Shown: one piece after another, positions 1 to 64,000 of the stretch | How the letters are laid out: each line of letters starts with the position of its first letter | Position numbering within the stretch: the first letter of the stretch is position 1 | Source: Turicibacter faecis | GTDB taxonomy: Bacteria; Bacillota_I; Bacilli_A; MOL361; Turicibacteraceae | Reading direction: 5' to 3' | Length of the DNA: 64,000 nt | Assembly (NCBI RefSeq): GCF_037076425.1 | Contig: NZ_AP028127.1 | Coordinates: forward strand, 1,456,001-1,520,000 | Program-made: the position numbers and the translations under genes | Notes under the pieces: model-generated | What the model was told of the DNA's origin: nothing | What the model saw: the letters and a program-made list of their open reading frames with translations, nothing else | Database searches by the model: none

Positions 1-201
1 GCCCACTCTCAAGAAAATGAAATTGTAGTTTGTTATAAACAGGTCACTTTACCTCACGTAACAAAGGAAGGAAAAATAATAGATAAAATTGGTGATCTTC
101 AGTGCATTGACAAAACAAAGTACGAAGTTGCCAAAGATTCAAAAATAGGGTCAATCAAACTACAACTACTTGATATGGGGATATCAGAAATCAAGGCATA
201 A
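1..201 (+). CDS. C-terminal end of an unknown protein (partial)
   Basis: An open frame runs in from the left edge and stops at TAA 199-201, giving the last 66 residues of a protein whose start lies outside the window. The tail is hydrophilic and lysine-rich, with no recognisable motif. It runs straight into a strong bidirectional terminator, as expected for a real gene end, and converges on the tcyP-like gene. I do not recognise the family. Confidence 0.5.
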   Translation, partial: AHSQENEIVVCYKQVTLPHVTKEGKIIDKIGDLQCIDKTKYEVAKDSKIGSIKLQLLDMGISEIKA

Positions 202-205
202 AAAA

Positions 206-236
206 AGAGCGTTTCAGTAAGAAACGCTCTTTTTTT
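206..236. terminator. bidirectional intrinsic terminator
   Basis: The perfect 10-bp stem AGAGCGTTTC / GAAACGCTCT (206-215 and 221-230) has a 5-nt loop, a T-run on the plus side and an A-run on the other. It separates the convergent partial gene and the cystine symporter gene. Confidence 0.85.
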
Positions 237-1629
237 AGTCCATTTGAACGGTTTTTCGACCGTAGTAAACCTCTTCATCAATCTGATTAAATGCTTTTCC
301 AACTAAAACAGCTGTTGTTAATGTTCCGTTCACATTTAACATTGTACGTCCCATATCGAGAATTGGATCAATCGCAATTACACCAGCAATCAAAGGAAAA
401 TACTCCCCTAATCCCATTCCCGATAAGACAACAGATATTGCCATCGTCGCCGAACCTGGTAATCCTGCAATTCCAAATGAAGCTAACGCGATAACAATAA
501 TTAACATCATAATAAATGTTAAGTCAATCGGAGTTCCCGTCATATTAGCAACCATCACTGCTACTAATGCTGGATAAATTCCAGCACACCCATTCATTCC
601 TGCATTAGACCCTAAGCTTCCAACGAACGTTGCAGTCCCATTATCTAATCCGACATTCTCGGTTAACTTTTCAATACTCACTGGTAGAGTTCCTAATGAC
701 GATCGAGATGTAAAGGCTAAAACTAATGCATCAATTACATTATGTACATAACGAATTGGATTTAACCCTTTACACGCAATTAAAATGAAATGGACTACCA
801 TCATGAGCGCGACTCCAACATAGGTAGCCAAAATAAACCCAATAGCATCATTAATTGCAGAGATTCCGCGTCCCGCAATTGTATTGGCCAATAGAGCAAT
901 AACCGCATACGGCATCCATTTAATAATAGTCATGGCAACGCTTAATATGATTTTATAAAAGGCTTCAACTAAGTCAATAAATGGTTTAACAATCGTTTCA
1001 TATTTTTTCATCTGACGCTTAGTCGCTAATCCTAAAAATGTCGCAAAAATAACAACTGCTACAATATTCCCCTCAGCCATTGCCGATACTGGATTAGATG
1101 GAATCAAGCCTTGTAAGGTATCAACAAGCGGTTGTACTTCTCGAATAGCGGCATCACCTGTCACTAACTCATATCCAACACCCAGTTTAAATACATTTCC
1201 AACAATCAATCCAATAATCGCAGCAACAATCGTTGTCGAAACAAGGGTTAATAACGTATACATCGTTAACTTCCCTAAATTTTCTCCCTGCTTCATATTT
1301 AAAATCACTCGAATGATAGAAACAAAAATTAGTGGAACAACTAACATTTTTAATAAATTCATAAATCCATTTGCAATTAAACCATACCATTTATTAATTT
1401 CCGCAATAAACGGCACTTCCAATGGATTCGTTGGATATGCCCCAACGATTTGAATTAAGATTCCTAAAATAAGCCCCAATCCAGTAGCTGACAGCATACG
1501 TGTTGAAAACTTTACCTTTTTCTTCTCCATGTGTTTCATGACACCAAATAAGATAACGAGTACCCCAATAAAAATAATCGTCCTTATATCCGTTAAATAT
1601 AAGAAATCTTTAAAAAATGCGCTTTGCAT
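235..1629 (-). CDS. tcyP: L-cystine/dicarboxylate-type sodium symporter (TcyP-like)
   Basis: Membrane symporter of the dicarboxylate/amino acid:cation (DAACS, SLC1) family, probably importing L-cystine. The protein is hydrophobic throughout, and the second half carries the family hairpin and substrate region, with a serine-rich SRSSLGTLP stretch followed by GSLGSNAGMNGCAGIYPA, which resembles TcyP of Bacillus. I chose the ATG at 1629 (464 aa, close to the roughly 463 aa of TcyP). The longer frame begins with ATG-AGG-AGG, and that AGGAGG is better read as the ribosome site 12 nt upstream of this ATG. It is a single-gene unit with its own promoter and terminator. The substrate is inferred from resemblance; another amino acid cannot be excluded. 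Confidence 0.8.
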   Translation of the reverse strand: MQSAFFKDFLYLTDIRTIIFIGVLVILFGVMKHMEKKKVKFSTRMLSATGLGLILGILIQIVGAYPTNPLEVPFIAEINKWYGLIANGFMNLLKMLVVPLIFVSIIRVILNMKQGENLGKLTMYTLLTLVSTTIVAAIIGLIVGNVFKLGVGYELVTGDAAIREVQPLVDTLQGLIPSNPVSAMAEGNIVAVVIFATFLGLATKRQMKKYETIVKPFIDLVEAFYKIILSVAMTIIKWMPYAVIALLANTIAGRGISAINDAIGFILATYVGVALMMVVHFILIACKGLNPIRYVHNVIDALVLAFTSRSSLGTLPVSIEKLTENVGLDNGTATFVGSLGSNAGMNGCAGIYPALVAVMVANMTGTPIDLTFIMMLIIVIALASFGIAGLPGSATMAISVVLSGMGLGEYFPLIAGVIAIDPILDMGRTMLNVNGTLTTAVLVGKAFNQIDEEVYYGRKTVQMD

Positions 1630-1697
1630 AAACGATGAAATCCTCCTCATTCTATCAAATACTAATATTTTACTTAAAATAATAGTTTTTTACAAGT

Positions 1698-1725
1698 ATT
1701 TTACGTGTTTTCTCCCCACAGTCAA
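1698..1725 (-). promoter_or_regulatory. sigma-A-type promoter for the tcyP-like gene
   Basis: On the minus strand TTGACT (1720-1725) is followed after 16 nt by TAAAAT (1698-1703), about 70 nt upstream of the chosen start. It lies in the gap after the 1735-2460 gene. Confidence 0.6.
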
Positions 1726-1734
1726 TTTTTCAAC

Positions 1735-2460
1735 CTAATCTTGTCTTAAAAAAGAAATAAAATCATTAGGATGCATATTATCAATGTATTGTGCGATTAA
1801 AAATTCGTCCCGGATTGATGAATGAGAATTAACATACTCTTCATAAATAAGCCTAATCTGATTTTCTACCTCATCCGACTGAACCTCATAAAAGTCTTGA
1901 TAGCCATTTGAAGTAAACAAATTCGTTCCAATGAACATTTTATTATCGATGAGATACAAGCTTGGCAATAAATCTAAAAAACCATCTTTCATCACCTTGA
2001 AATCACAATGTTTCTTTATATTCGAAACCTTAATAAGTGCCCGATGATTTAATAAAATATACATCCAAAAGCACAGCAAAATAACCCCTGTAAATAAAGT
2101 GACTTTTAAGAAAAAAGAATGCATGGGTTGAAGAAATAATAAAGAGAACGCAATGATCATGATGAGACAAATAAATTTTTGATATTTAAACTTTAATTCC
2201 CTTTTTACATCTATCTCTATCTGTAAAGATTCAAATAAAACATCATGGAAGAAACTTGTAAATTGTTCTGGAGCAAGCATTAACGCCTTTTTAGATAAAA
2301 TGATTTGAGTATTTTTCAATAGATTGATATCCAGTGTGGAGTAAACATGAGGGTCAATTTTTTCAACATAAATGGTGACATTCTCCTTGGCCTGTCTTAA
2401 ATGTTCATAAAGTTCGGCTACTGAGCACGAACGCAATGAGTCGTATTTTTTTAAATCCAT
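1735..2460 (-). CDS. unknown protein with two membrane segments
   Basis: 241 aa. The first ~100 residues are soluble and mixed-charge. Two adjacent hydrophobic segments follow at about residues 96-112 and 118-136, then a ~100-residue soluble C-terminal part rich in acidic and aromatic residues. An AAAGGA ribosome site precedes the ATG. I do not recognise the family. The layout (cytoplasmic domain, membrane hairpin, cytoplasmic domain) would suit a membrane-anchored sensor or assembly factor, but this is only a topology guess. It is co-directional with its neighbours, and its intergenic gaps suggest separate transcription. Confidence 0.65.
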   Translation of the reverse strand: MDLKKYDSLRSCSVAELYEHLRQAKENVTIYVEKIDPHVYSTLDINLLKNTQIILSKKALMLAPEQFTSFFHDVLFESLQIEIDVKRELKFKYQKFICLIMIIAFSLLFLQPMHSFFLKVTLFTGVILLCFWMYILLNHRALIKVSNIKKHCDFKVMKDGFLDLLPSLYLIDNKMFIGTNLFTSNGYQDFYEVQSDEVENQIRLIYEEYVNSHSSIRDEFLIAQYIDNMHPNDFISFLRQD

Positions 2461-2552
2461 TTAATGACATCCTTTCCTATTTCTTTTCTCCTATTATGGG
2501 TCAAATCTGTCATTTTATATCAAACTAATTACTTTTTTTATTTCATCAGCAC

Positions 2553-2580
2553 AAAAAAAGTAGTGATCCACTCACTACTT
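2553..2580 (-). terminator. terminator of the alanine/glycine symporter gene
   Basis: Read on the minus strand, AAGTAGTG and CACTACTT form an 8-bp stem with a 7-nt loop followed by a T-run. It overlaps the stop codon region of the symporter gene. Confidence 0.75.
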
Positions 2581-3961
2581 ATAATTCTATTGATTCCAAG
2601 TTATTGTTAGGCTGTTTAATGTGATTCAAGTATAATTGTGTTTCTGAAACAACAACCCCACTTAAGGCAATAATCGCTACTAAATTAGGAAGCGCCATGA
2701 GACCATTAACAATATCGGCAATTAACCAAACGGCCTCTAACTGTAAAAAGGCGCCACTTCCAATCATCACAACAAAAATAATACGATAAGGCGTTATACT
2801 TTTGACACCGAATAAAAACTGACAACAACGTTCCCCGTAATAGTTCCACCCTAAAATGGTTGTAAAAGCAAATAAACTTAAACAAATCATTAATAGAATA
2901 GAACCTAATGGGACTCCCCAAATAGTTGGTAAAACAGTATTAAATGCCCTCTCCGTTAAAGAACTTGCAACTACCCCCTCCATCTGCCAAACACCGGTAA
3001 CCATCAATGTTAAACCTGTTAATGTACAAATAATCAAACTGTCAATAAACGTCCCGGTCATCGAGATAAGGCCCTGTTCTGCCGCCCACTCCGTTTTTGC
3101 TGCAGCAGCTGCAATAGGTGCACTTCCAAGTCCTGACTCATTTGAAAAGACACCTCGCGCCACACCATTACGAATTGCCATCGCCACAGTTGCCCCCGCA
3201 AAACCACCTGTTGCAGCTGTCATATTAAAAGCCCCTTTAAAAATCATTTCAAACGCAGGTATAATAGACTGATAATTAATAATCAAAATAAACACACAAA
3301 TGATCAAATAGCTTGTTGCCATAACCGGGACCACTTTTTCTGCTACCTTAGAAATGGACTTAATCCCACCGAATGTAACAATTAAAACAATACCCGCTAA
3401 AATAAGACCCACAATCTCTGCTTTAATATGGAGGGTACTTTCAATACTAGATGTAATCGCGTTTACCTGGGTAAACGTTCCGATTCCAAGTAAAGCTACT
3501 AAAATTCCACTAAAAGCAAAAAACACCGCTAATGGTTTATATTTTTTACCCATTCCATTCGTAATATAATACATAGGTCCACCCGCAACCTCTTGATTTT
3601 CATCTAATTGGCGGTACTTAATAGCTAGAACACCTTCGGCATACTTCGTTGCCATCCCAAAAAATGCTGCTAACCACATCCAAAATAATGAACCGGGTCC
3701 ACCTGCAGCCAATGCTGTCGCAACTCCTATAATGTTCCCTGTTCCTACAGTAGCTGCTAATGCTGTGCATAAAGCACTAAACGAGGAAATGTCCCCCTCT
3801 CCAGAGTTTTCAGATTTAAAAATTAACGTTAAAGCATGTGGTAATTTAATCAACTGAATGAGTTTCAGTCGAATGGTCAACAGTATTCCGGTTCCAACTA
3901 ATAATACGAGTAATGGTGGTCCCCAAATAAAACTATCTAACTGGTCTAAAAAATTAATCAT
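2579..3961 (-). CDS. sodium:alanine/glycine symporter (AGCS family), glycine-riboswitch controlled
   Basis: 460 aa, about 11 hydrophobic segments. It has the AGCS hallmarks: an N-terminal FLDQLDSFIWGPPLL segment, ALAATVGTGNIIGVATALA, GGPMYYI, and ATVAMAIRNGVARGVFSNES-type sequence near the middle. The start at 3961 has a good site (AAAGGAG, 8 nt away). A longer in-frame reading would run back through the leader terminator and is rejected. The gene sits directly behind a tandem glycine riboswitch and a terminator, so glycine, rather than alanine, is the likely main substrate. Whether glycine turns the gene on or off cannot be read from sequence alone. Family certainty is high; substrate is inferred from the riboswitch. 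Confidence 0.9.
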   Translation of the reverse strand: MINFLDQLDSFIWGPPLLVLLVGTGILLTIRLKLIQLIKLPHALTLIFKSENSGEGDISSFSALCTALAATVGTGNIIGVATALAAGGPGSLFWMWLAAFFGMATKYAEGVLAIKYRQLDENQEVAGGPMYYITNGMGKKYKPLAVFFAFSGILVALLGIGTFTQVNAITSSIESTLHIKAEIVGLILAGIVLIVTFGGIKSISKVAEKVVPVMATSYLIICVFILIINYQSIIPAFEMIFKGAFNMTAATGGFAGATVAMAIRNGVARGVFSNESGLGSAPIAAAAAKTEWAAEQGLISMTGTFIDSLIICTLTGLTLMVTGVWQMEGVVASSLTERAFNTVLPTIWGVPLGSILLMICLSLFAFTTILGWNYYGERCCQFLFGVKSITPYRIIFVVMIGSGAFLQLEAVWLIADIVNGLMALPNLVAIIALSGVVVSETQLYLNHIKQPNNNLESIEL

Positions 3962-4040
3962 CTTATCGTCTCCTTTTTCACACCCGGCGGGTTGCCTAAA
4001 GAGGGATGTTTTTTTTAAAGCTCTCACGTCTCCTAACCAC

Positions 4041-4068
4041 AAAAAAAGAGTCATCAATAAGATGACCC
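4041..4068 (-). terminator. leader terminator (riboswitch expression platform)
   Basis: On the minus strand GGGTCATC and GATGACTC form an 8-bp stem (one G-U pair), 5-nt loop, followed by seven T. It lies between the glycine aptamers and the symporter start, where a regulatory terminator is expected. Confidence 0.75.
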
Positions 4069-4130
4069 TGGAGTGGCGTAGGATAAAATTGAGCACGCTT
4101 TAAAAAACGTCTCAAAAATCGATCCGATCC

Positions 4131-4300
4131 CTGTCCTTTTGCCTGAGAGATTGAGCAGTTTGCCTTGCCCCTTCGGCGCCTAAATCAATAGGTCTCTCCA
4201 GAGTTCCGTCCACTTTACAGTCCACACTTACAACTAAGTACCTGAGAGTATGACTCCTTCGGTGTTCCACTAAGGGAAGCTCTTCTATAAAGTTTCAACC
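4131..4300 (-). ncRNA. tandem glycine riboswitch
   Basis: Read on the minus strand, two similar aptamers follow each other. The first has GTGGAACACCGAAGGAGTC then CTCTCAGGTAC; the second has CTGGAGAGACC, GGCGCCGAAGGGGCAAGG and CTCTCAGGCAAAAGGAC. The paired CCGAAGG and CTCTCAGG blocks are the conserved core of glycine riboswitches, and two aptamers joined by a short linker is the classic arrangement. It is followed by a terminator and an AGCS symporter gene, a known partner. Confidence 0.92.
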
Positions 4301-4321
4301 GGTGTTTATTAATATATACCT

Positions 4322-4350
4322 ATTGTACCCCCCTCGCTATAAAAACGCAA
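4322..4350 (-). promoter_or_regulatory. promoter of the glycine riboswitch transcript
   Basis: Minus-strand TTGCGT (4345-4350), 17-nt spacer, TACAAT (4322-4327). Transcription would start about 10-15 nt before the first aptamer. Confidence 0.6.
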
Positions 4351-4389
4351 GGTTACATTTAAATATTTTCTCATTTTAAAAAATCCATG

Positions 4390-4412
4390 AAAAAAGAGAG
4401 GTTACTCCCCTC
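4390..4412 (-). terminator. terminator of the small membrane protein gene
   Basis: Minus-strand GAGGGG / CCTCTC stem, 5-nt loop, followed by six T. It overlaps the 3' end of the gene at 4402-4722. Confidence 0.6.
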
Positions 4413-4722
4413 CCCCTTCGTTAGAACGGATAAAAATTAAAGTAGCGCCAACGATAATTAATAAGACCGGGACAACAAGTTCCGCAGATAATAAATTCCA
4501 ACTAGATAATAACAGGAGTCCTCCTACGGATAACCCTATAACATTCAAACGCTTCACCCCTTCTTCTAGGATGTTGCATAATGAAGGGACAATAATAAAC
4601 AATGTCCACCACCCGCAAAAGAAAAATTCAAAATTCCAAAGATGTAAGGAGTCACCCAAAAATCCGATTCCTACAGCAATGAGTAGGCACCCCCAAAACA
4701 TATCGATGCGACTTAATTTCAT
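4402..4722 (-). CDS. small membrane protein, LiaF/LiaI-type transmembrane domain
   Basis: About 106 aa with four closely packed hydrophobic stretches (around residues 8-22, 30-46, 60-75 and 80-98) and a short charged tail. The pattern, with a tryptophan-rich first half and a repeated hydrophobic pair, resembles the LiaI/LiaF-like transmembrane domain proteins (DUF5668 type) found next to envelope-stress regulators. No such regulator is adjacent here. GTG (4731) and ATG (4728) lie upstream; ATG 4722 is preferred because AGGGAG then stands 10 nt away. Assignment is by pattern only. Confidence 0.6.
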   Translation of the reverse strand: MKLSRIDMFWGCLLIAVGIGFLGDSLHLWNFEFFFCGWWTLFIIVPSLCNILEEGVKRLNVIGLSVGGLLLLSSWNLLSAELVVPVLLIIVGATLIFIRSNEGGGE

Positions 4723-4772
4723 AAGCATCACGCTCCCTAAGGAAACATATGCTTTGCCTTACATCACTATAC

Positions 4773-5315
4773 CTAATTGAGATAATCAGTCAGTACTTTT
4801 TTCACCCATTGATCATCGATATCAAGCTTCCAACCTAAATAAGAACGTACAAAAGGAATTTCTACGCTCAACCGTTTAGTCGGACGATCCTTATCTTTTG
4901 TTTGGGTTAAAATCATTGCCAACTGCCGTGTCATCGTTCCCTGAACCCGATCATTCACAAGATCATCAATAACGCGTCGCCAATCAGATAACGTATTTTT
5001 CAAAATATCATTGCGCTCATCGATGATTAATTGGGGAATATCAATCACTTCAAACTCTGCCTCTACCCAAGCCTCATTTTCTACAAAATGAGTTTGATCT
5101 ACCGTGTATTCTAACGTGTTCAAGACTTCTTGCGCAATCACCCTCTGATCCTCATCTAAATCTAATTTATTAGAATCTAAAATAGCCGTATATTCCGTCT
5201 CCTTCAAATAATAAAGTCCCCCTCTAACTAACCATTGGGGTAATTGAAAATAGACAACGATTCCCACGAGTAAAATAATTACCATGCTACATAAAATGAC
5301 TAATCTTTTTTTCAT
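4773..5315 (-). CDS. membrane-anchored or secreted unknown protein
   Basis: 180 aa. Residues 1-24 form a lysine-led hydrophobic anchor or signal peptide without a lipobox. The rest is soluble and acidic and ends in a WKLDIDDQWVKKVLTDYL-like amphipathic tail. No motif recognised. It stands 50 nt upstream of the small membrane protein gene, in the same direction, so the two may be co-transcribed. Confidence 0.65.
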   Translation of the reverse strand: MKKRLVILCSMVIILLVGIVVYFQLPQWLVRGGLYYLKETEYTAILDSNKLDLDEDQRVIAQEVLNTLEYTVDQTHFVENEAWVEAEFEVIDIPQLIIDERNDILKNTLSDWRRVIDDLVNDRVQGTMTRQLAMILTQTKDKDRPTKRLSVEIPFVRSYLGWKLDIDDQWVKKVLTDYLN

Positions 5316-5699
5316 TCCTCACACTCCTTTAATACCTTTAACAATAGGACTCTTTATTCATTTTAAAAAACATCCTCCATTAAAACAACGCTTCTTCCCT
5401 CAAAAGGTAAAAATCTTTCCATTTTTCTTCTAAAATTCTTTCCCTAAAACGACATTCTTTAAAAATAAGACATTTTCTTAATTTATCAGACATATCATTT
5501 AATAGACAGATCAGATATGACACACAATCCCTTTAACAATTTACCTCACACAAAACATACAACAGATCCATCTATTTCTATCTAATAGACACATCTCATT
5601 CTATCAACCATCACGAGAGGACCCATAATCTATCGCCTAGCAATTAGATAGCCGAATTTTGATAGATTATCATTTCCTCATGATAAAGGAGGTCTATAA
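5316..5699. other. intergenic region with inverted repeat
   Basis: No gene seen. The region is very AT-rich and holds divergent promoter space between the 5315 gene (minus) and the Cse60-like gene (plus). A perfect 10-bp inverted repeat ATAATCTATC (5625-5634) / GATAGATTAT (5661-5670) ends 30 nt before the plus-strand start and could be an operator or a leader hairpin. Between the arms lies a second small repeat, TATCGCCTAG... TTAGATAG. Confidence 0.45.
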
Positions 5700-5888
5700 A
5701 TGATTAAAATTTTTTCAAGTACAGCAGGTGAAGAAATTTTGGTATCAACAATTAATAAATGGTTAGAAGAACATCCTAATGTTTACATTCAATCTTTTAA
5801 TTACCATACTTACTATAAAACTTCATTTGCAAGTGAAGATGAATTAGTTTATAGCTTTGTTATTAATTACATGACTATAAATAATTAA
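5700..5888 (+). CDS. small Cse60-like sporulation protein (tentative)
   Basis: 62 aa after a strong AAAGGAGG site. The pattern is a short beta strand (MIKIF), an amphipathic helix ending NKWLEEHPN, then two strands with aromatic residues. This matches my memory of the small Cse60 family, made under sporulation control in Bacillus. Since the window also has spoVM, a sporulation protein is plausible. The similarity is from memory and the protein is short, so the call is tentative. A bidirectional terminator follows at once. Confidence 0.5.
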   Translation: MIKIFSSTAGEEILVSTINKWLEEHPNVYIQSFNYHTYYKTSFASEDELVYSFVINYMTINN

Positions 5889-5920
5889 AAAGGGGGACCT
5901 ACACTGTAGGTCCCCTTTTC
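5887..5920. terminator. bidirectional terminator
   Basis: GGGGACCTAC / GTAGGTCCCC stem flanked by an A-run and a T-run, between the convergent Cse60-like and cupin genes. Confidence 0.8.
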
Positions 5921-5925
5921 ACCCT

Positions 5926-6255
5926 TTAACTTAATGGTGCTGAGAGTATCACAAGAATCTGCGCAGGGGTTAGTGCAACCAACTCATGCACCACACGGGC
6001 GTCAAATGATAACATCGTTTTTTCAGTTAATTCAAATACACCATCGTCGGCTAATGGAATATTCTCCATTTCAAATGACATTTTCACGCTTCCTTTTAAT
6101 ACAATAACGGTTGCATAACCATTATGACGATGCTTTGATAAGCCTTCTCCTGTCTCAAAATTAAATTGTACACACTTATATTTGTCATTCGTTGTTAATA
6201 ATTCTTTTCTTGATGATAATTGGCCTAAATCAATAAATTGTACTTTACTTTCCAT
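5926..6255 (-). CDS. single-domain cupin protein
   Basis: 109 aa, a small beta-barrel cupin. Motif 1 is recognisable as GEGLSKHRHNGYATVIVLKG (metal-binding histidines in HRH), followed by a second strand set and VVHELVALTPAQILVILS, where the late histidine falls in motif 2. Such proteins bind metal or small ligands and many have no assigned reaction. ATG 6255 (10 nt from GGAGG) is preferred over TTG 6261 (4 nt). Isolated gene; function unknown. Confidence 0.75.
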   Translation of the reverse strand: MESKVQFIDLGQLSSRKELLTTNDKYKCVQFNFETGEGLSKHRHNGYATVIVLKGSVKMSFEMENIPLADDGVFELTEKTMLSFDARVVHELVALTPAQILVILSAPLS

Positions 6256-6399
6256 TTTCAAATGACCTCCATCATGCTCAATTAACCAAAAATCTCTTCT
6301 TTAGAATGGCCTTCCCCTTAATAAATATTCTTATTTTTTTTCTTTTTAGGCCTGATGAAGCATACAATTTTAAGAGGACTTTAACGGGGAGGAACACTT

Positions 6400-7086
6400 A
6401 TGGATTATCAATTATTTACCGACACAATACTTAGGACACTACTTTCAATGTTTATCGGAGGACTCATCGGATGGGAACGTGAAAACACCCATCGTCCTGC
6501 AGGGTTGAGAACACATATGCTCGTATCCGTCGGTGCTTGCGTCGTCATGCAATTAGGCGCCTATAATTCCACGCATATCGCTGCCCAGTTTAACATCGAT
6601 CCGTCACGGCTTGGAGCACAGGTGATATCTGGAATTGGTTTTTTAGGTGCTGGGACAATCATTAAAGAAGGGACAACAATTAAGGGATTAACGACTGCAG
6701 CTAGCCTTTGGGTTGTTGCCTGCTTAGGGTTAACCATCGGAGCCGGAGCATATATTCTCGCCATCGTCGGATCCCTTTCCGTTTTAATCACGTTAACCGT
6801 CTTCGAACATGCCTCATCATTTATTCCCTTTGGAAAATACCGACGCTTCTCTATCCATATTAAATGCAAAGAATTAACCGAAACTCTTCAGTTTTTAAAT
6901 GAAATCTCCCTTAAATATCACGCTAAAATACTTGATCTTGAACTTATCTCCGTGATGGGGGATATTCGTGAAATATCTTTTCATCTTTCCACTAAACGAT
7001 TAAACAAATCACTCGACTCAACAACCCTATTTTCTGACATGAATCAAGATGAAAAAATCATCTCTATTAAACTAACCGAATATTAA
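6400..7086 (+). CDS. MgtC/SapB family membrane protein
   Basis: 228 aa. The N-terminal half is the MgtC/SapB membrane domain with its signatures: LIGWERE near residue 25, AGLRTHMLVSVGACVVMQLG, ISGIGFLGAGTIIKEG and GLTTAASLWV, spread over about five segments. Residues 145-228 form a soluble ACT-like C-terminal domain. The family is linked to magnesium limitation and, in pathogens, to intracellular survival and F-type ATPase control; in Bacillota its role is poorly defined. Isolated gene with its own terminator. Confidence 0.88.
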   Translation: MDYQLFTDTILRTLLSMFIGGLIGWERENTHRPAGLRTHMLVSVGACVVMQLGAYNSTHIAAQFNIDPSRLGAQVISGIGFLGAGTIIKEGTTIKGLTTAASLWVVACLGLTIGAGAYILAIVGSLSVLITLTVFEHASSFIPFGKYRRFSIHIKCKELTETLQFLNEISLKYHAKILDLELISVMGDIREISFHLSTKRLNKSLDSTTLFSDMNQDEKIISIKLTEY

Positions 7087-7119
7087 AAAGGAGCTTAAAC
7101 CTAGTTTAAGCTCCTTTTT
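7086..7119. terminator. terminator after the MgtC-family gene
   Basis: AAAAGGAGCTTAAAC / GTTTAAGCTCCTTTTT, a 15-bp stem with a 3-nt loop and T-run. Symmetrical enough to work in both directions. Confidence 0.85.
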
Positions 7120-7251
7120 AAAGCCATCTAACCTACTCACTATCAAACGAATACCGTTAGAAATAAATTTCCTACAATTAACAAAGAGAGTGCTCACCTT
7201 ACGCACCTTATAAAAGTTTCTTCCATCATACTGCCACTTTAATGTCATCAA

Positions 7252-8055
7252 CTAAAACTTTCTTGAGGCACCCCCGCCACCCGATCGGCCGCCTCCTCCC
7301 CGTGAGGATGAAGAATCAGATGTTGAAGAAGAGGAGACATTAGAAAAAATACTTAATATCACAAATAACGTATCTATAGCATCCAGTCCAAGGATTCGGC
7401 AGATAAAGAGATAGATAACAAACGTCACCACAAAGCCCACCATCATAAAAACGGGATGAATTGAGGCCCCCTCATCAATCGATGTAAGATGCCCCTCAAA
7501 AGTATCTTCATATCCATACTCCTCTTGAACGGCGAGGACCAATTGATTAAAAATATTAGTGATTGCTTCCGAATAGTCCCCTAATGATAGATCATTCATG
7601 GAGGCATCAATGATTCGCCCAACTTTTCCATCAGGCAAAATCCCTTCTAATCCATAACCTACTTCCACGCGTATCTCTCTATCTTTTACTGCTAATAAAA
7701 CGAGCACGCCATTATCATATTGCCTATTTCCGAGTTTCATCATCTCAAACTGATTCACAGCATAACTTTCGATGTCTTTCCCCTCTAAACTATTAAGGGT
7801 TACAACCGCTAATTGTGGTTGCTCCTTCGTTTTTTCAAATGCACGATTAATCGTTAAAATATGTTCCTTTGCCTGTTCACTCAATACGTGCGCCTGATCC
7901 GTTACATAAAAATTTTCGGATGGTTGAATAGCGGCTTGTCCTTTAAGTGGCCAAAAAGCAGCACAACTGCTTATAAAGCACACGAGAACGAAAAAGCGAA
8001 TGAACCTTTTGAAATTCCGACATACTACTACATGTTTATTATTTATAATTTGCAT
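7252..8055 (-). CDS. TPM-domain membrane protein with Gly/Ser-rich tail
   Basis: 267 aa. A long basic leader and hydrophobic signal segment (about residues 15-42) is followed by a TPM domain (about 48-175) with FYVTDQAHVLSEQ, LAVVTLNSLEG, NGVLVLLAVKDREIRVEVG and YGLEGILPDGKVGRIID. A membrane segment lies at about 203-225, and the tail is serine then RGGGGRSGGGGASRKF. This is the YgcG/TPM (TPM_phosphatase) layout. Members commonly sit beside LemA, as here (57 nt downstream). TPM proteins have been tied to photosystem repair in plants and acid phosphatase-like folds; the bacterial role is uncertain. Confidence 0.88.
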   Translation of the reverse strand: MQIINNKHVVVCRNFKRFIRFFVLVCFISSCAAFWPLKGQAAIQPSENFYVTDQAHVLSEQAKEHILTINRAFEKTKEQPQLAVVTLNSLEGKDIESYAVNQFEMMKLGNRQYDNGVLVLLAVKDREIRVEVGYGLEGILPDGKVGRIIDASMNDLSLGDYSEAITNIFNQLVLAVQEEYGYEDTFEGHLTSIDEGASIHPVFMMVGFVVTFVIYLFICRILGLDAIDTLFVILSIFSNVSSSSTSDSSSSRGGGGRSGGGGASRKF

Positions 8056-8079
8056 TCATAACATCCCCTTAACTACCCG

Positions 8080-8106
8080 AAAAAAGGTTGCTCTCCATGC
8101 AACCCT
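8080..8106 (-). terminator. internal hairpin between lemA and the TPM gene
   Basis: Minus-strand GGTTGC / GCAACC stem, 7-nt loop, six T. It lies between the two operon genes and may lower expression of the second. Confidence 0.65.
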
Positions 8107-8112
8107 TCCTTC

Positions 8113-8676
8113 TTAAAACTCTACATTTGGAGCCTGTTCCGCACCAGATTGTGCCTCAAAATAATCTCGTTTTTCTACACCCATTAAACGTGCAACGACA
8201 CTTGTTGGGAACTTACGAATTTTTGAGTTAAACATTTTAACCGATTCATTGTAACGATTACGCTCTACACTAATTCGATTTTCCGTTCCTGCTAATTCAT
8301 CCATTAATGTTTGGAATTGAGCATCAGCCTTTAAGGCCGGATAGTTTTCAGTAATCATCAATAACCTTGAAAGTGCACCTTCTAATTCATTAGATGCTTC
8401 AACCTTATCGTTGATTGTCTTTGCACCAGCTAGTTTTGCACGAGAATCTGCGATTGATGTAAAAACTTCTTTCTCATGCTCCATATAACCTTTTGTTGCA
8501 TTAACTAAATTGGGAATTAAATCAAATCGACGTTGTAATTGAGTTTCTACCGCAGCAAACTGTCCATCTACATTTTCCTCAGCAGAGACAATCCCGTTAT
8601 AACTTGAAATAAAAAAACCTGCTATAACCACAATGATAAATAAAATACCCATTATAATTGGTGCTGATTTTTTCAT
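8113..8676 (-). CDS. LemA family protein
   Basis: 187 aa. One N-terminal membrane segment (residues 5-26), then the helical LemA domain with VDGQFAAVETQLQRRFDLIP, ENYPALKADAQFQTLMDELA, GTENRISVERNRYNE and FNSKIRKFPTSVVARLMG, all diagnostic. Topology is one anchor with the helical bundle outside the membrane. The function is unknown in detail. First gene of a two-gene unit with the TPM-domain protein. Confidence 0.93.
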   Translation of the reverse strand: MKKSAPIIMGILFIIVVIAGFFISSYNGIVSAEENVDGQFAAVETQLQRRFDLIPNLVNATKGYMEHEKEVFTSIADSRAKLAGAKTINDKVEASNELEGALSRLLMITENYPALKADAQFQTLMDELAGTENRISVERNRYNESVKMFNSKIRKFPTSVVARLMGVEKRDYFEAQSGAEQAPNVEF

Positions 8677-8711
8677 CCAAACATCCCCTTTATTTTCAAT
8701 TTTATATGATT

Positions 8712-8720
8712 ATTATAACA
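8712..8720 (-). promoter_or_regulatory. extended -10 element of the lemA unit
   Basis: Minus-strand TGTTATAAT, about 35 nt before the lemA start. No clear -35 box is seen, as is common with extended -10 promoters. Confidence 0.5.
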
Positions 8721-8942
8721 TAAATGAAAGTTTATTAAACATCTATTGCCTTTTTTATTAAATCTTTCCCTAAGGAAGGAGAACGCGAAACCAAATGAAC
8801 CTAACCTAATCCTCAGCCATAATTTTTAACTTAAAAAATCTAATCTCTCCAGTATCAAATCAAAAGGGTCCTTTTTTATCGCTTTTCTTCTCGAGTGATC
8901 AATGACAAATAATCTTGCGCGCCTATTACTTTCACAGGGATT

Positions 8943-9734
8943 TCATTTAGAGGTTGTCTCCTCTTGTCGTTTAGTGACCACCCTATGTGTGAAAAAGAAC
9001 TTTATCCCCATCATAAATAGGGCAGGTGCTAACAAATAACTCGTAATTGCCAATAGGGTATATAAAGACGGTTGATACCGGTAAATGTCCTGAACAAACG
9101 CAATTGGAATCCGTAATGGTTTCTGGATAATCATCAAATTAGCTTCATAATATTTATTTAAAATAAGGCAAATCATCGTTGCCCCCAAAAAATAGGCACT
9201 AAAGTAACCGTAGCTTTTCAAACAAATTAACTCTGGCACATAGCGAAGGTATAAAACATTTAAGTAAATCATGAGAACATGAAATATTAAACTATGAAGA
9301 CTTAAAAAATGCCAGATGGGATAATTCATCAAAGACGTTGTGGGCATCAATAAAAAACTAACACCCCCAACAATCCCCCCTATTATAATAAACGACTCCC
9401 CTAACCTTTTAATAACCCCTTTCCCGTAGCCACTCATAAAAGACGCATAAATAAATAATGAACAAAAGGAAAGAGGAAGCCATGAATCGATTTCAGTATA
9501 TCCATAATAAAACTTGTACCCTATTTTAACTAATTCTAACAAAGTAACAACCCAAGCAATCACGCGTGTAACTCTTATTAAATGATTTTCAGATAAATAG
9601 CGAAAGGACACGCGTAATCCGATGACCAACGCGAAAACACAGATAAATAAGGCTACTAAATGAGGAAGAGTAAACATCCCCGCCGCATCATACTCATGTA
9701 AAGGAGCAAAAATAGGAACTTGCATAAACTCCAT
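8943..9734 (-). CDS. TIGR02206/YwaF-type integral membrane protein
   Basis: 263 aa with seven or so hydrophobic segments. The stretch SWLPLSFCSLFIYASF, then LLMPTTSLMNYPIWHFLSLH and HSLIFHVLMIYL fit the TIGR02206 (YwaF) family, which has conserved polar residues inside the membrane. Function unknown. ATG 9734 with AAGGAGG 9 nt upstream was chosen; the frame extends 13 codons further but without a site. Stands alone. Confidence 0.75.
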   Translation of the reverse strand: MEFMQVPIFAPLHEYDAAGMFTLPHLVALFICVFALVIGLRVSFRYLSENHLIRVTRVIAWVVTLLELVKIGYKFYYGYTEIDSWLPLSFCSLFIYASFMSGYGKGVIKRLGESFIIIGGIVGGVSFLLMPTTSLMNYPIWHFLSLHSLIFHVLMIYLNVLYLRYVPELICLKSYGYFSAYFLGATMICLILNKYYEANLMIIQKPLRIPIAFVQDIYRYQPSLYTLLAITSYLLAPALFMMGIKFFFTHRVVTKRQEETTSK

Positions 9735-10481
9735 AAAAACCCGCCTCCTTCTAATTTCAAACCATAACCTCAAAGCTAAAAAAAGTTACCCCTTAAAACT
9801 ATTCGACCCATAGATTAAGACATAAATTCTTTGTGTTGTTAATGTGCATCCCCCTCCCATTTCCTAATAATTATCCGTATCAGCAGGAGGAAAGAGCATC
9901 TATCAAAAATAATATAACAAAACTCGACAAAATACTACTTATTTTAATCCCTAATCATCACGAGTAGGGATTAAAAATGAAAATAAAGTTTGAGTAGGTT
10001 GTTCAGGTGAGATGGGATTAAGAATAAATAAAAATATAGATTCCTAAAAGAATTCTCATACCATCTACTTCAATCCTCTACACTACATATAATATGTGTG
10101 CTTACCTAATTAATCTACTAAAAAGGAGAATTTTGTCGCTTAAACTTTAAATTCATACTATTCTTTACCTCTCTGAAAAATAGAAGATCTATATGGTTTA
10201 TTTTTTAATACCTATCCCCTTTTCCTGACCCAATGAGAGCTCGAAAGAAATGCCTACACAAAGGGGACCTAATCCTGGCATTTGACAACTATTCGACTCT
10301 CGCCCGTCATCCTCCGTTGAAAAAAGATATTTTTAAAACCGTCTGACTTGAAATCGACAACCCCTTCCTTAAGAATCGTCATTATTAAAAAAAAAGAAGC
10401 GAATCAAAGCATACATACTAGAATCCACTTCTTTTATAGATCTTATCAAACTTCACGCCATAAGATTAAATCTAATCACCT
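9735..10481. other. long intergenic region
   Basis: No convincing gene on either strand. It contains an 11-bp inverted repeat TTTTAATCCCT (9942-9952) / AGGGATTAAAA (9966-9976). At its right end (10387-10434) a minus-strand terminator hairpin with a nine-T run serves the gene at 10482-10757. The rest is AT-rich, with stop codons in all frames, and may be decayed sequence. Confidence 0.5.
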
Positions 10482-10757
10482 TTAACTATTTGGACGAGCA
10501 TCATATTGAGTACGCATCGTCAATATTAATTGATGATGCATCGGCGATTCAACTAAAGGCATCGCTTTACATGCTACTTTTCGAACATCCCCCTGTTCTT
10601 TGTGATGACAACAAGTCGATTTTAAATAACTTAAAAACTCCATATGAGATTTATTCTGACACAGCTGCTGATTTTTTCTAAACGTCAGCTTATTATCTCC
10701 CTCCGTTTGGTAAAAAACATCGTCATTTTCTAAAATCCCCTTTAGTTTATGAGCCAT
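10482..10757 (-). CDS. small unknown protein
   Basis: 91 aa from ATG 10757, which has a GGGGAGAG site 5-8 nt upstream. The protein is hydrophilic, with several Cys and His residues (CQNKSH, CCHHKEQ, MHHQ), but the spacing does not match a metal-binding motif I know. It is followed by a good terminator, which supports a real transcript. Family not recognised; the IS4-type element lies about 120 bp upstream. Confidence 0.45.
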   Translation of the reverse strand: MAHKLKGILENDDVFYQTEGDNKLTFRKNQQLCQNKSHMEFLSYLKSTCCHHKEQGDVRKVACKAMPLVESPMHHQLILTMRTQYDARPNS

Positions 10758-10880
10758 TCTATCTCTCCCCCTTTGTCCTACTAATAGCATACGCGAATCC
10801 CCTCTAAAATATACGAATCTCGCGGTGAAAATACACTAAATTTTGGTAATAACACTCCGTTATCTCTCATTTTTCTATAA

Positions 10881-12257
10881 ACTATTAATGTGCAATTTTT
10901 AAGAAAAATTTTCCAAGGAATGAAAATACACTTACCCTATGCAATTTTCAACTCTTCAAAAATGGTTTTTAATTCCACACCTTTTTGAGCTTTATGATAA
11001 ATTAATTTCACTAATTCTTGTTTTTGCTTTCGTTGACACTGGCGTAAACTGTCACCCAAACAACGATTATTTAACGTTATTCGTTTTAAATAAAGGTAAA
11101 CGAATTGAATCATTAACATCAATCGTTTAATCCCTTGTAAAGTTCGAATTTGATAGTTCCCCATTCCGAAATTTTGCTTCACTTCTCGGAAGAAAATTTC
11201 AATAGGCCAACGTTTAGTATAGTGTTTAAGTAGTTGTTTGGCAGACATTTTCAAATCATGACTCATAAAACAACGTAAAGCTTTTTCTTCCAAAGGAGCC
11301 GTTTGGCGCAACTTAAAATGATTTGGACGACATGTCCCCCTCTTATTCGTCCCTTATATAGATACGTATAATAACGCTCAGATCCGACGGTCACTAAGTC
11401 GAGATCATGAAGGGATAATGTTTTCGCAAATTGTTTCAGTTGAATTCCGTTGGGACGGTAACCTTTAGGAAGAATGATTCGATTCGTTTTAATCGCTCCT
11501 AAATAATGAAACCCGACTTGCTTAGCCGTTTGAAGGAGAGCTTCACACGTATACCAACTATCCGCTAAGACATAGCCTTTATAGGGAGGTTTGGGTAATT
11601 CCATCAGAGCTCTTCGAACGAGTTCGATTTTACTCTGTTTCTCTTTTTCATAGGGAATGATTTGATAAGGAAGAATTAAATCCTCACATTGAAGCATCAA
11701 GGCGACAAATTGATGACCATAAACGTGTTGATGATGAAGATGAGAAAAGTGCCAGCTACATCCTTGAATAGGATGTGTTGCCCGTGACGAAGGTTTAGTT
11801 TTAACACAAGTCGTATCATCAACCATCACGTAAATAGGTTGTTGAGTTTGATAAGAACGCTGATAGATACAGGATAAAACATAGGTTTGAATCTGGTGAC
11901 TGATCGCCTCCTCATCCCAAGGACTATCCGTTAAAAATCGTCCAAAACTTGTCCGATGACAGTGTTTAACGGCAGAGATTTTCCCCTGATAATTTTCCTG
12001 AATCATCAAGTTTAGAAACTGGTTAACATGATTAAACTGAGGTTTAGATAAGAATAAATCTAAATCAAGTTGTTTTAAAAATTTGAAAATTGAATTTGAA
12101 TCTGATATAATACTATCCATGAACATTAACTTAATTCCCCCTCGTTAATTGGTTGTAGGAGACTTAATTATACAGGGATTTAAGTTAATGTTTTTTCTTT
12201 TTTTACTGGTATTTTATAGCTGGAAATTAATTGGAAGTAGTTTTGCACATTAATAGT
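10881..12257 (-). mobile_element. IS4-family insertion sequence, copy 1 (1377 bp)
   Basis: Ends are the perfect inverted repeats ACTATTAATGTGCAA and TTGCACATTAATAGT. The same 1377-bp element recurs at 18286-19662. The flanks share ATAA (10877-10880 and 12258-12261), at best a 4-bp target duplication. It carries one transposase gene on the minus strand, interrupted by a frameshift. Its right end lies next to the T-run of the tRNA-Cys terminator. Confidence 0.9.
10937..12126 (-). pseudogene. IS4-family DDE transposase, frameshifted (copy 1)
   Basis: Two overlapping frames make one transposase: residues 1-272 (ATG 12126, GGGGA site) up to the end of VVQIILS, then the second frame from LRQTAPLEEKALRCF to 10937; joined, about 396 aa, a normal IS4 length. 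Catalytic residues visible: aspartate in MVDDTTCVKT (about 103), aspartate in VLADSWYTC (about 189), and the IS4 signature Y-x2-R-x3-E-x6-K in YTKRWPIEIFFREVK (E about 310). At the junction this copy reads AGTTGCGCC where copy 2 reads AGTCTGCCC. A single added C (AGTCTGCGCC) restores one frame. Whether the break is real or a sequencing artefact is discussed under findings. Confidence 0.8.
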
Positions 12258-12259
12258 AT

Positions 12260-12296
12260 AAAAAAAGAATCCGTAAAAATTTCTTTCTACGGATTC
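12260..12296 (-). terminator. terminator of the tRNA-Cys cluster
   Basis: GAATCCGTA / TACGGATTC 9-bp stem (12267-12275, 12288-12296) with seven T on the minus strand, downstream of the last tRNA gene. Confidence 0.8.
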
Positions 12297-12320
12297 CTTT
12301 TTACTCTAACGTCAAGAAAA

Positions 12321-12393
12321 TGGAGGCATCAATCGGAGTCGAACCGATGCATTGGAAATAATATTCCCTGCCTTACCTCTTGGCTATGACGCC
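12321..12393 (-). tRNA. tRNA-Cys-derived gene with altered anticodon arm (variant or pseudo-tRNA)
   Basis: 73 nt. The D-arm and T-arm are identical to the three tRNA-Cys genes beside it, with an encoded CCA end. The anticodon region has changed from TGGGACTGCAACTCCC to AGGGAATATTATTTCC, with one base lost before the stem. With U33 the loop would read AUAUUAU (anticodon AUU), but the stem is poor and can refold into a 6-bp hairpin. In the acceptor stem C5-G68 has become U5-A68, a compensated change, while G4-C69 became G-U. Probably not a working tRNA-Cys. Confidence 0.6.
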
Positions 12394-12412
12394 TATTTCT
12401 ATTTTCTTTTAA

Positions 12413-12486
12413 TGGAGGCGCCAATCGGAGTCGAACCGATGCTCAGGGAGTTGCAGTCCCACGCCTTACCTCTTGGCTATGGCGCC
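12413..12486 (-). tRNA. tRNA-Cys (GCA)
   Basis: 74 nt, full cloverleaf on the minus strand: acceptor GGCGCCA/TGGCGCC, anticodon loop CTGCAAC, T-loop TTCGACT, CCA encoded. Third of four in the tandem cluster as transcribed. Confidence 0.95.
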
Positions 12487-12505
12487 TGTTTCTATTTTCT
12501 TTTAA

Positions 12506-12579
12506 TGGAGGCGCCAATCGGAGTCGAACCGATGCTCAGGGAGTTGCAGTCCCACGCCTTACCTCTTGGCTATGGCGCC
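12506..12579 (-). tRNA. tRNA-Cys (GCA)
   Basis: 74 nt, identical in sequence to the copy at 12413-12486, including the encoded CCA. The spacer between the two is 19 nt. Confidence 0.95.
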
Positions 12580-12597
12580 TTTTCTATTTTCTTTTAA

Positions 12598-12671
12598 TGG
12601 AGGCGCCAATCGGAGTCGAACCGATGCTCGGGGAGTTGCAGTCCCATGCCTTACCTCTTGGCTATGGCGCC
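12598..12671 (-). tRNA. tRNA-Cys (GCA)
   Basis: 74 nt, first gene of the cluster. It differs from the next two copies at the edge of the anticodon stem (26 A, 43 C) but keeps the GCA anticodon and CCA end. Confidence 0.95.
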
Positions 12672-12686
12672 TTTTCTTCATACTTC

Positions 12687-12692
12687 ATTATA
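12687..12692 (-). promoter_or_regulatory. -10 box of the tRNA-Cys cluster
   Basis: A perfect TATAAT on the minus strand lies 15 nt before the first tRNA gene. The -35 region is not clear. Confidence 0.5.
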
Positions 12693-12796
12693 TGCATTCA
12701 ATCAAGAAAATGAACCATTTGTCCTATAAAATAGAAATATTTTTAGGCCTCATTAATTGAATGTCCACTCTCCCCTGTACAATAAAAACAACATAA

Positions 12797-12825
12797 AAAA
12801 TGGAAACAGTCCCTGTTTCCATTTT
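12797..12825. terminator. terminator of the SIR2-domain gene
   Basis: AAAATGGAAACAG / CTGTTTCCATTTT, a 13-bp stem with a 3-nt loop, overlapping the stop codon; A- and T-runs on both sides. Confidence 0.8.
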
Positions 12826-15448
12826 AGTGATGAAGGTGTTCATAAACATCAAAGAAAAGTTTAATCCAATGCGAGGGTGCCTTCCCATCCCTAATGTTTT
12901 GAATTAACCGTCCAGTTATGTCTTTCCTATAAGGGCTCTGTGCCAATTGCCGGTGAATAGCAACAGGGAGTTCAAATAACCATTCATCTTCAATCATTAA
13001 TAAGGCTCCTTCGTGGTAATGAATTAAAAAATGAGCCTTCTTATCTTGTTCCATTAACTCCTCGAATCCGTCCTCTCTTAAATACTGACATAAAATCCAC
13101 TGCGCTACCGTTATTAAATCTTTTGGAGCACGTTGTAAATGATGATAAATACCGTTAGCAAACGGTTGGTAATCCATCTCAATTTGAGCCTCGATTGCCT
13201 GTTGAATCGATCTAAAATTAAAGCAAGACTGCCACCTTCTCTCTAATTCCAATACGATCTGCTCACGTACATCCGATAAGGTGATATTAAATAACATAAT
13301 GAGCTCATCATCCGTTAATTGATTGAGATACATCCTTACAAGTGAAGATAACTCACCATTTGGCCCCGTTAAAAAGGAGGCTAACTTCACATATTCCACG
13401 TCCAAAAATTCATGAAGGACATGTCTCCCTACAAAGTGCCGTATTAACTGTTGCACAATCATCCCCTCAATCACCGGACACAGTTGAGTTCGTGACATTA
13501 AAAATTCAAGGCACTCCCCAATCGTAGTAGAAACCATCACTTGACTAAATAAAAAACGAACCATTCGAATCAGTTGTTCATCACCCATAGATAGTAACCC
13601 ATACACCTCTAAAAGTGTTTGCCGCATTCTACCAATCCCCTGCTCGACCTCTTTTGAAAGTGCCTGATTCGTTAATAAAGAAAAAACGTGTTGACCATAC
13701 CCAATTAATTCATCCACATGCTTTGTCTGTAAACGCGTGATTCCCATTCGAGCAATCAAACTTTGAAGCTCTTTACGGCTCATATAATGAATCATTAAAT
13801 ACAAGGTAAACGAATCAAGTTCTTGAGCACCTTGCATCAAACGCATCTCTATATATTTTTTATATAAGTAAGTCACCTCCTGACAATGATTAATGACCAA
13901 CTTATTTTCATCAATAAATTCAAATAATTCTTGAATTTTAAATTGCACCTGCTCTAATTGAGAAGATCCCTTGGTCAAATCATCCGCTAAAACGAGCACC
14001 TCACTTAAATACTGATTTATAAAAGAAAAATTACTCAAATCAGCTAAAAAAACATACTTTCTCTTAAAACTAGCCGGCAAATGATAGTAGAGTAATTCCA
14101 AATTCAGCTGAGAAATCTCATCAGCCACCCCTAGACCCTCCTCCGGCGCTAAGCGCGAAACAATTAATTTCCCCACGAAATACCGATTAAACTGAGCTAA
14201 AAAATAAAGTAAATACTGTCGGCTCTTAAACGCCTCAACAGCTGTCTTCTTATATAAATCGTAAGCGTAAGACCAATTACCATGCCTAAACTGATAGTAA
14301 GCTCGATCATAGTGCTGCCAACTCCCCCCCTCGTTAACACAACATTCCGACAATATACTCGTATATGGTGGCATTAAATAATTTTTTTTATTGTTACTGA
14401 GCTCATACACCTCTCCATCCCTAGAAGACACGCGGCAAATTCCTGCTTTTTTTAATAACTCAAAAGTTTCAGCTTTGAGCTGACTTGTTTCTAACAACGT
14501 TAACTCTCCTAATTCTGAAACTTCGTCCTCAATCAATAATCTTAAATCCTTTAATCGTGCCCGTTTCAGCTCAATCAGTGGACGCAATTGATAAGCTAAT
14601 TTTTCCTCCTTTAACACATGTTGATACATATTTTCTAAATTTAACGAAGAGAGTGCCTGAAAAAATGAGCGATAACGTTCTAGATACGGATACTTCTGTG
14701 CCTCTTTTAGAAGATAATTCACATCAATCACATGAATACCTTGAGATTTATAATAATCAAAACTATTATGATCAAGCATCTGTTCTAAATAAAGGAGATA
14801 AACGGGTTGAAAACTACTTCCTTGTAATTCCTTCACCCAATTTAAAATCAATTTCATATTACGGTCATTTAATGAATATCCAACAAAGAGCGTCGTATTC
14901 GATGCAATAATTGATTTGACCATCGTTTCAATGAGACGAAACTGGCGGCTATAAGACAGATAGTCGTTTTCTTTTAAAACAACATTCTGATGCCGAACAT
15001 CTCCATGCATCTTAATTAAAAATTTCTTTGTTCTCGTCTGGGAAACTTCCTCATCCTTTGCAATCACATCATAAAATAAGCCTCTAGCATAAATAGCCTG
15101 TTCTAGTAAATCATCATAATTAGTAGTGATTAAATGGACCGGATTTAGTTTTAAAATCTCATCATGAATCAAATTACTTTGTAAATCCAAATCAAAAATA
15201 TCCCGTAATAAATCATAATATTCTTTATGCCCGCGCAAATTATAATATTTTTGTGGAATTCGTAAATATTCATTTTGCGAGTATTTCTCTTTTTGTTCAG
15301 AAAAGGGACCGGCAAATTGGTCAATAACCTCCTTCCACGAAGGAAAATGAGAGAGCATCGACACCCCCGCCCCAACAACAACCACTAACTTGTTATCTTC
15401 TGACGCCCTTTTAATAATCCTTAAACTCTCTTGAATAAATGGTTCCAT
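12824..15448 (-). CDS. large SIR2-domain protein, likely anti-phage NADase-type
   Basis: 874 aa from ATG 15448 (GGGGG site 6-7 nt upstream; the frame extends 17 codons further). Residues 1-230 form a SIR2-like (SIR2_2 type) fold: VVVVGAGVSMLSHFPSW (NAD-binding GAGVS), TTNYDDLLE with the conserved Asn, MHGD with the conserved His, and LFVGYSLNDRNM. Residues 250-874 are almost all helical, with Leu/Gln/Glu-rich repeats and no recognised motif. Proteins with an N-terminal SIR2 domain and a long helical sensor region are known defence NADases (for example DSR-type), which deplete NAD on infection. Here it stands alone with its own terminator. SIR2 domain certain; defence role inferred. Confidence 0.8.
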   Translation of the reverse strand: MEPFIQESLRIIKRASEDNKLVVVVGAGVSMLSHFPSWKEVIDQFAGPFSEQKEKYSQNEYLRIPQKYYNLRGHKEYYDLLRDIFDLDLQSNLIHDEILKLNPVHLITTNYDDLLEQAIYARGLFYDVIAKDEEVSQTRTKKFLIKMHGDVRHQNVVLKENDYLSYSRQFRLIETMVKSIIASNTTLFVGYSLNDRNMKLILNWVKELQGSSFQPVYLLYLEQMLDHNSFDYYKSQGIHVIDVNYLLKEAQKYPYLERYRSFFQALSSLNLENMYQHVLKEEKLAYQLRPLIELKRARLKDLRLLIEDEVSELGELTLLETSQLKAETFELLKKAGICRVSSRDGEVYELSNNKKNYLMPPYTSILSECCVNEGGSWQHYDRAYYQFRHGNWSYAYDLYKKTAVEAFKSRQYLLYFLAQFNRYFVGKLIVSRLAPEEGLGVADEISQLNLELLYYHLPASFKRKYVFLADLSNFSFINQYLSEVLVLADDLTKGSSQLEQVQFKIQELFEFIDENKLVINHCQEVTYLYKKYIEMRLMQGAQELDSFTLYLMIHYMSRKELQSLIARMGITRLQTKHVDELIGYGQHVFSLLTNQALSKEVEQGIGRMRQTLLEVYGLLSMGDEQLIRMVRFLFSQVMVSTTIGECLEFLMSRTQLCPVIEGMIVQQLIRHFVGRHVLHEFLDVEYVKLASFLTGPNGELSSLVRMYLNQLTDDELIMLFNITLSDVREQIVLELERRWQSCFNFRSIQQAIEAQIEMDYQPFANGIYHHLQRAPKDLITVAQWILCQYLREDGFEELMEQDKKAHFLIHYHEGALLMIEDEWLFELPVAIHRQLAQSPYRKDITGRLIQNIRDGKAPSHWIKLFFDVYEHLHH

Positions 15449-15667
15449 TTGTACCCCCATCCCTGTGTGTCTTCTAATCAATGCCTGCATGACGCTCATC
15501 CCAATATGTTTAACGATTCAATCGATGCCTAATCACTCACGGTTTATCTCTCCTATTTTATGAGGGATCTCCTCCTAGCATACCGTTCGTTCATCACAAA
15601 CTAAATTCTTTCAATTATATTCTTTTAAAAATAGGTTAAACTAACAGTAACTATAGGAGGGATTCTT

Positions 15668-15934
15668 GTGAGCCTAAAAGAAACATATGATGATTTATTT
15701 TTCAAATCTTCGGAAGTCCAAAAGAATTTAGATACATTAAAACAACGAATGGAAGAACTCGATACACAAATTCAAGTGATTGAACGTAACCCTAATTTTT
15801 TAGAAACAGACGTTGAACCATTGTACGAGTTACTTTGGAAGGCGAGAATAGATTATAAAAAACAACAAACTGAATTTCATACTTTAACGCTCCAACTCCA
15901 ACAGCTCAACCATATTCTTGAGGATCTCCACTAG
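15668..15934 (+). CDS. small coiled-coil protein
   Basis: 88 aa from GTG 15668 after a strong AGGAGGG site. Almost entirely helical with heptad hydrophobics in two blocks (about residues 10-42 and 55-88), broken by a short NPNFLETDVEP turn, so probably a helical hairpin. Not recognised. It is divergent from the SIR2 gene, 220 bp away, and has its own terminator; no evidence that the two act together. Confidence 0.65.
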   Translation: MSLKETYDDLFFKSSEVQKNLDTLKQRMEELDTQIQVIERNPNFLETDVEPLYELLWKARIDYKKQQTEFHTLTLQLQQLNHILEDLH

Positions 15935-15951
15935 TCCTCTCTCTTCACCAT

Positions 15952-15978
15952 AAAAAAAGCATCCTATGATGCTTTTTT
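15952..15978. terminator. bidirectional terminator
   Basis: AAAAAAGCATC / GATGCTTTTTT with a 4-nt loop between two convergent genes. Confidence 0.85.
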
Positions 15979-16633
15979 ATTTCAAGTAAATCGGATGGTA
16001 AGAAGCAATATAACCACTGTCACCATTAGGTTCAAAAACGACGGTAGCTGCTCCTACCTTGTGGCAATCAACAGTCATGGACCACCCTTTATCTAAAATC
16101 AGTTGATCTCCTAACATCCTATCCTCTAATTCATATAAATCTAAATCAATCGTATAAGTCCCATCCTCATTTTGCTGACACTGATAAACCTCAGGATAAA
16201 TCGCATCTTTATGAACAGGAATTTCTGGACGTGCAACATAATCCCCTAAATCAATATAGATATTATCAATGACAAGGTCTTCATTAAAATAATGATCAAT
16301 TAATGACTTCATCATCTTTTTATCGAAAGCCACATACACCTCTTCATTTTTAAACATCTGTTCAACCATTGCTGGATACTCAAGTTCAAGCATATAAGAG
16401 GAAAAGTTCAAAAGTTGAAGCGTGTGTTCCTCATCCGCTTCATAATCTAAAAAGTGTGTCACCGTTAATGCGCTAAAATACTCATTTAACTCACCCACCT
16501 GTACATCAGAAAGAGGAATAACCCATTCCTCTTCGGTTTCAACAGATACTGCCTTACTGTTTCCAAAGCTCAATAAAATAACTACACATAACATCGCCAA
16601 TGAAAACCAAACCATACCTAACACCTGTTTCAT
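15977..16633 (-). CDS. secreted or membrane-anchored unknown protein
   Basis: 218 aa. Residues 1-28 form a signal peptide or anchor (WFSLAMLCVVILLSF). The exported part is acidic, with repeated YxxDLDLYELEDR-type stretches in its second half. It has a ribosome site AAAGGAG. No family recognised. Its upstream region holds a large hairpin (16665-16739). Confidence 0.65.
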   Translation of the reverse strand: MKQVLGMVWFSLAMLCVVILLSFGNSKAVSVETEEEWVIPLSDVQVGELNEYFSALTVTHFLDYEADEEHTLQLLNFSSYMLELEYPAMVEQMFKNEEVYVAFDKKMMKSLIDHYFNEDLVIDNIYIDLGDYVARPEIPVHKDAIYPEVYQCQQNEDGTYTIDLDLYELEDRMLGDQLILDKGWSMTVDCHKVGAATVVFEPNGDSGYIASYHPIYLK

Positions 16634-17272
16634 TAAAAATTCGCTCCTTTAATCTGTTCTCATAAAGATGATTTTGTTTATAAATGCGGATTCAACACGC
16701 TCTCAAACCCTTTGAGTTAGAGTGAGTTAAAATCATCTTCATCCATCGAGCAGATTTTTAAATTTACCTTGCTAGATAAAACCTTATGCCTGTGCAGATA
16801 AATTTTTACGATTCTTAAAACATGGATGGCGACACCGGCAACTTTCTTACCATTACCCCACCATCAGAAGGAAGCACTGGTTAAAATATAAAGACCCTTT
16901 CTAGTTGATAGATTTGATGATTAAACCTGTTGCAACGCAACCCTCTCTTCCATCATGCGACAAATTAATGATTGATATCTATTATAGTTTATTCCACAAG
17001 CCTAAAAAAGTTGACAATGTAAAAGGCTATAACTGGGATCTGTTATAGCCTTTCGTAGTGATGTGATTAATTATTTAGACATTCCCATTCACATATATAT
17101 GTCCTTTAATCCCTAGATAGACCTTTAGAAGAAATAAAAGTTAAAAGTTGACCGATTTATTCACCCCTTCAATGGTTACACACCATCGATTAATAAACCC
17201 ACGCCCGCATCGCCTACGATGCCCATTCCAAACAGGACCCTAGCTTCGGAAGCCCCCCTCTGTTTCTACGTT
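16634..17272. other. long intergenic region with two hairpins
   Basis: No gene seen. Two structures stand out. AAGATGATTTT (16665-16675) pairs with AAAATCATCTT (16729-16739), with a second stem CTCTCAAA / TTTGAG..AGAG inside, just upstream of the 16633 start. AAAGGCTATAAC (17022-17033) pairs perfectly with GTTATAGCCTTT (17042-17053). The second has only a short T-run on the minus side. They may be a leader structure and a small RNA or orphan terminator. Confidence 0.45.
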
Positions 17273-17950
17273 TTAGTGCATAAAAAAATGTCCAGTAGGT
17301 GATAAAGTTATCACATACTGAACATCTGCATGAAATGGCCTTGAGACCTCTAATTCAAATTTTCCATACGTTGATTCCATAGTCGTCAAGGTTGCATTTT
17401 GTGGACTCGGTGTTGAATGCACCTTAAAGGATTTAATAATGGCCTCTGTTACCTCAAGCGTGTTTGTAAAATTTCCTGTAAACGATACGGTAATCTGCAA
17501 TAATCGTTGATGTGAAATCAAGAACGCACGCGTCATAACCCCCAACTGCTTTACCGACTCCCGAATAACAAGTGCTGGATGACCATCAATCACCGTCTCC
17601 TCTAACTCATCAATTCCCACCTGGTTTAATTCACGTTTTACCAACTGTTTTAAAAATTTTCGTTGATCCGATTTCGTATGAAAAGAGGCCAAATCTAATC
17701 GTCGATTACGAATCGTTACCACCAATGGAGCAAGCATATAATCCTGACATTGGCTTCCCTCATAAGCAATAAAATCATACCCGTCACGATAATGGTCCAC
17801 TTTTAGATGATTAGGCACTAAAAGACTATAATTAGATGCCCCATACTCTTCTAATTGATGATAGACATACTCGCGACAAGCGTATTTTCCTAACAACTCT
17901 TCTAAATTTAACCCCTGAAGCGTTGTGCAGAATTGATGATTTAATCTCAT
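17273..17950 (-). CDS. unknown soluble protein
   Basis: 225 aa, GGGGAAA site 9 nt before ATG. No signal peptide. The C-terminal half (about residues 100-190) has alternating strands and a helix ending TLEVTEAIIKSFKVHS, reminiscent of the PsbP/Mog1-like fold, where a late helix of the form xAxxxIxxSF is typical. This resemblance is weak and only structural. Ends very near a hairpin-free region; not clearly in an operon. Confidence 0.55.
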   Translation of the reverse strand: MRLNHQFCTTLQGLNLEELLGKYACREYVYHQLEEYGASNYSLLVPNHLKVDHYRDGYDFIAYEGSQCQDYMLAPLVVTIRNRRLDLASFHTKSDQRKFLKQLVKRELNQVGIDELEETVIDGHPALVIRESVKQLGVMTRAFLISHQRLLQITVSFTGNFTNTLEVTEAIIKSFKVHSTPSPQNATLTTMESTYGKFELEVSRPFHADVQYVITLSPTGHFFMH

Positions 17951-18285
17951 GAATCCATTTCCCCTTTTATCAAAGATATTCGATTGTAGTCGTCTTTTTT
18001 ACTACATTGTCATTGTATGGGCCAAAGTGGTTTTTTAGACATTATTTTTTTCACCCTTCACTTTAGCCTCCCTTATCTATCTCGCTTAAGACGATTAAAC
18101 CCCCCACCTAAAGATATTCATTTATACAAAAAGACATTCCACTCTTCTCTTTCCACTTTTTTCATAGCATGCGAATCTGTACAAAAACACTGTAACGCTT
18201 CAACACCCCGCCGCTCTCACAAAAGAAGGGGGCACTAAAATTCAATTGAAAACGCAGTAACATGACGGTATACTAAAGGTTATCT
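17951..18285. other. intergenic region left of IS copy 2
   Basis: Upstream space of the 17950 gene, then the left flank of the second IS4-type copy, ending in TATCT (18281-18285), which repeats on the other side of the element. A 73-codon plus-strand frame here has no ribosome site and odd composition; not taken as a gene. Confidence 0.4.
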
Positions 18286-19662
18286 ACTATTAATGTGCAA
18301 TTTTTAAGAAAAATTTTCCAAGGAATGAAAATACACTTACCCTATGCAATTTTCAACTCTTCAAAAATGGTTTTTAATTCCACACCTTTTTGAGCTTTAT
18401 GATAAATTAATTTCACTAATTCTTGTTTTTGCTTTCGTTGACACTGGCGTAAACTGTCACCCAAACAACGATTATTTAACGTTATTCGTTTTAAATAAAG
18501 GTAAACGAATTGAATCATTAACATCAATCGTTTAATCCCTTGTAAAGTTCGAATTTGATAGTTCCCCATTCCGAAATTTTGCTTCACTTCTCGGAAGAAA
18601 ATTTCAATAGGCCAACGTTTAGTATAGTGTTTAAGTAGTTGTTTGGCAGACATTTTCAAATCATGACTCATAAAACAACGTAAAGCTTTTTCTTCCAAAG
18701 GAGCCGTTTGGGCAGACTTAAAATGATTTGGACGACATGTCCCCCTCTTATTCGTCCCTTATATAGATACGTATAATAACGCTCAGATCCGACGGTCACT
18801 AAGTCGAGATCATGAAGGGATAATGTTTTCGCAAATTGTTTCAGTTGAATTCCGTTGGGACGGTAACCTTTAGGAAGAATGATTCGATTCGTTTTAATCG
18901 CTCCTAAATAATGAAACCCGACTTGCTTAGCCGTTTGAAGGAGAGCTTCACACGTATACCAACTATCCGCTAAGACATAGCCTTTATAGGGAGGTTTGGG
19001 TAATTCCATCAGAGCTCTTCGAACGAGTTCGATTTTACTCTGTTTCTCTTTTTCATAGGGAATGATTTGATAAGGAAGAATTAAATCCTCACATTGAAGC
19101 ATCAAGGCGACAAATTGATGACCATAAACGTGTTGATGATGAAGATGAGAAAAGTGCCAGCTACATCCTTGAATAGGATGTGTTGCCCGTGACGAAGGTT
19201 TAGTTTTAACACAAGTCGTATCATCAACCATCACGTAAATAGGTTGTTGAGTTTGATAAGAACGCTGATAGATACAGGATAAAACATAGGTTTGAATCTG
19301 GTGACTGATCGCCTCCTCATCCCAAGGACTATCCGTTAAAAATCGTCCAAAACTTGTCCGATGACAGTGTTTAACGGCAGAGATTTTCCCCTGATAATTT
19401 TCCTGAATCATCAAGTTTAGAAACTGGTTAACATGATTAAACTGAGGTTTAGATAAGAATAAATCTAAATCAAGTTGTTTTAAAAATTTGAAAATTGAAT
19501 TTGAATCTGATATAATACTATCCATGAACATTAACTTAATTCCCCCTCGTTAATTGGTTGTAGGAGACTTAATTATACAGGGATTTAAGTTAATGTTTTT
19601 TCTTTTTTTACTGGTATTTTATAGCTGGAAATTAATTGGAAGTAGTTTTGCACATTAATAGT
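18286..19662 (-). mobile_element. IS4-family insertion sequence, copy 2 (1377 bp)
   Basis: Same 15-bp perfect terminal repeats and same length as the copy at 10881-12257. It is flanked by a 5-bp direct repeat TATCT (18281-18285 and 19663-19667), a clean target duplication that points to a recent insertion. The only difference from copy 1 noticed by eye is the 4-base block at the transposase frame junction. Confidence 0.93.
18342..19531 (-). pseudogene. IS4-family DDE transposase, frameshifted (copy 2)
   Basis: As in copy 1, two overlapping frames (up to IILSLPK and from EEKALRCF) together encode an IS4 DDE transposase with all three acidic residues. Here the junction reads AGTCTGCCCAAACGG. 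Adding one G (AGTCTGCGCC) restores a single 396-aa frame. The missing base is different from that in copy 1. Confidence 0.8.
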
Positions 19663-19893
19663 TATCTATTTAAAAATAGGTTCTATTTCCAATCACTCAT
19701 TAAAGAAATAGAACCCAACCATAATAAAACAGAGAAAGGATGGTGAATCCGGTTGTTCATGTGATAAAATGGCTACCTCTCTAAGAGATGGCGGGTTCGG
19801 GGGCAGCTTGTCCCATCACGCTTCATGTAAAAAGAAGTCAACTGACCTGAATCAAATGTTGTGCCTTTTATTCGATGATGACAACCTTATACG
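19663..19893 (+). other. structured leader region before the choloylglycine hydrolase gene
   Basis: The first part has a hairpin GGTTCTATTT / AAATAGAACC (19679-19688, 19706-19715). The next 110 nt are unusually GC-rich for this genome and can pair GGTTG with CAACT, TGAT with ATCA and CCTCTC with GAGATGG, suggesting a folded 5' leader. It matches no riboswitch class I can name. There is no Shine-Dalgarno before the ATG at 19894. Confidence 0.4.
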
Positions 19894-20790
19894 ATGTGTA
19901 CAGCAATCTCAATCAAGCATCAAACAGACCACGCATTTTTAGCAAGAAATTTTGACTATGATTCGACCAGTCTATTAAAGTTAGCTAAAATTCCAAGAAA
20001 TTATAGCTACCCGCTTGAACCAACACTCAACACCTTTAAAACCCGATATTCGATCATTGGCATGATGCTATGGCATGAAGGAACCCATGTCCTAGTAGAT
20101 GGCATGAATGAAAAGGGGCTATCAGGTGCCATTTTAAATTTACCTGACGCCTGCGTGTGGAATAAAGCCCCCATTTCCGATGGCATCAATCTCTTACCTA
20201 CCGATGTCTCCTTCTATTGTTTATCGCAGTTTTCTTCTGTCACCGAATTAAAGGCGGCCATTCATCGACTCAATATTGTGGCCCCCGAGGATCATCCCTT
20301 TGCTAAAACCACTCAAATTCACTGGATGTTTTGCGATAAAACTGGTGAGTCAATCGTCGTCGAACAAACGGAATCAGGCCTATGTATTTATGATAACCCT
20401 ATTGGAGTTTTAACTAATGGTCCGACCTTCGATCAACAATTAATCAACATTTCCCCCTATCTCAAAGATAGCCAAACGGCTCCTCCCCTCCCAGGAGATG
20501 ATTCCTCTCCCTCACGCTTTATACGGGCGGGGTATTTAAAACGACACCTTCAATGGACTCAACAGCCGCTATCGACGGTAACTCATTGCTTTCACATTCT
20601 AGGAAATGTCGCCCTCCTTCCTGGGATTTTAAAGCAAACACAAGGAGAAGAATTTGAGACGCGTTATACAGCTTGTATGGACCTTAAACACTTGCGCTAT
20701 TACCTGAAATGGTATCATCATCTAAAGACTCAAATCATTGACTTAAAACAAGAGCAGGATGAATGCAAGACGCTGACTTTTTTTGAGTAA
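19894..20790 (+). CDS. choloylglycine hydrolase family enzyme, bile-salt-hydrolase-like
   Basis: 298 aa, N-terminal nucleophile (Ntn) amidase. The catalytic residues fall where expected: Cys2 (exposed when Met is removed), Arg18 and Asp21 in ARNFDYD, Asn82 in AILNLP, Asn175 in VLTNGPTFD and an Arg in SPSRFIR (208). Asn at 82, rather than Tyr, is the bile-salt-hydrolase pattern and not the penicillin V acylase one. It is about 20-30 residues shorter than typical BSHs, mostly between 175 and the last Arg. No signal peptide, so cytoplasmic. Reaction: hydrolysis of glycine/taurine-conjugated bile acids (inferred). Cys2 fixes the start, yet there is no visible ribosome site. Confidence 0.85.
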   Translation: MCTAISIKHQTDHAFLARNFDYDSTSLLKLAKIPRNYSYPLEPTLNTFKTRYSIIGMMLWHEGTHVLVDGMNEKGLSGAILNLPDACVWNKAPISDGINLLPTDVSFYCLSQFSSVTELKAAIHRLNIVAPEDHPFAKTTQIHWMFCDKTGESIVVEQTESGLCIYDNPIGVLTNGPTFDQQLINISPYLKDSQTAPPLPGDDSSPSRFIRAGYLKRHLQWTQQPLSTVTHCFHILGNVALLPGILKQTQGEEFETRYTACMDLKHLRYYLKWYHHLKTQIIDLKQEQDECKTLTFFE

Positions 20791-20861
20791 ATCAAACGGT
20801 TCCTTTGCTCCTCACTTCTTTTGTCTAGTTGTGTCATCTTTGTCCTAAAAGAGATGGCGGC

Positions 20862-20882
20862 GGATATACTTTAGATATATCC
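20862..20882. repeat. inverted repeat before the 20927 gene
   Basis: GGATATA (20862-20868) / TATATCC (20876-20882), perfect arms 7 nt apart, 45 bp before the next start. It may be an operator or part of a promoter. Confidence 0.35.
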
Positions 20883-20926
20883 ATGTATATCTTGCGTTCA
20901 ATTATAAGAAGAGAGGATTGACCAAC

Positions 20927-21520
20927 GTGAAAAAATTTATTGCTATTTTATCTGGATGTATCACTATTCTACTTGTTGCCTTTTTCGTATACAATCGTTT
21001 AGGAGCTCAAACGACACAAGAAGCGATGACCATTGCCGGGTTAAATACTCTTGAAGTCCTTTACGAAAAGAAAACAAACGATGGGTCGATTTTACTTTAT
21101 CGGACACCTGGTGAGGAGCAGTTATCTCTCGCGTTTTTAAATCGGAATCTTTTAGGATACGAATACATTGACAGCGCGATCCAATATGAAACAACTTCAC
21201 TTGAGGAGCAAGCGGGGTTAACGTATGTTTCACTAAAAAAATCTGATGCCATCCCTTATACCATTTACGCTGGTGTTACAACAAATCCTGACCTTTTCGA
21301 AGTATTAGTCACGGAGCCAACCTTCCAAATTGCTCACAGTGCTAAAGTATTCGAATCAAATATCGAAGGAACTTATATCTGGATGGCCTACTCAACCGAT
21401 TTTACAGGAGAAAACTTTTCTCTTATTGGTTTAAATCAAGAGGGAGACATTATTGGAGATTTAGAAACAGTCGGAACAACCGTCACCATTCACCCTGTTG
21501 ATACGGCAGAAGCAAATTAA
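20927..21520 (+). CDS. membrane-anchored unknown protein
   Basis: 197 aa from GTG 20927 (GAGGA site 9 nt upstream; an in-frame TTG three codons earlier is too close to the site). Residues 1-25 form a signal anchor. The exported part is acidic and has two similar halves in strand pattern. No family recognised. It lies 136 nt downstream of the hydrolase gene on the same strand with no terminator seen between them, so co-transcription is possible. Confidence 0.65.
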   Translation: MKKFIAILSGCITILLVAFFVYNRLGAQTTQEAMTIAGLNTLEVLYEKKTNDGSILLYRTPGEEQLSLAFLNRNLLGYEYIDSAIQYETTSLEEQAGLTYVSLKKSDAIPYTIYAGVTTNPDLFEVLVTEPTFQIAHSAKVFESNIEGTYIWMAYSTDFTGENFSLIGLNQEGDIIGDLETVGTTVTIHPVDTAEAN

Positions 21521-21523
21521 AAA

Positions 21524-21558
21524 CAAAAAAAAACATCTTTACGATGTTTTTTTGTTTT
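21524..21558 (+). terminator. terminator
   Basis: AAACATC / GATGTTT stem (loop TTTAC) within long A- and T-runs after the 21520 stop; may work in both directions. Confidence 0.75.
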
Positions 21559-21601
21559 GCTAGGGGCAAAAAGTCGCCCCCGTCTATGTTTTTATCTCAT
21601 T

Positions 21602-22114
21602 TTAATAAACAAAATCGGTATGCGTCCACTGACGGAAAAAATTAATATCTCGAATACTCCCATCGGAATTTAAGACGCCTAAATAAACACCGTCATTTCG
21701 TCCCACTTTGAAGATAGCATTCGCAGTTCCTTCTTTAGACGAAATCCCCATGTCCTTCACACATTTCGCAAAAATCTCTTTCCCTACCCCATATGTTTCA
21801 GTAATGTAAGCAACTAAATAAATATCAATCGCACCGGCACCCAGTTCTCTTGGGTCTTTTCGCAAAAGATGTTCCTTTATAATCTCAGGCCAGTCCTCCT
21901 GATAACTCTCTAATAATAAGTCTTGAATTTCATTAATGCAATACGCCTTATAGCAACGTTTCTCTCCCTGTTTTAACATCGATGCATCGCCATTTAAGTC
22001 AACTAAATGGACTAACATCTTCTTTAATCCACATAGAATGGGAATGACCTTCGTCGTTAATGATCGCCCTTGTAAATAGTCCGGTAAAATAATCTTTAAA
22101 TTCTCATCTTTCAT
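21602..22114 (-). CDS. unknown soluble protein
   Basis: 170 aa with a strong GGGGGAG site. Mixed alpha/beta; the central part (about residues 70-105) is helical, and the C-terminal third carries VGRNDGVYLGVLNSDGSI-type beta hairpins. No signal or membrane segment. I do not recognise it. Single gene. Confidence 0.6.
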   Translation of the reverse strand: MKDENLKIILPDYLQGRSLTTKVIPILCGLKKMLVHLVDLNGDASMLKQGEKRCYKAYCINEIQDLLLESYQEDWPEIIKEHLLRKDPRELGAGAIDIYLVAYITETYGVGKEIFAKCVKDMGISSKEGTANAIFKVGRNDGVYLGVLNSDGSIRDINFFRQWTHTDFVY

Positions 22115-22330
22115 AACCTCTCCCCCAATTAATGTAAACCCTTTCTAATAGTTAATTCACGTCTATTATAGGTCCTCTTGCTAACTTTTTCAACATGAAT
22201 TGCTAAATTTTTGAAAATTAATGGATATAAGTCCCAACTTCCCCTTTTTTATCAGAGATACCGACCTCACGTTCAATATATGAGCCGCTTCTTATTTGGT
22301 GTCACTCCACAACCAAGGAAGCACGACAAA

Positions 22331-22352
22331 ATAAAAAAGGCTAACTAGCCTT
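22331..22352 (-). terminator. terminator of the DUF624 gene
   Basis: AAGGCT / AGCCTT stem, 4-nt loop, T-run on the minus strand, 25 nt after the stop codon. Confidence 0.7.
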
Positions 22353-22375
22353 CCTCATTATTCAACACAACCGCT

Positions 22376-23008
22376 TTATTCTTTAGTCCCACTTTCCTGA
22401 ATAATGGCTTGATTAGACCAAAATTTAGAAATTACTTCATCAATCATCAGGTTGGCCCCAATTGCAATCATACCTGGTAAAATAATAATCAGACCGGGAA
22501 TATAGTACAACAAAATAAAAAAGGAAACAATCATGCCAAATAGTTTTAACGAATTGGAAAATTGAGTATGGGTCAACAAAAAAGAGTCTCGTACCATTTT
22601 AAAGCAGCTGATTTGATAATTCGAAAAAATATAAACTAAATACGTGCTAATGAGCGTACACTCAAAGAAAACAATCCCCATTAATAAAAACTGTAAAATG
22701 GAATCATCAGTTAATCCTTGATGAGAAACAATCAAATAAGTTAAACTTAAAAACCATAAAAGGGTCAAAAAAAGAGTCAACCACATGGACTGCAACAAAT
22801 CTGCTCGATAACACTCTAAAAAATCATTAACGAGTTGATACTCTTCTTTTAAAGCTTTTTTCCTCCCAATATAAAACAACGCTTTCGTTGAAGCTGCAAT
22901 CGTAAAAATGGGTAAACAACCAATTAACCATAAAATTGAAACAACCGCAAGATCACAAATTTCATCTATCACTTTAAAGACAAAATAATACTCCGGTTCA
23001 TTTTTCAT
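22376..23008 (-). CDS. DUF624/YesL-family membrane protein
   Basis: 210 aa with about five hydrophobic segments. The start, with an aromatic residue run then ILWLIGCLPIFTIAASTKALFYIGRK, matches the YesL (DUF624) pattern with its LPxxTxxxSxxAL motif. The middle is membrane-spanning, ending GLIIILPGMIAIG. In Bacillus such proteins accompany carbohydrate ABC transporters and sugar-degradation genes; none is present here. Function unknown. Confidence 0.75.
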   Translation of the reverse strand: MKNEPEYYFVFKVIDEICDLAVVSILWLIGCLPIFTIAASTKALFYIGRKKALKEEYQLVNDFLECYRADLLQSMWLTLFLTLLWFLSLTYLIVSHQGLTDDSILQFLLMGIVFFECTLISTYLVYIFSNYQISCFKMVRDSFLLTHTQFSNSLKLFGMIVSFFILLYYIPGLIIILPGMIAIGANLMIDEVISKFWSNQAIIQESGTKE

Positions 23009-23480
23009 TAAAAATCCCTACCTTTAATTCAAATATTATTCAATCATCCACAAATCTTTTACCATTATATTATAAAATATAACATTTCCATCTTTTTTTC
23101 AACAATAAAATGGTGAGATACCGATTACACGATTAAAAAAACTAGCCCAATTAACAACGGCTAGCCTCTTTATCCCAAATTATATGAACGATCTTCATCA
23201 ATAGACTCGCTTCCTGTTCATGACCATCTCTCAACCGTCATTCTTAAAAAAGGTCTTCACCCTATTTGTTGAACGCCATTTTAGAAAGGGTCACTTAAAC
23301 CCATGGGTCTTTCTTTTTTAAAAAAATACTGTTTTTTAACAGCGAATAAAACCCATCCGTCATGAGAAAATAACTTTCAATCAAGTAGTTGACTCTTCCA
23401 TAGGGTCTGACGATTATTCTTTTATAACCACCACCCACTCATCTAACATGGCAGAAGATTACCGCTTCACTATTTTTCAT
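23009..23480. other. long intergenic region with orphan hairpins
   Basis: No supported gene. An orphan minus-strand terminator-like hairpin CTAGCC / GGCTAG followed by seven T lies at 23135-23166, although the nearest upstream minus-strand gene (pcp) already has its own terminator at 23481-23505. A plus-strand hairpin AGAAAG..CTTTCT with inner GGG/CCC and a T-run lies at 23283-23320. A 49-codon minus-strand frame between them has no ribosome site. The pattern hints at a small RNA or a decayed gene. Confidence 0.45.
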
Positions 23481-23505
23481 AAAAAAAGAGGGCGTTCGTG
23501 CCCCC
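23481..23505 (-). terminator. terminator of the DUF969-DUF979-pcp operon
   Basis: Minus-strand GGGGGC / GCCCTC stem with 6-nt loop and seven T, at the pcp stop codon. Confidence 0.8.
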
Positions 23506-23507
23506 TT

Positions 23508-24152
23508 TTAGCAAACAGCTCCACCTGTTTCCTTAACGTCTTCCTCAACGCTAATGACTGTTTTGATAAGTGCGGTCAATCCTTTCACAATTTCATCTTG
23601 TGACATCGATGGCATCGTTGGCTTGTCAACGGTTTGCATCGGTAAATAAGGAATGTGAACAAAACCAGCCTTTAATTTTGGCGCCTTCGTTGCGGCGTAA
23701 TGTAAGGCACCGTACATCACGTGATTACATACAAATGTTCCTGCTGTATTCGAAACCGCCGCCGGAACAAATGCTGCTTTCATATCACGCACCATCGCTT
23801 TAATCGGTAACGTTGAAAAATAAGCAGCCGGCCCATCTTCGAAGATGGTACGATCAATCGGTTGTGCCCCTTCGTTATCGGGAATACGCGCATCATCTTG
23901 ATTGATGGCCACGCGTTCTACGGTAATATTAGGCCGTCCTCCCGCTTGTCCCACACAGATCACCGCATCAGGTTGTTCTTCATCAAGTAAGGTGTATAAA
24001 ACATCAAGACTACAATCAAAAACAGTAGGAATTTCACGTTTAATAATTTGAACCCCTAAAAGTTCATCCGGTAATTGTTTAACTGATTCTGTCGCCGGAT
24101 TAATCGACTCTCCTCCAAAGGGGTCAAATCCTGTCACTAATACTTTTTTCAT
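23508..24152 (-). CDS. pcp: pyroglutamyl-peptidase I
   Basis: 214 aa, standard length. It removes N-terminal pyroglutamate (5-oxoproline) from peptides. The start VLVTGFDPFGGESINPA is the family signature. The catalytic triad is visible: Glu79 in TVERVAIN, Cys142 in GTFVCNHVMYG and His166 in GFVHIPYLP. It is the last gene of an operon with two membrane proteins (DUF979 and DUF969), which may form a transport system for the released 5-oxoproline or related compounds. Cytoplasmic. Confidence 0.96.
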   Translation of the reverse strand: MKKVLVTGFDPFGGESINPATESVKQLPDELLGVQIIKREIPTVFDCSLDVLYTLLDEEQPDAVICVGQAGGRPNITVERVAINQDDARIPDNEGAQPIDRTIFEDGPAAYFSTLPIKAMVRDMKAAFVPAAVSNTAGTFVCNHVMYGALHYAATKAPKLKAGFVHIPYLPMQTVDKPTMPSMSQDEIVKGLTALIKTVISVEEDVKETGGAVC

Positions 24153-24179
24153 AAAAACACTCCTTTAACCGCTATCTTA

Positions 24180-25094
24180 TTAAAAAGCTAAATATCGCAT
24201 TAAAATAATATGAATGACTAACATAATAATCGCAACCGGCGCTTGAGCCTTTATCACGCCGTATTGATTTTTTAAATCCAAAATGGACGCCGGTACGATA
24301 TTAAAATTAGCCGCCATCGGCGTTAATAAGGTCCCACAGAATCCAGCTGTCAAGGCTAACGAACCTGCAATCACTGGATCAGCGCCTAAATTAAAAACAA
24401 ACGGAACCCCAATTCCTGCAGTAATGACCGAAAAGGCAGCAAAGGCATTTCCCATGACAGCTGTAAATAACACCATTCCGACGCAGTAGGCAATCACACC
24501 TAACCAAATATTATGAGTAGGAATAATTTGACTCACACCATTAGCAATCACATCCCCAACTCCTGCCACCGTAAATAACGTTCCAAGTGCCGCTAAAATT
24601 TGAGGTAAAATAGCAGTCGGTCCGACTTGACTTAAGAGACGGTTAGCCTCTAAATTCGCTTCTTTAACTGACGATTTTGAGATCATCATAATGATAATTA
24701 GCGCCCCAATTCCACTTAAACCAATGGCGTTATAGGCCCCTAAGTTTGTAAACTGAGCAATAACAAAGGCTAAAAAGGCCAACACAAGAGCTGGAATAAA
24801 TAATTTATTTCCAATCTTTTGGGCAGATTCCTTTTTAAACGCTTCACTCGTTGTTTCAAAATGAACCATTTTAACTTGTTTCGTCGCTGATAAAATGGCC
24901 ATGACAATGATGAGTCCTCCCACCACGTTAGCTGGAATATAATCTCCAAAAATAAAGATAATTCCTAGAATAAACCAAAAGAGGGCGGTTCCCCAGCGCG
25001 CTTCCTGCCCTTTATTCACAAGGGAAAAAACACCTAATGAAATACTAATTAAACCAATAATGGTATAGATAATAAATAAAAGGATCTCTGCCAC
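24180..25094 (-). CDS. DUF979 family membrane protein
   Basis: 304 aa, about nine hydrophobic segments. GTG start with AGGAGGG inside the end of the DUF969 gene. Contains a GTLLTPMAANFNIVPASIL motif near the C-terminus like those of anion-symporter-type carriers. The DUF969-DUF979 pair next to pcp is a recurring arrangement and suggests a two-part permease for pyroglutamate or a similar acid; this is inferred from context. Confidence 0.88.
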   Translation of the reverse strand: MAEILLFIIYTIIGLISISLGVFSLVNKGQEARWGTALFWFILGIIFIFGDYIPANVVGGLIIVMAILSATKQVKMVHFETTSEAFKKESAQKIGNKLFIPALVLAFLAFVIAQFTNLGAYNAIGLSGIGALIIIMMISKSSVKEANLEANRLLSQVGPTAILPQILAALGTLFTVAGVGDVIANGVSQIIPTHNIWLGVIAYCVGMVLFTAVMGNAFAAFSVITAGIGVPFVFNLGADPVIAGSLALTAGFCGTLLTPMAANFNIVPASILDLKNQYGVIKAQAPVAIIMLVIHIILMRYLAF

Positions 25095-25096
25095 TC

Positions 25097-25795
25097 CTAT
25101 TTCCCTCCTTTTGACTCTAACGCCTCGTGCATACGTTTCCGTCTTTTCTCATTTAGTCTAAATTGAATAATCCCAATGATTAATGCCAAAAGAGCAATCG
25201 GTAACGTATAAAGGGCAATAGTTGTCGGTCCTTGCTTTTCATCAACAGGAATCCCTAATTCCGTCAATGTCCCTACAATAAGCATGACACCTGAAGCTCC
25301 AATGAATAAATTTTGACCAAAGAAATTTCCATAGTTCTCTGCGGCAGCTGTTAACCCTTTAATTGACTCCAGATCGTTCTCCGTTACCTCTTTATATTTA
25401 GAACGCGTCGCCCCTTCGGCCATCGGCAATACAAGCGGTCTCCCAAATTGAACATGACCTGACATCCTGATACTAAGGGCCGCCATCACGAGACGGAACG
25501 CTAAATAAATACTTAAAACACCGTCCGCCTTCGCATTTTTCAACTGCCCAATTAACCAAGCAGCACGTTCCTTTAATCCATAACGCTCCATTAACCCAAT
25601 AACAGGTAAGGTAATGATAAACAATGTCATATAACGGTTGGCAACAAACGCCTCCCCGAGCTTTGTTAAAATTTCATTAAAATCTAGTCCACCAACAAAA
25701 CCTGTAGCGATTCCCGCTATCACAACAATGGCAAGCGTGTCAATTTTCAAAATAAAACCGATAATAATAATAAAAATACCAATTAAGCTTAACAC
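25097..25795 (-). CDS. DUF969 family membrane protein
   Basis: 232 aa. GTG start after GGAGGGA. Hydrophobic, with about six segments; ITLPVIGLMERYGLKERAAWLIG and RMSGHVQFGRPLVLPMAEGA are typical for DUF969. First gene of the operon, ending 2 nt before the DUF979 start, so translation is probably coupled. Likely the partner subunit of the DUF979 carrier. Confidence 0.88.
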   Translation of the reverse strand: MLSLIGIFIIIIGFILKIDTLAIVVIAGIATGFVGGLDFNEILTKLGEAFVANRYMTLFIITLPVIGLMERYGLKERAAWLIGQLKNAKADGVLSIYLAFRLVMAALSIRMSGHVQFGRPLVLPMAEGATRSKYKEVTENDLESIKGLTAAAENYGNFFGQNLFIGASGVMLIVGTLTELGIPVDEKQGPTTIALYTLPIALLALIIGIIQFRLNEKRRKRMHEALESKGGK

Positions 25796-25828
25796 ATAAT
25801 CCCTCCTTCACTATCATACATATCTTCT

Positions 25829-25837
25829 ATTATACCA
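25829..25837 (-). promoter_or_regulatory. extended -10 promoter of the DUF969-DUF979-pcp operon
   Basis: Minus-strand TGGTATAAT, 34 nt before the DUF969 start. Confidence 0.55.
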
Positions 25838-25878
25838 TACTTTTCAAGCTGTCTTTCCTTTCATTTATTTGGCAATTT

Positions 25879-25912
25879 TAAAAGGCTAAAAGGTCCTCCC
25901 TTTTAGCCTTTT
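25879..25912. terminator. terminator after sbcC
   Basis: AAAAGGCTAAAAGG / CCTTTTAGCCTTTT stem with A- and T-runs, just after the sbcC stop. Confidence 0.8.
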
Positions 25913-25922
25913 CCTGTAGACC

Positions 25923-28900
25923 CTATTTTTTAAAATAGGCACAACTTCCAGTCCCATCGGCCTCAACGACTAATTTTACTGGAATTCGTTCTTTTAACTC
26001 ATTAACATGTGAAATAATTCCGATTAAGCGGCCATGATCTTGTAAATCCATTAAAATATCAATGGCTTGATCCAATGATTCCGAATCTAACGTTCCAAAT
26101 CCTTCATCGATAAACATCGTATCTAACTGAATCCCTCCGGAATTTTGTTGAACGACATCGCAAAGACCAAGTGCCAGTGCTAATGAAGCTTTAAAGCTTT
26201 CTCCACCCGATAACGTATTAACCGGTCTTTGATTACACGTATGACTATCATAAACGTCCAGGTCTAATCCTTTGCGCCCTCCCCCTTTAACCTCTTCGCG
26301 ACGCAATAAATAGTACCTTCTAGCCGTCATCTTCTGTAATCGTAAATTGGCCGCAAACAATACTTCATCAAAGTAACTCGATAAAACGTAAGTTTCAAAA
26401 GACATCCTTCTACCACTTCTTCCGTTGGCCAAGGCATCCAGTTCACCGAGTGTGGCATACTCTTTTTCTTTTGATTGAATCACTGCATATTTTTTGGTCA
26501 CCGAAGAAAGGAGGCGCTCATTCTGTTCCCGATTGGCTTGAACCCTCGCACGCTCGCCTTCTAATTCCGAACGTTTATGTGAAAGGTCCTCCATTCTCTC
26601 CTTTAACGGAGTAAGATCTGTTTGAACTGCACCTGCTAATTCATCACGTAACGCTTGTTCGATCGACACGGCTGTATGGCGCTCTTGGTAATATTGAATA
26701 ACAAATTGCTCCAACTTATCCATTGCATCTATCCATGATTTGGCCTGCTCATAAGTCTCCCGATTAAGAAATGTTTGGACAATCTGCTCCTCTAATGAAG
26801 TGGTGGCTGTCTTAAGTTGCGATTCATACCCCTCTAATTGATTAGTTAACTCCTGTCCCACGGTCGTTAATCGCGTCAATTGTGAACAAACACGTTCATA
26901 ATCTTCTTGACTTTTTTTGATGTGTTGTTCGTGAGTCACTAAACAGGTACTTATTTCCTCAAGGCGTGACATTAAAACGTCAACTGAGCGATAATCCATC
27001 GGAATCTGTTCCTCTAAATCCTTAACCGAACGTCGCTCAGACTGATAAAGATCGCGCTGATCCTGACGTTTCTGTTCTTTCTGTGCAATTTCTGCTTCAA
27101 GGGGGGCCATCATTTCCTTCTTTTTCACCAATTGCGCCATCTGTTCTTCAAGCTGTTTCACCTGAATCAATACTTGAGTCTTTTTGCGCGTCAGTTCAGA
27201 CTGCTGATTCAAAAGCTTTGATTTTAACTGTCTCATGGCCACTAACGTCGCTTCCTCATCTTCACCTAGCAGACAACGTTGAATTAAGCTCGTCTTCAAG
27301 TGATTCAACTCCTCTGCTAGCTTTTGAAGCGTCACGCGTAAAATCGAACATTCCTGTTCCTCAGATCGCCCCCTTTCTTCGAGTTTCTCAACGTCTACAC
27401 GATACGCCTCTAACGCGGCCTTTGATAAAATACTTTCCTGGCTACGACGAGGATTCGGATGATCACACGATCCACACACGGGACAAGGTTGCCCAACTTT
27501 CAGTTCATTGGCTAACCGAATAGCTGCTGCATTAATAAATAATTGTGCTTGATGCTCATAATCCTCCCGTTTAAGACGTGCCTCCTCTAATTGGGTCGTA
27601 GCGCTTGCTTCTTTATCTTCAAGGCTCTTAGCCGTCTGCTCATACGCCTCTAGTTTTTCACAAAGTAACGTGACGTTCTGCAGCTCCTCCTGTCCTTTCA
27701 CTTCCCTTAATTCTAATCGATGTTGTTCTTCACGTTGCTTCTCTTTTACCACATTTAATGGATCAAGCTGCTCCACTTGATCCTTTAAAGCCGCTAATTC
27801 TATGTTTCGACACTGAACCTCCGCGGTAAGCTCACGCTCTGTCTGCTCTAATTGTTGCAGTTGCTTCCGTTTTTGATCTAATAGCTTGACCCCTTCAACA
27901 TAGCGTGACAACTCATCCTTTTCCCGATTCATCTCGGTCATCTCTTGACGTAAGACATCAATGGCGTCGTAACATTTTTTGACTAAGATATACTCTGTCT
28001 GACAATCCGTTAACTGCTTCTTAAGATGAGCCTGCTTTTCTAACGTATCCTGCTTAAAAGCTTGATATTTTAAACATTCATTTTCAAGATTAATCAGGCC
28101 TTGTGCCTGCTTCGCCTGACTCACCTGATGTTCGTATCGGGTAATGGTGTCTTGTTGCTCAGTGAGTTGATCTAACCGTTCTTTTGCGGTCGCATACTCT
28201 TCAATTTTTTCATTGATTTTCTTTTTTAACTCATACTCTTGTTGGCAACTACTTAATTGCTCAGCTATTTGTTCCTTTTGTTGCTCTAACTGATGTTCTA
28301 CCCCTTCAAATCGCTTTTGTTGATGCTCAATTTCTCCCATCACTTCGTGTAAAGGACGTTCTAAATCTAACGCCTGATTTTCGTCTGTTCTTACTAATTG
28401 AAGTTCTGCCGTCATCGCCTGTTGAGTTTCAAACACCTCGGCCTTTAATCGATTAGCTTGCTGAGTTAACTGTTCCTGCACAGCCTTATAAAAATCAGTT
28501 CCGAATATTTTACGTAGAATTTCTTCCTTATTCGTTGTATTAGCCACTAAAAACTCTTTAAAATCTCCTTGCGGAATCATGACAATTTTTCGAAACTGTT
28601 CAATTTTTAGCCCAATAATTTGTTGAATTTGTTCACGAACTTCACTTTCTTTCGTCAAGGGCGGATAATCGCTTGCCACCTCTAAAAATTCGACCGTCGC
28701 CGGAACTTCGCGGAATCCTTCTCCCCTTTTTTTCTTTTGAAGTTGTTGCGGTGATCGCGTGATACAATAAGTTTTCCCATTCACACTAAACGTAAAAGAA
28801 ACCTCCGTTTTAATCTCGCTTTCCTTTACAAAATCACTTCTTAACTCTTTTCCAGAACGACTTCCCCCACTTGTTTCTCCGTAAAGTGCATAGCAAATCG

Positions 28901-29042
28901 CATCAAAAATTGTCGTCTTTCCCGCACCTGTTGGTCCCGTCACGACAAAAATATCTTGTTGATCTAAATCTTCTTTAAAATTTAAAGTCAGCGGCTTGGC
29001 ATAAGGTCCGAAGGCAGACATTTTCAATAACAATGGTTTCAT
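25923..29042 (-). CDS. sbcC: SbcC, ATPase subunit of the SbcCD nuclease
   Basis: 1039 aa SMC-like protein. Walker A GPTGAGKTT (36-44), two very long coiled-coil arms, a zinc hook CPVCG near residue 519 at the turn, signature LSGGESFKASLALALG near 945 and Walker B MFIDEGFGTLD near 978. With SbcD it forms the Rad50/Mre11-type complex that opens hairpins and DNA ends in repair and replication. It overlaps sbcD by 4 nt (ATGA), as usual. Confidence 0.97.
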   Translation of the reverse strand: MKPLLLKMSAFGPYAKPLTLNFKEDLDQQDIFVVTGPTGAGKTTIFDAICYALYGETSGGSRSGKELRSDFVKESEIKTEVSFTFSVNGKTYCITRSPQQLQKKKRGEGFREVPATVEFLEVASDYPPLTKESEVREQIQQIIGLKIEQFRKIVMIPQGDFKEFLVANTTNKEEILRKIFGTDFYKAVQEQLTQQANRLKAEVFETQQAMTAELQLVRTDENQALDLERPLHEVMGEIEHQQKRFEGVEHQLEQQKEQIAEQLSSCQQEYELKKKINEKIEEYATAKERLDQLTEQQDTITRYEHQVSQAKQAQGLINLENECLKYQAFKQDTLEKQAHLKKQLTDCQTEYILVKKCYDAIDVLRQEMTEMNREKDELSRYVEGVKLLDQKRKQLQQLEQTERELTAEVQCRNIELAALKDQVEQLDPLNVVKEKQREEQHRLELREVKGQEELQNVTLLCEKLEAYEQTAKSLEDKEASATTQLEEARLKREDYEHQAQLFINAAAIRLANELKVGQPCPVCGSCDHPNPRRSQESILSKAALEAYRVDVEKLEERGRSEEQECSILRVTLQKLAEELNHLKTSLIQRCLLGEDEEATLVAMRQLKSKLLNQQSELTRKKTQVLIQVKQLEEQMAQLVKKKEMMAPLEAEIAQKEQKRQDQRDLYQSERRSVKDLEEQIPMDYRSVDVLMSRLEEISTCLVTHEQHIKKSQEDYERVCSQLTRLTTVGQELTNQLEGYESQLKTATTSLEEQIVQTFLNRETYEQAKSWIDAMDKLEQFVIQYYQERHTAVSIEQALRDELAGAVQTDLTPLKERMEDLSHKRSELEGERARVQANREQNERLLSSVTKKYAVIQSKEKEYATLGELDALANGRSGRRMSFETYVLSSYFDEVLFAANLRLQKMTARRYYLLRREEVKGGGRKGLDLDVYDSHTCNQRPVNTLSGGESFKASLALALGLCDVVQQNSGGIQLDTMFIDEGFGTLDSESLDQAIDILMDLQDHGRLIGIISHVNELKERIPVKLVVEADGTGSCAYFKK

Positions 29043-30181
29043 TCACAAGACTCCTTTCGCACTTCTTTAATAATTGTCTGAATCGATGTTTTTGCGGCCT
29101 CTGACAACGCCTCTCCTTTATGGTGTTCATAAAAATCACTAAATAATTGTTCCGCCGTTTTTTGTTGACGCGCCTGTTTTGTCAATTGACTTCCCTTAAA
29201 CGCTTGATTATTTTGTTCTAACTCTAACATCATCACATAAGGAAAATTTTTACGAAGTTTGGCCATCGGCTCAATTAATTCACCTTTATCTAATAACACA
29301 ATACGCAAATAATCTTCACATCTTGGTAAAGCTAGAAGTTCCTCTAATGTCCCTTTGATTGTTTTCATGTCCCGAAGTGGTGTTAACGGCAATAATTCAC
29401 AAGAAAGCTTCCCTGCTTCGTCTAAATCAATCATCGTCACAGATTTGTGATACTGTTCTTCTGAAAAAGAATATTTAAGTAAGGAACCACTATACCTGAT
29501 CTTGTCACTTCCCACTTTTTGTGTTCGATGTAAATGACCTAAAGCGACATAATCAAACGCCTCGAAGTAGGCACTAGAAACTGACTCTTTCCCTCCTACC
29601 ACTAACTTTTTTTCCGAATCGGAGATTAAAATCTCCTCACTTTGACCCACAACAAAAGCATGCGTGAGTAAAACGTTTCGCTCTGTCGCATCAATCGGGT
29701 TAGCAGCCAGAGTCACTCGCATCGCATCGTCTAATGATTTAACCGTCTCATCCTCGTGGAGCTCGCGTACAACGGCATAATCGGCAAATGGTAATAAATA
29801 AAAATTAACCGGTCCAAATTCATCTCGCAAGACCACTTTTTTGATCTCCTTCGTATATCTTCCCGCGACATAATAATGAGCCGCCTCAAATAACTCATGA
29901 CCAAAATTAATGAGGTCCGCCCCATCGTGATTGCCCGCCACCGCCAAAACTGGCGTTTTCAATTCAACGAGCACTTCCTTTAAAAATTCACTATATAAAG
30001 CAACCGCCCGAGCGGGGGGCACACTGCGATCATAGATATCGCCCGCTAACAAAAGCGCATCCGGTTGATACGTCTTAATATATGATTTAACCTGTTCAAG
30101 CACATAGCGCTGATCCTCAAGCATGGAAAACGAATTAACTACCTTACCAAAATGCAAATCGCCTAAATGTAATAACCTCAA
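29039..30181 (-). CDS. sbcD: SbcD, nuclease subunit of SbcCD
   Basis: 380 aa. Calcineurin-type phosphoesterase motifs in order: GDLHFGK near the start, LLAGDIYDRSVPP, AGNHDGADLINFG and VALGHLHRTQ. TTG start at 30181 with an AGGAGG site 8 nt upstream. First gene of the sbcDC operon. It is the Mre11-like Mn-dependent 3'-5' exonuclease and endonuclease. Confidence 0.96.
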   Translation of the reverse strand: MRLLHLGDLHFGKVVNSFSMLEDQRYVLEQVKSYIKTYQPDALLLAGDIYDRSVPPARAVALYSEFLKEVLVELKTPVLAVAGNHDGADLINFGHELFEAAHYYVAGRYTKEIKKVVLRDEFGPVNFYLLPFADYAVVRELHEDETVKSLDDAMRVTLAANPIDATERNVLLTHAFVVGQSEEILISDSEKKLVVGGKESVSSAYFEAFDYVALGHLHRTQKVGSDKIRYSGSLLKYSFSEEQYHKSVTMIDLDEAGKLSCELLPLTPLRDMKTIKGTLEELLALPRCEDYLRIVLLDKGELIEPMAKLRKNFPYVMMLELEQNNQAFKGSQLTKQARQQKTAEQLFSDFYEHHKGEALSEAAKTSIQTIIKEVRKESCE

Positions 30182-30216
30182 CGTCTTATCCTCCTAAAAA
30201 GCGAATGTTTGTTCTC

Positions 30217-30246
30217 ATTATAAGCCTTTTTTACAAGAATCGTCAA
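30217..30246 (-). promoter_or_regulatory. sigma-A promoter of sbcDC
   Basis: Minus-strand TTGACG (30241-30246), 18-nt spacer, TATAAT (30217-30222); 36 nt from the -10 box to the sbcD start. Confidence 0.7.
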
Positions 30247-30418
30247 CCCAATCCCTAACGAACTCATCGACAAGATTTTCGGATTATTTCCAAGGAAATA
30301 CACGTCCCCCTATTATCGTCCATAAAAAAGATAATTCGTGCAAAAAAAGACAAAAAATTATACAATAGAAACAACTTAAAGAAATCATCCCCTAACACGT
30401 AAAAAATAGGAGGTTTTT

Positions 30419-31516
30419 ATGCTAAACCCAAACTTACCAAAATATCTTGCCATTGCCGAATGGATGAAAGAAAACATTTATAATAACACCTTTAAAGCAG
30501 GCGAAAAACTAATCAGTGAAAATAAACTGTGTCAAAAATTTGAAATCAGCCGTCAAACCGCCCGGCAAGCAATCGCCGTCTTAGAGGAAGAGGGACTCGT
30601 CATCAAAAAACAAGGAAGCGGAACTTACATCAACCCAATTAGTCTCAAAGCCAGACTCAACACCAAAACCATCGCCCTCATCCTACCCGAACTGTCAAAC
30701 GATCAAACCCCTACGATGTTAACCGAGATGGAGGACCTCTTTTCAACGGCGGGCTATCAGCTAACAATACGCCTCACCCACCATCAAGTGACACGAGAGC
30801 GCGAACACTTATTAGCCCTCTTAAACGCAGATATCGCCGGTTTAATCGTTGAGGGAACAAAGTCTGCTTTACCTAACCCCAATCTTGACCTTTATCAGGA
30901 ATTTTTAACTCACCATATCCCCTTACTCTTTATTCATAATTACTATCCCGGACTTCCTTGCCATTTCATTATGACCGATGATACGGCCTGCGGCCAACTC
31001 GCTACCCGACACCTCATTCAACAGGGGCACCAAAAAATTGGAGGATTGTTTCAATTCAATACCCTTAAAGGTAACTTTTTTTATAAAGGGTTTTTAACAG
31101 AAATGTACGACCACCATTTAGGGGTCGATGAAAAACATCTCATTTGGTACGGAACCGAGACGACTGAACACTTATTTTCACAGGGAAATCTTTCAAACCT
31201 ACTCGATACCTTACGTCGTTTTACCGCCATTCTTTGCGATAGCGAGGAAGTTGCCCTAAAACTGATTCAACACCTCACTAACGAAACCTCATTAAACGTT
31301 CCAAATGATCTTTCGTTAGTGACGCTAGGAAACACAAAACTGAGCCAACTCGCTACCCCACCACTGACAAGTATTGACCCCTGCCGTCCAACGATTGGAA
31401 AGTTGACCGCAGAAGCTCTAATTCAACAGATTGAAGATCAAGAAACGATGATCAATCATATTTGCCAACCGACACTCATTCCTCGTCAGTCGGTAAAACA
31501 CCTCCTAGACAAATAA
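30419..31516 (+). CDS. GntR-family regulator with LacI-type sugar-binding domain (AraR-like)
   Basis: 365 aa. Residues 1-70 form a GntR winged helix (LISENKLCQKFEISRQTARQ, then EEEGLVIKKQGSGTYI). Residues about 80-360 are a periplasmic-binding-protein/LacI-like effector domain (IALILPEL, GLIVEGTKS, TDDTACGQLATRHLIQQGHQ, PPLTSIDPC). This is the AraR architecture, normally a repressor of arabinose or other sugar genes. No sugar operon lies nearby, so the target and inducer are unknown. Own ribosome site (AGGAGG) and terminator. Confidence 0.88.
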   Translation: MLNPNLPKYLAIAEWMKENIYNNTFKAGEKLISENKLCQKFEISRQTARQAIAVLEEEGLVIKKQGSGTYINPISLKARLNTKTIALILPELSNDQTPTMLTEMEDLFSTAGYQLTIRLTHHQVTREREHLLALLNADIAGLIVEGTKSALPNPNLDLYQEFLTHHIPLLFIHNYYPGLPCHFIMTDDTACGQLATRHLIQQGHQKIGGLFQFNTLKGNFFYKGFLTEMYDHHLGVDEKHLIWYGTETTEHLFSQGNLSNLLDTLRRFTAILCDSEEVALKLIQHLTNETSLNVPNDLSLVTLGNTKLSQLATPPLTSIDPCRPTIGKLTAEALIQQIEDQETMINHICQPTLIPRQSVKHLLDK

Positions 31517-31543
31517 AAAAAGAGCACTTGGCTCTTTTTTTAT
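31514..31543. terminator. bidirectional terminator
   Basis: AAAAAAAGAGC / GCTCTTTTTTT with a short loop, between the convergent regulator and DUF368 genes. Confidence 0.85.
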
Positions 31544-32433
31544 TTCTGTTTTTTCTCCATCAACTTACTGAATTGTTCCAAACCAATGATGACTGCTCCA
31601 CCGATAATAAACCACACAAGGTTAAACGTTGAAAAAGACATCGGTGCTTGAGCTGTTTCAAGCGTTGTCGGCCCCATCACAACAGCATAAATCGATCCAA
31701 TCATGAGACCTAAAATTAAATAAATCATTTGTGACCGTGCTGTCTCTAAAAAGTGACGAATCAATTTAATCGTTGATAAAATTCCGGCAATGACCCCTAA
31801 TCCAAACACGATTAAAATTGGAAGTGCTGAGAAATTAAACGTTAACACTTCTTTAATCGAACTAATAATCGTCGTATACAACCCAAAAATTAATAACAGC
31901 GTTGATCCTGAAATCCCTGGTAAGACCATCGCTGAAATCGCAATCATTCCTGCAATAAAAACATAAAGGATTAATCCAATATTTAAATGGCTAAGAGAAA
32001 TCTCCATTCCACCTCCGCCTGATACCGGATTAAACACAGTAATCGCCACGACAATCAAGATTCCTGTGACCGTCCAAACGATATTTAAATATTTATTTTT
32101 AATCGTTTCTTTTTCCGCCTTGATAATTAATGGGATGGAAAATAAAATAAACCCAATGAACACCGAACTAATACTATAAATATGTTCTTCAAAAATCGAA
32201 CTTAAGAAGAGAACCGAAAGAATCATTCCAAGCGCCCATCCGATTCCAATTTTTAATAAAAATTGAAGAGCCTGTCCTTTATCTTCTCTGCTACTCTTTG
32301 AAACAAGCGTGTTTAAAGAACCGATAAACTCATCATAAAATCCTAAAATAAAAGCGATCGTCCCTCCTGAAACACCAGGCACACTATCGGCAAGCGCCAT
32401 AAAAAAACCGCGAATTAAATTGATTATAAACAT
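31540..32433 (-). CDS. DUF368 membrane protein (undecaprenyl-phosphate translocase type)
   Basis: 297 aa from ATG 32433 (AAGGTG site; GTG 32442 is the alternative). The N-terminus GFFMALADSVPGVSGGTIAFILGFYDEF and the later MVLPGISGSTLLLIFGLY are the paired DUF368 repeats with conserved PGVSG/PGISG turns. About eight membrane segments. DUF368 proteins (PopT) have been reported to return undecaprenyl phosphate across the membrane for cell-wall synthesis; that role is taken from the family. Single gene. Confidence 0.9.
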   Translation of the reverse strand: MFIINLIRGFFMALADSVPGVSGGTIAFILGFYDEFIGSLNTLVSKSSREDKGQALQFLLKIGIGWALGMILSVLFLSSIFEEHIYSISSVFIGFILFSIPLIIKAEKETIKNKYLNIVWTVTGILIVVAITVFNPVSGGGGMEISLSHLNIGLILYVFIAGMIAISAMVLPGISGSTLLLIFGLYTTIISSIKEVLTFNFSALPILIVFGLGVIAGILSTIKLIRHFLETARSQMIYLILGLMIGSIYAVVMGPTTLETAQAPMSFSTFNLVWFIIGGAVIIGLEQFSKLMEKKQK

Positions 32434-32625
32434 ATCTTTCACCTTTACCTATTCTATCTCATCCATTTTCCTAAGAGAAATCATCCATTATTTGTAAATG
32501 AATAATAGCCTTTTCCATTCTAATTCTAGCATAAAGCCCCTTAAACTTCAACGAGAGAAGAGAAATTAAAAACACTTACAACGAGTGATAAAATTAAAAT
32601 TCTCATTCACACATTAGGCCCTTTT

Positions 32626-32666
32626 CCCATAAACTACTAGTGAATCATCCATCATTACTTTATGGG
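32626..32666 (+). promoter_or_regulatory. inverted repeat overlapping the ribosome site
   Basis: CCCATAAA (32626-32633) pairs with TTTATGGG (32659-32666), and the last GGG is the start of the GGGAGG ribosome site of the 32677 gene. Folding of the mRNA would hide that site. Confidence 0.4.
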
Positions 32667-32676
32667 AGGTATTTAA

Positions 32677-33765
32677 ATGACTGCAACTATTAAAAGCTAT
32701 TTTGTCTGCGCAAATAGCTCACGCGGATTTTATAATTTCTTTGAATCAAACCTTCAAGGCGTTGATCACTTATACATTTTAAAAGGGGGACCAGGAACAG
32801 GAAAATCGACATTAATGAAACGAATCGGTGCTGACTTTTATGACTTAGGCTATGACGTTGAATTTATTTATTGCTCGTCTGATCCTCATTCACTTGATGG
32901 AGTCCTTATTCCCCAATTAAAAGTCGGAATCGTTGACGGTACTGCTCCCCATGTTATCGAACCAACGGCACCTGGAGCCGTTGAACAATACGTTAATTTA
33001 GGAATCGCCTGGGATCGTGCAAAACTTGTCCCTTACAAAGAGGCAATCCTTGATTTAAAACACCAAATTAGTACTTGCTATGACTTACTTTATTATAAAT
33101 ACGCCGAAGCCCTCAAAATTCATGATCAATGGGAAAAAATCTATATTGATGAAATGGACTTTGACCTTGCCCCACGATTTAGAGCGATCCTTTGCGACGC
33201 CCTACTCGACTATAAAAAAGAAGACCATCTCCCTGTCGTTAAACACCGCTTCTTCGGTGCCTCTACCCCTAACGGATCCACTGATTACATCGAAGATCTA
33301 ACTCGCGGATTTAAACGATACTTCATTAAAGGTCGACCAGGAACAGGAAAATCAACCCTCTTAAAAGAACTCGCTAAAAAAAGTGAATCCCTCGGATACG
33401 ATACCGAAATTTATCACTGCTCTTTCGACCCTGAATCACTCGACATGGTCCTCATCCCTAAACTAAATGTCTGCTTCTTTGACTCAACAGCTCCACACGA
33501 ATATTTCCCTAGTGTTGAGACCGACGAAATTATTGATACTTATGAGGCACTCATTACACCAGGAACCGATGAAGCCAATGCCGAAGCACTTAAACAAATT
33601 GAAGCAGACTACAAAGCCACTGTTAAATTAGGAACCGTCGCTTTAGGACAAGCTAAAGCCCTTCACGATCAATTAGAAGAAATTTATATTCAGGCCATGA
33701 ATTTCGACATTATTGAGGGAATCTACGTCCAACTCAAAGAAGAAATCATGGACTTCATTCAATAA
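32677..33765 (+). CDS. tandem P-loop ATPase (PRK06851-like)
   Basis: 362 aa made of two similar halves. Half 1 (about 1-180) has GGPGTGKSTLMKRIG, then YCSSDPHSLDGVLIPQLKVGIVDGTAPH. Half 2 (about 190-362) has GRPGTGKSTLLKELA, then HCSFDPESLDMVLIPKLNVCFFDSTAPH. Each half thus has a Walker A and a conserved SxDPxSLDxVLIPxL plus DxTAPH block, so the protein arose by internal duplication. Both Walker A sites look intact. The biochemical role is unknown. Single gene with a ribosome site inside an inverted repeat and a strong terminator. Confidence 0.8.
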   Translation: MTATIKSYFVCANSSRGFYNFFESNLQGVDHLYILKGGPGTGKSTLMKRIGADFYDLGYDVEFIYCSSDPHSLDGVLIPQLKVGIVDGTAPHVIEPTAPGAVEQYVNLGIAWDRAKLVPYKEAILDLKHQISTCYDLLYYKYAEALKIHDQWEKIYIDEMDFDLAPRFRAILCDALLDYKKEDHLPVVKHRFFGASTPNGSTDYIEDLTRGFKRYFIKGRPGTGKSTLLKELAKKSESLGYDTEIYHCSFDPESLDMVLIPKLNVCFFDSTAPHEYFPSVETDEIIDTYEALITPGTDEANAEALKQIEADYKATVKLGTVALGQAKALHDQLEEIYIQAMNFDIIEGIYVQLKEEIMDFIQ

Positions 33766-33777
33766 CTTTTTAAAACC

Positions 33778-33809
33778 AAAAAGATGAGAGTTAATCCTCT
33801 CATCTTTTT
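33778..33809. terminator. terminator
   Basis: AAAAGATGAGAG / CTCTCATCTTTT with a 6-nt loop and T-run. Confidence 0.85.
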
Positions 33810-33856
33810 TTACTGCCGCCAAGAAAACGGCCCTCTTCTCTGACACCGCCCGTCCC

Positions 33857-34123
33857 TTAACGACGTTTCGATTTGTTATCTTTTGTCGCTTTCTTAATTA
33901 ATAAAGCCTCCATTTTTGATTTAATTTGATTATACGTTACTTGATCAAACAATAAATCATTCCAAATCTTCACATGATTATCGCGCATTCCGGCAATGGC
34001 TTGCTCATGCGTTGGACGCACAATCACGGCCACGCCTTCTTTTTTCTTAATCTCTACCACGACTTTTTCCTTTTGTTTCGTTTCAAACGTTCCTTCAGCA
34101 CCATTAACTGTATCTTTCCACAT
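33857..34123 (-). CDS. small unknown protein, lysine-rich C-terminus
   Basis: 88 aa from ATG 34123 (GGGGGG site). The first part suggests beta strands (KVVVEIKKKEGVAVIVRP) and the second an amphipathic helix, ending in the basic KKATKDNKSKRR. Family not recognised; possibly nucleic-acid-binding by charge only. Confidence 0.5.
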   Translation of the reverse strand: MWKDTVNGAEGTFETKQKEKVVVEIKKKEGVAVIVRPTHEQAIAGMRDNHVKIWNDLLFDQVTYNQIKSKMEALLIKKATKDNKSKRR

Positions 34124-34357
34124 GACGATTCCCCCCATCATATCACCACTTTGGCAGTGACCTCTTTTTCAACTTTATGCGACCTTCCCTAAAATATGAA
34201 AAAAAGTGAGCTCACGCTCACCTTTTAAAAAACCACTCATTCCGTTCATTGACAAGACATGATAAAATAATACACGATATTTATCAAAAAATAGAACTTT
34301 AACATCATGACCACTCACATTTAAAAAGGGGTTTTATCAACTTATACGAGGTGAATT

Positions 34358-35260
34358 ATGTTCAATAAAGCTTATATCAAGAAATTTATTCAAGACTCAT
34401 GGATCGCACTCCGGCCACTTTCTTTAACACTGGCCATCGGTTCCACCACGCTAGGAATCCTAGCCGCTTATCAAATGGGGGCCATTCACTTTAACGCTCC
34501 TTTCGACCTTCTTCTTATCTTTCTCATTACGGTTGCTGGATTACTGGCCCAGTCGGGTGCCAACTTAGTCAATGATTACTTCGAAGGGTCGTTTCGTTAC
34601 TATCGTCCGGGGGGGCGCCAAATCAAATTTTTAGGGGTGGTCCGCACGTATTTTGATGTTTACGTCTTTTTATGGGCCATGGCTTGCTTCGCCATCGCCG
34701 GGCTCATTGGTCTTTTTTTAATTTACATCACCAATCTTCACATGCTAGTCATCGGACTGACAGGGCTTTTCATCGCCTATGCCTACACAGGAGAACCCTT
34801 TGTCCTCAAACGCAAAGGACTTGGAGTCATCATCTCCTTTATCGCCATGGGACCATTAATGGTATTAGGCGCAAGCTTTCCCTTTACAAAGGAATTATCT
34901 TGGTATCCCATCCTTCTGGCATTGCCTGCCTCGCTTTTCATTCCAGCTCTCATGATTAGTAATGAAATGCGTGATTTCACACGCGATCAACGGTTAAGTA
35001 TCGGAACATTAAGTGTGCGCATCGGGAGTAAAAACAGCACCTACCTCTATCGAACACTAGTATTTGGGGCCTATGTTTTAACCACTATCTATGTAATCAC
35101 AGGACTTTACCATCCCGTCGCCCTCATCGTCTTCTTAACCCTAAAAGATGCCCTTACCGCCAACCAGTCCGTCACAAACTTTGAAAAACTCGGAATTCCT
35201 TATACCAACCGTCTGCACTGGAAATTCACGCTTTTACTGATTATTTCCCTACTGTTTTAA
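34358..35260 (+). CDS. UbiA-family prenyltransferase (MenA-like)
   Basis: 300 aa, about nine membrane helices. First Asp-rich motif region is NLVNDYFEGSFRYY (NDxxE variant of NDxxD) and the second is NEMRDFTRDQRLSIGTLSVRIG. These fit UbiA-type polyprenyl transferases, closest in style to MenA-like members of menaquinone synthesis, but no other men gene is nearby and the first motif is not standard. It is the first gene of a pair with the YgjP-type peptidase, 9 nt apart. Confidence 0.82.
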   Translation: MFNKAYIKKFIQDSWIALRPLSLTLAIGSTTLGILAAYQMGAIHFNAPFDLLLIFLITVAGLLAQSGANLVNDYFEGSFRYYRPGGRQIKFLGVVRTYFDVYVFLWAMACFAIAGLIGLFLIYITNLHMLVIGLTGLFIAYAYTGEPFVLKRKGLGVIISFIAMGPLMVLGASFPFTKELSWYPILLALPASLFIPALMISNEMRDFTRDQRLSIGTLSVRIGSKNSTYLYRTLVFGAYVLTTIYVITGLYHPVALIVFLTLKDALTANQSVTNFEKLGIPYTNRLHWKFTLLLIISLLF

Positions 35261-35269
35261 GGAGGTTTT

Positions 35270-35923
35270 ATGAAGCTAACGATTTGTAATGAAACATTTC
35301 ACGTGGAGGTTCAATACGCGAAACGAAAAAAAATAAAGTTGGAGGCGACCCCTGAGGGGCACCTCACGCTTAAAGTTCCGCGGCACACGAGTGAGGAAGA
35401 CATCGTGGCCTTTCTTGAATCCAAAAGCGAATTTTTAATGAACTTACGTCAAAAACAAAAAAATAAAAAAGTGATTTCCAACCAGAAATCTTATGCCGAT
35501 GAAGAGCTCTTTCTTTACCTCGGTCGGGCTTTGCCCTTATCCCACCTCCTTGAGGAAATTCCCGAGGAAAAAGAGCAAATTCAACAAGCACTGCAACGAT
35601 TTTACACTCAAAAGACAAAACAATACATCAAAAAACGAATTCCCCATTTTCAAACCCTCATTGGCGTCAAAGCAAAATCTGTGACCGTGCTCGACTCCCC
35701 TCGAACATGGGGAACGTGTAATTCTAAGCGGGAATTAACGTTCAACTACAAACTCACCATGGCACCCGAGATGGTGATTGATTACGTCATTATTCACGAG
35801 CTTTGTCACATCTATCATATGAATCATGACCGCTCTTTTTGGCGAAAAGTGGGGATGTATGACCCTAACTACAAACAACACCAAGCCTATCTTGAAACAT
35901 TTGGCGGTGTCATGACTATTTAA
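35270..35923 (+). CDS. YgjP-type (DUF45, M48-like) metallopeptidase domain protein
   Basis: 217 aa. The zinc site HELCHIYHMNHDRSFW (HExxH plus a downstream His) lies at about residues 178-193, preceded by RTWGTCNSKRELTFNYKL, typical of YgjP/DUF45. No signal peptide. Reaction and substrate are unknown. Second gene of a two-gene unit with the UbiA-like gene. Confidence 0.88.
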   Translation: MKLTICNETFHVEVQYAKRKKIKLEATPEGHLTLKVPRHTSEEDIVAFLESKSEFLMNLRQKQKNKKVISNQKSYADEELFLYLGRALPLSHLLEEIPEEKEQIQQALQRFYTQKTKQYIKKRIPHFQTLIGVKAKSVTVLDSPRTWGTCNSKRELTFNYKLTMAPEMVIDYVIIHELCHIYHMNHDRSFWRKVGMYDPNYKQHQAYLETFGGVMTI

Positions 35924-35947
35924 AAAGCAGCCCCTCGGCTGCTTTTT
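35922..35947. terminator. terminator
   Basis: AAAAAGCAGCC / GGCTGCTTTTT with a 4-nt loop overlapping the YgjP stop codon. Confidence 0.85.
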
Positions 35948-36005
35948 ATGATTTTCTTTGATAAAAGCGTTACTTTCCATTTTTATTTTACTTTTTAAAG
36001 CTGTT

Positions 36006-36401
36006 TTAGTCCCGCAAATAGACGTCTACTTTAATTTTTAGCCAGCGGCCTTTCCATTCCTTCGATTTTAATTCTCCAAAAAGAAATTTTCCTCCGTCCA
36101 TTAAACGAGCGAATACTAAATTATCTCGCCTAGAGATATAGCCAATCTTATCGCCTGCGGGCGATTGAATAACAATGGCATAACTATCATGCGGATTAGT
36201 TGGTTCACGAAAAAAATCCAACCGACTCCCCACGTGTAGGGATGGTTCAATATCATTCATATTCTCAATATAGTGCGTCCCCGCCACCTGAATCTCAAGT
36301 AAAAAAATATCCCGTCCAAATGGCTTTATCGACGCCACCCTACGTCCTTTGGCGTGTAGTAACCTAATCATTCTAGCGAGTCTAACGATTATTTCCTTCA
36401 T
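36006..36401 (-). CDS. HIRAN-domain protein
   Basis: 131 aa from ATG 36401 (GGGGGAG site). After a basic helix, residues about 25-125 form a HIRAN domain: VAGTHYIENM, LHVGSRLDFFREPTNPHDSYAIVI, GDKIGYISRRDNLVFARLMDGG. The NPxDxxAI and GYIxR motifs are diagnostic. HIRAN domains bind DNA 3' ends in eukaryotic helicases; free-standing bacterial forms are thought to sense damaged DNA. It lies at the edge of the defence island on the same strand, but a terminator and its own promoter separate them. Confidence 0.85.
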   Translation of the reverse strand: MKEIIVRLARMIRLLHAKGRRVASIKPFGRDIFLLEIQVAGTHYIENMNDIEPSLHVGSRLDFFREPTNPHDSYAIVIQSPAGDKIGYISRRDNLVFARLMDGGKFLFGELKSKEWKGRWLKIKVDVYLRD

Positions 36402-36538
36402 GAGCTCTCCCCCATCAACTGCTTGATTCTCATTTGATAACTGCAAGTTACCACCTTATCACCCTAGTAAACGCGTGAAATAAAACAATAGGTCCACATG
36501 GCCTTTCCTCCATGATTCCACCCCTAAGTTTTTTCCTT

Positions 36539-36547
36539 ATTATAACA
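36539..36547 (-). promoter_or_regulatory. extended -10 element upstream of the HIRAN gene
   Basis: Minus-strand TGTTATAAT, leaving a leader of about 130 nt before the ATG at 36401. Confidence 0.5.
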
Positions 36548-36653
36548 TATCCTGGCTTATGAAAGAGAAAACTCATGATTATTTTCTCAACATCTCCCAC
36601 TCTGATGAAATGATAGCAATCTGCCATTCTCCCAACCTATTTAATAATTACAT

Positions 36654-36682
36654 AAAAAAGGCCCTCTCTCAAAGAAAGAACC
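36654..36682 (-). terminator. terminator of the Rpn array
   Basis: Minus-strand GGTTCTTTC / GAGAGGGCC stem (several G-U pairs), 5-nt loop and six T, after the last array gene. Confidence 0.7.
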
Positions 36683-36688
36683 TCTTGA

Positions 36689-36883
36689 TCAATCATTCAC
36701 AGTAAGATGTCGTAATTGACGAACTTCTTCAATTTCTACTCCCGTTGCTTTCGCAATCTGCTCATCATCTAAAACATCTAATAAATTCTTGGCAATTTCT
36801 CTATCGATTTGTTTCCTAACTTGTTCAAGCCCTTGCTTGACTCCCTTTTCAAACTCCCTTTTAAGGAGCTCATCTAATGTCAT
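36689..36883 (-). CDS. RpnS-like C-terminal protein, copy 3
   Basis: 64 aa from ATG 36883. It has the same GGAGGTGGAATAT-ATG-ACA start block as the other copies. The core IAKNLLDVLDD is shared with the full-length Rpn, while the segment before it (DELLKREFEKGVKQGLEQV) and the end differ. Upstream, in the stretch homologous to codons 188-199 of the nuclease, this copy has picked up TGA and other changes, so it can no longer be a fused C-terminus. The short frame from the internal ATG is fully kept. Probable role: binding to and blocking the nuclease, by analogy with E. coli RpnS. Confidence 0.7.
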   Translation of the reverse strand: MTLDELLKREFEKGVKQGLEQVRKQIDREIAKNLLDVLDDEQIAKATGVEIEEVRQLRHLTVND

Positions 36884-36991
36884 ATATTCCACCTCCAACC
36901 TTTTATCTTGCTTCATCCGGTTAACCCTATCATGTCACTGATGCATAGACTCAGATGTTATTTGAGCGATACTTTTGTTAGAGAAGATTCA

Positions 36992-37189
36992 TTAGTTTTC
37001 ATCTCGTATTCGTCGAACTTCCTCAATCGTCAATCCTGTTTTTAACGCAATCGTTTCGTCATCTAAAACATCCAATAAATTATGGGCGATTTCTACTTTT
37101 TCCTCTTCCTTTCCTTGTTCAATTCCTTGCTCAATCCCTATTTTAATGCCTTTTTGGAGTTCTCGTTCTTTAATCTCCAATAATGTCAT
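36992..37189 (-). CDS. RpnS-like C-terminal protein, copy 2
   Basis: 65 aa from ATG 37189 with the conserved GGAGGTGG site 8 nt upstream. Nearly identical to copy 1 except near the end (IRDEN against LRNEKNN). The start has MTLLEIKERELQKGIKIGIE, a longer Gly/Gln/Glu segment than in the full-length gene, then the shared KVEIAxNLLDVLDDETIAL core. The open frame also extends upstream to GTG 37252 over the homologous HQLHDR stretch, but that has no ribosome site. Confidence 0.72.
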   Translation of the reverse strand: MTLLEIKERELQKGIKIGIEQGIEQGKEEEKVEIAHNLLDVLDDETIALKTGLTIEEVRRIRDEN

Positions 37190-37292
37190 ATATTCCACCT
37201 CCAACCTTTTATCCTGCTTAATCCGATTGACCCTATCATGTAGCTGATGCACGAGTTCGGACTTTTTGGTGAGGGAGATTTTTAGAAAAAGA

Positions 37293-37496
37293 TTAATTAT
37301 TTTTTTCGTTTCTTAATCGCCGAACTTCCTCAATCGTCAGTCCTGTTTTTAACGCAATTGTTTCATCATCTAAAACATCCAATAAATTCTGGGCGATTTC
37401 TACTTTTTCCTCTTCCTTTCCTTGTTCAATTCCTTGCTCAATCCCTATTTTAATGCCTTTTTGGAGTTCTCGTTCTTTAATCTCCAATAGTGTCAT
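37293..37496 (-). CDS. RpnS-like C-terminal protein, copy 1
   Basis: 67 aa from ATG 37496 with GGAGGTGG 8 nt upstream. Residues about 31-60 (KVEIAQNLLDVLDDETIALK and on) match the C-terminus of the Rpn nuclease just upstream, whose stop codon lies about 105 nt before this ATG. The first 30 residues carry the alternative segment found in copy 2. The duplicated block begins at the nuclease codons for TKSELVHQ. No nuclease motif is present, so it cannot cut DNA; an RpnS-type inhibitor is the best guess. Confidence 0.72.
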   Translation of the reverse strand: MTLLEIKERELQKGIKIGIEQGIEQGKEEEKVEIAQNLLDVLDDETIALKTGLTIEEVRRLRNEKNN

Positions 37497-37601
37497 ATAT
37501 TCCACCTCCAACCTTTTATCCTGCTTAATCCGATTGACCCTATCATGTAACTGATGCACGAGTTCAGACTTTGTTGAGGGGGATTTTTATAAAAAAATCA
37601 A

Positions 37602-37778
37602 TTACTTATTTTCGTTTCGTAATCGTTGGACTTCTTCAATCGTCAGTCCTGTTTTTAACGCAATTGTTTCATCATCTAAAACATCTAATAAATTCTTGGC
37701 GATTTCTACTTTTTCCTCTCTTTTCCCCTCTATTTTTCCATCCTCAAATTCTTCTTTAAAAATTTCGTATAATGTCAT
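37602..37778 (-). CDS. internal RpnS-type gene inside the Rpn frame
   Basis: In-frame ATG 37778 (codon 215) preceded by GGTTGGAGGTGGAATAT, an optimal ribosome site 8 nt away, would give a 58-aa protein equal to the nuclease C-terminus. The same site and ATG are kept in all three downstream copies, so the site is unlikely to be chance codon use. Expression is inferred. Confidence 0.6.
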   Translation of the reverse strand: MTLYEIFKEEFEDGKIEGKREEKVEIAKNLLDVLDDETIALKTGLTIEEVQRLRNENK

Positions 37779-38420
37779 ATATTCCACCTCCAACCTTTTA
37801 TCTTGCTTAATCCGATTGACCCTATCATGTAACTGATGCACGAGTTCGGACTTTGTTTGAGCAACATATGTATCTGTTGAATTCTCAACATAGCTTAATA
37901 ATTCCTTCATCTCCTCGTCCACGTCATCCATAACCCCACGTGTATTTAAAAAGATTTTTGTTGTCTCATCATTTAATTTTAGCGATTGATCTTCTATACA
38001 ATAGTTTTCAAAACTGTAAATATGTCTCCCTTTGCCAAAAGGATCAAACGTGCAAATAAAGATGACAAAACTTTTACAAAGTTCTAAATAATCACTGCCC
38101 TTTTGAATAAAGTCCAAATCGACGCTTCCTTGATAATATCGACTCCTCTTCGCTAGGTTTTTATGTTTTCCTCTTTGCATCTCTACATTATAAATGGTTT
38201 CCTCTTCATCTTGAACATAAATGTCTAACCGAATCGCTTTACTCTCCATTACTAAATCAATGGACTTTTGGCTTTCCACAAATTTAATTTTTTTAATTTT
38301 AACCTTCAAAATCTTTTCTAGCACTTGCCGGCAAACTTCAGCATCGGAAAAGACCTTAGAAAACAAAAAGTCATCCGATAAATTTAATTCTTGTAACGTT
38401 CTTTTTCGTTGATAGGGCAT
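37602..38420 (-). CDS. Rpn-family PD-(D/E)XK nuclease (recombination-promoting nuclease, full length)
   Basis: 272 aa, full family length, with an AGGAGG site. N-terminal LSDDFLFSKVFSD, then the PD-(D/E)XK core: Asp66 in IRLDIYVQD, Glu80-x-Gln82 in YNVEMQ, and SRYYQGSVDLDFIQKG. Linker about 185-214, then the C-terminal oligomer segment. Family members are Mg-dependent DNA endonucleases linked to transposase_31/PDDEXK_2 and reported as toxic anti-phage proteins. Internal codon 215 is ATG with a strong ribosome site, matching the RpnL/RpnS arrangement of E. coli. It has its own promoter and lies downstream of a type I restriction system. Confidence 0.9.
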   Translation of the reverse strand: MPYQRKRTLQELNLSDDFLFSKVFSDAEVCRQVLEKILKVKIKKIKFVESQKSIDLVMESKAIRLDIYVQDEEETIYNVEMQRGKHKNLAKRSRYYQGSVDLDFIQKGSDYLELCKSFVIFICTFDPFGKGRHIYSFENYCIEDQSLKLNDETTKIFLNTRGVMDDVDEEMKELLSYVENSTDTYVAQTKSELVHQLHDRVNRIKQDKRLEVEYMTLYEIFKEEFEDGKIEGKREEKVEIAKNLLDVLDDETIALKTGLTIEEVQRLRNENK

Positions 38421-38436
38421 GTAACGAACCTCCTCT

Positions 38437-38445
38437 ATTATAGCA
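38437..38445 (-). promoter_or_regulatory. extended -10 promoter of the Rpn array
   Basis: Minus-strand TGCTATAAT ends 16 nt before the rpn ATG, so the mRNA leader would be very short, starting within or next to the AGGAGG site. Confidence 0.55.
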
Positions 38446-38507
38446 TATTCAGGATTTCAAATAATCCTCTCTCTTTTAAATACGCTAATTAAAGGCGATT
38501 TCCTTTT

Positions 38508-39071
38508 TTATTTTTTCATTTCAATCTTTGTTCGATTGATTTCTTCTACTATTGTCTTCACCTCTTCATCCCGCAAATCATCAATCCGTATCATGTTATG
38601 ATGGATTCCATTGAGCGATGTCCCTAACGAAATCCCTCTCTCTTCATCGATAATCCAAAATCGATCATGCAAGTTTTCAGAAGAATAGACTTTTATTTCA
38701 CATCCTACTTTTTGACTAATTGTGTTGTATAGGTTTTTATTATAGTTCTCCTCATTTATGACTACCGTTATCTCCTTAGGATTTAACCGCGTCAATACAT
38801 CAATCATTAAATCTTTATAGGGTTTATTAAAAGTGCCAAAGAAATAGGGGTCTATAATTAATAAACGACTCCCTGTGACCCCCTTACTCATTAAATAGGA
38901 AATCAGTTTATCTTTTCTTTCCTCCTTGCTCCCTACTAATATTTCGTGAGACACCTCCTGATTTCCCACAAATAAATCTTGATAGAAGCTCTCAACTGAA
39001 TGGAAGAGAAATCCACTATTATCTGTTCATACGATTCTTTGTTCAACAACATCGGGTAAAAATACATCCAT
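38508..39071 (-). pseudogene. PLD-like (MIT-C type) phosphodiesterase gene with in-frame TGA
   Basis: One frame of 188 codons begins at ATG 39071 (AAGGTG site) and is interrupted at codon 15 by TGA (39027-39029), where TGG (Trp) would restore it. The rest contains a phospholipase-D-like domain: LLIIDPYFFG, ITVVINEEN and ENLHDRFWIIDEERGISLGTSLNG, where HDR..SLGTSLN corresponds to the HxK/HxR..GSxN active site. The domain is often found in defence loci. Only one such motif is present. The part after the TGA could restart at GTG 38969 but has no ribosome site. Confidence 0.65.
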
Positions 39072-39165
39072 CACTTATCACCTTTTCAAATAAGACTTAG
39101 ATGTTTTTAATATCCCCCGTTGACTTGTACTTATTACCGATTTCTTCTGTCATCTTGACCACAAA

Positions 39166-39192
39166 AGAAAAGGCTAGACCTTTTTCGTCTAG
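39166..39192 (-). terminator. terminator of the hsd operon
   Basis: Minus-strand GCTAGAC / GTCTAGC stem with 7-nt loop and T-rich tail, 18 nt after the hsdS stop. Confidence 0.75.
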
Positions 39193-39210
39193 CTAATTCG
39201 TGACTTACTA

Positions 39211-40461
39211 TTAAATAAACATTTGTTGTAACAACCCTTTTTTTAGTTTATTATAAGATTCCACCTTTAAAGATTCAAATTTAATCTTATTATCAATTTG
39301 GATTAATAAATCTGTTATTTTAATTTGCTCTTTTTCACACGGAATATTATACTTTATATCTTTTATGTCCTTTACATAAATATGCTTAATAGTTGTTCCT
39401 GAAACCTTTCTTATAATTAAAGATTTAAAATGATTAATTTGATAACTTAAAAATATACCATTTATATATTTCTTCGGTCTAAGAACATTTATGTCCCCCC
39501 CTAAACAAACATCGTCAACTAGAATACAACTTGCTGTAGCTAATCCTTCTGGTGTTACATCTGACGTAGGCATTAATACATCATATTTTTCAGACTTAAA
39601 CCCTTGATCTTTTAAACATCTACTTTTTACAACATTTATAACCTCATCATACTGTGTAAATAATTCACCATATAGTACACATGGAATATCCTCATTATCA
39701 GATAAGTCTGATTTACTTAACCCATTCCCTTTAAAAAACTCAACTATGTTTTCTAACTTTTTTTCTTCCCACTCAGGGTATTTCTTTCCATTCTCATCTT
39801 TAAACCTTAGTTCTTGTGAGAAGATTTTTTGCATGAGCCCTTTTTTATAATTCTTTAATTCTTCCACCTTTTCGGTTTGAAGTTCTATCTTTTTATCAAT
39901 TAAAGAAAAGAAAGAGGCTATTTTTTCTTGTTCCTCTATAGTAGGGACATAAAATTTCATTTGTTTTAATTCTGTTTTATTAAATTTAGGTTGACCACTT
40001 GCTCCGATTATTTGTACCAATTGTTTATGGAATGCTTTCGTATTAAATAAATAATATATATATTTTGTATTATTTATTTCACTTCTTAATAAAATTGCGT
40101 TTGGTCCCAAAACATTATTTTCACTTGGTAATTTCTCGGGTTCTACATAATAAGATTCTCCTATATTCGCACCTATATTAGGTAATATAATTGAATCTTC
40201 ATTCAGATTTACTCTATACAAAAAATTATATGCTTTTTCATCAACAAAGATAAAATCCTTATTATTAAAATTACTCTTTAAATCAATAGTTCTTACTAAT
40301 TGAGCGAAATTTTCACTATTGTAATAAGTTACACTATTTCTAATATTTTCAAAACTTCCTGCTGCAACGTAATCAGTAATTATATCACATATCTTTTCTA
40401 TTTTATTACTTTCCCACTCTCCACTAAACTCTTTAAATCTAAGATTTGGTACTTTTTTCAT
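39211..40461 (-). CDS. hsdS: type I restriction system specificity subunit HsdS
   Basis: 416 aa with the standard two-TRD layout. TRD1 about 1-160; first conserved helix region about 160-205 (PTIEEQEKIASFFSLIDKKI); TRD2 about 220-380; second conserved region at the end (KEQIKITDLLIQIDNKI ... LKKGLLQQMFI). It sets the DNA sequence recognised by the HsdM/HsdR complex. Visibly more AT-rich than hsdM and hsdR, as TRDs often are. AGGAGG site; 15 nt downstream of hsdM. Confidence 0.95.
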   Translation of the reverse strand: MKKVPNLRFKEFSGEWESNKIEKICDIITDYVAAGSFENIRNSVTYYNSENFAQLVRTIDLKSNFNNKDFIFVDEKAYNFLYRVNLNEDSIILPNIGANIGESYYVEPEKLPSENNVLGPNAILLRSEINNTKYIYYLFNTKAFHKQLVQIIGASGQPKFNKTELKQMKFYVPTIEEQEKIASFFSLIDKKIELQTEKVEELKNYKKGLMQKIFSQELRFKDENGKKYPEWEEKKLENIVEFFKGNGLSKSDLSDNEDIPCVLYGELFTQYDEVINVVKSRCLKDQGFKSEKYDVLMPTSDVTPEGLATASCILVDDVCLGGDINVLRPKKYINGIFLSYQINHFKSLIIRKVSGTTIKHIYVKDIKDIKYNIPCEKEQIKITDLLIQIDNKIKFESLKVESYNKLKKGLLQQMFI

Positions 40462-40476
40462 TGTATTCGCCTCCTC

Positions 40477-42021
40477 TTATAGACCTAGTTCTTTTAAGTA
40501 AGATGATAGTTCTTCGTCGACTTGGGCGATTTCTCGGTCAATTTCTGCAATGCGTTGGCTGACGGCCTGTAAATCGACGGGCTCTTCCTCTTCAAATGTA
40601 TCGACATAACGAGGGATATTTAAGTTGTAGTCATTTTCTTTGACTTCATCGAGTGTTGCCACATAAGAATATTTATCAATCATTTCACGATTTAAATACG
40701 TTTCGACGATTTTGTTCACGTGTTCTTCTGTTAAAACATTTTGATTTTTGCCTTTATCAAACTCATTGGACGCATCAATAAATAAAATATCTTCATTATG
40801 TTCACGGCATTTTTTGAACACTAAGATGACCGTTGGAATACTGGTTCCATAGAAAATGTTCGCCGGTAATCCAATGACGGCATCGAGGACGTTACGCTCC
40901 TCAATTAAATATTTACGAATGACCCCTTCAGCTGCCCCTCGGAATAAGACACCATGAGGGAGCACAACCGCCATCGTTCCTTTATCGTCTAACTGATAAA
41001 TCATATGTTGAATAAACGTAAAGTCCGCTTTTGATTTAGGGGCTAGTTTTCCATACGCACTAAAACGTTCATCATCTAAAAACTTCGCATCCCCACTCCA
41101 CTTCGCCGAATAAGGCGGATTGGCCACGATCGCCTCAAAACGTTCGTCTAAATGGTGCGGGTGCTCAATGGTATCATCGTTACGAATATCAAAATTCATG
41201 TAGTTCACGCCGTGTAATAACATGTTCATACGCGCTAAGTTATACGTCGTTGCCGTTAACTCCTGACCATAAAACTTACGAACATTCGCTTCACGCCCAA
41301 CACGTAATAATAAAGAGCCTGAACCACACGTGGGGTCATACACATTCTTTAAGTCTTTTTTACCAGCCGTCACGATTTTAGCTAAAATTTTAGACACTTG
41401 TTGTGGCGTATAGAACTCTCCCGCTTTTTTCCCGGCATTCGCCGCAAACTGACCGATTAAATACTCATACGCATCCCCTAACACATCAATTTCGGAATTT
41501 TCATAAGCAAATGGGATATCAGCAATATCCGCTATCACCTTTGCGATTAACGCCGAACGACTTTTTACATCACGCCCGAGTTTTGAAGACGTTAAATCCA
41601 TATCATCAAATAAATGGTCAAAATCTTGTTGACTTTCATGCCCAATCGTTGATTCCGTAATATTATTAATCGCCCCTTGCAACACTTCAATATCAAACGT
41701 ACGCTCTTCAATTAACCGAAGTAACGATGAAAATAAGTACTTCGGTTCAATGAAATATCCGATATCACTAATTAACTCCTCCGATAGCGCCTCACGATAC
41801 TCCTCATCTTGCCACGCCTCTTCATAACTAATTTCGTCTTCTTCTAATAACTTCGCCACCCGTTGCTCTACATTTTCCGATAAATAACGGTAAAAAATTA
41901 AACCTAAGATATAGTTTTTAAAATCATATGCCTCCATCGTTCCGCGTAACGTATTAGCAATCGACCATAAACGCGCATGTAAATCCGCCTGCTGTTGTTT
42001 TTGAATTTCACTCACTGTCAT
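40477..42021 (-). CDS. hsdM: type I restriction system methyltransferase HsdM
   Basis: 514 aa. N-terminal HsdM helical domain (LRGTMEAYDFKNYILGLIFYRYLS), then an adenine-N6 methyltransferase fold with the SAM motif YDPTCGSGSLLLRVG (about 228-242) and the catalytic NPPYSAKW (about 304-311). Methylates the host recognition site and is needed for restriction. AAGGAGG site; starts 1 nt after the stop of the single-TRD gene. Confidence 0.97.
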   Translation of the reverse strand: MTVSEIQKQQQADLHARLWSIANTLRGTMEAYDFKNYILGLIFYRYLSENVEQRVAKLLEEDEISYEEAWQDEEYREALSEELISDIGYFIEPKYLFSSLLRLIEERTFDIEVLQGAINNITESTIGHESQQDFDHLFDDMDLTSSKLGRDVKSRSALIAKVIADIADIPFAYENSEIDVLGDAYEYLIGQFAANAGKKAGEFYTPQQVSKILAKIVTAGKKDLKNVYDPTCGSGSLLLRVGREANVRKFYGQELTATTYNLARMNMLLHGVNYMNFDIRNDDTIEHPHHLDERFEAIVANPPYSAKWSGDAKFLDDERFSAYGKLAPKSKADFTFIQHMIYQLDDKGTMAVVLPHGVLFRGAAEGVIRKYLIEERNVLDAVIGLPANIFYGTSIPTVILVFKKCREHNEDILFIDASNEFDKGKNQNVLTEEHVNKIVETYLNREMIDKYSYVATLDEVKENDYNLNIPRYVDTFEEEEPVDLQAVSQRIAEIDREIAQVDEELSSYLKELGL

Positions 42022-42022
42022 G

Positions 42023-42607
42023 CTATTTTTCCTCCTTCAACGTTCGAATCATCCATTCATTCATTAACTTTTCTTCTAATCTTTGTTTTTCAATCCATAG
42101 TTTTTTTCGCTGATGACCTAATCGGTAAACCGTTGCTATTTTCTCCTGAGTTGCGACGCCTGGGAGATCAATCGGTAATTCCCTTATTTTTTGCATCGAT
42201 AAGGCTTGAAGACTTGAGCCTTGTCTTTCAACTGCTAACCGTCGTTGAATATCCGGATGCTCATTAAAATACCACGCCACATACTCGGGGCAAACCCCTT
42301 CGTGACATTCCAAATAAACAAAATTAATCGGAATCACGTACCCTTCATACGCATCTGTCACCACAAAGGCCCGAGGGGCCGTTAACCCAATCAAAACCAT
42401 TCCGACCTTTGCTAGTGGAACTTCTCGAATATATCGATCACTCACTAAAACTTCTTGGCCTTCTACCTGTAAATGAGGGTCTACTGTTACCTTATTTAAC
42501 TCTTGAATGGTAAACAATCGCCTTGGATAAGCTTTTTCATTCGGTTTTGCCTTAATACGAGCGAGCGTTGCTCCTATTGAGAGTTTACCCACTTCTTCTA
42601 GCTTCAT
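42023..42607 (-). CDS. single-TRD HsdS-like protein
   Basis: 194 aa, half the size of a normal HsdS. It holds one target-recognition domain (LEEVGKLSIGATLARIK ... ITLxP-like LPIDLPGVATQEKIATVYR) and one conserved helical arm ending KQRLEEKLMNEWMI. The arm is the part that binds HsdM. It sits between hsdR and hsdM in the same operon. It could dimerise to give a second specificity, tune the system, or be a duplicated remnant. Full HsdS is encoded further down. Confidence 0.82.
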   Translation of the reverse strand: MKLEEVGKLSIGATLARIKAKPNEKAYPRRLFTIQELNKVTVDPHLQVEGQEVLVSDRYIREVPLAKVGMVLIGLTAPRAFVVTDAYEGYVIPINFVYLECHEGVCPEYVAWYFNEHPDIQRRLAVERQGSSLQALSMQKIRELPIDLPGVATQEKIATVYRLGHQRKKLWIEKQRLEEKLMNEWMIRTLKEEK

Positions 42608-42695
42608 ACTTTTTCACCTGCTTTTCATACTAAAAGCATAACATATCACTCGAATAGTGTCAAAAGAAAAAGTGCTTTTGTTAAAAAAAGCACTT

Positions 42696-45446
42696 TTAAT
42701 TATATTTATTCGTATGATCCACAATAAATTCTTTCACTTTTTTGACCTTACGTTTTTTAGCTAACAATTTATCGACGACAGCGTCCGAAATTTCTTGATG
42801 ATTCAAAATACCCGCATACTGATACTCAGCCACAAATTCTTGAATGGTTTCCTCATTCAGGTTCACTTCCTCAGCAAAATATTTAACTTCTTCTTGTCGG
42901 GATTGTTCTTCAAACGCATAGTAAGCTTCGTCAATCGAATCTTCTGGCGACAACGTTGGAATCACTTTATTTAAGAAAGATTTTAATAAATCTACTTTTA
43001 GACGTAACTCCTCATTATCCGCTCGATCAAGTTCTGCTATAATCTCTTTAATATCTTCGTCACGCTGTTTTGTATCTGTTAAATCAATTTGACGAATCAA
43101 GTTCATGATATAGCTGACATTAATTTTATCGGTATGCATGATTTCAATACAAAAATCAAGATCGGCTAAAACAGACACCTTTTCTCCTTCGGCGCGTTTC
43201 ACCTCATCATAAATTAAGAAATACTTACTTTTAAAATCTTGGTACGTCTGCTCGGAAATCCCCACCGTCTCTTCATTAAACTCAAACTCCGTAAAGGTCT
43301 CAAGTTTCACTAAAGCCTTGGAAAGTTCACGGAAACTTAAAATAAATTGCCGTTTTTCTTCCTCGGTTTGAAGCCCATCCACCTCTTGTGGCGATTTAAC
43401 AAGCTCATACAAGCGATTTAACTCTGCCTCAAACAAATCTAAATAATAACTGTAACTTCGCATTAACACCGTATCTGTATTATTCGTATCCGAGAACAGG
43501 CGGATTGCATCATCCGTATTTTCTTTTAAATTACGATAGCAGACAATATTTCCATAAGGCTTCGTCGTTTTTTGCACGCGATTCGTTCGGGAATAAGCTT
43601 GCAATAAATCGTGATATTTTAAATTTTTATCAACATAAAGCGTATTTAACGTTTTCGCATCAAACCCTGTTAAGAACATATTCACGACTAATAAAATATC
43701 AATTTGAGCATTTTTCACCCGCTTCGAGACATCGGAAAAATAATTTGAAAACGTGTCGGTCGAATAATTCGTATGGAAAAGTTGATTATAATCAGCAATC
43801 ATCCGCTCTAAACTATCGCGCGAATGTTCATCACGCCCTTCACTGTCTTCATTCGCTCCAAATGTAAAGATCCCTGCAATTTTGAGACGATGATCCATCG
43901 CTTTAAATGCATCATAATATTTAATTAACATCGGAATACTTTGCACCGTAAAAATCGCCGTATATTCACGATTACGCGTTTTAGCGTCATGATTTGCGAT
44001 AATGTGTCGCGCGATTTCTTCAATACGCGTCTCATTCATAAAAACTTCATCCGTATTAATCGCATGAACCTTCGTATCATCCATTTCATCGTAATTTCCA
44101 CGAATCGTATTAATATACTCGACCGAAAAACCAAGGACATTTTGATCATTAATCGCATCTTTAATTAAATAATGGTGCAAACACTTTTCAAAAAGATCAG
44201 CTGTTACCCGCCCGTCCTGACTCTTATTCTCTTCAAAACGTGGCGTTCCAGTAAACCCGAAATATTGTGCCTGATGAAAATGTTTATTAATGGCTTTATG
44301 CATATCTCCAAACTGAGAACGGTGGCACTCATCAATAATAAAAATCACTTTCTCATTCCGATACTGGTCCATAATTTTTTCATACCGCGGGGACTTCACC
44401 GCATTCGCCATTTTCTGAATCGTCGTCACGATTAACGGACGGTTAATATCTTTAATTTGTTGAACCAATTTATCCGTTTTATCCGTCGTATCCACAGAAT
44501 CCGGTTCAAATTTATTAAACTCCTTAATCGTTTGACTATCTAAATCTTTACGGTCAACTAAAAAGAAGACTTTCTTAATCCCTGGTTCATTCGCCAAAAT
44601 CTGACTGGCCTTAAATGAAGTTAACGTCTTCCCACTCCCTGTCGTATGCCAAATAAAACCATTATTATTTGTCTCAAGGGCACGTGTCACCAACGCCTCT
44701 ACCGCATAAATTTGATAAGGCCGCATGACCATTAATAATTGATCCGTTTCATTAATCACCATATAACGCGCAATAATCTTCGAAATTTGACACTTTTCCA
44801 AGAACGTAAACGCAAAATCGCCCAATTGACTAATCCGCTCATTATTCACATTCGTCCAAAAGAACGTTTGACTATACATCAATTCCTTATCCGTATTGGC
44901 AAAATACTTCGTGTCAACCCCATTACTGATGACAAAGATTTGGATATAGCGGTAAAGACCTTGATAGGAATGCTTGCGATAACGATCAATTTGGTTAAAC
45001 GCCTCCTTCATATCTAGTCCGCGTCGTTTCAACTCAATTTGAACAACGGGTAACCCGTTAATTAATACCGTTACATCGTAACGATTCGTATATTTTCCAA
45101 CAACCGTCGTTTGAGCCGTCACTTGAAATCGATTTTTACACCAATGCAAGCAATCAAAAAATTCTAAGTAAATTTCAGAACCATCCTCGCGTTCAAGCAC
45201 AAACTTATCCCTTAAAATTTTCGCACTCTGGAAAACACTCTTCCCTTCTACATGGCGCATGACGCGTTCAAACTCTTTATCCGTTAAAGGGACACCGCCC
45301 AATTTTGACTCATTATGGAGTGATAACTGCTTTCTAAAATTTGCGACTAACTGCTCTTCGTCCGCGATACTGACCTTTTCATACCCCAAATCGCACAATT
45401 GAGCAATCAATTGTTTTTCTAATTCTGCTTCGCTTTGATAAGACAT
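42696..45446 (-). CDS. hsdR: type I restriction system endonuclease/translocase HsdR
   Basis: 916 aa from ATG 45446 (ATG 45449 and TTG 45452 are alternatives; GGGGG site). N-terminal PD-(D/E)XK nuclease with VVQIELKRRGLDMKEAFNQI, then a superfamily 2 motor: Walker A WHTTGSGKTLTSF, DExx box FIIDECHRSQFGD, motif III FGFTGTP, and late motifs LLVVNMFLTGFDAKTLNTLY and YSRTNRVQK. A helical C-terminal domain follows. All catalytic motifs look intact, so restriction is likely active. First gene of the operon hsdR, single-TRD, hsdM, hsdS. Confidence 0.96.
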   Translation of the reverse strand: MSYQSEAELEKQLIAQLCDLGYEKVSIADEEQLVANFRKQLSLHNESKLGGVPLTDKEFERVMRHVEGKSVFQSAKILRDKFVLEREDGSEIYLEFFDCLHWCKNRFQVTAQTTVVGKYTNRYDVTVLINGLPVVQIELKRRGLDMKEAFNQIDRYRKHSYQGLYRYIQIFVISNGVDTKYFANTDKELMYSQTFFWTNVNNERISQLGDFAFTFLEKCQISKIIARYMVINETDQLLMVMRPYQIYAVEALVTRALETNNNGFIWHTTGSGKTLTSFKASQILANEPGIKKVFFLVDRKDLDSQTIKEFNKFEPDSVDTTDKTDKLVQQIKDINRPLIVTTIQKMANAVKSPRYEKIMDQYRNEKVIFIIDECHRSQFGDMHKAINKHFHQAQYFGFTGTPRFEENKSQDGRVTADLFEKCLHHYLIKDAINDQNVLGFSVEYINTIRGNYDEMDDTKVHAINTDEVFMNETRIEEIARHIIANHDAKTRNREYTAIFTVQSIPMLIKYYDAFKAMDHRLKIAGIFTFGANEDSEGRDEHSRDSLERMIADYNQLFHTNYSTDTFSNYFSDVSKRVKNAQIDILLVVNMFLTGFDAKTLNTLYVDKNLKYHDLLQAYSRTNRVQKTTKPYGNIVCYRNLKENTDDAIRLFSDTNNTDTVLMRSYSYYLDLFEAELNRLYELVKSPQEVDGLQTEEEKRQFILSFRELSKALVKLETFTEFEFNEETVGISEQTYQDFKSKYFLIYDEVKRAEGEKVSVLADLDFCIEIMHTDKINVSYIMNLIRQIDLTDTKQRDEDIKEIIAELDRADNEELRLKVDLLKSFLNKVIPTLSPEDSIDEAYYAFEEQSRQEEVKYFAEEVNLNEETIQEFVAEYQYAGILNHQEISDAVVDKLLAKKRKVKKVKEFIVDHTNKYN

Positions 45447-45705
45447 CATCAAGCCCCCTTATTTTAATCGTCTCCCTTACCACCCACATCATCGCTAGAT
45501 TGGCATAAGAGAAATTAAGCTTTTCTACATTAACTAACCTTTTTTTCAGTCACTTTATATTTAATATCGACAAAATAATAAAATTTACTCTAAATTCCTA
45601 TTTATCCTTCACCTAAATAGGCCCTACCATAATTCTTATACTAGTGTACCACAAAAGTAATAAAAATTTAAGATTCCAGTGTTCTCTGCACCTTTTTAAC
45701 CTCAA

Positions 45706-45740
45706 AAAAACAGGCTCACTCTAAAAAGTAGCCTGTTTTT
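45706..45740. terminator. terminator
   Basis: AAAAACAGGCT / AGCCTGTTTTT, 11-bp stem with a 13-nt loop, after the lipoprotein gene. Confidence 0.75.
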
Positions 45741-45744
45741 CATC

Positions 45745-46554
45745 TTACGGTTGAAGCGGACACTCAAAAATAAAGGTTTCAAATTCCACGTTATAATCAT
45801 CTGATAATCCTTCAAATACAAATCGAACGTCACCGCCATTTAAATCAATCGCCGGAAATGTCACAACCCCTTCAGAAACAACTCCAGGTAGGATATCATC
45901 ACTGATTTGTTCATATTGAGCTTCCCAGTTTTCTTCGTAATCGTACTGTTTATTTCCTTGTTGCACCATCGAATTGTATGGATAGAACTGAATATTCGTT
46001 GAAGATTCATTTTCTATTTTTAAATATGCGCGTGTTTCACTTTTCGCAAATTCTACGCGTTCAAGCGTCATTTTATATCCATTCTGATTCAATTCTTGAT
46101 TAAGTTCGACGGTCTTCATAGACGGAGCAAAAGCCGTTGCATAATCGACTTTCTCCACCTGTGTTGCTGCTACACCCGGCATCGTCATCGTTACTCCTAA
46201 AAGATTTTCTCCTTCAACTTCATCGCCAATCACACCTGTGACTCGAACAATATCGTCAATACTTACCTCCAAGTTTGGATCATCGATACTTACGAGCGTA
46301 TTTCCATCATTTCCCCCATCAAGAATAAACACTTGCAAGTAAGTCCCATTCTTATCACGGGATGGTTCTGTAAAAACCTTACCATAAAACTCAACTCGGC
46401 GTCCCTTATAGTCCTTCGTATTCGTATAAATTTGTTGAAACTCTTCCGATGTTACAACAGGCTCTTCTGCCTTCTCTTTTTCTTCCTTTGAATGACCACA
46501 TGCCGTAAAAAGCAATAAAGAAAGCACAACTGAAAAATATAACCATCTTTTCAT
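45745..46554 (-). CDS. lipoprotein with OB-like and DUF4352-like domains
   Basis: 269 aa from ATG 46554. Signal peptide with lipobox LLLFTAC (Cys about 19), then a charged linker. Residues about 35-125 are OB-fold-like (YKGRRVEFYGKVF, DIVRVTGVIGDEVEG). Residues about 150-268 resemble the DUF4352 immunoglobulin-like domain (MTLERVEFAKSETRAYLKIEN, GVVTFPAI). Anchored outside the cell membrane. Function unknown. Confidence 0.8.
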   Translation of the reverse strand: MKRWLYFSVVLSLLLFTACGHSKEEKEKAEEPVVTSEEFQQIYTNTKDYKGRRVEFYGKVFTEPSRDKNGTYLQVFILDGGNDGNTLVSIDDPNLEVSIDDIVRVTGVIGDEVEGENLLGVTMTMPGVAATQVEKVDYATAFAPSMKTVELNQELNQNGYKMTLERVEFAKSETRAYLKIENESSTNIQFYPYNSMVQQGNKQYDYEENWEAQYEQISDDILPGVVSEGVVTFPAIDLNGGDVRFVFEGLSDDYNVEFETFIFECPLQP

Positions 46555-46768
46555 TTTCACACCTCACTTGTATTACAATGCCATCAATCTATATTCTATG
46601 TTTTTTCATGGATACCTATCCCCTTTTTAAAACCTATTTCATCAAACAATTAAATTCTTTGAATAAATCCATGACCTATCTTCCATAATAAAAGGGTAGA
46701 TACGGGATATCTAACATCTACATTGGGAATCTTCCCTGATTCCCACGCTAAAATATCTTTCACTGATA

Positions 46769-46800
46769 AAAAATTCACCTCGCCATGAGGTGAATTTTTT
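46769..46800. terminator. bidirectional terminator
   Basis: AAATTCACCTC / GAGGTGAATTT with A- and T-runs, next to the ASCH gene stop. Confidence 0.8.
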
Positions 46801-47240
46801 TATGGTTTATAAACGACCTGAAACTCTTCACACACGACGAGCATTTCCTCGTGAAATTGCAGTCCTATTTCTAAAAGTTCCTTAGAAAAAAATTCGTGAT
46901 GAGCGCTGCGCCAAGATTCTAGCGATCGATCCTCTTCTCCTTCTTTAAAGGCGTGCTCCTCAGTTACTTCATTAAATGGAACGATGCTTACCTTCATCGT
47001 CTCCACGATACAAACAGCCTCCTCTCGGCCATTTAAAATAACGTTATAATCAGAAACTTGCGGTAACCGCTCCTCCCCTCTTTCATACCAAACATAAAGA
47101 GAACTCGTCGCAGTTTTTTGCCCTCTCATCACTAAATTAGCTAACTCATCCGCCTCCACGGCAAAGGCCCATGTCTGATAGTCATCTCCCGCCTCCTGAT
47201 TCAATGAGTGATAACTCTCCCATAATTCCTCATGCGTCAT
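46800..47240 (-). CDS. ASCH-domain protein
   Basis: 146 aa from ATG 47240 (GGGGGA site). Hallmarks: WAFAVEADELANLVMRGQKTATSSLYVWY (GxKxxTxS near the N-terminal side), AVCIVETMKVSIVPFNEVTEEHA and a C-terminal EEFQVVY strand. ASCH domains are PUA-like beta barrels thought to bind RNA or modified nucleosides; some members (YqfB) hydrolyse N4-acetylcytidine. Exact role here unknown. Confidence 0.88.
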   Translation of the reverse strand: MTHEELWESYHSLNQEAGDDYQTWAFAVEADELANLVMRGQKTATSSLYVWYERGEERLPQVSDYNVILNGREEAVCIVETMKVSIVPFNEVTEEHAFKEGEEDRSLESWRSAHHEFFSKELLEIGLQFHEEMLVVCEEFQVVYKP

Positions 47241-47260
47241 TCCATCCCCCTCTTTCAAAT

Positions 47261-47299
47261 AAAAAAAGACTTCTAATCACGTTCATTAGAAGTCTTTTT
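47261..47299 (-). terminator. terminator of tRNA-Arg
   Basis: AAAAGACTTCTAAT / ATTAGAAGTCTTTT, 14-bp stem, seven T on the minus strand, 38 nt after the tRNA. Confidence 0.85.
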
Positions 47300-47336
47300 C
47301 CTTATATGATTCCTTGTATTAGGACTTTTATCAAAG

Positions 47337-47413
47337 TGGCGCGCCTGGCAGGAGTCGAACCCACAACCCTCTGATCCGAAGTCAGATGCTCTATCCAATT
47401 GAGCTACAAGCGC
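47337..47413 (-). tRNA. tRNA-Arg (UCG)
   Basis: 77 nt on the minus strand. Acceptor GCGCUUG / CAGGCGC, D-arm GCUC..GAGC, anticodon loop CUUCGGA (UCG, reads CGA), T-loop UUCGACU, encoded CCA. Confidence 0.95.
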
Positions 47414-47521
47414 TAATTAAATTATCAATTTCCTTACATTTATGATTATATCGCTTTTTTTTCCTTTGGTCAACCCATAATCCCTATTTTTTTAAAATCT
47501 TCGGTTGAGGGTTTACCTTTT

Positions 47522-47546
47522 TAAAAGCCCTCGAATTGATCGAGGG
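47522..47546 (-). terminator. weak terminator after the SDR gene
   Basis: Minus-strand CCCTCG / CGAGGG stem, 7-nt loop, followed by CTTTTAAAAA. Confidence 0.5.
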
Positions 47547-47561
47547 ACTTTGAATCTTCAC

Positions 47562-48335
47562 TTATTTTTTCTTCAGCTGCGTTTGATAAACGATCTGACA
47601 CCCTAACTTCCTTGGAATTAATCGATTCAAAAACAATAACACACGATTTGAATACCCAGGAATAATCAGAGTCTTCCCCTTCATCCATTCGTAATAGGCA
47701 TACTTCGCCACCTCATGTGCAGTCGGCACCTTCATTGCAGATTTTGCTACCTTGATCTTTGCCCGCTGCTGAAACCCTGTGTCAACAGGGCCTGGGCAGA
47801 GGGCACTTACAACAACCGATGACCCTTTCGCCTCTAACTCCTTCGTAATCGCCTCCGTCAGCTGCAACACGTACCCCTTACTCGCATAATACGACGCCAT
47901 CAATGGGCCAGACTGAAAAGCCGCGGTTGACGCCACGTTTAACAAATAGCCGCGATCCTGTGCGACAAATCGTCTTAAAAACAGCTTGCTCAAATAATGA
48001 ACGCTCTTAATATTCAAATCAATCATATTAAATTCATCTGAAATATCTAATTCTAAAAACTCTCCGTATAACCCATACCCCGCATTATTGACTAAACCAA
48101 TGACGTCGTAGGCTAAACACGCCTCATACAATCGACAAACCTCATCGGGGTTCGAAAGATCCATTGGCATCACCACAACCTGGCATCCTGCATATTTCTC
48201 CATCCTTTCTTTTAACGTTTCCAATAAAGATTGACGTCTGGCTACTAATATTAATGAATGCCCTTCACGGGCGAGTACTTCACACATTGCCTCCCCAATA
48301 CCTGAGGAAGCGCCCGTCACAACAAAATACGCCAT
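47562..48335 (-). CDS. short-chain dehydrogenase/reductase (SDR)
   Basis: 257 aa. Classic SDR: cofactor motif TGASSGIGEAM (residues 6-16), NNAG, catalytic Ser in NVASTAAF, Tyr-x3-Lys in YYASKGY, and PG motif LCPGPVDT. An Arg after the first loop (VARRQ) points to NADPH. Resembles the YqjQ/DltE-type group of soluble SDRs; substrate unknown. ATG 48335 was chosen; TTG 48338 has better spacing to GGAGG. Confidence 0.9.
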   Translation of the reverse strand: MAYFVVTGASSGIGEAMCEVLAREGHSLILVARRQSLLETLKERMEKYAGCQVVVMPMDLSNPDEVCRLYEACLAYDVIGLVNNAGYGLYGEFLELDISDEFNMIDLNIKSVHYLSKLFLRRFVAQDRGYLLNVASTAAFQSGPLMASYYASKGYVLQLTEAITKELEAKGSSVVVSALCPGPVDTGFQQRAKIKVAKSAMKVPTAHEVAKYAYYEWMKGKTLIIPGYSNRVLLFLNRLIPRKLGCQIVYQTQLKKK

Positions 48336-48356
48336 CAACCATTCACTCCTCCAAAG

Positions 48357-48391
48357 AAAAAGGCAAAACTCTTTTTTCCTAAGTTTTGCCT
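48357..48391 (-). terminator. terminator of rnc
   Basis: Minus-strand AGGCAAAACT / AGTTTTGCCT stem followed by TTTTTC. Confidence 0.7.
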
Positions 48392-48398
48392 CTTCCCT

Positions 48399-49109
48399 CT
48401 ATTTTTTTTCACTCGTTTTCGCTAAAATTTCAATGGCTCCTTTAGCTGCTTGCTGTTCCGCTTCTTTTTTCGTTTTACCCATTCCACGACCGAGTGTAAT
48501 TTCATCTAATAAAACAGCCGCTTCAAATAAACGGTTATGCGCAGGTCCGCTTTCTGATACAATTCGATATTCAATCGCCTTTTTAGAATCAGCTTGAACC
48601 AGTTCCTGTAACGTGCTCTTATAATCAAAAACATGCATCACAGTTCCTTTTTGATACGCCTCATGAATAATCTCATGCACAAATGGATAGACAACATCCA
48701 TTCCTAGGTCTAAGTAGATAGCGCCTAAGAAGGCCTCAAAAGCATCGGCTAACACCGTTGGACGTTCACGACCTCCTGAGTTCTCTTCCCCACGACCGAG
48801 TAACATTAATTGTCCAATATTAAGTTTACGTGCGTAAGATTCTAAAGACGGCTCACAGACTAATTGGGCCCTGATCTTCGTCATTTCCCCTTCAGATAAC
48901 GCAGGTTTCAAATTAAATAAATAATTAGATACCGTTAGTTCTAAGACCGCATCACCTAAATATTCTAAGCGTTCATTATCTTCAATCTTATAACGACGAT
49001 GTTCGTTCACATATGATGAATGCGTAAAGGCTTGACAATAACGATCAAGTTGTTTAAAAGGTATCTTATTTTCATTTAAAAACTCCGTTAATTGATCTAA
49101 ATACGCCAT
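48399..49109 (-). CDS. rnc: ribonuclease III
   Basis: 236 aa. RNase III domain with the signature NERLEYLGDAVLELTVSNYL and the second acidic cluster VLADAFEAFLGAIYLD; C-terminal double-stranded RNA-binding domain (about 158-230) ending GMGKTKKEAEQQAAKGAIEIL. Cleaves dsRNA in rRNA maturation and mRNA decay. It follows plsX directly; acpP and the fab genes found between them in Bacillus are absent. Confidence 0.97.
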   Translation of the reverse strand: MAYLDQLTEFLNENKIPFKQLDRYCQAFTHSSYVNEHRRYKIEDNERLEYLGDAVLELTVSNYLFNLKPALSEGEMTKIRAQLVCEPSLESYARKLNIGQLMLLGRGEENSGGRERPTVLADAFEAFLGAIYLDLGMDVVYPFVHEIIHEAYQKGTVMHVFDYKSTLQELVQADSKKAIEYRIVSESGPAHNRLFEAAVLLDEITLGRGMGKTKKEAEQQAAKGAIEILAKTSEKK

Positions 49110-49187
49110 ACAATCTCACCTCCATTCAATGTGAAGTAATTATAACCTTTTTCCTGTTATTTCTCAAGCCATTCAAATCAACATCAC

Positions 49188-49222
49188 AAAATTCGACGAA
49201 AATAGAATCTATTTTCGTCGAA
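49188..49222 (-). terminator. hairpin between plsX and rnc
   Basis: TTCGACGAAAATAG / CTATTTTCGTCGAA, a perfect 14-bp stem with a 3-nt loop; minus-strand tail is TTTTG. It may end or weaken transcription into rnc. Confidence 0.65.
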
Positions 49223-49230
49223 GAAATTGA

Positions 49231-50229
49231 TTAATTTGATTTTAACGCTTCACTAATTTTATGAACGACGTCTTTGGATACCGTTTCACGTGCCTGACGA
49301 ATGGCATTCATTAACGCCGTAGCATCTGATGATCCGTGTGCTTTAATAACTGGAGCCGATACCCCTAATAAAATTCCGCCTCCAACTTCAGATGCATCCA
49401 TGCGTTTTTTAATACGAGAAATTGCCGGTTTTAATAACAACGCTCCAATTTTTCCACGCGTCGTTGATAAAAACTCTTCTTTAATTAACGATAATAATGA
49501 TTTTGAAGTTCCCTCAACCGATTTAAGAGCGATATTTCCTGAATAACCATCTGCCACAATAATATCGACCTCTCCTGCAATCATGGTTTTCCCTTCCATG
49601 TTTCCAACAAAATTAATCGATGGGTCCGCTGAAATAAGGGCAAATGCTTCTTTTTGTAAATCTGTTCCCTTTCCATCTTCTGTTCCAATGTTCAATAGGG
49701 CAACCGTTGGATTTTGAATATGCATCACCTCACGTGCATAAATAGAGGCAATTTTAGCATTTTGATATAAGTATTGTGGTTTCGCATCGCTCGTTGCTCC
49801 AGCGTCACATAAAATCGTATATTTGTTCTTTTTAATCGTTGGCATTACCGGTGCTAATGCCGGACGCTCCACTTCTTTTAAACGCTTCACCACTAAGGTT
49901 CCCGCTGCAATTAAAGCCCCAGTTGCTCCAGCCGAAACAACTGCATCAATCGCCCCCGTTTTTGCATCCTTACATGCACGCACCATCGATGAGTCTTTGA
50001 ATTTGCGGATAGCCATCGCTGGGTCTTTAATATCCATTGGAATCACCTCTTCACAATGAACGATTTGAATTCGATCATGAGGCTCCTTCATAAATTTAAG
50101 AATTTCAGATTCAATTCCATATAAATAGACTTCAATATCATCAAACTTTTTAACGGCTTGATATGCGCCTAATACTGTTTGCTCAGGTGCAAAATCGCCA
50201 CCCATCGCATCTAATCCGATTTTTATCAT
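49231..50229 (-). CDS. plsX: phosphate acyltransferase PlsX
   Basis: 332 aa from ATG 50229 (AGGTGGATAGG region upstream). IGLDAMGGDFAPEQTVLGA at the start, AVVSAGATGALIAA and LLNIGTEDGKG are family signatures. Makes acyl-phosphate from acyl-ACP, the first step of phospholipid synthesis with PlsY. The usual upstream fapR is missing; recG lies 70 nt upstream. Confidence 0.97.
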   Translation of the reverse strand: MIKIGLDAMGGDFAPEQTVLGAYQAVKKFDDIEVYLYGIESEILKFMKEPHDRIQIVHCEEVIPMDIKDPAMAIRKFKDSSMVRACKDAKTGAIDAVVSAGATGALIAAGTLVVKRLKEVERPALAPVMPTIKKNKYTILCDAGATSDAKPQYLYQNAKIASIYAREVMHIQNPTVALLNIGTEDGKGTDLQKEAFALISADPSINFVGNMEGKTMIAGEVDIIVADGYSGNIALKSVEGTSKSLLSLIKEEFLSTTRGKIGALLLKPAISRIKKRMDASEVGGGILLGVSAPVIKAHGSSDATALMNAIRQARETVSKDVVHKISEALKSN

Positions 50230-50299
50230 GTACCTATCCACCTATCTCTTTATTTTTACTTATAATTATAAGCTATTTCTTCCTAAAAAGAATCCCTTT

Positions 50300-52345
50300 T
50301 TAGTCAAATTGATGCATTTCATTGGCCACGGTCTCTTGAATATAATCACGTAACCCCAAAAATTCGTTATTATATAAAAATTCATCCGAGCTCACTAATG
50401 CATAAGCATCCTGCATCGCTACTTCTAGTATGTTGTAGTCTTCGACTAAGTCAGCCATTTTAAATACCGGTGCCCCTGATTGTTTCTCACCAAAAAAGTC
50501 TCCCGGTCCTCTGAGTTTCAAATCAGCCTCTGCAATCTCAAAACCGTCCGTCGTTGACGTCATGATTTTAAGGCGCTCTAAGCTCTGTTCATTTTTAATA
50601 TCACTCATCAATAAACAATACGCCTGCTCACTTCCACGACCGACGCGACCTCTTAATTGGTGGAGTTGTGAGAGTCCAAATCGATGCGCATCGTAAATGA
50701 GCATCAAGTTCGCATTTGGCACATTAACTCCGACTTCAATAACGGTCGTTGAAACTAAAATTTGCGAACGATTTGCGACAAAGTCTTCCATCACAGCATC
50801 CTTTTCAGCTTGTGAGAGTCGTCCATGCATTAATCCAACTTTTGCCTTACCTAAAAAGTGATGCTGCCATAATTGATGAACTTCAACTGCATTTTGAACA
50901 TCGAGTGCTTCTGATTCTTCGATCAGTGGGGTAATGACGTAGGCTTGTTGGCCGTGGTCTAAAATGGTTTTTTGAATAAAGTCTAAGGCGCGATCGAGTT
51001 TAGCGCTATCGATGAGAAAGGTCTCGACGGGTTTTCGGCCTTGTGGCATCTGGTTAATGATGGATACATCCATGTCTCCAAATGCTGAAATCGCCAACGT
51101 CCTTGGAATCGGGGTTGCTGTCATCATTAAAACATCAACAACGTCTCCTTTTTCACGAAGCATCTTTCGTTGATTCACTCCAAAGCGGTGTTGTTCATCC
51201 GTAATGACAAGCCCAAGATTATGAAAAACAACGTCTTGTTGGATAATCGCATGGGTTCCGACAATGAGGTCGATGTCTCCCGAGGCCAACTTGGCTAAAA
51301 TTTCACGGCGACGTTTTCCTTTTACGGAACTGCTTAAAAATTCAATTTGGAATTCTTCATAAGGTTTAAATAAGTCAACGAGGGATTTAAAGTGTTGTTG
51401 GCCTAAAATTTCAGTTGGAACCATTAATGCCGTTTGGTATCCTGAGAGCATCACCATTAGTAGGCTAATTGCAGCAACGACTGTCTTTCCGGATCCAACG
51501 TCCCCTTGCAGTAGACGATTCATTCGACTCCCAAGCTTTAAGTCCTCTTTAATTTCTTGTAGTACCTTTTGTTGAGCATCCGTGAGTGTAAACGGAAGGT
51601 TTTTTATAAAGGTTTCGACCCGCGTTTCATCAAAAACTTTCTCAGCTCCTTGGCGTTCGATTTTTGTCTGATAACGTAAATATTGTAATTTAAGTTGAAA
51701 TTTAAGTAATTCCTCATATTTAATCCGACGTTTAGCCTGACGAACCTGTTCTTTATTTTGAGGAAAGTGAGAGAATAAAACCGCCTCCTCCGCCGATATG
51801 AGTCGATATCGCATTCGGATTTCATGAGGTAAGTCATCATTCAATGACGCCCCATAGGTATCATACGCCTCTTTTAAAATTTTTTTAAATGTTTTAACGG
51901 GGATTTCTTTTAAGGAGTAGATGGGTTCAATTTTTTTACCATCTACGGTTCCTAGTTTTATATCCGTCGCCGTAATCACTTTCCGTCCGAGATCCCATTT
52001 CCCTGTCACTGTGACAAGTGTATCGAGTTTTAGTTGATTTTTTAAAAACGTTCGATTAAAGATGACTACCTTCACGATTTCTTGGTTGACTAACACATTA
52101 AAGCTTAATCGCGACTTCATCTTTCCGTAATACTGCACCTGACACGCCGTCACAACCTTACCTAAAACGGTAATTTTCTCTTCATGCATGGCACGGTGAA
52201 TATCGATCAACTCAAAGCTATCATAGCGGTAAGGAAAATACTCTAATAAATCCTTGACGCTTTCGATTTTTAAATGCTGTAGTTTTTCAAGAAGAGACGG
52301 CCCTACCCCTTTAACTTTTCCAACTGGAACCGTAGCTAGTGACAT
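50300..52345 (-). CDS. recG: ATP-dependent DNA helicase RecG
   Basis: 681 aa, full length. N-terminal wedge/OB domain (about 1-230), then helicase core: Walker A LLQGDVGSGKTVVAA, DExx box VITDEQHRFGVNQR, TATPIPRTLA, STTVIEVGVNVPNA and QLRGRVGRG. Remodels stalled replication forks and branches Holliday structures. Syntenic with Bacillus, though the sdaAB/sdaAA pair normally between fakA and recG is absent. Confidence 0.97.
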   Translation of the reverse strand: MSLATVPVGKVKGVGPSLLEKLQHLKIESVKDLLEYFPYRYDSFELIDIHRAMHEEKITVLGKVVTACQVQYYGKMKSRLSFNVLVNQEIVKVVIFNRTFLKNQLKLDTLVTVTGKWDLGRKVITATDIKLGTVDGKKIEPIYSLKEIPVKTFKKILKEAYDTYGASLNDDLPHEIRMRYRLISAEEAVLFSHFPQNKEQVRQAKRRIKYEELLKFQLKLQYLRYQTKIERQGAEKVFDETRVETFIKNLPFTLTDAQQKVLQEIKEDLKLGSRMNRLLQGDVGSGKTVVAAISLLMVMLSGYQTALMVPTEILGQQHFKSLVDLFKPYEEFQIEFLSSSVKGKRRREILAKLASGDIDLIVGTHAIIQQDVVFHNLGLVITDEQHRFGVNQRKMLREKGDVVDVLMMTATPIPRTLAISAFGDMDVSIINQMPQGRKPVETFLIDSAKLDRALDFIQKTILDHGQQAYVITPLIEESEALDVQNAVEVHQLWQHHFLGKAKVGLMHGRLSQAEKDAVMEDFVANRSQILVSTTVIEVGVNVPNANLMLIYDAHRFGLSQLHQLRGRVGRGSEQAYCLLMSDIKNEQSLERLKIMTSTTDGFEIAEADLKLRGPGDFFGEKQSGAPVFKMADLVEDYNILEVAMQDAYALVSSDEFLYNNEFLGLRDYIQETVANEMHQFD

Positions 52346-52631
52346 CTCATCACACCCTTTCTATCCTCGGTGAACAAATTTATTGAACAAACGTTCTTTA
52401 AATCTTATTTTATCACAATTTTCTTCATTCGCTCTACCTCCGACAAAATTTTATCTCTTTTATAGCTTTTCTTGTTTTCAATGATGACACCATTGAAGCG
52501 TTAGCCTCTCCATCATAAGAATAACCTCCTTTAACTCTAACTAAAAAGACTCTCCCTTAGCTGCGAAGCATTCACTTATGCATACATTCCCCATTCTTCC
52601 CATCATAACTCTTCATACTACTTATAAAAAC

Positions 52632-52660
52632 AAAAAAAGATGAGAATATTCATTCTCACC
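52632..52660 (-). terminator. terminator of the Asp23-fakA operon
   Basis: Minus-strand GGTGAGAAT / ATTCTCATC stem, 4-nt loop, seven T. Confidence 0.8.
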
Positions 52661-52668
52661 TTTTTTAA

Positions 52669-54294
52669 TTATTCAACTGAAATAATATATGAATAAACAG
52701 GTTGTTGTCCGTTAAAGATTGTTACTTCCACATCGTCATATTTATTCTCAATGTATTCTGCTAATTCATCAGCTTCATCTTCATCGACACCTTCACCATA
52801 AAGAATTGTAACAATTTCGCTGTCTTCATCAATCATTTTATCGGCTAAAGCGCAGGCACTTTCAAAACGTTCTGGAACAGAAATCACAATATCTTTGTCT
52901 AAAATTCCGATAAAGTCATTTTGTTTAATGTCAACACCGTTCATTTGTGTATCGCGAACCGCGTATGTGACTTGTCCAGATTTAACTTCTTTAATTGCCG
53001 CTGTCATCTCTTCCTCATTATCTTCAATCGGTGCATTTTCATTAAACATCATTAATGCCGTATATCCTTGAGGAATCGTTTTTGAAGGCACAACAACAAC
53101 ATTTGCATCTTCTGTTACATCTTTAGCTTGATTTGCCGCCATAATGATATTACTGTTATTCGGTAAAATGATAATGTTCTTCGCATTCAACTCTTTAATT
53201 GCCGTTAAGAAATCTTCTGTTGAAGGATTCATCGTTTGTCCACCTTCAATCACGTAATGGCACCCTTGTTCTTCAAATAACTGTTTAACACCTTCACCAG
53301 CAACAACTGAAATAATTCCATACTCAGCTTTCTCTGCTTTTGCAACCGGAGCGTTTTGACCAATGATCTCATTATGTTGCTCCGTCATATTTTCAATTTT
53401 TAATTTCACGAATTCACCGTGTTTTTGTGCTAAATTCAACGCATCCCCTGGTGTTAAGGTATGGACATGCACTTTAACGATATCTTCATCTTGCACCACG
53501 ACAATTGAATTCCCTAACTTTTCTAATCGTCCACGGAAAACATCTTCTTTAAATGGTCGACGTCCTTCCTCTAAACGAATGATGAATTCTGTACAATATC
53601 CAAACTCGACTTCCTCACTTGATAAAGCCGTTTGAGCAGCCTCTTGTGTGGTTGTCTGTTCTTCTAATGCGATTGTTTCTCCTTTTAATGCTTTTAAGAA
53701 ACCTTCAATAATATAAAGTAATCCTTGCCCACCACTATCAACAACACCAACTTCCTTTAAAACCGGAAGTAATTCTGGTGTACGATTTAACGACGCTTGC
53801 ATTTCATCAACCACTAACTGATAAAGAGCCTCCATTGTTTCAACTGTTTCATAATTAGCAACTGCTGCCTCTGCAGATTCGCGTGCAACCGTTAAGATTG
53901 TTCCTTCAATAGGCTTCATAACTGCCTTATATGCCGTTTTTACACCACTTTCTAATGCCATCGCAACTTCTTCAATATTTGCTTCGTCCTTCCCCTCAAG
54001 TCCTGTCGCAAACCCTCTAAATAACTGCGATAAAATAACTCCTGAATTTCCACGTGCACCCATTAATAATCCACGAGATAATACTTTAGCAACCTTTCCG
54101 ACTGAGGCTTCATTTAAGGCAAGTAATTCTTTAGCCCCTGCCGTCATCGTCATGCTCATATTCGTTCCCGTATCACCATCTGGAACAGGGAACACGTTAA
54201 GTTGGTCAACATATTTAGAATGATTCGCTAAGTTATTAGCCCCGTTAATTACCATTTGTTTAAATACGATTCCATTAATCTGTTGTAACGACAT
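52669..54294 (-). CDS. fakA: fatty acid kinase subunit A (DAK2 domain, YloV/FakA)
   Basis: 541 aa from ATG 54294 (AGGAGG, 10 nt). N-terminal DAK2 ATP-binding domain with NVFPVPDGDTGTNMSMTM and GARGNSGVILSQLFRG; middle domain with VHVHTLTPGDAL; C-terminal DegV-like/YloV domain. It phosphorylates fatty acids bound to a FakB partner, which is not encoded in this window. Second gene after the Asp23/Gls24 protein. Confidence 0.93.
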   Translation of the reverse strand: MSLQQINGIVFKQMVINGANNLANHSKYVDQLNVFPVPDGDTGTNMSMTMTAGAKELLALNEASVGKVAKVLSRGLLMGARGNSGVILSQLFRGFATGLEGKDEANIEEVAMALESGVKTAYKAVMKPIEGTILTVARESAEAAVANYETVETMEALYQLVVDEMQASLNRTPELLPVLKEVGVVDSGGQGLLYIIEGFLKALKGETIALEEQTTTQEAAQTALSSEEVEFGYCTEFIIRLEEGRRPFKEDVFRGRLEKLGNSIVVVQDEDIVKVHVHTLTPGDALNLAQKHGEFVKLKIENMTEQHNEIIGQNAPVAKAEKAEYGIISVVAGEGVKQLFEEQGCHYVIEGGQTMNPSTEDFLTAIKELNAKNIIILPNNSNIIMAANQAKDVTEDANVVVVPSKTIPQGYTALMMFNENAPIEDNEEEMTAAIKEVKSGQVTYAVRDTQMNGVDIKQNDFIGILDKDIVISVPERFESACALADKMIDEDSEIVTILYGEGVDEDEADELAEYIENKYDDVEVTIFNGQQPVYSYIISVE

Positions 54295-54308
54295 GTTCAA
54301 TACTCCTC

Positions 54309-54674
54309 CTAGCGATCTAAACCTTTAACTCCTTGTACAAACACATTAACTTCTTTAACGTGTTCACCGAAAGTTTTTTCGATCACATATTCTACCTTCT
54401 TCTGAATTTCAAAACATACTTCTGATACTTTAATTCCGATTCCAACAATAACATATAAATCTACAATTAATTTATTATTTTCATCTGCGCGAAGTGTAAC
54501 ACCTTTACTATAGTTTTCCTTTCCTAAAACAACGGCTAATCCATCTTTAACTAAATTTTTTGAAGCCATCCCCACAACACCATAACATTCCGTTGTTGCA
54601 TTCCCAATGACTGTTGAAAGAGCCTCTCTTGAAATATCAATTCGACCATATTCATTTTTAATTTGGACTGTCAT
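54309..54674 (-). CDS. Asp23/Gls24 family protein (YloU-like)
   Basis: 121 aa from ATG 54674 (GGGAGG, 10 nt; a TTG lies three codons upstream). Typical EYGRIDISREALSTVIGNATTECYGVVGM start and IVDLYVIVGIGIKVSEVCFEIQKKVEYVI. Small cytoplasmic protein tied to envelope stress and fatty acid kinase operons. Divergent from rpmB and upstream of fakA, exactly as in Bacillus. Confidence 0.93.
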   Translation of the reverse strand: MTVQIKNEYGRIDISREALSTVIGNATTECYGVVGMASKNLVKDGLAVVLGKENYSKGVTLRADENNKLIVDLYVIVGIGIKVSEVCFEIQKKVEYVIEKTFGEHVKEVNVFVQGVKGLDR

Positions 54675-54887
54675 CTGCGACAAACCTCCCTCAGCGCTTT
54701 ATTCTTAACTTCAATTTTACTATATATTATACACATTGACAAATATAAAATGCCCCTAAAGCCAGGTAAAACCACTTTAACATGACTATTATCCGCAATT
54801 ATTTCAAAAAAACTTGCTAATCAACAAAAAGTATGATAAATTTATAGGAGTCTCAGATATGAATGTGAAGTAAGGAGGTTTTTACTA

Positions 54888-55079
54888 ATGGCTCGTGTTT
54901 GTACAGTAACTGGACGTCGTACTAAAACTGGTAATGCTCGTTCACACGCTATGAACGCTTCAAAACGTACTTGGAAGTCTAACGTTCAAAAAGTTAAAAT
55001 CTTAGTTAACGGTAAACCTAAAAAAGTATACGTTTCTGCTCGCGCATTAAAATCAGGAAAAGTAGAACGCGTTTATTAA
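54888..55079 (+). CDS. rpmB: 50S ribosomal protein L28
   Basis: 63 aa, full bacterial L28: [33 protein letters not shown] and [16 protein letters not shown]. Strong AAGGAGG site. No Cys pairs, so it is the zinc-free form. Stands alone with a strong terminator. Confidence 0.98.
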
Positions 55080-55083
55080 TAAC

Positions 55084-55121
55084 ATAAAAAAGGTTATCTC
55101 TTATGAGATAGCCTTTTTTAT
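55084..55121. terminator. bidirectional terminator after rpmB
   Basis: AAAAAAGGTTATCTC / GAGATAGCCTTTTTT with a 4-nt loop. Confidence 0.85.
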
Positions 55122-55134
55122 GTTATTAACCATC

Positions 55135-55494
55135 TTATTCTATCCAAATTCTTGTTTTTTCCGTTTGGGTTAAAATATTCACAAAATCGCCCAGCGCTTT
55201 TTTTTCGATAAATAGAAGTAATTGATCATAGTCAATATCAGCATATTTTAAAAGCTCCTGTTTAACCACCTCAATTTTTAAAACCGAACTCGCTAATGAA
55301 ACAGGAATTCGAAAGGTCATCAAACTTTCTGTTTCCTCGAATTGATTGATATTAATATTTAAATATCGATACGTTTGTCCATTTATGCTCTCATAACTTT
55401 GTTCAATTGTTTTAATCAATTGTTGGGCCTGCTCGGCCGTAATGATCCGACGCTCGACCATTTTTAAAATTTTAATTAATTCCTCACTCTTCAT
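55135..55494 (-). CDS. unknown protein with SHOCT-like N-terminus
   Basis: 119 aa from ATG 55494 (AAGGGGGG site). The first 40 residues (EELIKILKMVERRIITAEQAQQLIKTIE) form a helical pair like the short SHOCT/YvlB-type N-terminal domains; the remainder is beta-rich (FRIPVSLASSVLKIEVVK). It follows the 55505-55876 gene by 10 nt and has a related layout, so the two may be paralogues acting together. No known function. Confidence 0.65.
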   Translation of the reverse strand: MKSEELIKILKMVERRIITAEQAQQLIKTIEQSYESINGQTYRYLNININQFEETESLMTFRIPVSLASSVLKIEVVKQELLKYADIDYDQLLLFIEKKALGDFVNILTQTEKTRIWIE

Positions 55495-55504
55495 AAGGCC
55501 CCCC

Positions 55505-55876
55505 TTATTGTGTGATGATACGGACTTGGATTTCTTCCGATTGTAACCGAAAAACTTCAATTGGCGGATAGTCTGCCATTAACTCAACAATTTCTTTTAA
55601 GTGTCTTAGAATTTGTGACTTCTCCTCCTTTGTTAACGGATTTGTTGATTCCCCTTGTTCAAAAGTAATAAAAGGGGCACATAGTTTTAAAAAAGGGGTA
55701 ACAAATTTCAAAGAAACAGCGGGTAATAAAATTTTTTTCCCTCGATGAGTCACTAACAATTTAATTTTACAGGCGCTTTGCTTCTTTAATTTAGTGCCTC
55801 GTTCTATCTCCTTAATTGCTTGTGGAACATTTAATTGGCCGGATTCTATCTTTTCTAGTACCGCTAAATAGTTCAA
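55505..55876 (-). CDS. unknown protein with SHOCT-like N-terminus
   Basis: 123 aa. The N-terminus AVLEKIESGQLNVPQAIKEIE is the YvlB-type motif (helix, ExxxLxxxQAxxxI). Residues 35-75 are hydrophobic and beta-like but not a clear membrane segment; the end is a helix then EEIQVRIITQ. First gene of a two-gene unit with the 55135 gene. An IS200 pair inserted 70 bp upstream may have affected its promoter. Confidence 0.65.
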   Translation of the reverse strand: MNYLAVLEKIESGQLNVPQAIKEIERGTKLKKQSACKIKLLVTHRGKKILLPAVSLKFVTPFLKLCAPFITFEQGESTNPLTKEEKSQILRHLKEIVELMADYPPIEVFRLQSEEIQVRIITQ

Positions 55877-55945
55877 GGCTCATCCCCCTCTCTCCCCTTC
55901 ATCTCCCTATATTGTATTCAAAAAAACATTTAAAAATTATGTAAA

Positions 55946-56705
55946 AATAAAAACTACCCGTCAAACGGGTAGTTTTCTCCAGGGCTATAAGCCCTGATTA
56001 CCGGCTAGCGTCTCAAGGCGCTAGCTTTCACTTTGTTCAAGCTACTTGCCATTGCCACCTTTGCTCACCCCTAAAGGAGTGTTCGTTCTACTGGCTACCC
56101 CTTAAAGGGGTCTTCATATTCTTTTACACTTAATTTATCCATCGCAATATCATGCTTTTCCTGATCCTGAATATATTTCCTTATCGTTGCCTCATTTAGG
56201 CCAACCGTACTGACATAATATCCTTCTGCCCAAAAATGCCGATTTCCAAATTTGTATTTCAAATTTGCATGTTTATCAAACATCATCAATGCACTCTTTC
56301 CTTTCAAATATCCCATAAAACTAGATACACTCATTTTAGGTGGAATACTTACTAACATATGTACATGATCTGGCATTAAATGCCCTTCAATAATTTCAAC
56401 TCCTTTATAGGCACAAAGTTGTTTTAAAATATCTCTTATACTTGTTTTATATTGATTATATATTATTTTTCGTCTATACTTAGGAGTAAACACAATATGG
56501 TATTTGCACATCCATTTTGTGTGCGATAAACTATTTGTTTGATTCGCCATAAAAATCACCTTCTCTTCTAAAATAGTAGCTTGAACAACTCTATTATAGG
56601 AAAAAAGGTGATTTTTTAATGGAGTTATAAACTTTTATTCGCCACCCGCATAGCGGGTGGTTTTATGTTTCACACGCTTTGCGTGTTCAACAGACTAAAG
56701 TCTCT
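55946..56705 (-). mobile_element. IS200-type element, copy A
   Basis: 760-bp unit with left-end hairpin ACTACCCG / CGGGTAGT (55953-55973), right-end hairpins CACCCGC/GCGGGTG and ACACGC/GCGTGT, and one TnpA gene. No TnpB. It is preceded by AATAAAA, which recurs at the start of copy B and after copy B, as expected if this is the target motif. No target duplication, as usual for HUH elements. Confidence 0.88.
56095..56550 (-). CDS. tnpA: IS200-type TnpA transposase, copy A
   Basis: 151 aa from ATG 56550 (AAGGTG, 6 nt). HUH motif in MPDHVHMLVSIP (His62, His64), catalytic Tyr126 in ATIRKYIQDQE, C-terminal Q130. Cuts single-stranded DNA at the element ends. The ribosome site lies in a hairpin with CACCTTTTTT upstream, the known IS200 translational brake. 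Complete and intact. Confidence 0.95.
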   Translation of the reverse strand: MANQTNSLSHTKWMCKYHIVFTPKYRRKIIYNQYKTSIRDILKQLCAYKGVEIIEGHLMPDHVHMLVSIPPKMSVSSFMGYLKGKSALMMFDKHANLKYKFGNRHFWAEGYYVSTVGLNEATIRKYIQDQEKHDIAMDKLSVKEYEDPFKG

Positions 56706-57465
56706 AATAAAAACTACCCGTCAAACGGGTAGTTTTCTCCAGGGCTATAAGCCCTGATTACCGGCTAGCGTCTCAAGGCGCTAGCTTTCACTTTGTTCAA
56801 GCTACTTGCCATTGCCACCTTTGCTCACCCCTAAAGGAGTGTTCGTTCTACTGGCTACCCCTTAAAGGGGTCTTCATATTCTTTTACACTTAATTTATCC
56901 ATCGCAATATCATGCTTTTCCTGATCCTGAATATATTTCCTTATCGTTGCCTCATTTAGGCCAACCGTACTGACATAATATCCTTCTGCCCAAAAATGCC
57001 GATTTCCAAATTTGTATTTCAAATTTGCATGTTTATCAAACATCATCAATGCACTCTTTCCTTTCAAATATCCCATAAAACTAGATACACTCATTTTAGG
57101 TGGAATACTTACTAACATATGTACATGATCTGGCATTAAATGCCCTTCAATAATTTCAACTCCTTTATAGGCACAAAGTTGTTTTAAAATATCTCTTATA
57201 CTTGTTTTATATTGATTATATATTATTTTTCGTCTATACTTAGGAGTAAACACAATATGGTATTTGCACATCCATTTTGTGTGCGATAAACTATTTGTTT
57301 GATTCGCCATAAAAATCACCTTCTCTTCTAAAATAGTAGCTTGAACAACTCTATTATAGGAAAAAAGGTGATTTTTTAATGGAGTTATAAACTTTTATTC
57401 GCCACCCGCATAGCGGGTGGTTTTATGTTTCACACGCTTTGCGTGTTCAACAGACTAAAGTCTCT
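56706..57465 (-). mobile_element. IS200-type element, copy B (tandem, exact period 760 bp)
   Basis: Directly follows copy A; all bases compared by eye are the same. Its ends and AATAAAA entry site repeat those of copy A. Confidence 0.88.
56855..57310 (-). CDS. tnpA: IS200-type TnpA transposase, copy B
   Basis: 151 aa, identical in translation to copy A, intact HUH and Tyr126. Both copies are read toward the fakA side (minus strand). The promoter region and RBS hairpin are also the same, so either copy could supply transposase for both. Confidence 0.95.
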   Translation of the reverse strand: MANQTNSLSHTKWMCKYHIVFTPKYRRKIIYNQYKTSIRDILKQLCAYKGVEIIEGHLMPDHVHMLVSIPPKMSVSSFMGYLKGKSALMMFDKHANLKYKFGNRHFWAEGYYVSTVGLNEATIRKYIQDQEKHDIAMDKLSVKEYEDPFKG

Positions 57466-57471
57466 AATAAA

Positions 57472-57505
57472 AAAATAGTTGTCGATTAATTCGACAACTA
57501 TTTTT
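57472..57505. terminator. terminator of the rsmB-spoVM operon
   Basis: AAAATAGTTGTCGA / TCGACAACTATTTT, 14-bp stem with a 5-nt loop; T-run on the minus strand, overlapping the spoVM stop. The IS200 pair sits right beside it. Confidence 0.85.
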
Positions 57506-57584
57506 AGTGTTTCTTGAACACATTCATAATACTTTGAATAATAACACTGATCCATTTTGGTAGTTTGATTGTATAGAATCTCAT
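57504..57584 (-). CDS. spoVM: SpoVM, small spore-envelope morphogenetic protein
   Basis: 26 aa, too short for usual gene finders. It starts MRFYTIKLPKWISVI and ends NVFKKH, matching Bacillus SpoVM (MKFYTIKLPK... start, 26 aa, same charge pattern, Pro9 kept). AGGGGAG site 9-10 nt upstream of ATG. SpoVM is an amphipathic helix that recognises the convex forespore membrane and anchors SpoIVA at the start of coat assembly. The position downstream of thiN and before rpmB is the Bacillus one. Confidence 0.92.
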   Translation of the reverse strand: MRFYTIKLPKWISVIIQSIMNVFKKH

Positions 57585-57660
57585 CTTTATCCGCTCCCCT
57601 AATCAAAGATGTTAATTACTGTACACTATATGAGGGGAAAAATAGAGATATGACTAAAAG

Positions 57661-58290
57661 TTAATCACAACTCGAAATCATTAATAAATAACCCGATTCA
57701 AATTTTACTTGATAGTCTGCTCCAAGTGTTTCATTACTAATACATCGAATATCATCCTGCGCTAATGTATAGTTTACGAGTGGGTATTTAACGTTTTTTA
57801 ACGTAAGATGAGTCACTGTTGATTCTAATGCAAAAAAGGAAAGGTATTTAAAAGCAGTTGCCTCTAAGTGATGCTCTCCCTTAGAAAGAACCGTCAACCT
57901 ATTTTTCTCACCAACAAGTTGAACGTAAAGCCCCTTCTTGACAAACTGAAGTAATAATCGAATATTGGCTAATGTATGATCAATGCGTCCTCCTAGCGCT
58001 CCATAAAGAGTCACTTCCGACGCTCCTCGCTGCAAAGCTAGATTTAATGCAGCCTCAGTGTCTGTTTCATCCTTTTCGCAAGGAAGATGAATAAGCTCCC
58101 TTGTAGCTTGAGAAACTGCATCATATTCTTCGGGTGTCACGGAATCAAAATCTCCGATTGCTAAATCCGGTGAAATTCCCCGTTCAAGCAGATGAAAGGC
58201 TCCACGATCCACCCCTATAATAAACTGATCTGCTAATGCCTTTTCATCTAAATATAATTCATGAGAACCACAGATAACGGCGACTTTCAT
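57661..58290 (-). CDS. thiN: thiamine pyrophosphokinase
   Basis: 209 aa. DLAIGDFDSVTPEEYDAV and PCEKDETDTEAALNLALQRGASEVTLYGALGGRIDHTLANI are diagnostic; catalytic Asp residues in both. Converts thiamine to thiamine pyrophosphate. Starts 6 nt after the rpe stop. Same place as YloS in Bacillus. Confidence 0.95.
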   Translation of the reverse strand: MKVAVICGSHELYLDEKALADQFIIGVDRGAFHLLERGISPDLAIGDFDSVTPEEYDAVSQATRELIHLPCEKDETDTEAALNLALQRGASEVTLYGALGGRIDHTLANIRLLLQFVKKGLYVQLVGEKNRLTVLSKGEHHLEATAFKYLSFFALESTVTHLTLKNVKYPLVNYTLAQDDIRCISNETLGADYQVKFESGYLLMISSCD

Positions 58291-58296
58291 GGGCCA

Positions 58297-58941
58297 TTAA
58301 CCTTTGATCTGTTCGATGGCAACGCGTCGATTTGGGGCATTAAATACCGCTGAACCCGCGACAACAACATCGGCCCCAGCTTCCTCACATAAGCGAGCTG
58401 TCTGTTCATTTACCCCACCATCAACTTCAATTAAGAAAGATAACTCTAACTTTTTGCGCCATTCATTTAAAATCGCAATTTTATTTAATGCCTCAGGAAT
58501 AAATGTTTGCCCTCCAAAGCCTGGATTAACAGACATAATTAACACCCAATCTACCTCATGTAAGACGTGTTTAATCATCTCAAGTGGCGTGTGAGGGTTT
58601 AAGACGACACCGCATGCCATTCCATTTTGTTTGATTAATTGTAAAGTACGATGTAAATGGCGACATGCCTCCACATGTACCGTAATAATATCCGCCCCAG
58701 CTTCTTTGAAATCTTGAATAAATAAATCAGGATTTTCAATCATTAAATGAACATCAAAAGGTAATGACGTATGAGGACGTAAGCATTTAATTAGACCCGG
58801 TCCTAATGTAATATTCGGTACAAAGTGACCATCCATTACGTCAATATGAATATAATCAGCTCCAAGCTGTTCCACACATTGGACTTCCTCCGCTAATTTT
58901 GAAAAATCAGCAGCTAAAATTGAAGGTGCAAGTTTTAACAT
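58297..58941 (-). CDS. rpe: ribulose-phosphate 3-epimerase
   Basis: 214 aa TIM barrel. APSILAADFSKLAEEV, IHIDVMDGHFVPNITLG and SVNPGFGGQTFIPE, then EVDGGVNEQT, all intact metal and catalytic residues (His33, Asp35, His67-type, Asp176-type). Pentose phosphate pathway. Operon with rsgA and thiN. Confidence 0.97.
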   Translation of the reverse strand: MLKLAPSILAADFSKLAEEVQCVEQLGADYIHIDVMDGHFVPNITLGPGLIKCLRPHTSLPFDVHLMIENPDLFIQDFKEAGADIITVHVEACRHLHRTLQLIKQNGMACGVVLNPHTPLEMIKHVLHEVDWVLIMSVNPGFGGQTFIPEALNKIAILNEWRKKLELSFLIEVDGGVNEQTARLCEEAGADVVVAGSAVFNAPNRRVAIEQIKG

Positions 58942-58961
58942 CGGTTCGACTCCTTTATTCC

Positions 58962-59849
58962 TTAATACTTCGGTTTACGGCTTTTAATTTCTGTCAAGAA
59001 TTGTAGATAATTTTCGTATCTTGTTGGCAATATCTCTCCTACCTCAACCGCTTCCTTTACCGCACAACGCGGCTCATTGACGTGTAAGCATCCTCTGAAC
59101 TTACAATCTTGTGATCGTTGGTAAAATTCAACAAAACACTCTGATAAATCATTAGGTTCTAATTGGTCTAAGTCTAACGAACTAAATCCCGGCGTATCTG
59201 CAATTAATCCATCACTTAATTTATGAAGTTCGACATGCCTTGTCGTATGTTTTCCACGTCCTAACGCTTTCGAAATTTCATTCACCTGAATATTTAGTGT
59301 TTGATCCATTGAATTTAATAACGATGACTTCCCAACTCCTGATTGACCACAGATGACGACAATCTGATTGCGAATCAGATCCTTAATCCCATCTAACCCA
59401 AACTGTTGTTTCGAGGAAGTTTCAATGACTTGATAACCAATTTCTCGATAATACTGAATGATTGGCGCAATTAAAGATTGCTCCTCAGACGTTAACAAGT
59501 CCATTTTGGTCAAAACGATAATAGGTTCGATTTGATTCGCTTCAATAACAGCTAAAAAGCGATCCAAGAGTTTAGGACTAAAGTCAGGTTCTTTTACCGA
59601 AAAAACGACTAATGCCAAATCAACATTTGCAATGGGTGGACGAACCAACTCATTTTTACGGTTTAAAATCTCCATGACATACCCATTCCCATCGGGCTCT
59701 ACAGTAAAGTGAACAGAATCACCAACAAGCGGAGTAATTTTCTTTTTTCGAAATAATCCACGACTTCGACATTGAATCAGTTCTTTCGTCTGTAAATCTT
59801 CAACGTAATAAAACCCGCTTAATGCCTTTAAAATAATTCCTTTTTTCAA
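58962..59849 (-). CDS. rsgA: ribosome small subunit GTPase RsgA (CpgA)
   Basis: 295 aa from TTG 59849 (AAGGTG, 7 nt), which matches the start of Bacillus CpgA (KKGIILKALSGFYYV) and its length. N-terminal OB domain, circularly permuted GTPase (VLTKMDL, GQSGVGKSSLLN, DTPGFSSL), C-terminal zinc finger CKFRGCLHVNEPRCAV. Checks 30S subunit assembly. Follows prkC. Confidence 0.95.
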   Translation of the reverse strand: MKKGIILKALSGFYYVEDLQTKELIQCRSRGLFRKKKITPLVGDSVHFTVEPDGNGYVMEILNRKNELVRPPIANVDLALVVFSVKEPDFSPKLLDRFLAVIEANQIEPIIVLTKMDLLTSEEQSLIAPIIQYYREIGYQVIETSSKQQFGLDGIKDLIRNQIVVICGQSGVGKSSLLNSMDQTLNIQVNEISKALGRGKHTTRHVELHKLSDGLIADTPGFSSLDLDQLEPNDLSECFVEFYQRSQDCKFRGCLHVNEPRCAVKEAVEVGEILPTRYENYLQFLTEIKSRKPKY

Positions 59850-59898
59850 ACTATCACCTTCTAAATGATGAAACGATTTCATCATTTTTCTTTGTTGT

Positions 59899-61218
59899 CT
59901 ATTCTTTCTTATTTGTTTTCTTCTTTTCCTTTTCAGGCTCTTTTGCCACATAAAGGGTTACATTCGATTTAACCTTCACACGTGTTCCTACGGCTGGTGA
60001 AGTTTTAAAAATATCCCCGTCTTCATATTCCTCGTCTTCAATATAAATCACTTTTCCATATTTCAGATTCAGTTTTTTCAATTCTTGTTCTGCTTCTTTT
60101 AACGTCTTTTGGGTAACATCTGGGATATAAACCTCTGCAACTTTACTATGCGCTGGATGGTAAATAATAATAAAGTAAAGTAACATTGCACCGGCTAAGA
60201 AAATAGAAAATGAAACTAAAATGGCTGAATTTAAGAAACCAAACTTCTTTCCGGTATTGGTTTTTCGTCGCCTTTTAGTTTTTTCTGTTGGCTGCTTCGC
60301 CATTTTTTCCGATACCTCCTTTTTAAGGTCCGTCATCACCATCGTTTTTTCAAGATCTTCCTCTTGTAAATCAGTGAGTAGAGGTTCATCAACACGATCC
60401 ATTTGCAGTGCTGAACGTAAACTGACAAGCAATTCATCTACACTACGATAACGTTCACTCGGTTGTTTTGATGTACAACGGCTAATAATATTATCTAGAC
60501 TATTTGGCAATTGATCGTTCACTAATTTAATAGATGGCATCTCTGCTTCTAAATGCTGTAACGCGATATTAACGGCTCCCTCTCCTTTAAAAGGAACATC
60601 GCCCGTCAGTAACTCATATAAAATGATCCCTAACGCATAAATATCTGAGCGCTCTGTAGCTAAATTACCACGGGCTAATTCTGGTGCTAAATAATGCACT
60701 GATCCCATAATGGTATTCGTTTGAGTAATATCGGCCTCGTTACTTGAGAGTGCAATTCCAAAGTCAGTAATTTTTACAACCTGATCCTCTGTAATCATAA
60801 TATTTTGTGATTTTAAATCACGATGAATAATCTTATTTTGGTGAGCGTATAGGACCCCTTCCGCCAACTGGGTCATGACATGAATCGCAGTTTGTGGATC
60901 CAGTGCCCCATGCTCACGCAAATAGTCTTTTAATGTTTTACCATTAACATACTCCATGACAATAAACGGTTGTTGTTTATAATCACCCACGGTATAAACA
61001 TGAACAATATTCGGATGATCTAAATTAATCACCTGAGCCGATTCGCGTTTAAACCGTTTAATAAACCCCTCATCTTTTGACAATTCATAACGCAACATTT
61101 TAATTGCTACGTGTCTTTTTAACGTACGATCGTACGCTAAATAAACATTAGCCATCCCCCCATCGCCAATTAACATTTTAATGTCATAGCGTGAATTAAT
61201 CGTTGTTCCGATTATCAT
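59899..61218 (-). CDS. prkC: PASTA-domain Ser/Thr protein kinase (PrkC type, single PASTA)
   Basis: 439 aa. Kinase domain 1-265: GDGGMANVYLA, VAIKML, HRDLKSQNIM, DFGIA, and APE. Juxtamembrane tail, one membrane segment at about 325-350, then only one PASTA repeat (about 360-425) and a lysine tail. Bacillus PrkC has three PASTA repeats and is about 650 aa, so this one is a short form. Phosphorylates proteins linked to cell-wall sensing and spore germination. Overlaps prpC by 4 nt. Confidence 0.93.
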   Translation of the reverse strand: MIIGTTINSRYDIKMLIGDGGMANVYLAYDRTLKRHVAIKMLRYELSKDEGFIKRFKRESAQVINLDHPNIVHVYTVGDYKQQPFIVMEYVNGKTLKDYLREHGALDPQTAIHVMTQLAEGVLYAHQNKIIHRDLKSQNIMITEDQVVKITDFGIALSSNEADITQTNTIMGSVHYLAPELARGNLATERSDIYALGIILYELLTGDVPFKGEGAVNIALQHLEAEMPSIKLVNDQLPNSLDNIISRCTSKQPSERYRSVDELLVSLRSALQMDRVDEPLLTDLQEEDLEKTMVMTDLKKEVSEKMAKQPTEKTKRRRKTNTGKKFGFLNSAILVSFSIFLAGAMLLYFIIIYHPAHSKVAEVYIPDVTQKTLKEAEQELKKLNLKYGKVIYIEDEEYEDGDIFKTSPAVGTRVKVKSNVTLYVAKEPEKEKKKTNKKE

Positions 61219-61967
61219 AAAGCTTCACTCCCTTCAAGACGTTCACATAAGGCAATCGATATATTATCTTTTCCGCCCTTTAAATTCGCCATTTCAATCA
61301 TTAAATTAACTTTTTCTTCTGTTGATTTATCTTGACTTAAAATCCCAAAAATCTCATCATCATCCACCATTGAGGTCAAGCCATCTGTACAAAGTAAAAT
61401 GGCGTCTAAATTATAATGTTCAAGAACAAGATAATCAAACTTGACATCCTTATTTACCCCTAAAGCATTCATAATAATATTACGATGCGGATGATTTTTA
61501 GCTTCTTGTTCCGATAGTTTTCCTTCATCCACTAATTTGCGGACAAACGTATGATCTTTTGTAATCTGTCTTAGTCGTTGATGTGATAAAAGATACGCTC
61601 GACTATCTCCAATATGCGCTAATGCGATAAAGGATTTCGTCATCACTGCTACAATTGCTGTCGTTCCCATCCCATGTGAAAGTTGGTGATCGGCAATATA
61701 CGTCAAAATTTCTTGATTAATTTGATTTAATAGTTGCTTTAACCATTTCCTTAATTCTTCAGGATCCTCAAACTTTAATTCTTCGTCAAAGTGATTACTA
61801 ATCGTATTAATGACCATACCACTTGCTACCTCGCCCGCAGCATGGCCCCCCATCCCATCAGCAATCACCATCATCGAACAATGTTGGTTTTTATATCCTT
61901 TAACAGCATCTTCATTGTGTGGTCGGACTTTTCCGACATCCGTCTTATAACACACCTGATCAAACAT
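61215..61967 (-). CDS. prpC: PP2C-type protein phosphatase (PrpC)
   Basis: 250 aa. PPM motifs RPHNEDA, VIADGMGGHAAGEVAS, ALAHIGDSRAYLL, DHTFV and LLCTDGLTSMVDD, then GGKDNIS; metal Asp residues kept. Reverses PrkC phosphorylation. Starts 1 nt after the rlmN stop. Confidence 0.96.
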   Translation of the reverse strand: MFDQVCYKTDVGKVRPHNEDAVKGYKNQHCSMMVIADGMGGHAAGEVASGMVINTISNHFDEELKFEDPEELRKWLKQLLNQINQEILTYIADHQLSHGMGTTAIVAVMTKSFIALAHIGDSRAYLLSHQRLRQITKDHTFVRKLVDEGKLSEQEAKNHPHRNIIMNALGVNKDVKFDYLVLEHYNLDAILLCTDGLTSMVDDDEIFGILSQDKSTEEKVNLMIEMANLKGGKDNISIALCERLEGSEAL

Positions 61968-61968
61968 T

Positions 61969-63009
61969 TTACAAGGCCCCCTCTTTAGCTCTTAATTGGC
62001 CACACGCCGCGTCGATATCACTTCCTAATTCACGGCGTACTGTCGCATTAATTCCTCGCTTTTTCAATGTCTTTTCAAATTGTTCAATATGCTCAACTGG
62101 TGTCCGGTCAAATCCACGTTCTGGAACATAATTGACCGGAATTAAATTCACATGACAATTCATTCCTCTTAATAAATCGGCTAACTTTTGCGCACACTCC
62201 ACCGTATCATTTACATTTTTTATTAACCCATACTCAAAGGTAATTCGACGATTGGTTTCATTAACATAAAATTTAGCCGCTTCCATTAACTTTGCCAACG
62301 GATACGCACGGTTAATTGGCATGAGCTGAGAACGCATCTCATCCGTTGGGGCATGAAGCGAAATCGCAAATGAAACCTGCGGATGGTGTTTAGCAAAATC
62401 ATAAATTTTAGGAACGATCCCGCTTGTCGAAACGGTAATATGACGCGCCCCAATATTTAATCCTTGCTCCGCGTTTATAATTTCAATAAATCGCGTCAAG
62501 TTCTCATAATTTTCAAATGGTTCACCAATTCCCATCACGACGATATGGCTAACACGTCCCTCTGATTGGTCGAGGTACTGTTGAACACGTAAAACTTGGG
62601 CAACAATCTCACCCGCTTCTAAATTTCTTTTTAAACCGCTTAACGTTGATGCACAAAACTTACATCCAATGCGACACCCTACTTGCGTAGTCACACACAC
62701 TGAATAGCCGTAATGATGGCGCATTAAGACCGTCTCAATCAAGTTTCCATCCGACAACTCAAAAAGAAACTTTGTTGTTCCGTCACTTGCTACCTGCTTT
62801 TTACGTTCTGAAAGAGTTGTAAAATCAAATGTCTTACTTAGTAACTCTCTTAAGTCCTTCGGTAAGTTATTCATTTCATCAATGGACTGTACTCTTTTTT
62901 TATAGAGCCAATCAAAAATTTGCTTGGCACGAAATTTAGGTTGCTTTTGATTGACTAACCACGTTTGCCAATCCTCAATATCTAAACTAAAAATGGACTT
63001 AAACTCCAT
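61969..63009 (-). CDS. rlmN: 23S rRNA (adenine-2503-C2)/tRNA methyltransferase RlmN
   Basis: 346 aa radical SAM enzyme. [12 protein letters not shown] gives the CxxxCxxC cluster site; [21 protein letters not shown] and the late Cys in CGQLRAKE are family features. Methylates A2503 in 23S rRNA and A37 in some tRNAs. Own ribosome site GGTGGTG. About 120 nt after rsmB. Confidence 0.96.
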
Positions 63010-63130
63010 CCAATCACCACCATTTCTACTAAATTCATCATCTATTGTTCACCCTTAAATTAAATGGAACATCCCTTATTTCTTATTATTCACCAAAAAA
63101 TATCATTTAATCGATGATTCTTCTATCCCC

Positions 63131-64000
63131 TTACGCCTTTCTTTTTAAACAGGCGATAAAAAATCCATCGGTTTGATAATCGCCAGGAAACAGTTGAACC
63201 ATTCCATTTTTTGTTTGAGCGGCTAATACTTCAGGTAATCGAGAAACTAAGGTTTGATCGAGTTCAAACTCCGGATGTTTATTTAAAAACCATTCAACAC
63301 GTTTATCATTTTCCTTACGATTAACCGTACACGTACTATAAACCAGCGTTCCCTGCACCTTTACTAAAGGAGCGACCGCTTCTAAAATATTTTCTTGGAT
63401 TTTAACAATCTCATCTAAATCTGAGGGTTTCTTCGTTAATTTAATTTCTGGATGTCTTCTTAAAATTCCAAGTCCTGAACATGGGGCGTCAACCAGAATG
63501 GCATCAAAACTCTCTTTGTCGTAACATTCATTCAACTTTGTTGCATCTTGAAGCGATGTCACAACATTCGTCAATCCTAAGCGTTTGACGTTCTCTTCAA
63601 TCAATTTAAGTTTGTGCTCATATATATCATGGGCATAGACCTTACCAGTTTGCCGCATCATTTCAGCAATATGTGTTGTCTTCCCACCAGGGGCCGAACA
63701 AGTATCTAATACTCTCGCATGGTGTTTAGGTTTTAACGCGCGAGCGACGAGCATCGATGCTTCATCTTGTACATAAAACCATCCTTGCTTAAAGGTTTGA
63801 GTCTTAAGCGGATTCCCTTTTAAAACGATGAGAGCGTCCTCACTTAAATATCCCTCTTTGCATTCCACGCCTTCAGCTTGTAACCTTTGCTTCAACTCCT
63901 CGCGTGTTCCACGAACAGCATTGACACGAATCGCCATTTTCACCCGCTCATTATTAGCGCGGGCCATCTGTTGTGTTTTTTCTTGACCGAATTGTTTACT
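63131..64000 (-). CDS. rsmB: 16S rRNA m5C967 methyltransferase RsmB (partial, 5' end outside window)
   Basis: Frame stays open past the apparent ATG 63967 to the window edge, so the true start lies beyond 64000; at least 290 codons are present. SAM motif VLDTCSAPGGKTTHIAEM, DAPCSGLGILRRHP with the catalytic Cys, and VYSTCTVNRKEND with the second Cys. The N-terminal NusB-like domain would be outside the window. First visible gene of the rsmB to spoVM operon. Confidence 0.95.
   Translation of the reverse strand, partial: SKQFGQEKTQQMARANNERVKMAIRVNAVRGTREELKQRLQAEGVECKEGYLSEDALIVLKGNPLKTQTFKQGWFYVQDEASMLVARALKPKHHARVLDTCSAPGGKTTHIAEMMRQTGKVYAHDIYEHKLKLIEENVKRLGLTNVVTSLQDATKLNECYDKESFDAILVDAPCSGLGILRRHPEIKLTKKPSDLDEIVKIQENILEAVAPLVKVQGTLVYSTCTVNRKENDKRVEWFLNKHPEFELDQTLVSRLPEVLAAQTKNGMVQLFPGDYQTDGFFIACLKRKA

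Follow-up and report, generated by a model that had tools for sequence, protein, structure and literature searches.

Three free-standing rpnS-like genes with non-matching tails downstream of an rpn nuclease gene in Turicibacter faecis

The closest described relatives of the locus reported here are the rpn genes of Escherichia coli, and the parts of Zhong et al. (2023; PMC10327210) on which we draw provide several points of reference. The E. coli genes rpnE and rpnC each have a free-standing rpnS gene downstream (ypaA, or rpnES, after rpnE and rpnCS after rpnC), and RpnES, the product of the free-standing gene, has been detected as a protein. RpnS dimerises via its first helix, and the addition of a single repeat to either RpnC or its RpnS abolishes neutralisation, which is restored when both are made to match; this repeat-matching rule rests on experiment with one protein. 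The same passages note rpn tail fusions and downstream copies, and leave open what drives the rapid variation of Rpn tails, the mechanism behind it, and the origin of the small genes downstream. A second point of reference is the rhs genes, in which displaced tips are left downstream of the intact gene, each of them behind a core repeat (Jackson et al. 2009, PMC2935791).

The window, by which we mean the whole 64,000-nucleotide stretch of T. faecis DNA that was analysed, carries on its minus strand a full-length Rpn PD-(D/E)XK nuclease gene, rpnL (37602..38420), whose 272-residue product was identified by its matches to TIGR01784 (E 1.1e-34; 120.5 bits, against a curated cut-off of 52.1) and PF12784 (E 3.2e-13; 50.4 bits, cut-off 27.4), together with an alignment of 49 homologues and a structure model. 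The 3' side of rpn is occupied by three direct repeats of approximately 300 bp, with start-to-start spacings of about 306, 307, and 294 bp, and each contains a small gene on the same strand: copy 1 (37293..37496, 67 aa), copy 2 (36992..37189, 65 aa), and copy 3 (36689..36883, 64 aa). The three products each align to the C-terminal part of TIGR01784 only, at E-values of 5e-8 to 3e-6 that are far beyond chance. The start signal AGGTTGGAGGTGGAATATATGACA is present four times, once within rpn and once per repeat, and its ATGs open reading frames of 67, 65, and 64 aa in the small genes and of 58 aa inside rpn, the last being the intragenic rpnS (37602..37778, minus strand). The form GGAGGTGG-AATAT-ATG is identical in all three small genes and at the conserved internal start of rpn. 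An earlier note on this DNA had described the nuclease gene, the repeats with their three small genes, and a common ribosome site and ATG, and its coordinates are correct. It also equated the small genes with the C-terminus of the nuclease; they do not, however, reproduce the present rpn tail, from which they differ in a helix segment that is 8, 8, and 4 residues longer in copies 1, 2, and 3, respectively.

The nuclease of RpnL looks intact, because D66 and E80 (within VEMQ) are invariant in the 49 homologues and both are present. An AlphaFold2 model computed from 49 sequences (pLDDT 89.6) predicts a mixed alpha/beta N-domain followed by a long helix, residues 208-244, and then by two short helices. 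Met215, the methionine of the internal start, lies inside the long helix, and RpnS would therefore consist of most of this helix plus the helix pair. Structural scores are modest, with a Z of 5.9 (rmsd 3.5 over 105) between the N-domain and EndoMS as an example of the PD-(D/E)XK enzymes, and an E of 0.006 for the best Foldseek match; a search of PDB sequences returned nothing for RpnL, and for copy 1 only chance-level rows. The last 45 residues resemble helix-turn-helix domains, including those of TrpR (Z 6.7, rmsd 1.1 Å over 45 residues) and gamma-delta resolvase (Z 5.3, rmsd 2.6 over 41 residues), but middling Z scores are common for such small helical parts. Taken together with the dimerisation of E. 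coli RpnS via its first helix, described in the passages cited above (PMC10327210), this resemblance could suggest that the copies tune toxin release or operon transcription, either by pairing with intragenic RpnS or RpnL tails in mixed dimers or by binding DNA via the helix-turn-helix. We regard this as very improbable: the surroundings of the rpn gene showed no inverted repeat resembling an operator, and mixed dimers should be weakened by the length mismatch described below.

The internal start of rpn is well conserved. Met215 is kept in at least 90% of the homologues in the 49-homologue alignment, and of 30 homologues with an EVEYM-like motif, 29 use GAG for its first glutamate, a codon that belongs to GGAGGT. 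Elsewhere in the same 30 genes GAG is used for 288 of 895 glutamates (32%), giving a p of 3e-13 that is optimistic in that kinship among the genes is ignored. This codon bias indicates that the internal Shine-Dalgarno sequence is under selection in the clade and hence that the internal start is real there, in agreement with the earlier description of rpn as a toxin-antitoxin-type gene with an internal start. In a separate rpn locus (L051, 4001-4843), a stop codon splits the nuclease domain from the tail, which forms a gene of its own with GGAGGTGGAATACATG; by its sequence this is a natural split of toxin and antitoxin.

Counted directly from the start methionine to the asparagine before LLDVLDD, the helix segment has 29 residues in RpnL and its intragenic RpnS, 37 in both copy 1 and copy 2, and 33 in copy 3, such that the copies exceed the RpnL tail by two, two, and one four-residue repeats. 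(Aligning software inserts a gap close to the copy 3 end, giving a difference of +8 from RpnL, where the direct count to LLDVLDD gives +4.) These numbers bear on one suggestion of the earlier note, that the copies add antitoxin for the same RpnL and that the toxin is thereby held more tightly. The common head, the same strong ribosome site, and a probably common transcript would suit a higher dose, as would the production of free-standing RpnES in E. coli (PMC10327210). However, all three copies differ from their neighbour in repeat number, the same is true of nearly every other locus read, and in the published case, according to the same passages, a mismatch of one repeat abolished neutralisation. 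An added dose thus seems improbable, and the data disfavour it and favour displaced, non-cognate tails. A second suggestion, that the copies are a set of variants, holds in so far as the middle segments differ; we recast the set as tails left by tail exchange.

Nucleotide comparison of the units reveals a mosaic. The block up to and including the start is 65-67/69 nt identical between the copies and rpn, and 63-67/69 nt identical among the units, while the middle segments are alike in copies 1 and 2 only. Between rpnL and copy 1 the upstream block matches at 67/69 nt and the 3' part at 95/102 nt, with dissimilar middles of 57 and 81 nt; copies 1 and 2 have identical middles (81/81 nt) and match at 93/102 in the 3' part. 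The identity of copy 1 is 94% to copy 2 and 59% to copy 3. Recombination among the units or with other rpn genes would be the natural cause of this pattern. Derivation of the copies from other rpn genes of their own genome is not supported, as the best matching tails there lack the MTL head. Five rpn paralogues of this genome (L005, L007, L025, L026, and L027; G000 C1 near 799156, 1965141, 1161960, 1056909, and 1919164, respectively) have near-identical pre-tail stretches (e.g. ETIREAKD.LL.LSCNE) and different tails, and tail decoupling is therefore also seen among the paralogues of one genome.

Such a mosaic could also be debris, with the units being functionless leftovers of tandem duplication and deletion at the rpn 3' end that are partly open by chance. 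Rpn loci are recombination-prone and fragment-rich in related genomes, drift would produce the repeat mismatch, and upstream of copy 3 the old rpn reading frame persists as a remnant broken by a TGA. Yet all three reading frames, ribosome sites, and ATGs are intact, and the 55 nt upstream of the starts are 89-98% identical among all units, including copy 3, where this stretch is conserved though no longer coding. Copies 1 and 2 differ by seven synonymous and four nonsynonymous changes (dN/dS 0.14, Fisher p 0.002), and copy 3 differs from copies 1 and 2 with dN/dS of 0.19 and 0.25. These low values support selection without proving it, because recombination with functional rpn donors could also lower dN/dS. 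Similar intact units moreover recur in distant groups, and we consider debris to be rather unlikely.

Related loci were sought in several samples. Among the eight genomes (n=8) that represent the order, G001 has an rpn gene at 55% identity with one free-standing gene of equal length. The congener G003 has a decayed full-length rpn with the head of copies 1 and 2 (44/48 nt, no gap) and not that of the window RpnL, so that in a sister lineage this head has been part of a full-length rpn. No intact full-length rpn with exactly the copy-1 or copy-3 tail was found among the relatives examined. In a wider, biased sample of 195 distinct rpn genes read with their flanks, 24 have a candidate C-terminal relative downstream, some of them distant or doubtful and the clear cases aligned, and many Firmicutes carry free-standing rpnS genes downstream of rpn. 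The earlier note had proposed counting the units of this layout in related genomes: single units are widespread, two-unit arrays occur at L049 and G005:C182, and three units, the most seen at any locus read, occur in the window. The novelty of free-standing copies as such is consequently not supported, a single downstream rpnS having already been published for E. coli (PMC10327210, in the parts considered here).

The decoupling of tail and nuclease domain is clearest in Lachnospiraceae, where two unrelated tails, A and B, occur on nuclease domains up to 97.6% identical (L037 vs L042), and where domains with different tails are as similar as pairs with a common tail. Both tail types are found on RpnL and on free-standing genes, and it is often the alternative tail that a free-standing gene bears (L041, L036, L058, L049): the rpn of L041 ends in A and is followed by B, L036 is the reverse, and L049 has A, then B, then A. 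Length and tail register agree in only two of 23 L/S pairs from other organisms than E. coli, namely L021, in a congener, with equal lengths, and one G005 pair that is within one residue and has a diverged end. The equal length at L021 counts against the displaced-tail reading. Across 19 further loci and 16 L/S pairs from E. coli, almost every case is mismatched either in the number of repeats or in the tail as a whole.

Searches of mobile DNA yielded little, with no relative in the viral contigs searched with RpnL, none in phage records searched by tblastn with copy 1, and eight plasmid records, all below 60% identity. Three short virus protein families of unknown function, phrog_5416 (66 positions), phrog_22015 (68), and phrog_12274 (138) of PHROG, show weak similarity (E 1e-3 to 1e-5) to copy 1, to copy 3, or to the RpnS region of RpnL and could be phage-borne RpnS mimics, for which the tblastn search of phages with copy 1 gave nothing. 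A remote match of copy 1 to the PADLOC 'putative invertase' profile (E 5e-5) says no more than the Rpn family assignment does.

E. coli provides a population check. The rpnE locus is present in 5,371 of 5,426 genomes, and the S sequence occurs at 8,145 places with a maximum of two per genome counting the intragenic one, so that at least 2,774 genomes have both an intragenic and a free-standing copy; no S array was found in any of the 5,426 genomes searched. Among the rpnE alleles read, repeat counts match in none of 12 distinct L/S pairs (K-12 has 27 vs 31 residues to ALRML), and for rpnC they match in none of four. Random pairing predicts only 0.58 matches among the 12 rpnE pairs, and the repeat mismatch could thus stem from neutral repeat drift; active avoidance of matches was rejected on the same ground. 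In those rpnE alleles that have no free-standing gene, RpnE carries the free-standing type of tail, as expected if a deletion between repeats had moved the downstream tail onto rpn. At four rpnC loci (L312, L313, L314, and L316) the free-standing S is without the usual methionine (QTLAQW for MTLAQW), and its start must therefore lie further upstream.

The array ends in a hairpin of 14 bp followed by a U run (36656..36686, minus strand; -15.4 kcal/mol, z -3.0), a predicted intrinsic terminator located after copy 3, and folding of the spacers between the units shows nothing comparable. A promoter scan found no promoter-like site near the unit starts, though the same scan missed the hairpin seen by folding. 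A single transcript of rpn and array up to the terminator is the simplest reading, although the passages used here (PMC10327210) report internal transcription starts for E. coli rpn genes. Gene matches and comparison with congeners place the locus in an accessory defence island (35924..47561) composed of a HIRAN gene, the rpnS array, rpnL, a PLD-like gene, and type I restriction-modification genes. The flanking YgjP-like and SDR genes are 11.6 kb apart here vs 0.3-0.9 kb in three congeners, from which the 11.6-kb island is absent at this site. The stand-alone HIRAN-domain gene (36006-36446, E 7e-16) is directly downstream of the array. The PLD-like gene (38508-39067) adjoins rpn and has weak matches to VPA1262_N_dom and PADLOC PDC-S05; a separate short reading frame is just upstream of it, and its 5' end looks truncated or broken. 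In the type I restriction-modification locus (39211-45452), hsdM lies between two hsdS genes, one full (416 aa) and one half-size (194 aa), at 39211-42607, a layout that could permit a change of specificity via recombination.

We propose, with a probability of roughly 0.5, that this is an Rpn toxin-antitoxin operon in which C-terminal displacement has taken place, and that the displaced tails have been kept as orphan antitoxins and as recombination donors. The variable dimerisation-helix segment of rpn would be swapped by recombination in the conserved stretch that surrounds the internal start (about 60 nt plus ribosome site and ATG). As the exchanged tail is common to the toxin and the intragenic antitoxin, one exchange would alter both, and the swap could not leave an unmatched pair. 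Former or donated tails would stay behind as small genes 3' of rpn, probably cotranscribed with it as far as the terminator, and would presumably be translated to yield orphan RpnS proteins. By the published repeat-matching rule, copies 1-3 should be poor at neutralising the present RpnL; they may instead cover RpnL variants with matching repeats, either the former version or related proteins brought in by mobile DNA, and could act as donors for further tail exchanges.

A broader proposal, which we put forward tentatively, is that Rpn loci in general are tail-exchange systems, in which free-standing arrays would be orphan antitoxins and a store of donors, recombination at the start site would switch toxin and antitoxin specificity in one step, and the orphans would guard against former or incoming Rpn toxins. 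Free-standing copies that turn out to be non-cognate would be orphan antitoxins, much like orphan immunity genes, and in the Rpn toxin-antitoxin family a single recombination event would then make a new matched pair. Neither the mismatch between neighbours nor the decoupling of tail from nuclease domain is discussed in the passages of Zhong et al. covered here (PMC10327210), and the pattern was not found in the literature searched.

With E. coli RpnA-E, as described in the same passages (PMC10327210), the locus has in common a PD-(D/E)XK gene, an internal ribosome site and ATG, a small C-terminal protein whose first helix has variable four-residue repeats, a helix-turn-helix-like tail, and a defence-island context. 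The ypaA/rpnES and rpnCS layout, in which a small gene directly 3' of rpn has its own ribosome site and the C-terminal head of rpn, is repeated in all three units. E. coli rpnE, however, has one free-standing unit, whereas the window has three in a single operon; these fall into two types, and none matches its own nuclease. As in the rhs arrays of dissociated tips (PMC2935791), a core stretch is repeated before differing tips 3' of an intact gene, and a further rhs-type feature has a counterpart here, in that tails are common to full-length genes and fragments of relatives (A and B of Lachnospiraceae; the copy-1 head in G003). The E. coli rpnE alleles fit a tail swap by deletion and may be a case of displacement within one locus. 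The rhs tips are entirely dissimilar, whereas the units in the window differ mainly in the helix and its repeats, and unlike an rhs tip, the exchanged Rpn tail is itself the antitoxin, common to toxin and antitoxin alike.

Follow-up and report, generated by a model that had tools for sequence, protein, structure and literature searches.

An Rpn nuclease gene of Turicibacter faecis with a probable internal start for an antitoxin, followed by stand-alone copies of its tail with other repeat lengths

Judging from its sequence, the Rpn nuclease gene of Turicibacter faecis described here very probably makes its own antitoxin out of its own tail, by means of a second start placed within the nuclease frame. 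We analysed a stretch of 64,000 nucleotides (NCBI RefSeq assembly GCF_037076425.1, contig NZ_AP028127.1, positions 1,456,001 to 1,520,000 of the forward strand), hereafter the window, in which this gene and, in tandem behind it, three further copies of the tail span 38420 down to 36689 on the minus strand. The explanation that sequence and analogy together make highly probable is a gene within a gene, rpnL with an rpnS that starts at Met215, followed by three stand-alone rpnS duplicates that should not be cognate to the nuclease beside them. Ribosomes would load at an in-frame GGAGG and start at Met215, giving a 58-residue RpnS equal to the nuclease's C-terminal tail. If E. coli is a guide, this RpnS would pair with the same tail in full-length RpnL and keep the enzyme inactive. 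The three downstream genes would have arisen through tandem duplications that took in both the tail and its start signal, each being translated from its own copy of that signal, and they would represent either a reserve of alternative tails or antitoxins directed at other alleles.

This mechanism has been described before, in Rpn genes of E. coli and C. difficile, and the window locus is a further case of this RpnL/RpnS kind; the initial annotation, which proposed an internal start from the letters of the sequence, was right. All five E. coli rpn genes, when tagged, make a C-terminal RpnS from an internal start (Zhong et al., 2023, PMC10327210). One C. difficile rpn gene, cloned in E. coli, likewise yields RpnS; the start mutants tested no longer make it, and RpnL is blocked by RpnS (PMC10327210). 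For RpnC, inhibition is obtained only with an RpnS of equal four-residue repeat number, while stand-alone rpnS copies follow rpnE and, in part of the strains, also rpnC; loss and fusion of rpnS have been noted too (PMC10327210). The window shares with these systems an Rpn nuclease, an internal Shine-Dalgarno (SD) sequence with a start, a small predicted C-terminal product, four-residue repeats past the start and a defence neighbourhood, here of type I restriction-modification (R-M). Activity and binding are known from E. coli, and it is from the published relatives that we infer translation, binding, inhibition and phage defence in T. faecis. To the published mechanism the present work adds a comparative test, with start-site nucleotides under selection across about 160 genes.

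The full-length nuclease, RpnL (37602..38420, minus strand; 272 aa, PD-(D/E)XK), belongs to Rpn by curated score: in a profile search its ORF, 38420-37602, matches TIGR01784 with 120.5 bits (cut-off 52.1) over residues 16-266, and PF12784 with 50.4 bits (cut-off 27.4). Asp66 and Glu80 (numbering converted by hand), which we take to be the acidic, presumably catalytic residues of the PD-(D/E)XK fold, are kept in 99-100% of the tail-bearing genes. The protein is of the PF12784 branch, unlike the E. coli Rpn proteins, which the abstract of PMC5350276 gives as YhgA-like, PF04754. DUF4351 (PF14261), a label found on stand-alone RpnS in some species only (PMC10327210), gave no Pfam row at E up to 1 for the nuclease or for any of the four tail ORFs. 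PADLOC returned no hit for the nuclease, its full-length sequence matched none of the solved structures, and a plasmid search produced eight records, none with at least 60% identity.

The predicted start signal resides in GGTTGGAGGTGGAATATATGACA, a 23-mer with four exact occurrences in the window, all on the minus strand (37773-37795, 37491-37513, 37184-37206 and 36878-36900). Allowing up to three mismatches still retrieves only these four, and 100 shuffles gave no match at all. One occurrence sits at codon 215 of the nuclease and one before each of the three C-terminal tail copies, which bears out, in four cases out of four, the claim that the SD-ATG string at this codon is repeated identically in every downstream copy. 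Inside the nuclease frame the GGAGG core occupies 37787..37791 (minus strand), 8 nt before the ATG at 37778-37776, which is codon 215 of the ORF; the six codons before it and the ATG itself do read R L E V E Y M, and the segment 37602-37778 singled out by the initial annotation is the RpnS part of the nuclease. An internal ribosome site with its start, the sequence signal that marks an RpnS, is thereby predicted for this gene. On the same strand no sigma-70-like promoter was detected upstream of the internal start, the results of the promoter and terminator scan being not above chance.

The intragenic tail (unit 1, 37602..37778, minus strand) has 58 aa from the internal ATG and a weak C-terminal match to TIGR01784 (24.7 bits, under the cut-off). 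On the same strand follow stand-alone unit 2 (37293..37496, 67 aa, GGAGG at 37505..37509), unit 3 (36992..37189, 65 aa, GGAGG at 37198..37202) and unit 4 (36689..36883, 64 aa, GGAGG at 36892..36896), these minus-strand SD cores being located by the 23-mer search. Counting from the Met to the conserved core, NLLDVLDDE.IA, which closes the variable part, units 1-4 measure 25, 33, 33 and 29 residues, that is, steps of four; all of them carry, soon past the start, the four-residue repeats of varying number that characterize RpnS. When aligned, the units display 38 columns, 6 of them variable, followed by a block of 30 columns without any variation in which SD and ATG lie, and past this block 44 of 60 columns are variable, with length steps of 12 nt. 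Exact identity of the four signals had been taken to point to selection for internal translation. As sufficient proof we reject it: the flanking block is nearly as conserved (the 6 in 38 variable columns), and identity among four copies is weak evidence by itself because they are tandem duplicates. What does stand is selection at the level of the nucleotides, visible in relatives, which on sequence grounds provide the stronger argument for the start signal.

Among eight genomes of the same order, three, including that of the window, had a match, and widening the search to 395 sampled genomes of the class led to the same three. This set is too small for a codon test, which therefore rests mainly on 80 loci, mostly from Lachnospiraceae and otherwise from other Clostridia, and on further genomes. 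Once overlaps were removed, 189 of 213 loci were kept (they are designated by L numbers below), L002-L004, which are further views of the window, being skipped. They held 200 nuclease ORFs, 26 of which, without [YFWH][MV] at the site, were set aside; in the resulting 174 the internal start codon is ATG 171 times and GTG twice. Three of these genes run off the end of a contig and 171 are closed, 12 of them with tails of fewer than 35 residues. The intact set, defined by a closed end and a tail of at least 35 residues, comprises 159 genes, the window gene counted in, with 83 cluster representatives after clustering at 70% identity.

An SD duplex with a dG of -6 or below is present in 157 of the 159 intact genes (the two exceptions are L062 and L164) and in 81 of the 83 representatives, in agreement with an earlier run on a smaller set (66/67). 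The mean SD-anti-SD duplex energy of the intact genes is -10.35, as against -6.93 in synonymous shuffles. Among 157 genes in which the motif was located, its distance from the start is 8 nt in 75 and 9 nt in 66. Less synonymous variation had been expected over the seven codons that precede the ATG. At codon -4 the answer is a clear yes, while the expectation does not hold across all seven. Among representatives, Glu at codon -4 is written GAG in 32 of 33 cases (background 39%, p about 2e-12) and Arg is written AGG in 36 of 38 (background 20%, p about 1e-22). The bias at codon -3 is weaker (GTG 15/23, CGA 8/15; p 1e-3 to 8e-6), lesser ones (p 0.001 to 0.013) appear at -8 (AGC for Ser), -6 (GAA) and -1 (TAT) and, past the start, at +1, +2, +3 and +5, and none appears at -2, -7 or -9.

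Could the SD-like sequence be a pause signal, or the mere consequence of a constraint on the peptide LEVEYMT, internal translation being absent? The peptide itself is constrained, since the Tyr-Met pair is conserved even in truncated genes that are devoid of the SD, and the Glu of codon -2, used as a control, leans towards GAG in the full redundant set (58 vs 41, p 3.7e-5). This lean is gone in the representatives, however (26 GAG, 28 GAA), and the bias at codon -4 far exceeds that at the other codons. Unlike peptides, furthermore, spell the identical motif: GGAGG is written, one base apart, by W-R in 51 genes, M-E in 32 and L-E in 22. The same signal also precedes stand-alone ORFs that have no nuclease frame to obey. 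A pause or a peptide constraint without internal translation is, in view of this, very improbable, and the internal start remains our reading of the site.

The 12 truncated but closed genes have a mean dG of -4.72, to be compared with -4.47 in shuffles, and two of them reach -6 or below. They make only three clusters, mostly from one clade, and one of them, L006, is a broken gene from a different branch of Rpn, so that few independent losses of the SD are represented. In four loci (L049, L050, L053 and L146) the nuclease is cut shortly behind the start site, and about 870 nt downstream there is a stand-alone RpnS which is of the type of another genome. As for the seven other Rpn genes of the genus (L005 and L007-L011 from the same genome, L014 from a congener), their internal starts are weaker, the best in the last 120 codons being -7.4 at a TTG (L007) and -7.2 at an ATG that lies 43 residues short of the end (L005). 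Not every Rpn, therefore, need use an internal start, and the mechanism may belong to this branch instead of to all Rpn. The six further Rpn genes of the same genome lack the Tyr-Met site, and several of them carry the tail core.

None of the three stand-alone copies in the window has the repeat length of the intragenic tail, from which they differ by one or two four-residue repeats. Because the repeats differ, and if the specificity rule of RpnC applies, units 2-4 should not neutralise the adjacent nuclease. The arrangement is like that of rpnE-ypaA in E. coli, where a stand-alone tail with its own SD and ATG lies directly past the nuclease gene, except that the E. coli stretches read have one stand-alone copy and the window has three. 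A match to rpnE occurs in 5,371 E. coli genomes. We read this pair in K-12 and in 26 further strains chosen by hand, 14 from the 40 rows of one spread listing and 12 from the 60 rows of another: 22 of the 27 strains have both modules, two the stand-alone one only and three the intragenic one only. In all 22 two-module strains, representing 15 distinct sequence pairs, the repeat length of the copy is unlike that of its neighbour; K-12 has 23 and 27 residues to the core, a difference of one repeat. Pairing the E. coli lengths at random would give zero matches with a P of 0.08 to 0.11, and these data therefore speak against matching, not for avoidance; an active avoidance of equal repeat numbers is unsupported.

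Outside E. coli, 42 ORFs with tail similarity were reduced to 14 copies at 11 loci (the window's three, L012, L021, L023, L028, L029, L033, two at L036, L037, L045 and L192), on the basis of an ATG with an SD dG of -5.6 or below and of an upstream nuclease with an intact tail. We excluded copies beside a broken or truncated nuclease, copies with an absent start or a weak SD (L075 is one such), ORFs that form part of a longer one, and L032, which is broken. L192 was counted though doubtful, lying 1041 nt from the nuclease within a longer open frame. The 14 copies are not 14 independent events, because several have common flanks; one of them (L012) matches its neighbour, nine have another length and four another tip type. 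For eight of the 13 differing copies the most similar tip in the nuclease of another genome, this tip being the best of many, has an equal total length; the stand-alone copy of L028, for example, is 90% identical to the tip of L023 and of equal total length.

That the stand-alone copies supply extra doses of cognate antitoxin to the adjacent nuclease would fit well with their location directly downstream of it and with the upkeep of SD, ATG and open frame; it would also fit the single stand-alone copy of the congener L012, as long as the intragenic tail, and one must remember that the repeat-number rule is established for RpnC only (PMC10327210). Yet the repeat length is unlike in three out of three window copies and throughout the two-module E. 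coli strains, 13 of the 14 copies from outside E. coli (the window's three included) differ in length or tip type, and L021 and L029 keep nearly the same stand-alone copy next to intragenic tails that have one and three repeats, respectively. We hold this explanation to be unlikely. In the loci read, stand-alone copies rarely agree with the neighbouring nuclease in repeat length or in type of tip, as far as sequences tell, and this pattern fits stored alternative tails, not extra antitoxin. The systematic mismatch may be new here: no statement on it, or on exchange, was seen in the main text of PMC10327210, and a search at the level of titles and listings found no literature on systematic mismatch or on tip exchange in Rpn. 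In these loci, copies that were until now noted as second copies nearly always differ from the adjacent nuclease in repeat length or tip type, K-12 included, which raises a testable question: is a stand-alone RpnS an inhibitor of the nucleases of other strains, or a store for tail switching?

The copies might of course be doing nothing. Functionless, dying duplicates would be expected to leave such traces as L032, which looks frameshifted, or the congener L013, which has only a decayed remnant, and in K-12 the NCBI annotation makes ypaA a pseudogene and RpnE inactive; the P of 0.08 to 0.11 for zero matches by random pairing in E. coli is on this side as well. Codon differences between copies cut both ways. 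Units 2 and 3 differ by 7 synonymous and 3 nonsynonymous codons out of 65 (dN 0.020, dS 0.226), and this mostly silent pattern points to selection acting on the protein. Other stand-alone pairs are mixed: 8 synonymous and 3 nonsynonymous codons in L023 vs L049, 0 and 1 in L049 vs L053, and 2 and 6, hence more nonsynonymous than synonymous, in L045 vs L037, as decay would have it. Unit 4 has lost its upstream frame, closed by an in-frame TGA at 36935..36937 (minus strand), 18 codons upstream of the ATG, and therefore this ATG, or another start past the TGA, must serve; despite the broken frame the unit keeps its SD, its ATG and an intact 64-codon frame. YpaA of K-12, when tagged, is detected (PMC10327210). 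With the silent differences of units 2 and 3 and the integrity of unit 4 against it, general decay is quite unlikely, and we keep to rpnS genes that are probably functional and non-cognate.

How tails might be exchanged can be glimpsed from other loci. Fourteen nucleases carry two unrelated tips. Their nuclease parts have 87-98% identity from one tip type to the other and 87-100% inside a type; identity between the tips of the two types averages 25%, with a range of 12-44%, and in the closest pair with unlike tips the join lies just past the start helix. In L023 and L028 some 2.2 kb of sequence upstream of the gene can be aligned, and their tips are swapped, what is intragenic in one being stand-alone in the other, with 88-89% nucleotide identity across; that this is the same site rests on the upstream side, because the downstream flanks do not align beyond the array. 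Identity between L021 and L029 is 93% across 4.7 kb, and their stand-alone copies differ by one silent codon, beside intragenic tips of one and three repeats. In the three E. coli strains with a single, intragenic module, the nuclease ends in a C-terminus typical of stand-alone copies. We tentatively propose, as a possibility to which we would give somewhat less than even chances, that the unit is a self-contained cassette comprising SD, ATG, repeat helix and tip. Recombination between repeated start blocks would change the tip fused to the nuclease, and the displaced tip would remain as a stand-alone inhibitor of other alleles. A newly fused tip would instantly supply the matching antitoxin, because each cassette brings its own start signal. 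If this were true, alternative toxin-antitoxin specificities would be kept in reserve by the tail array.

Orphan immunity genes are known from contact-dependent and Rhs polymorphic toxins, in which displaced C-terminal tips are kept downstream of the one in use. The window array is comparable, with putative old or alternative tips, inhibitor included, kept downstream of the tip in use; in polymorphic toxins, by contrast, tip and immunity are separate genes, while here one sequence would be both nuclease tail and antitoxin. Another parallel is found in EcoR124I and EcoR124II, where the number of four-residue repeats sets a specificity, namely the gap in the DNA site (PMC10327210); in Rpn, repeat number is thought to set the choice of partner instead.

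An AlphaFold model of unit 2 has helices at residues 3-38, 44-51 and 55-66 (mean pLDDT 87.4, pTM 0.54). The three-helix fold with a long first helix that this model predicts is in line with the description of RpnA-S (PMC10327210). Foldseek and VIA-align placed TrpR and other helix-turn-helix proteins in the top rows, with Z up to 5.6, a resemblance that may be merely that of a common helix arrangement. By sequence, unit 2 had no convincing match to solved structures, and the solved structure of RpnA-S (7TH0) was absent among the matches listed for it by sequence, Foldseek and VIA-align.

The neighbourhood looks defence-like, because type I R-M genes found by PADLOC adjoin the nuclease on the same strand (HsdR at 42696-45452, HsdM at 40477-42021 and HsdS at 39211-40461, all minus), together with a weakly PLD-like ORF at 38508-38969, which has a GTG start and scores below the Pfam cut-off. 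A short ORF, 38936-39067, overlaps the start of the latter and could represent its N-terminus in a shifted frame. The type I R-M region, 39211-45452, also includes an additional specificity-like ORF of half size (42023-42607). Just downstream of the array, at 36006-36446, there is a HIRAN-domain protein (58.2 bits, cut-off 24.7). In L021, terminator-like hairpins can be recognized by eye past the nuclease (4300-4340) and past the stand-alone RpnS (4560-4595), and the stand-alone copy may therefore need read-through or a promoter of its own. Elsewhere in the window, at 12413-12671, stand three tandem tRNA-Cys genes with an identical anticodon.
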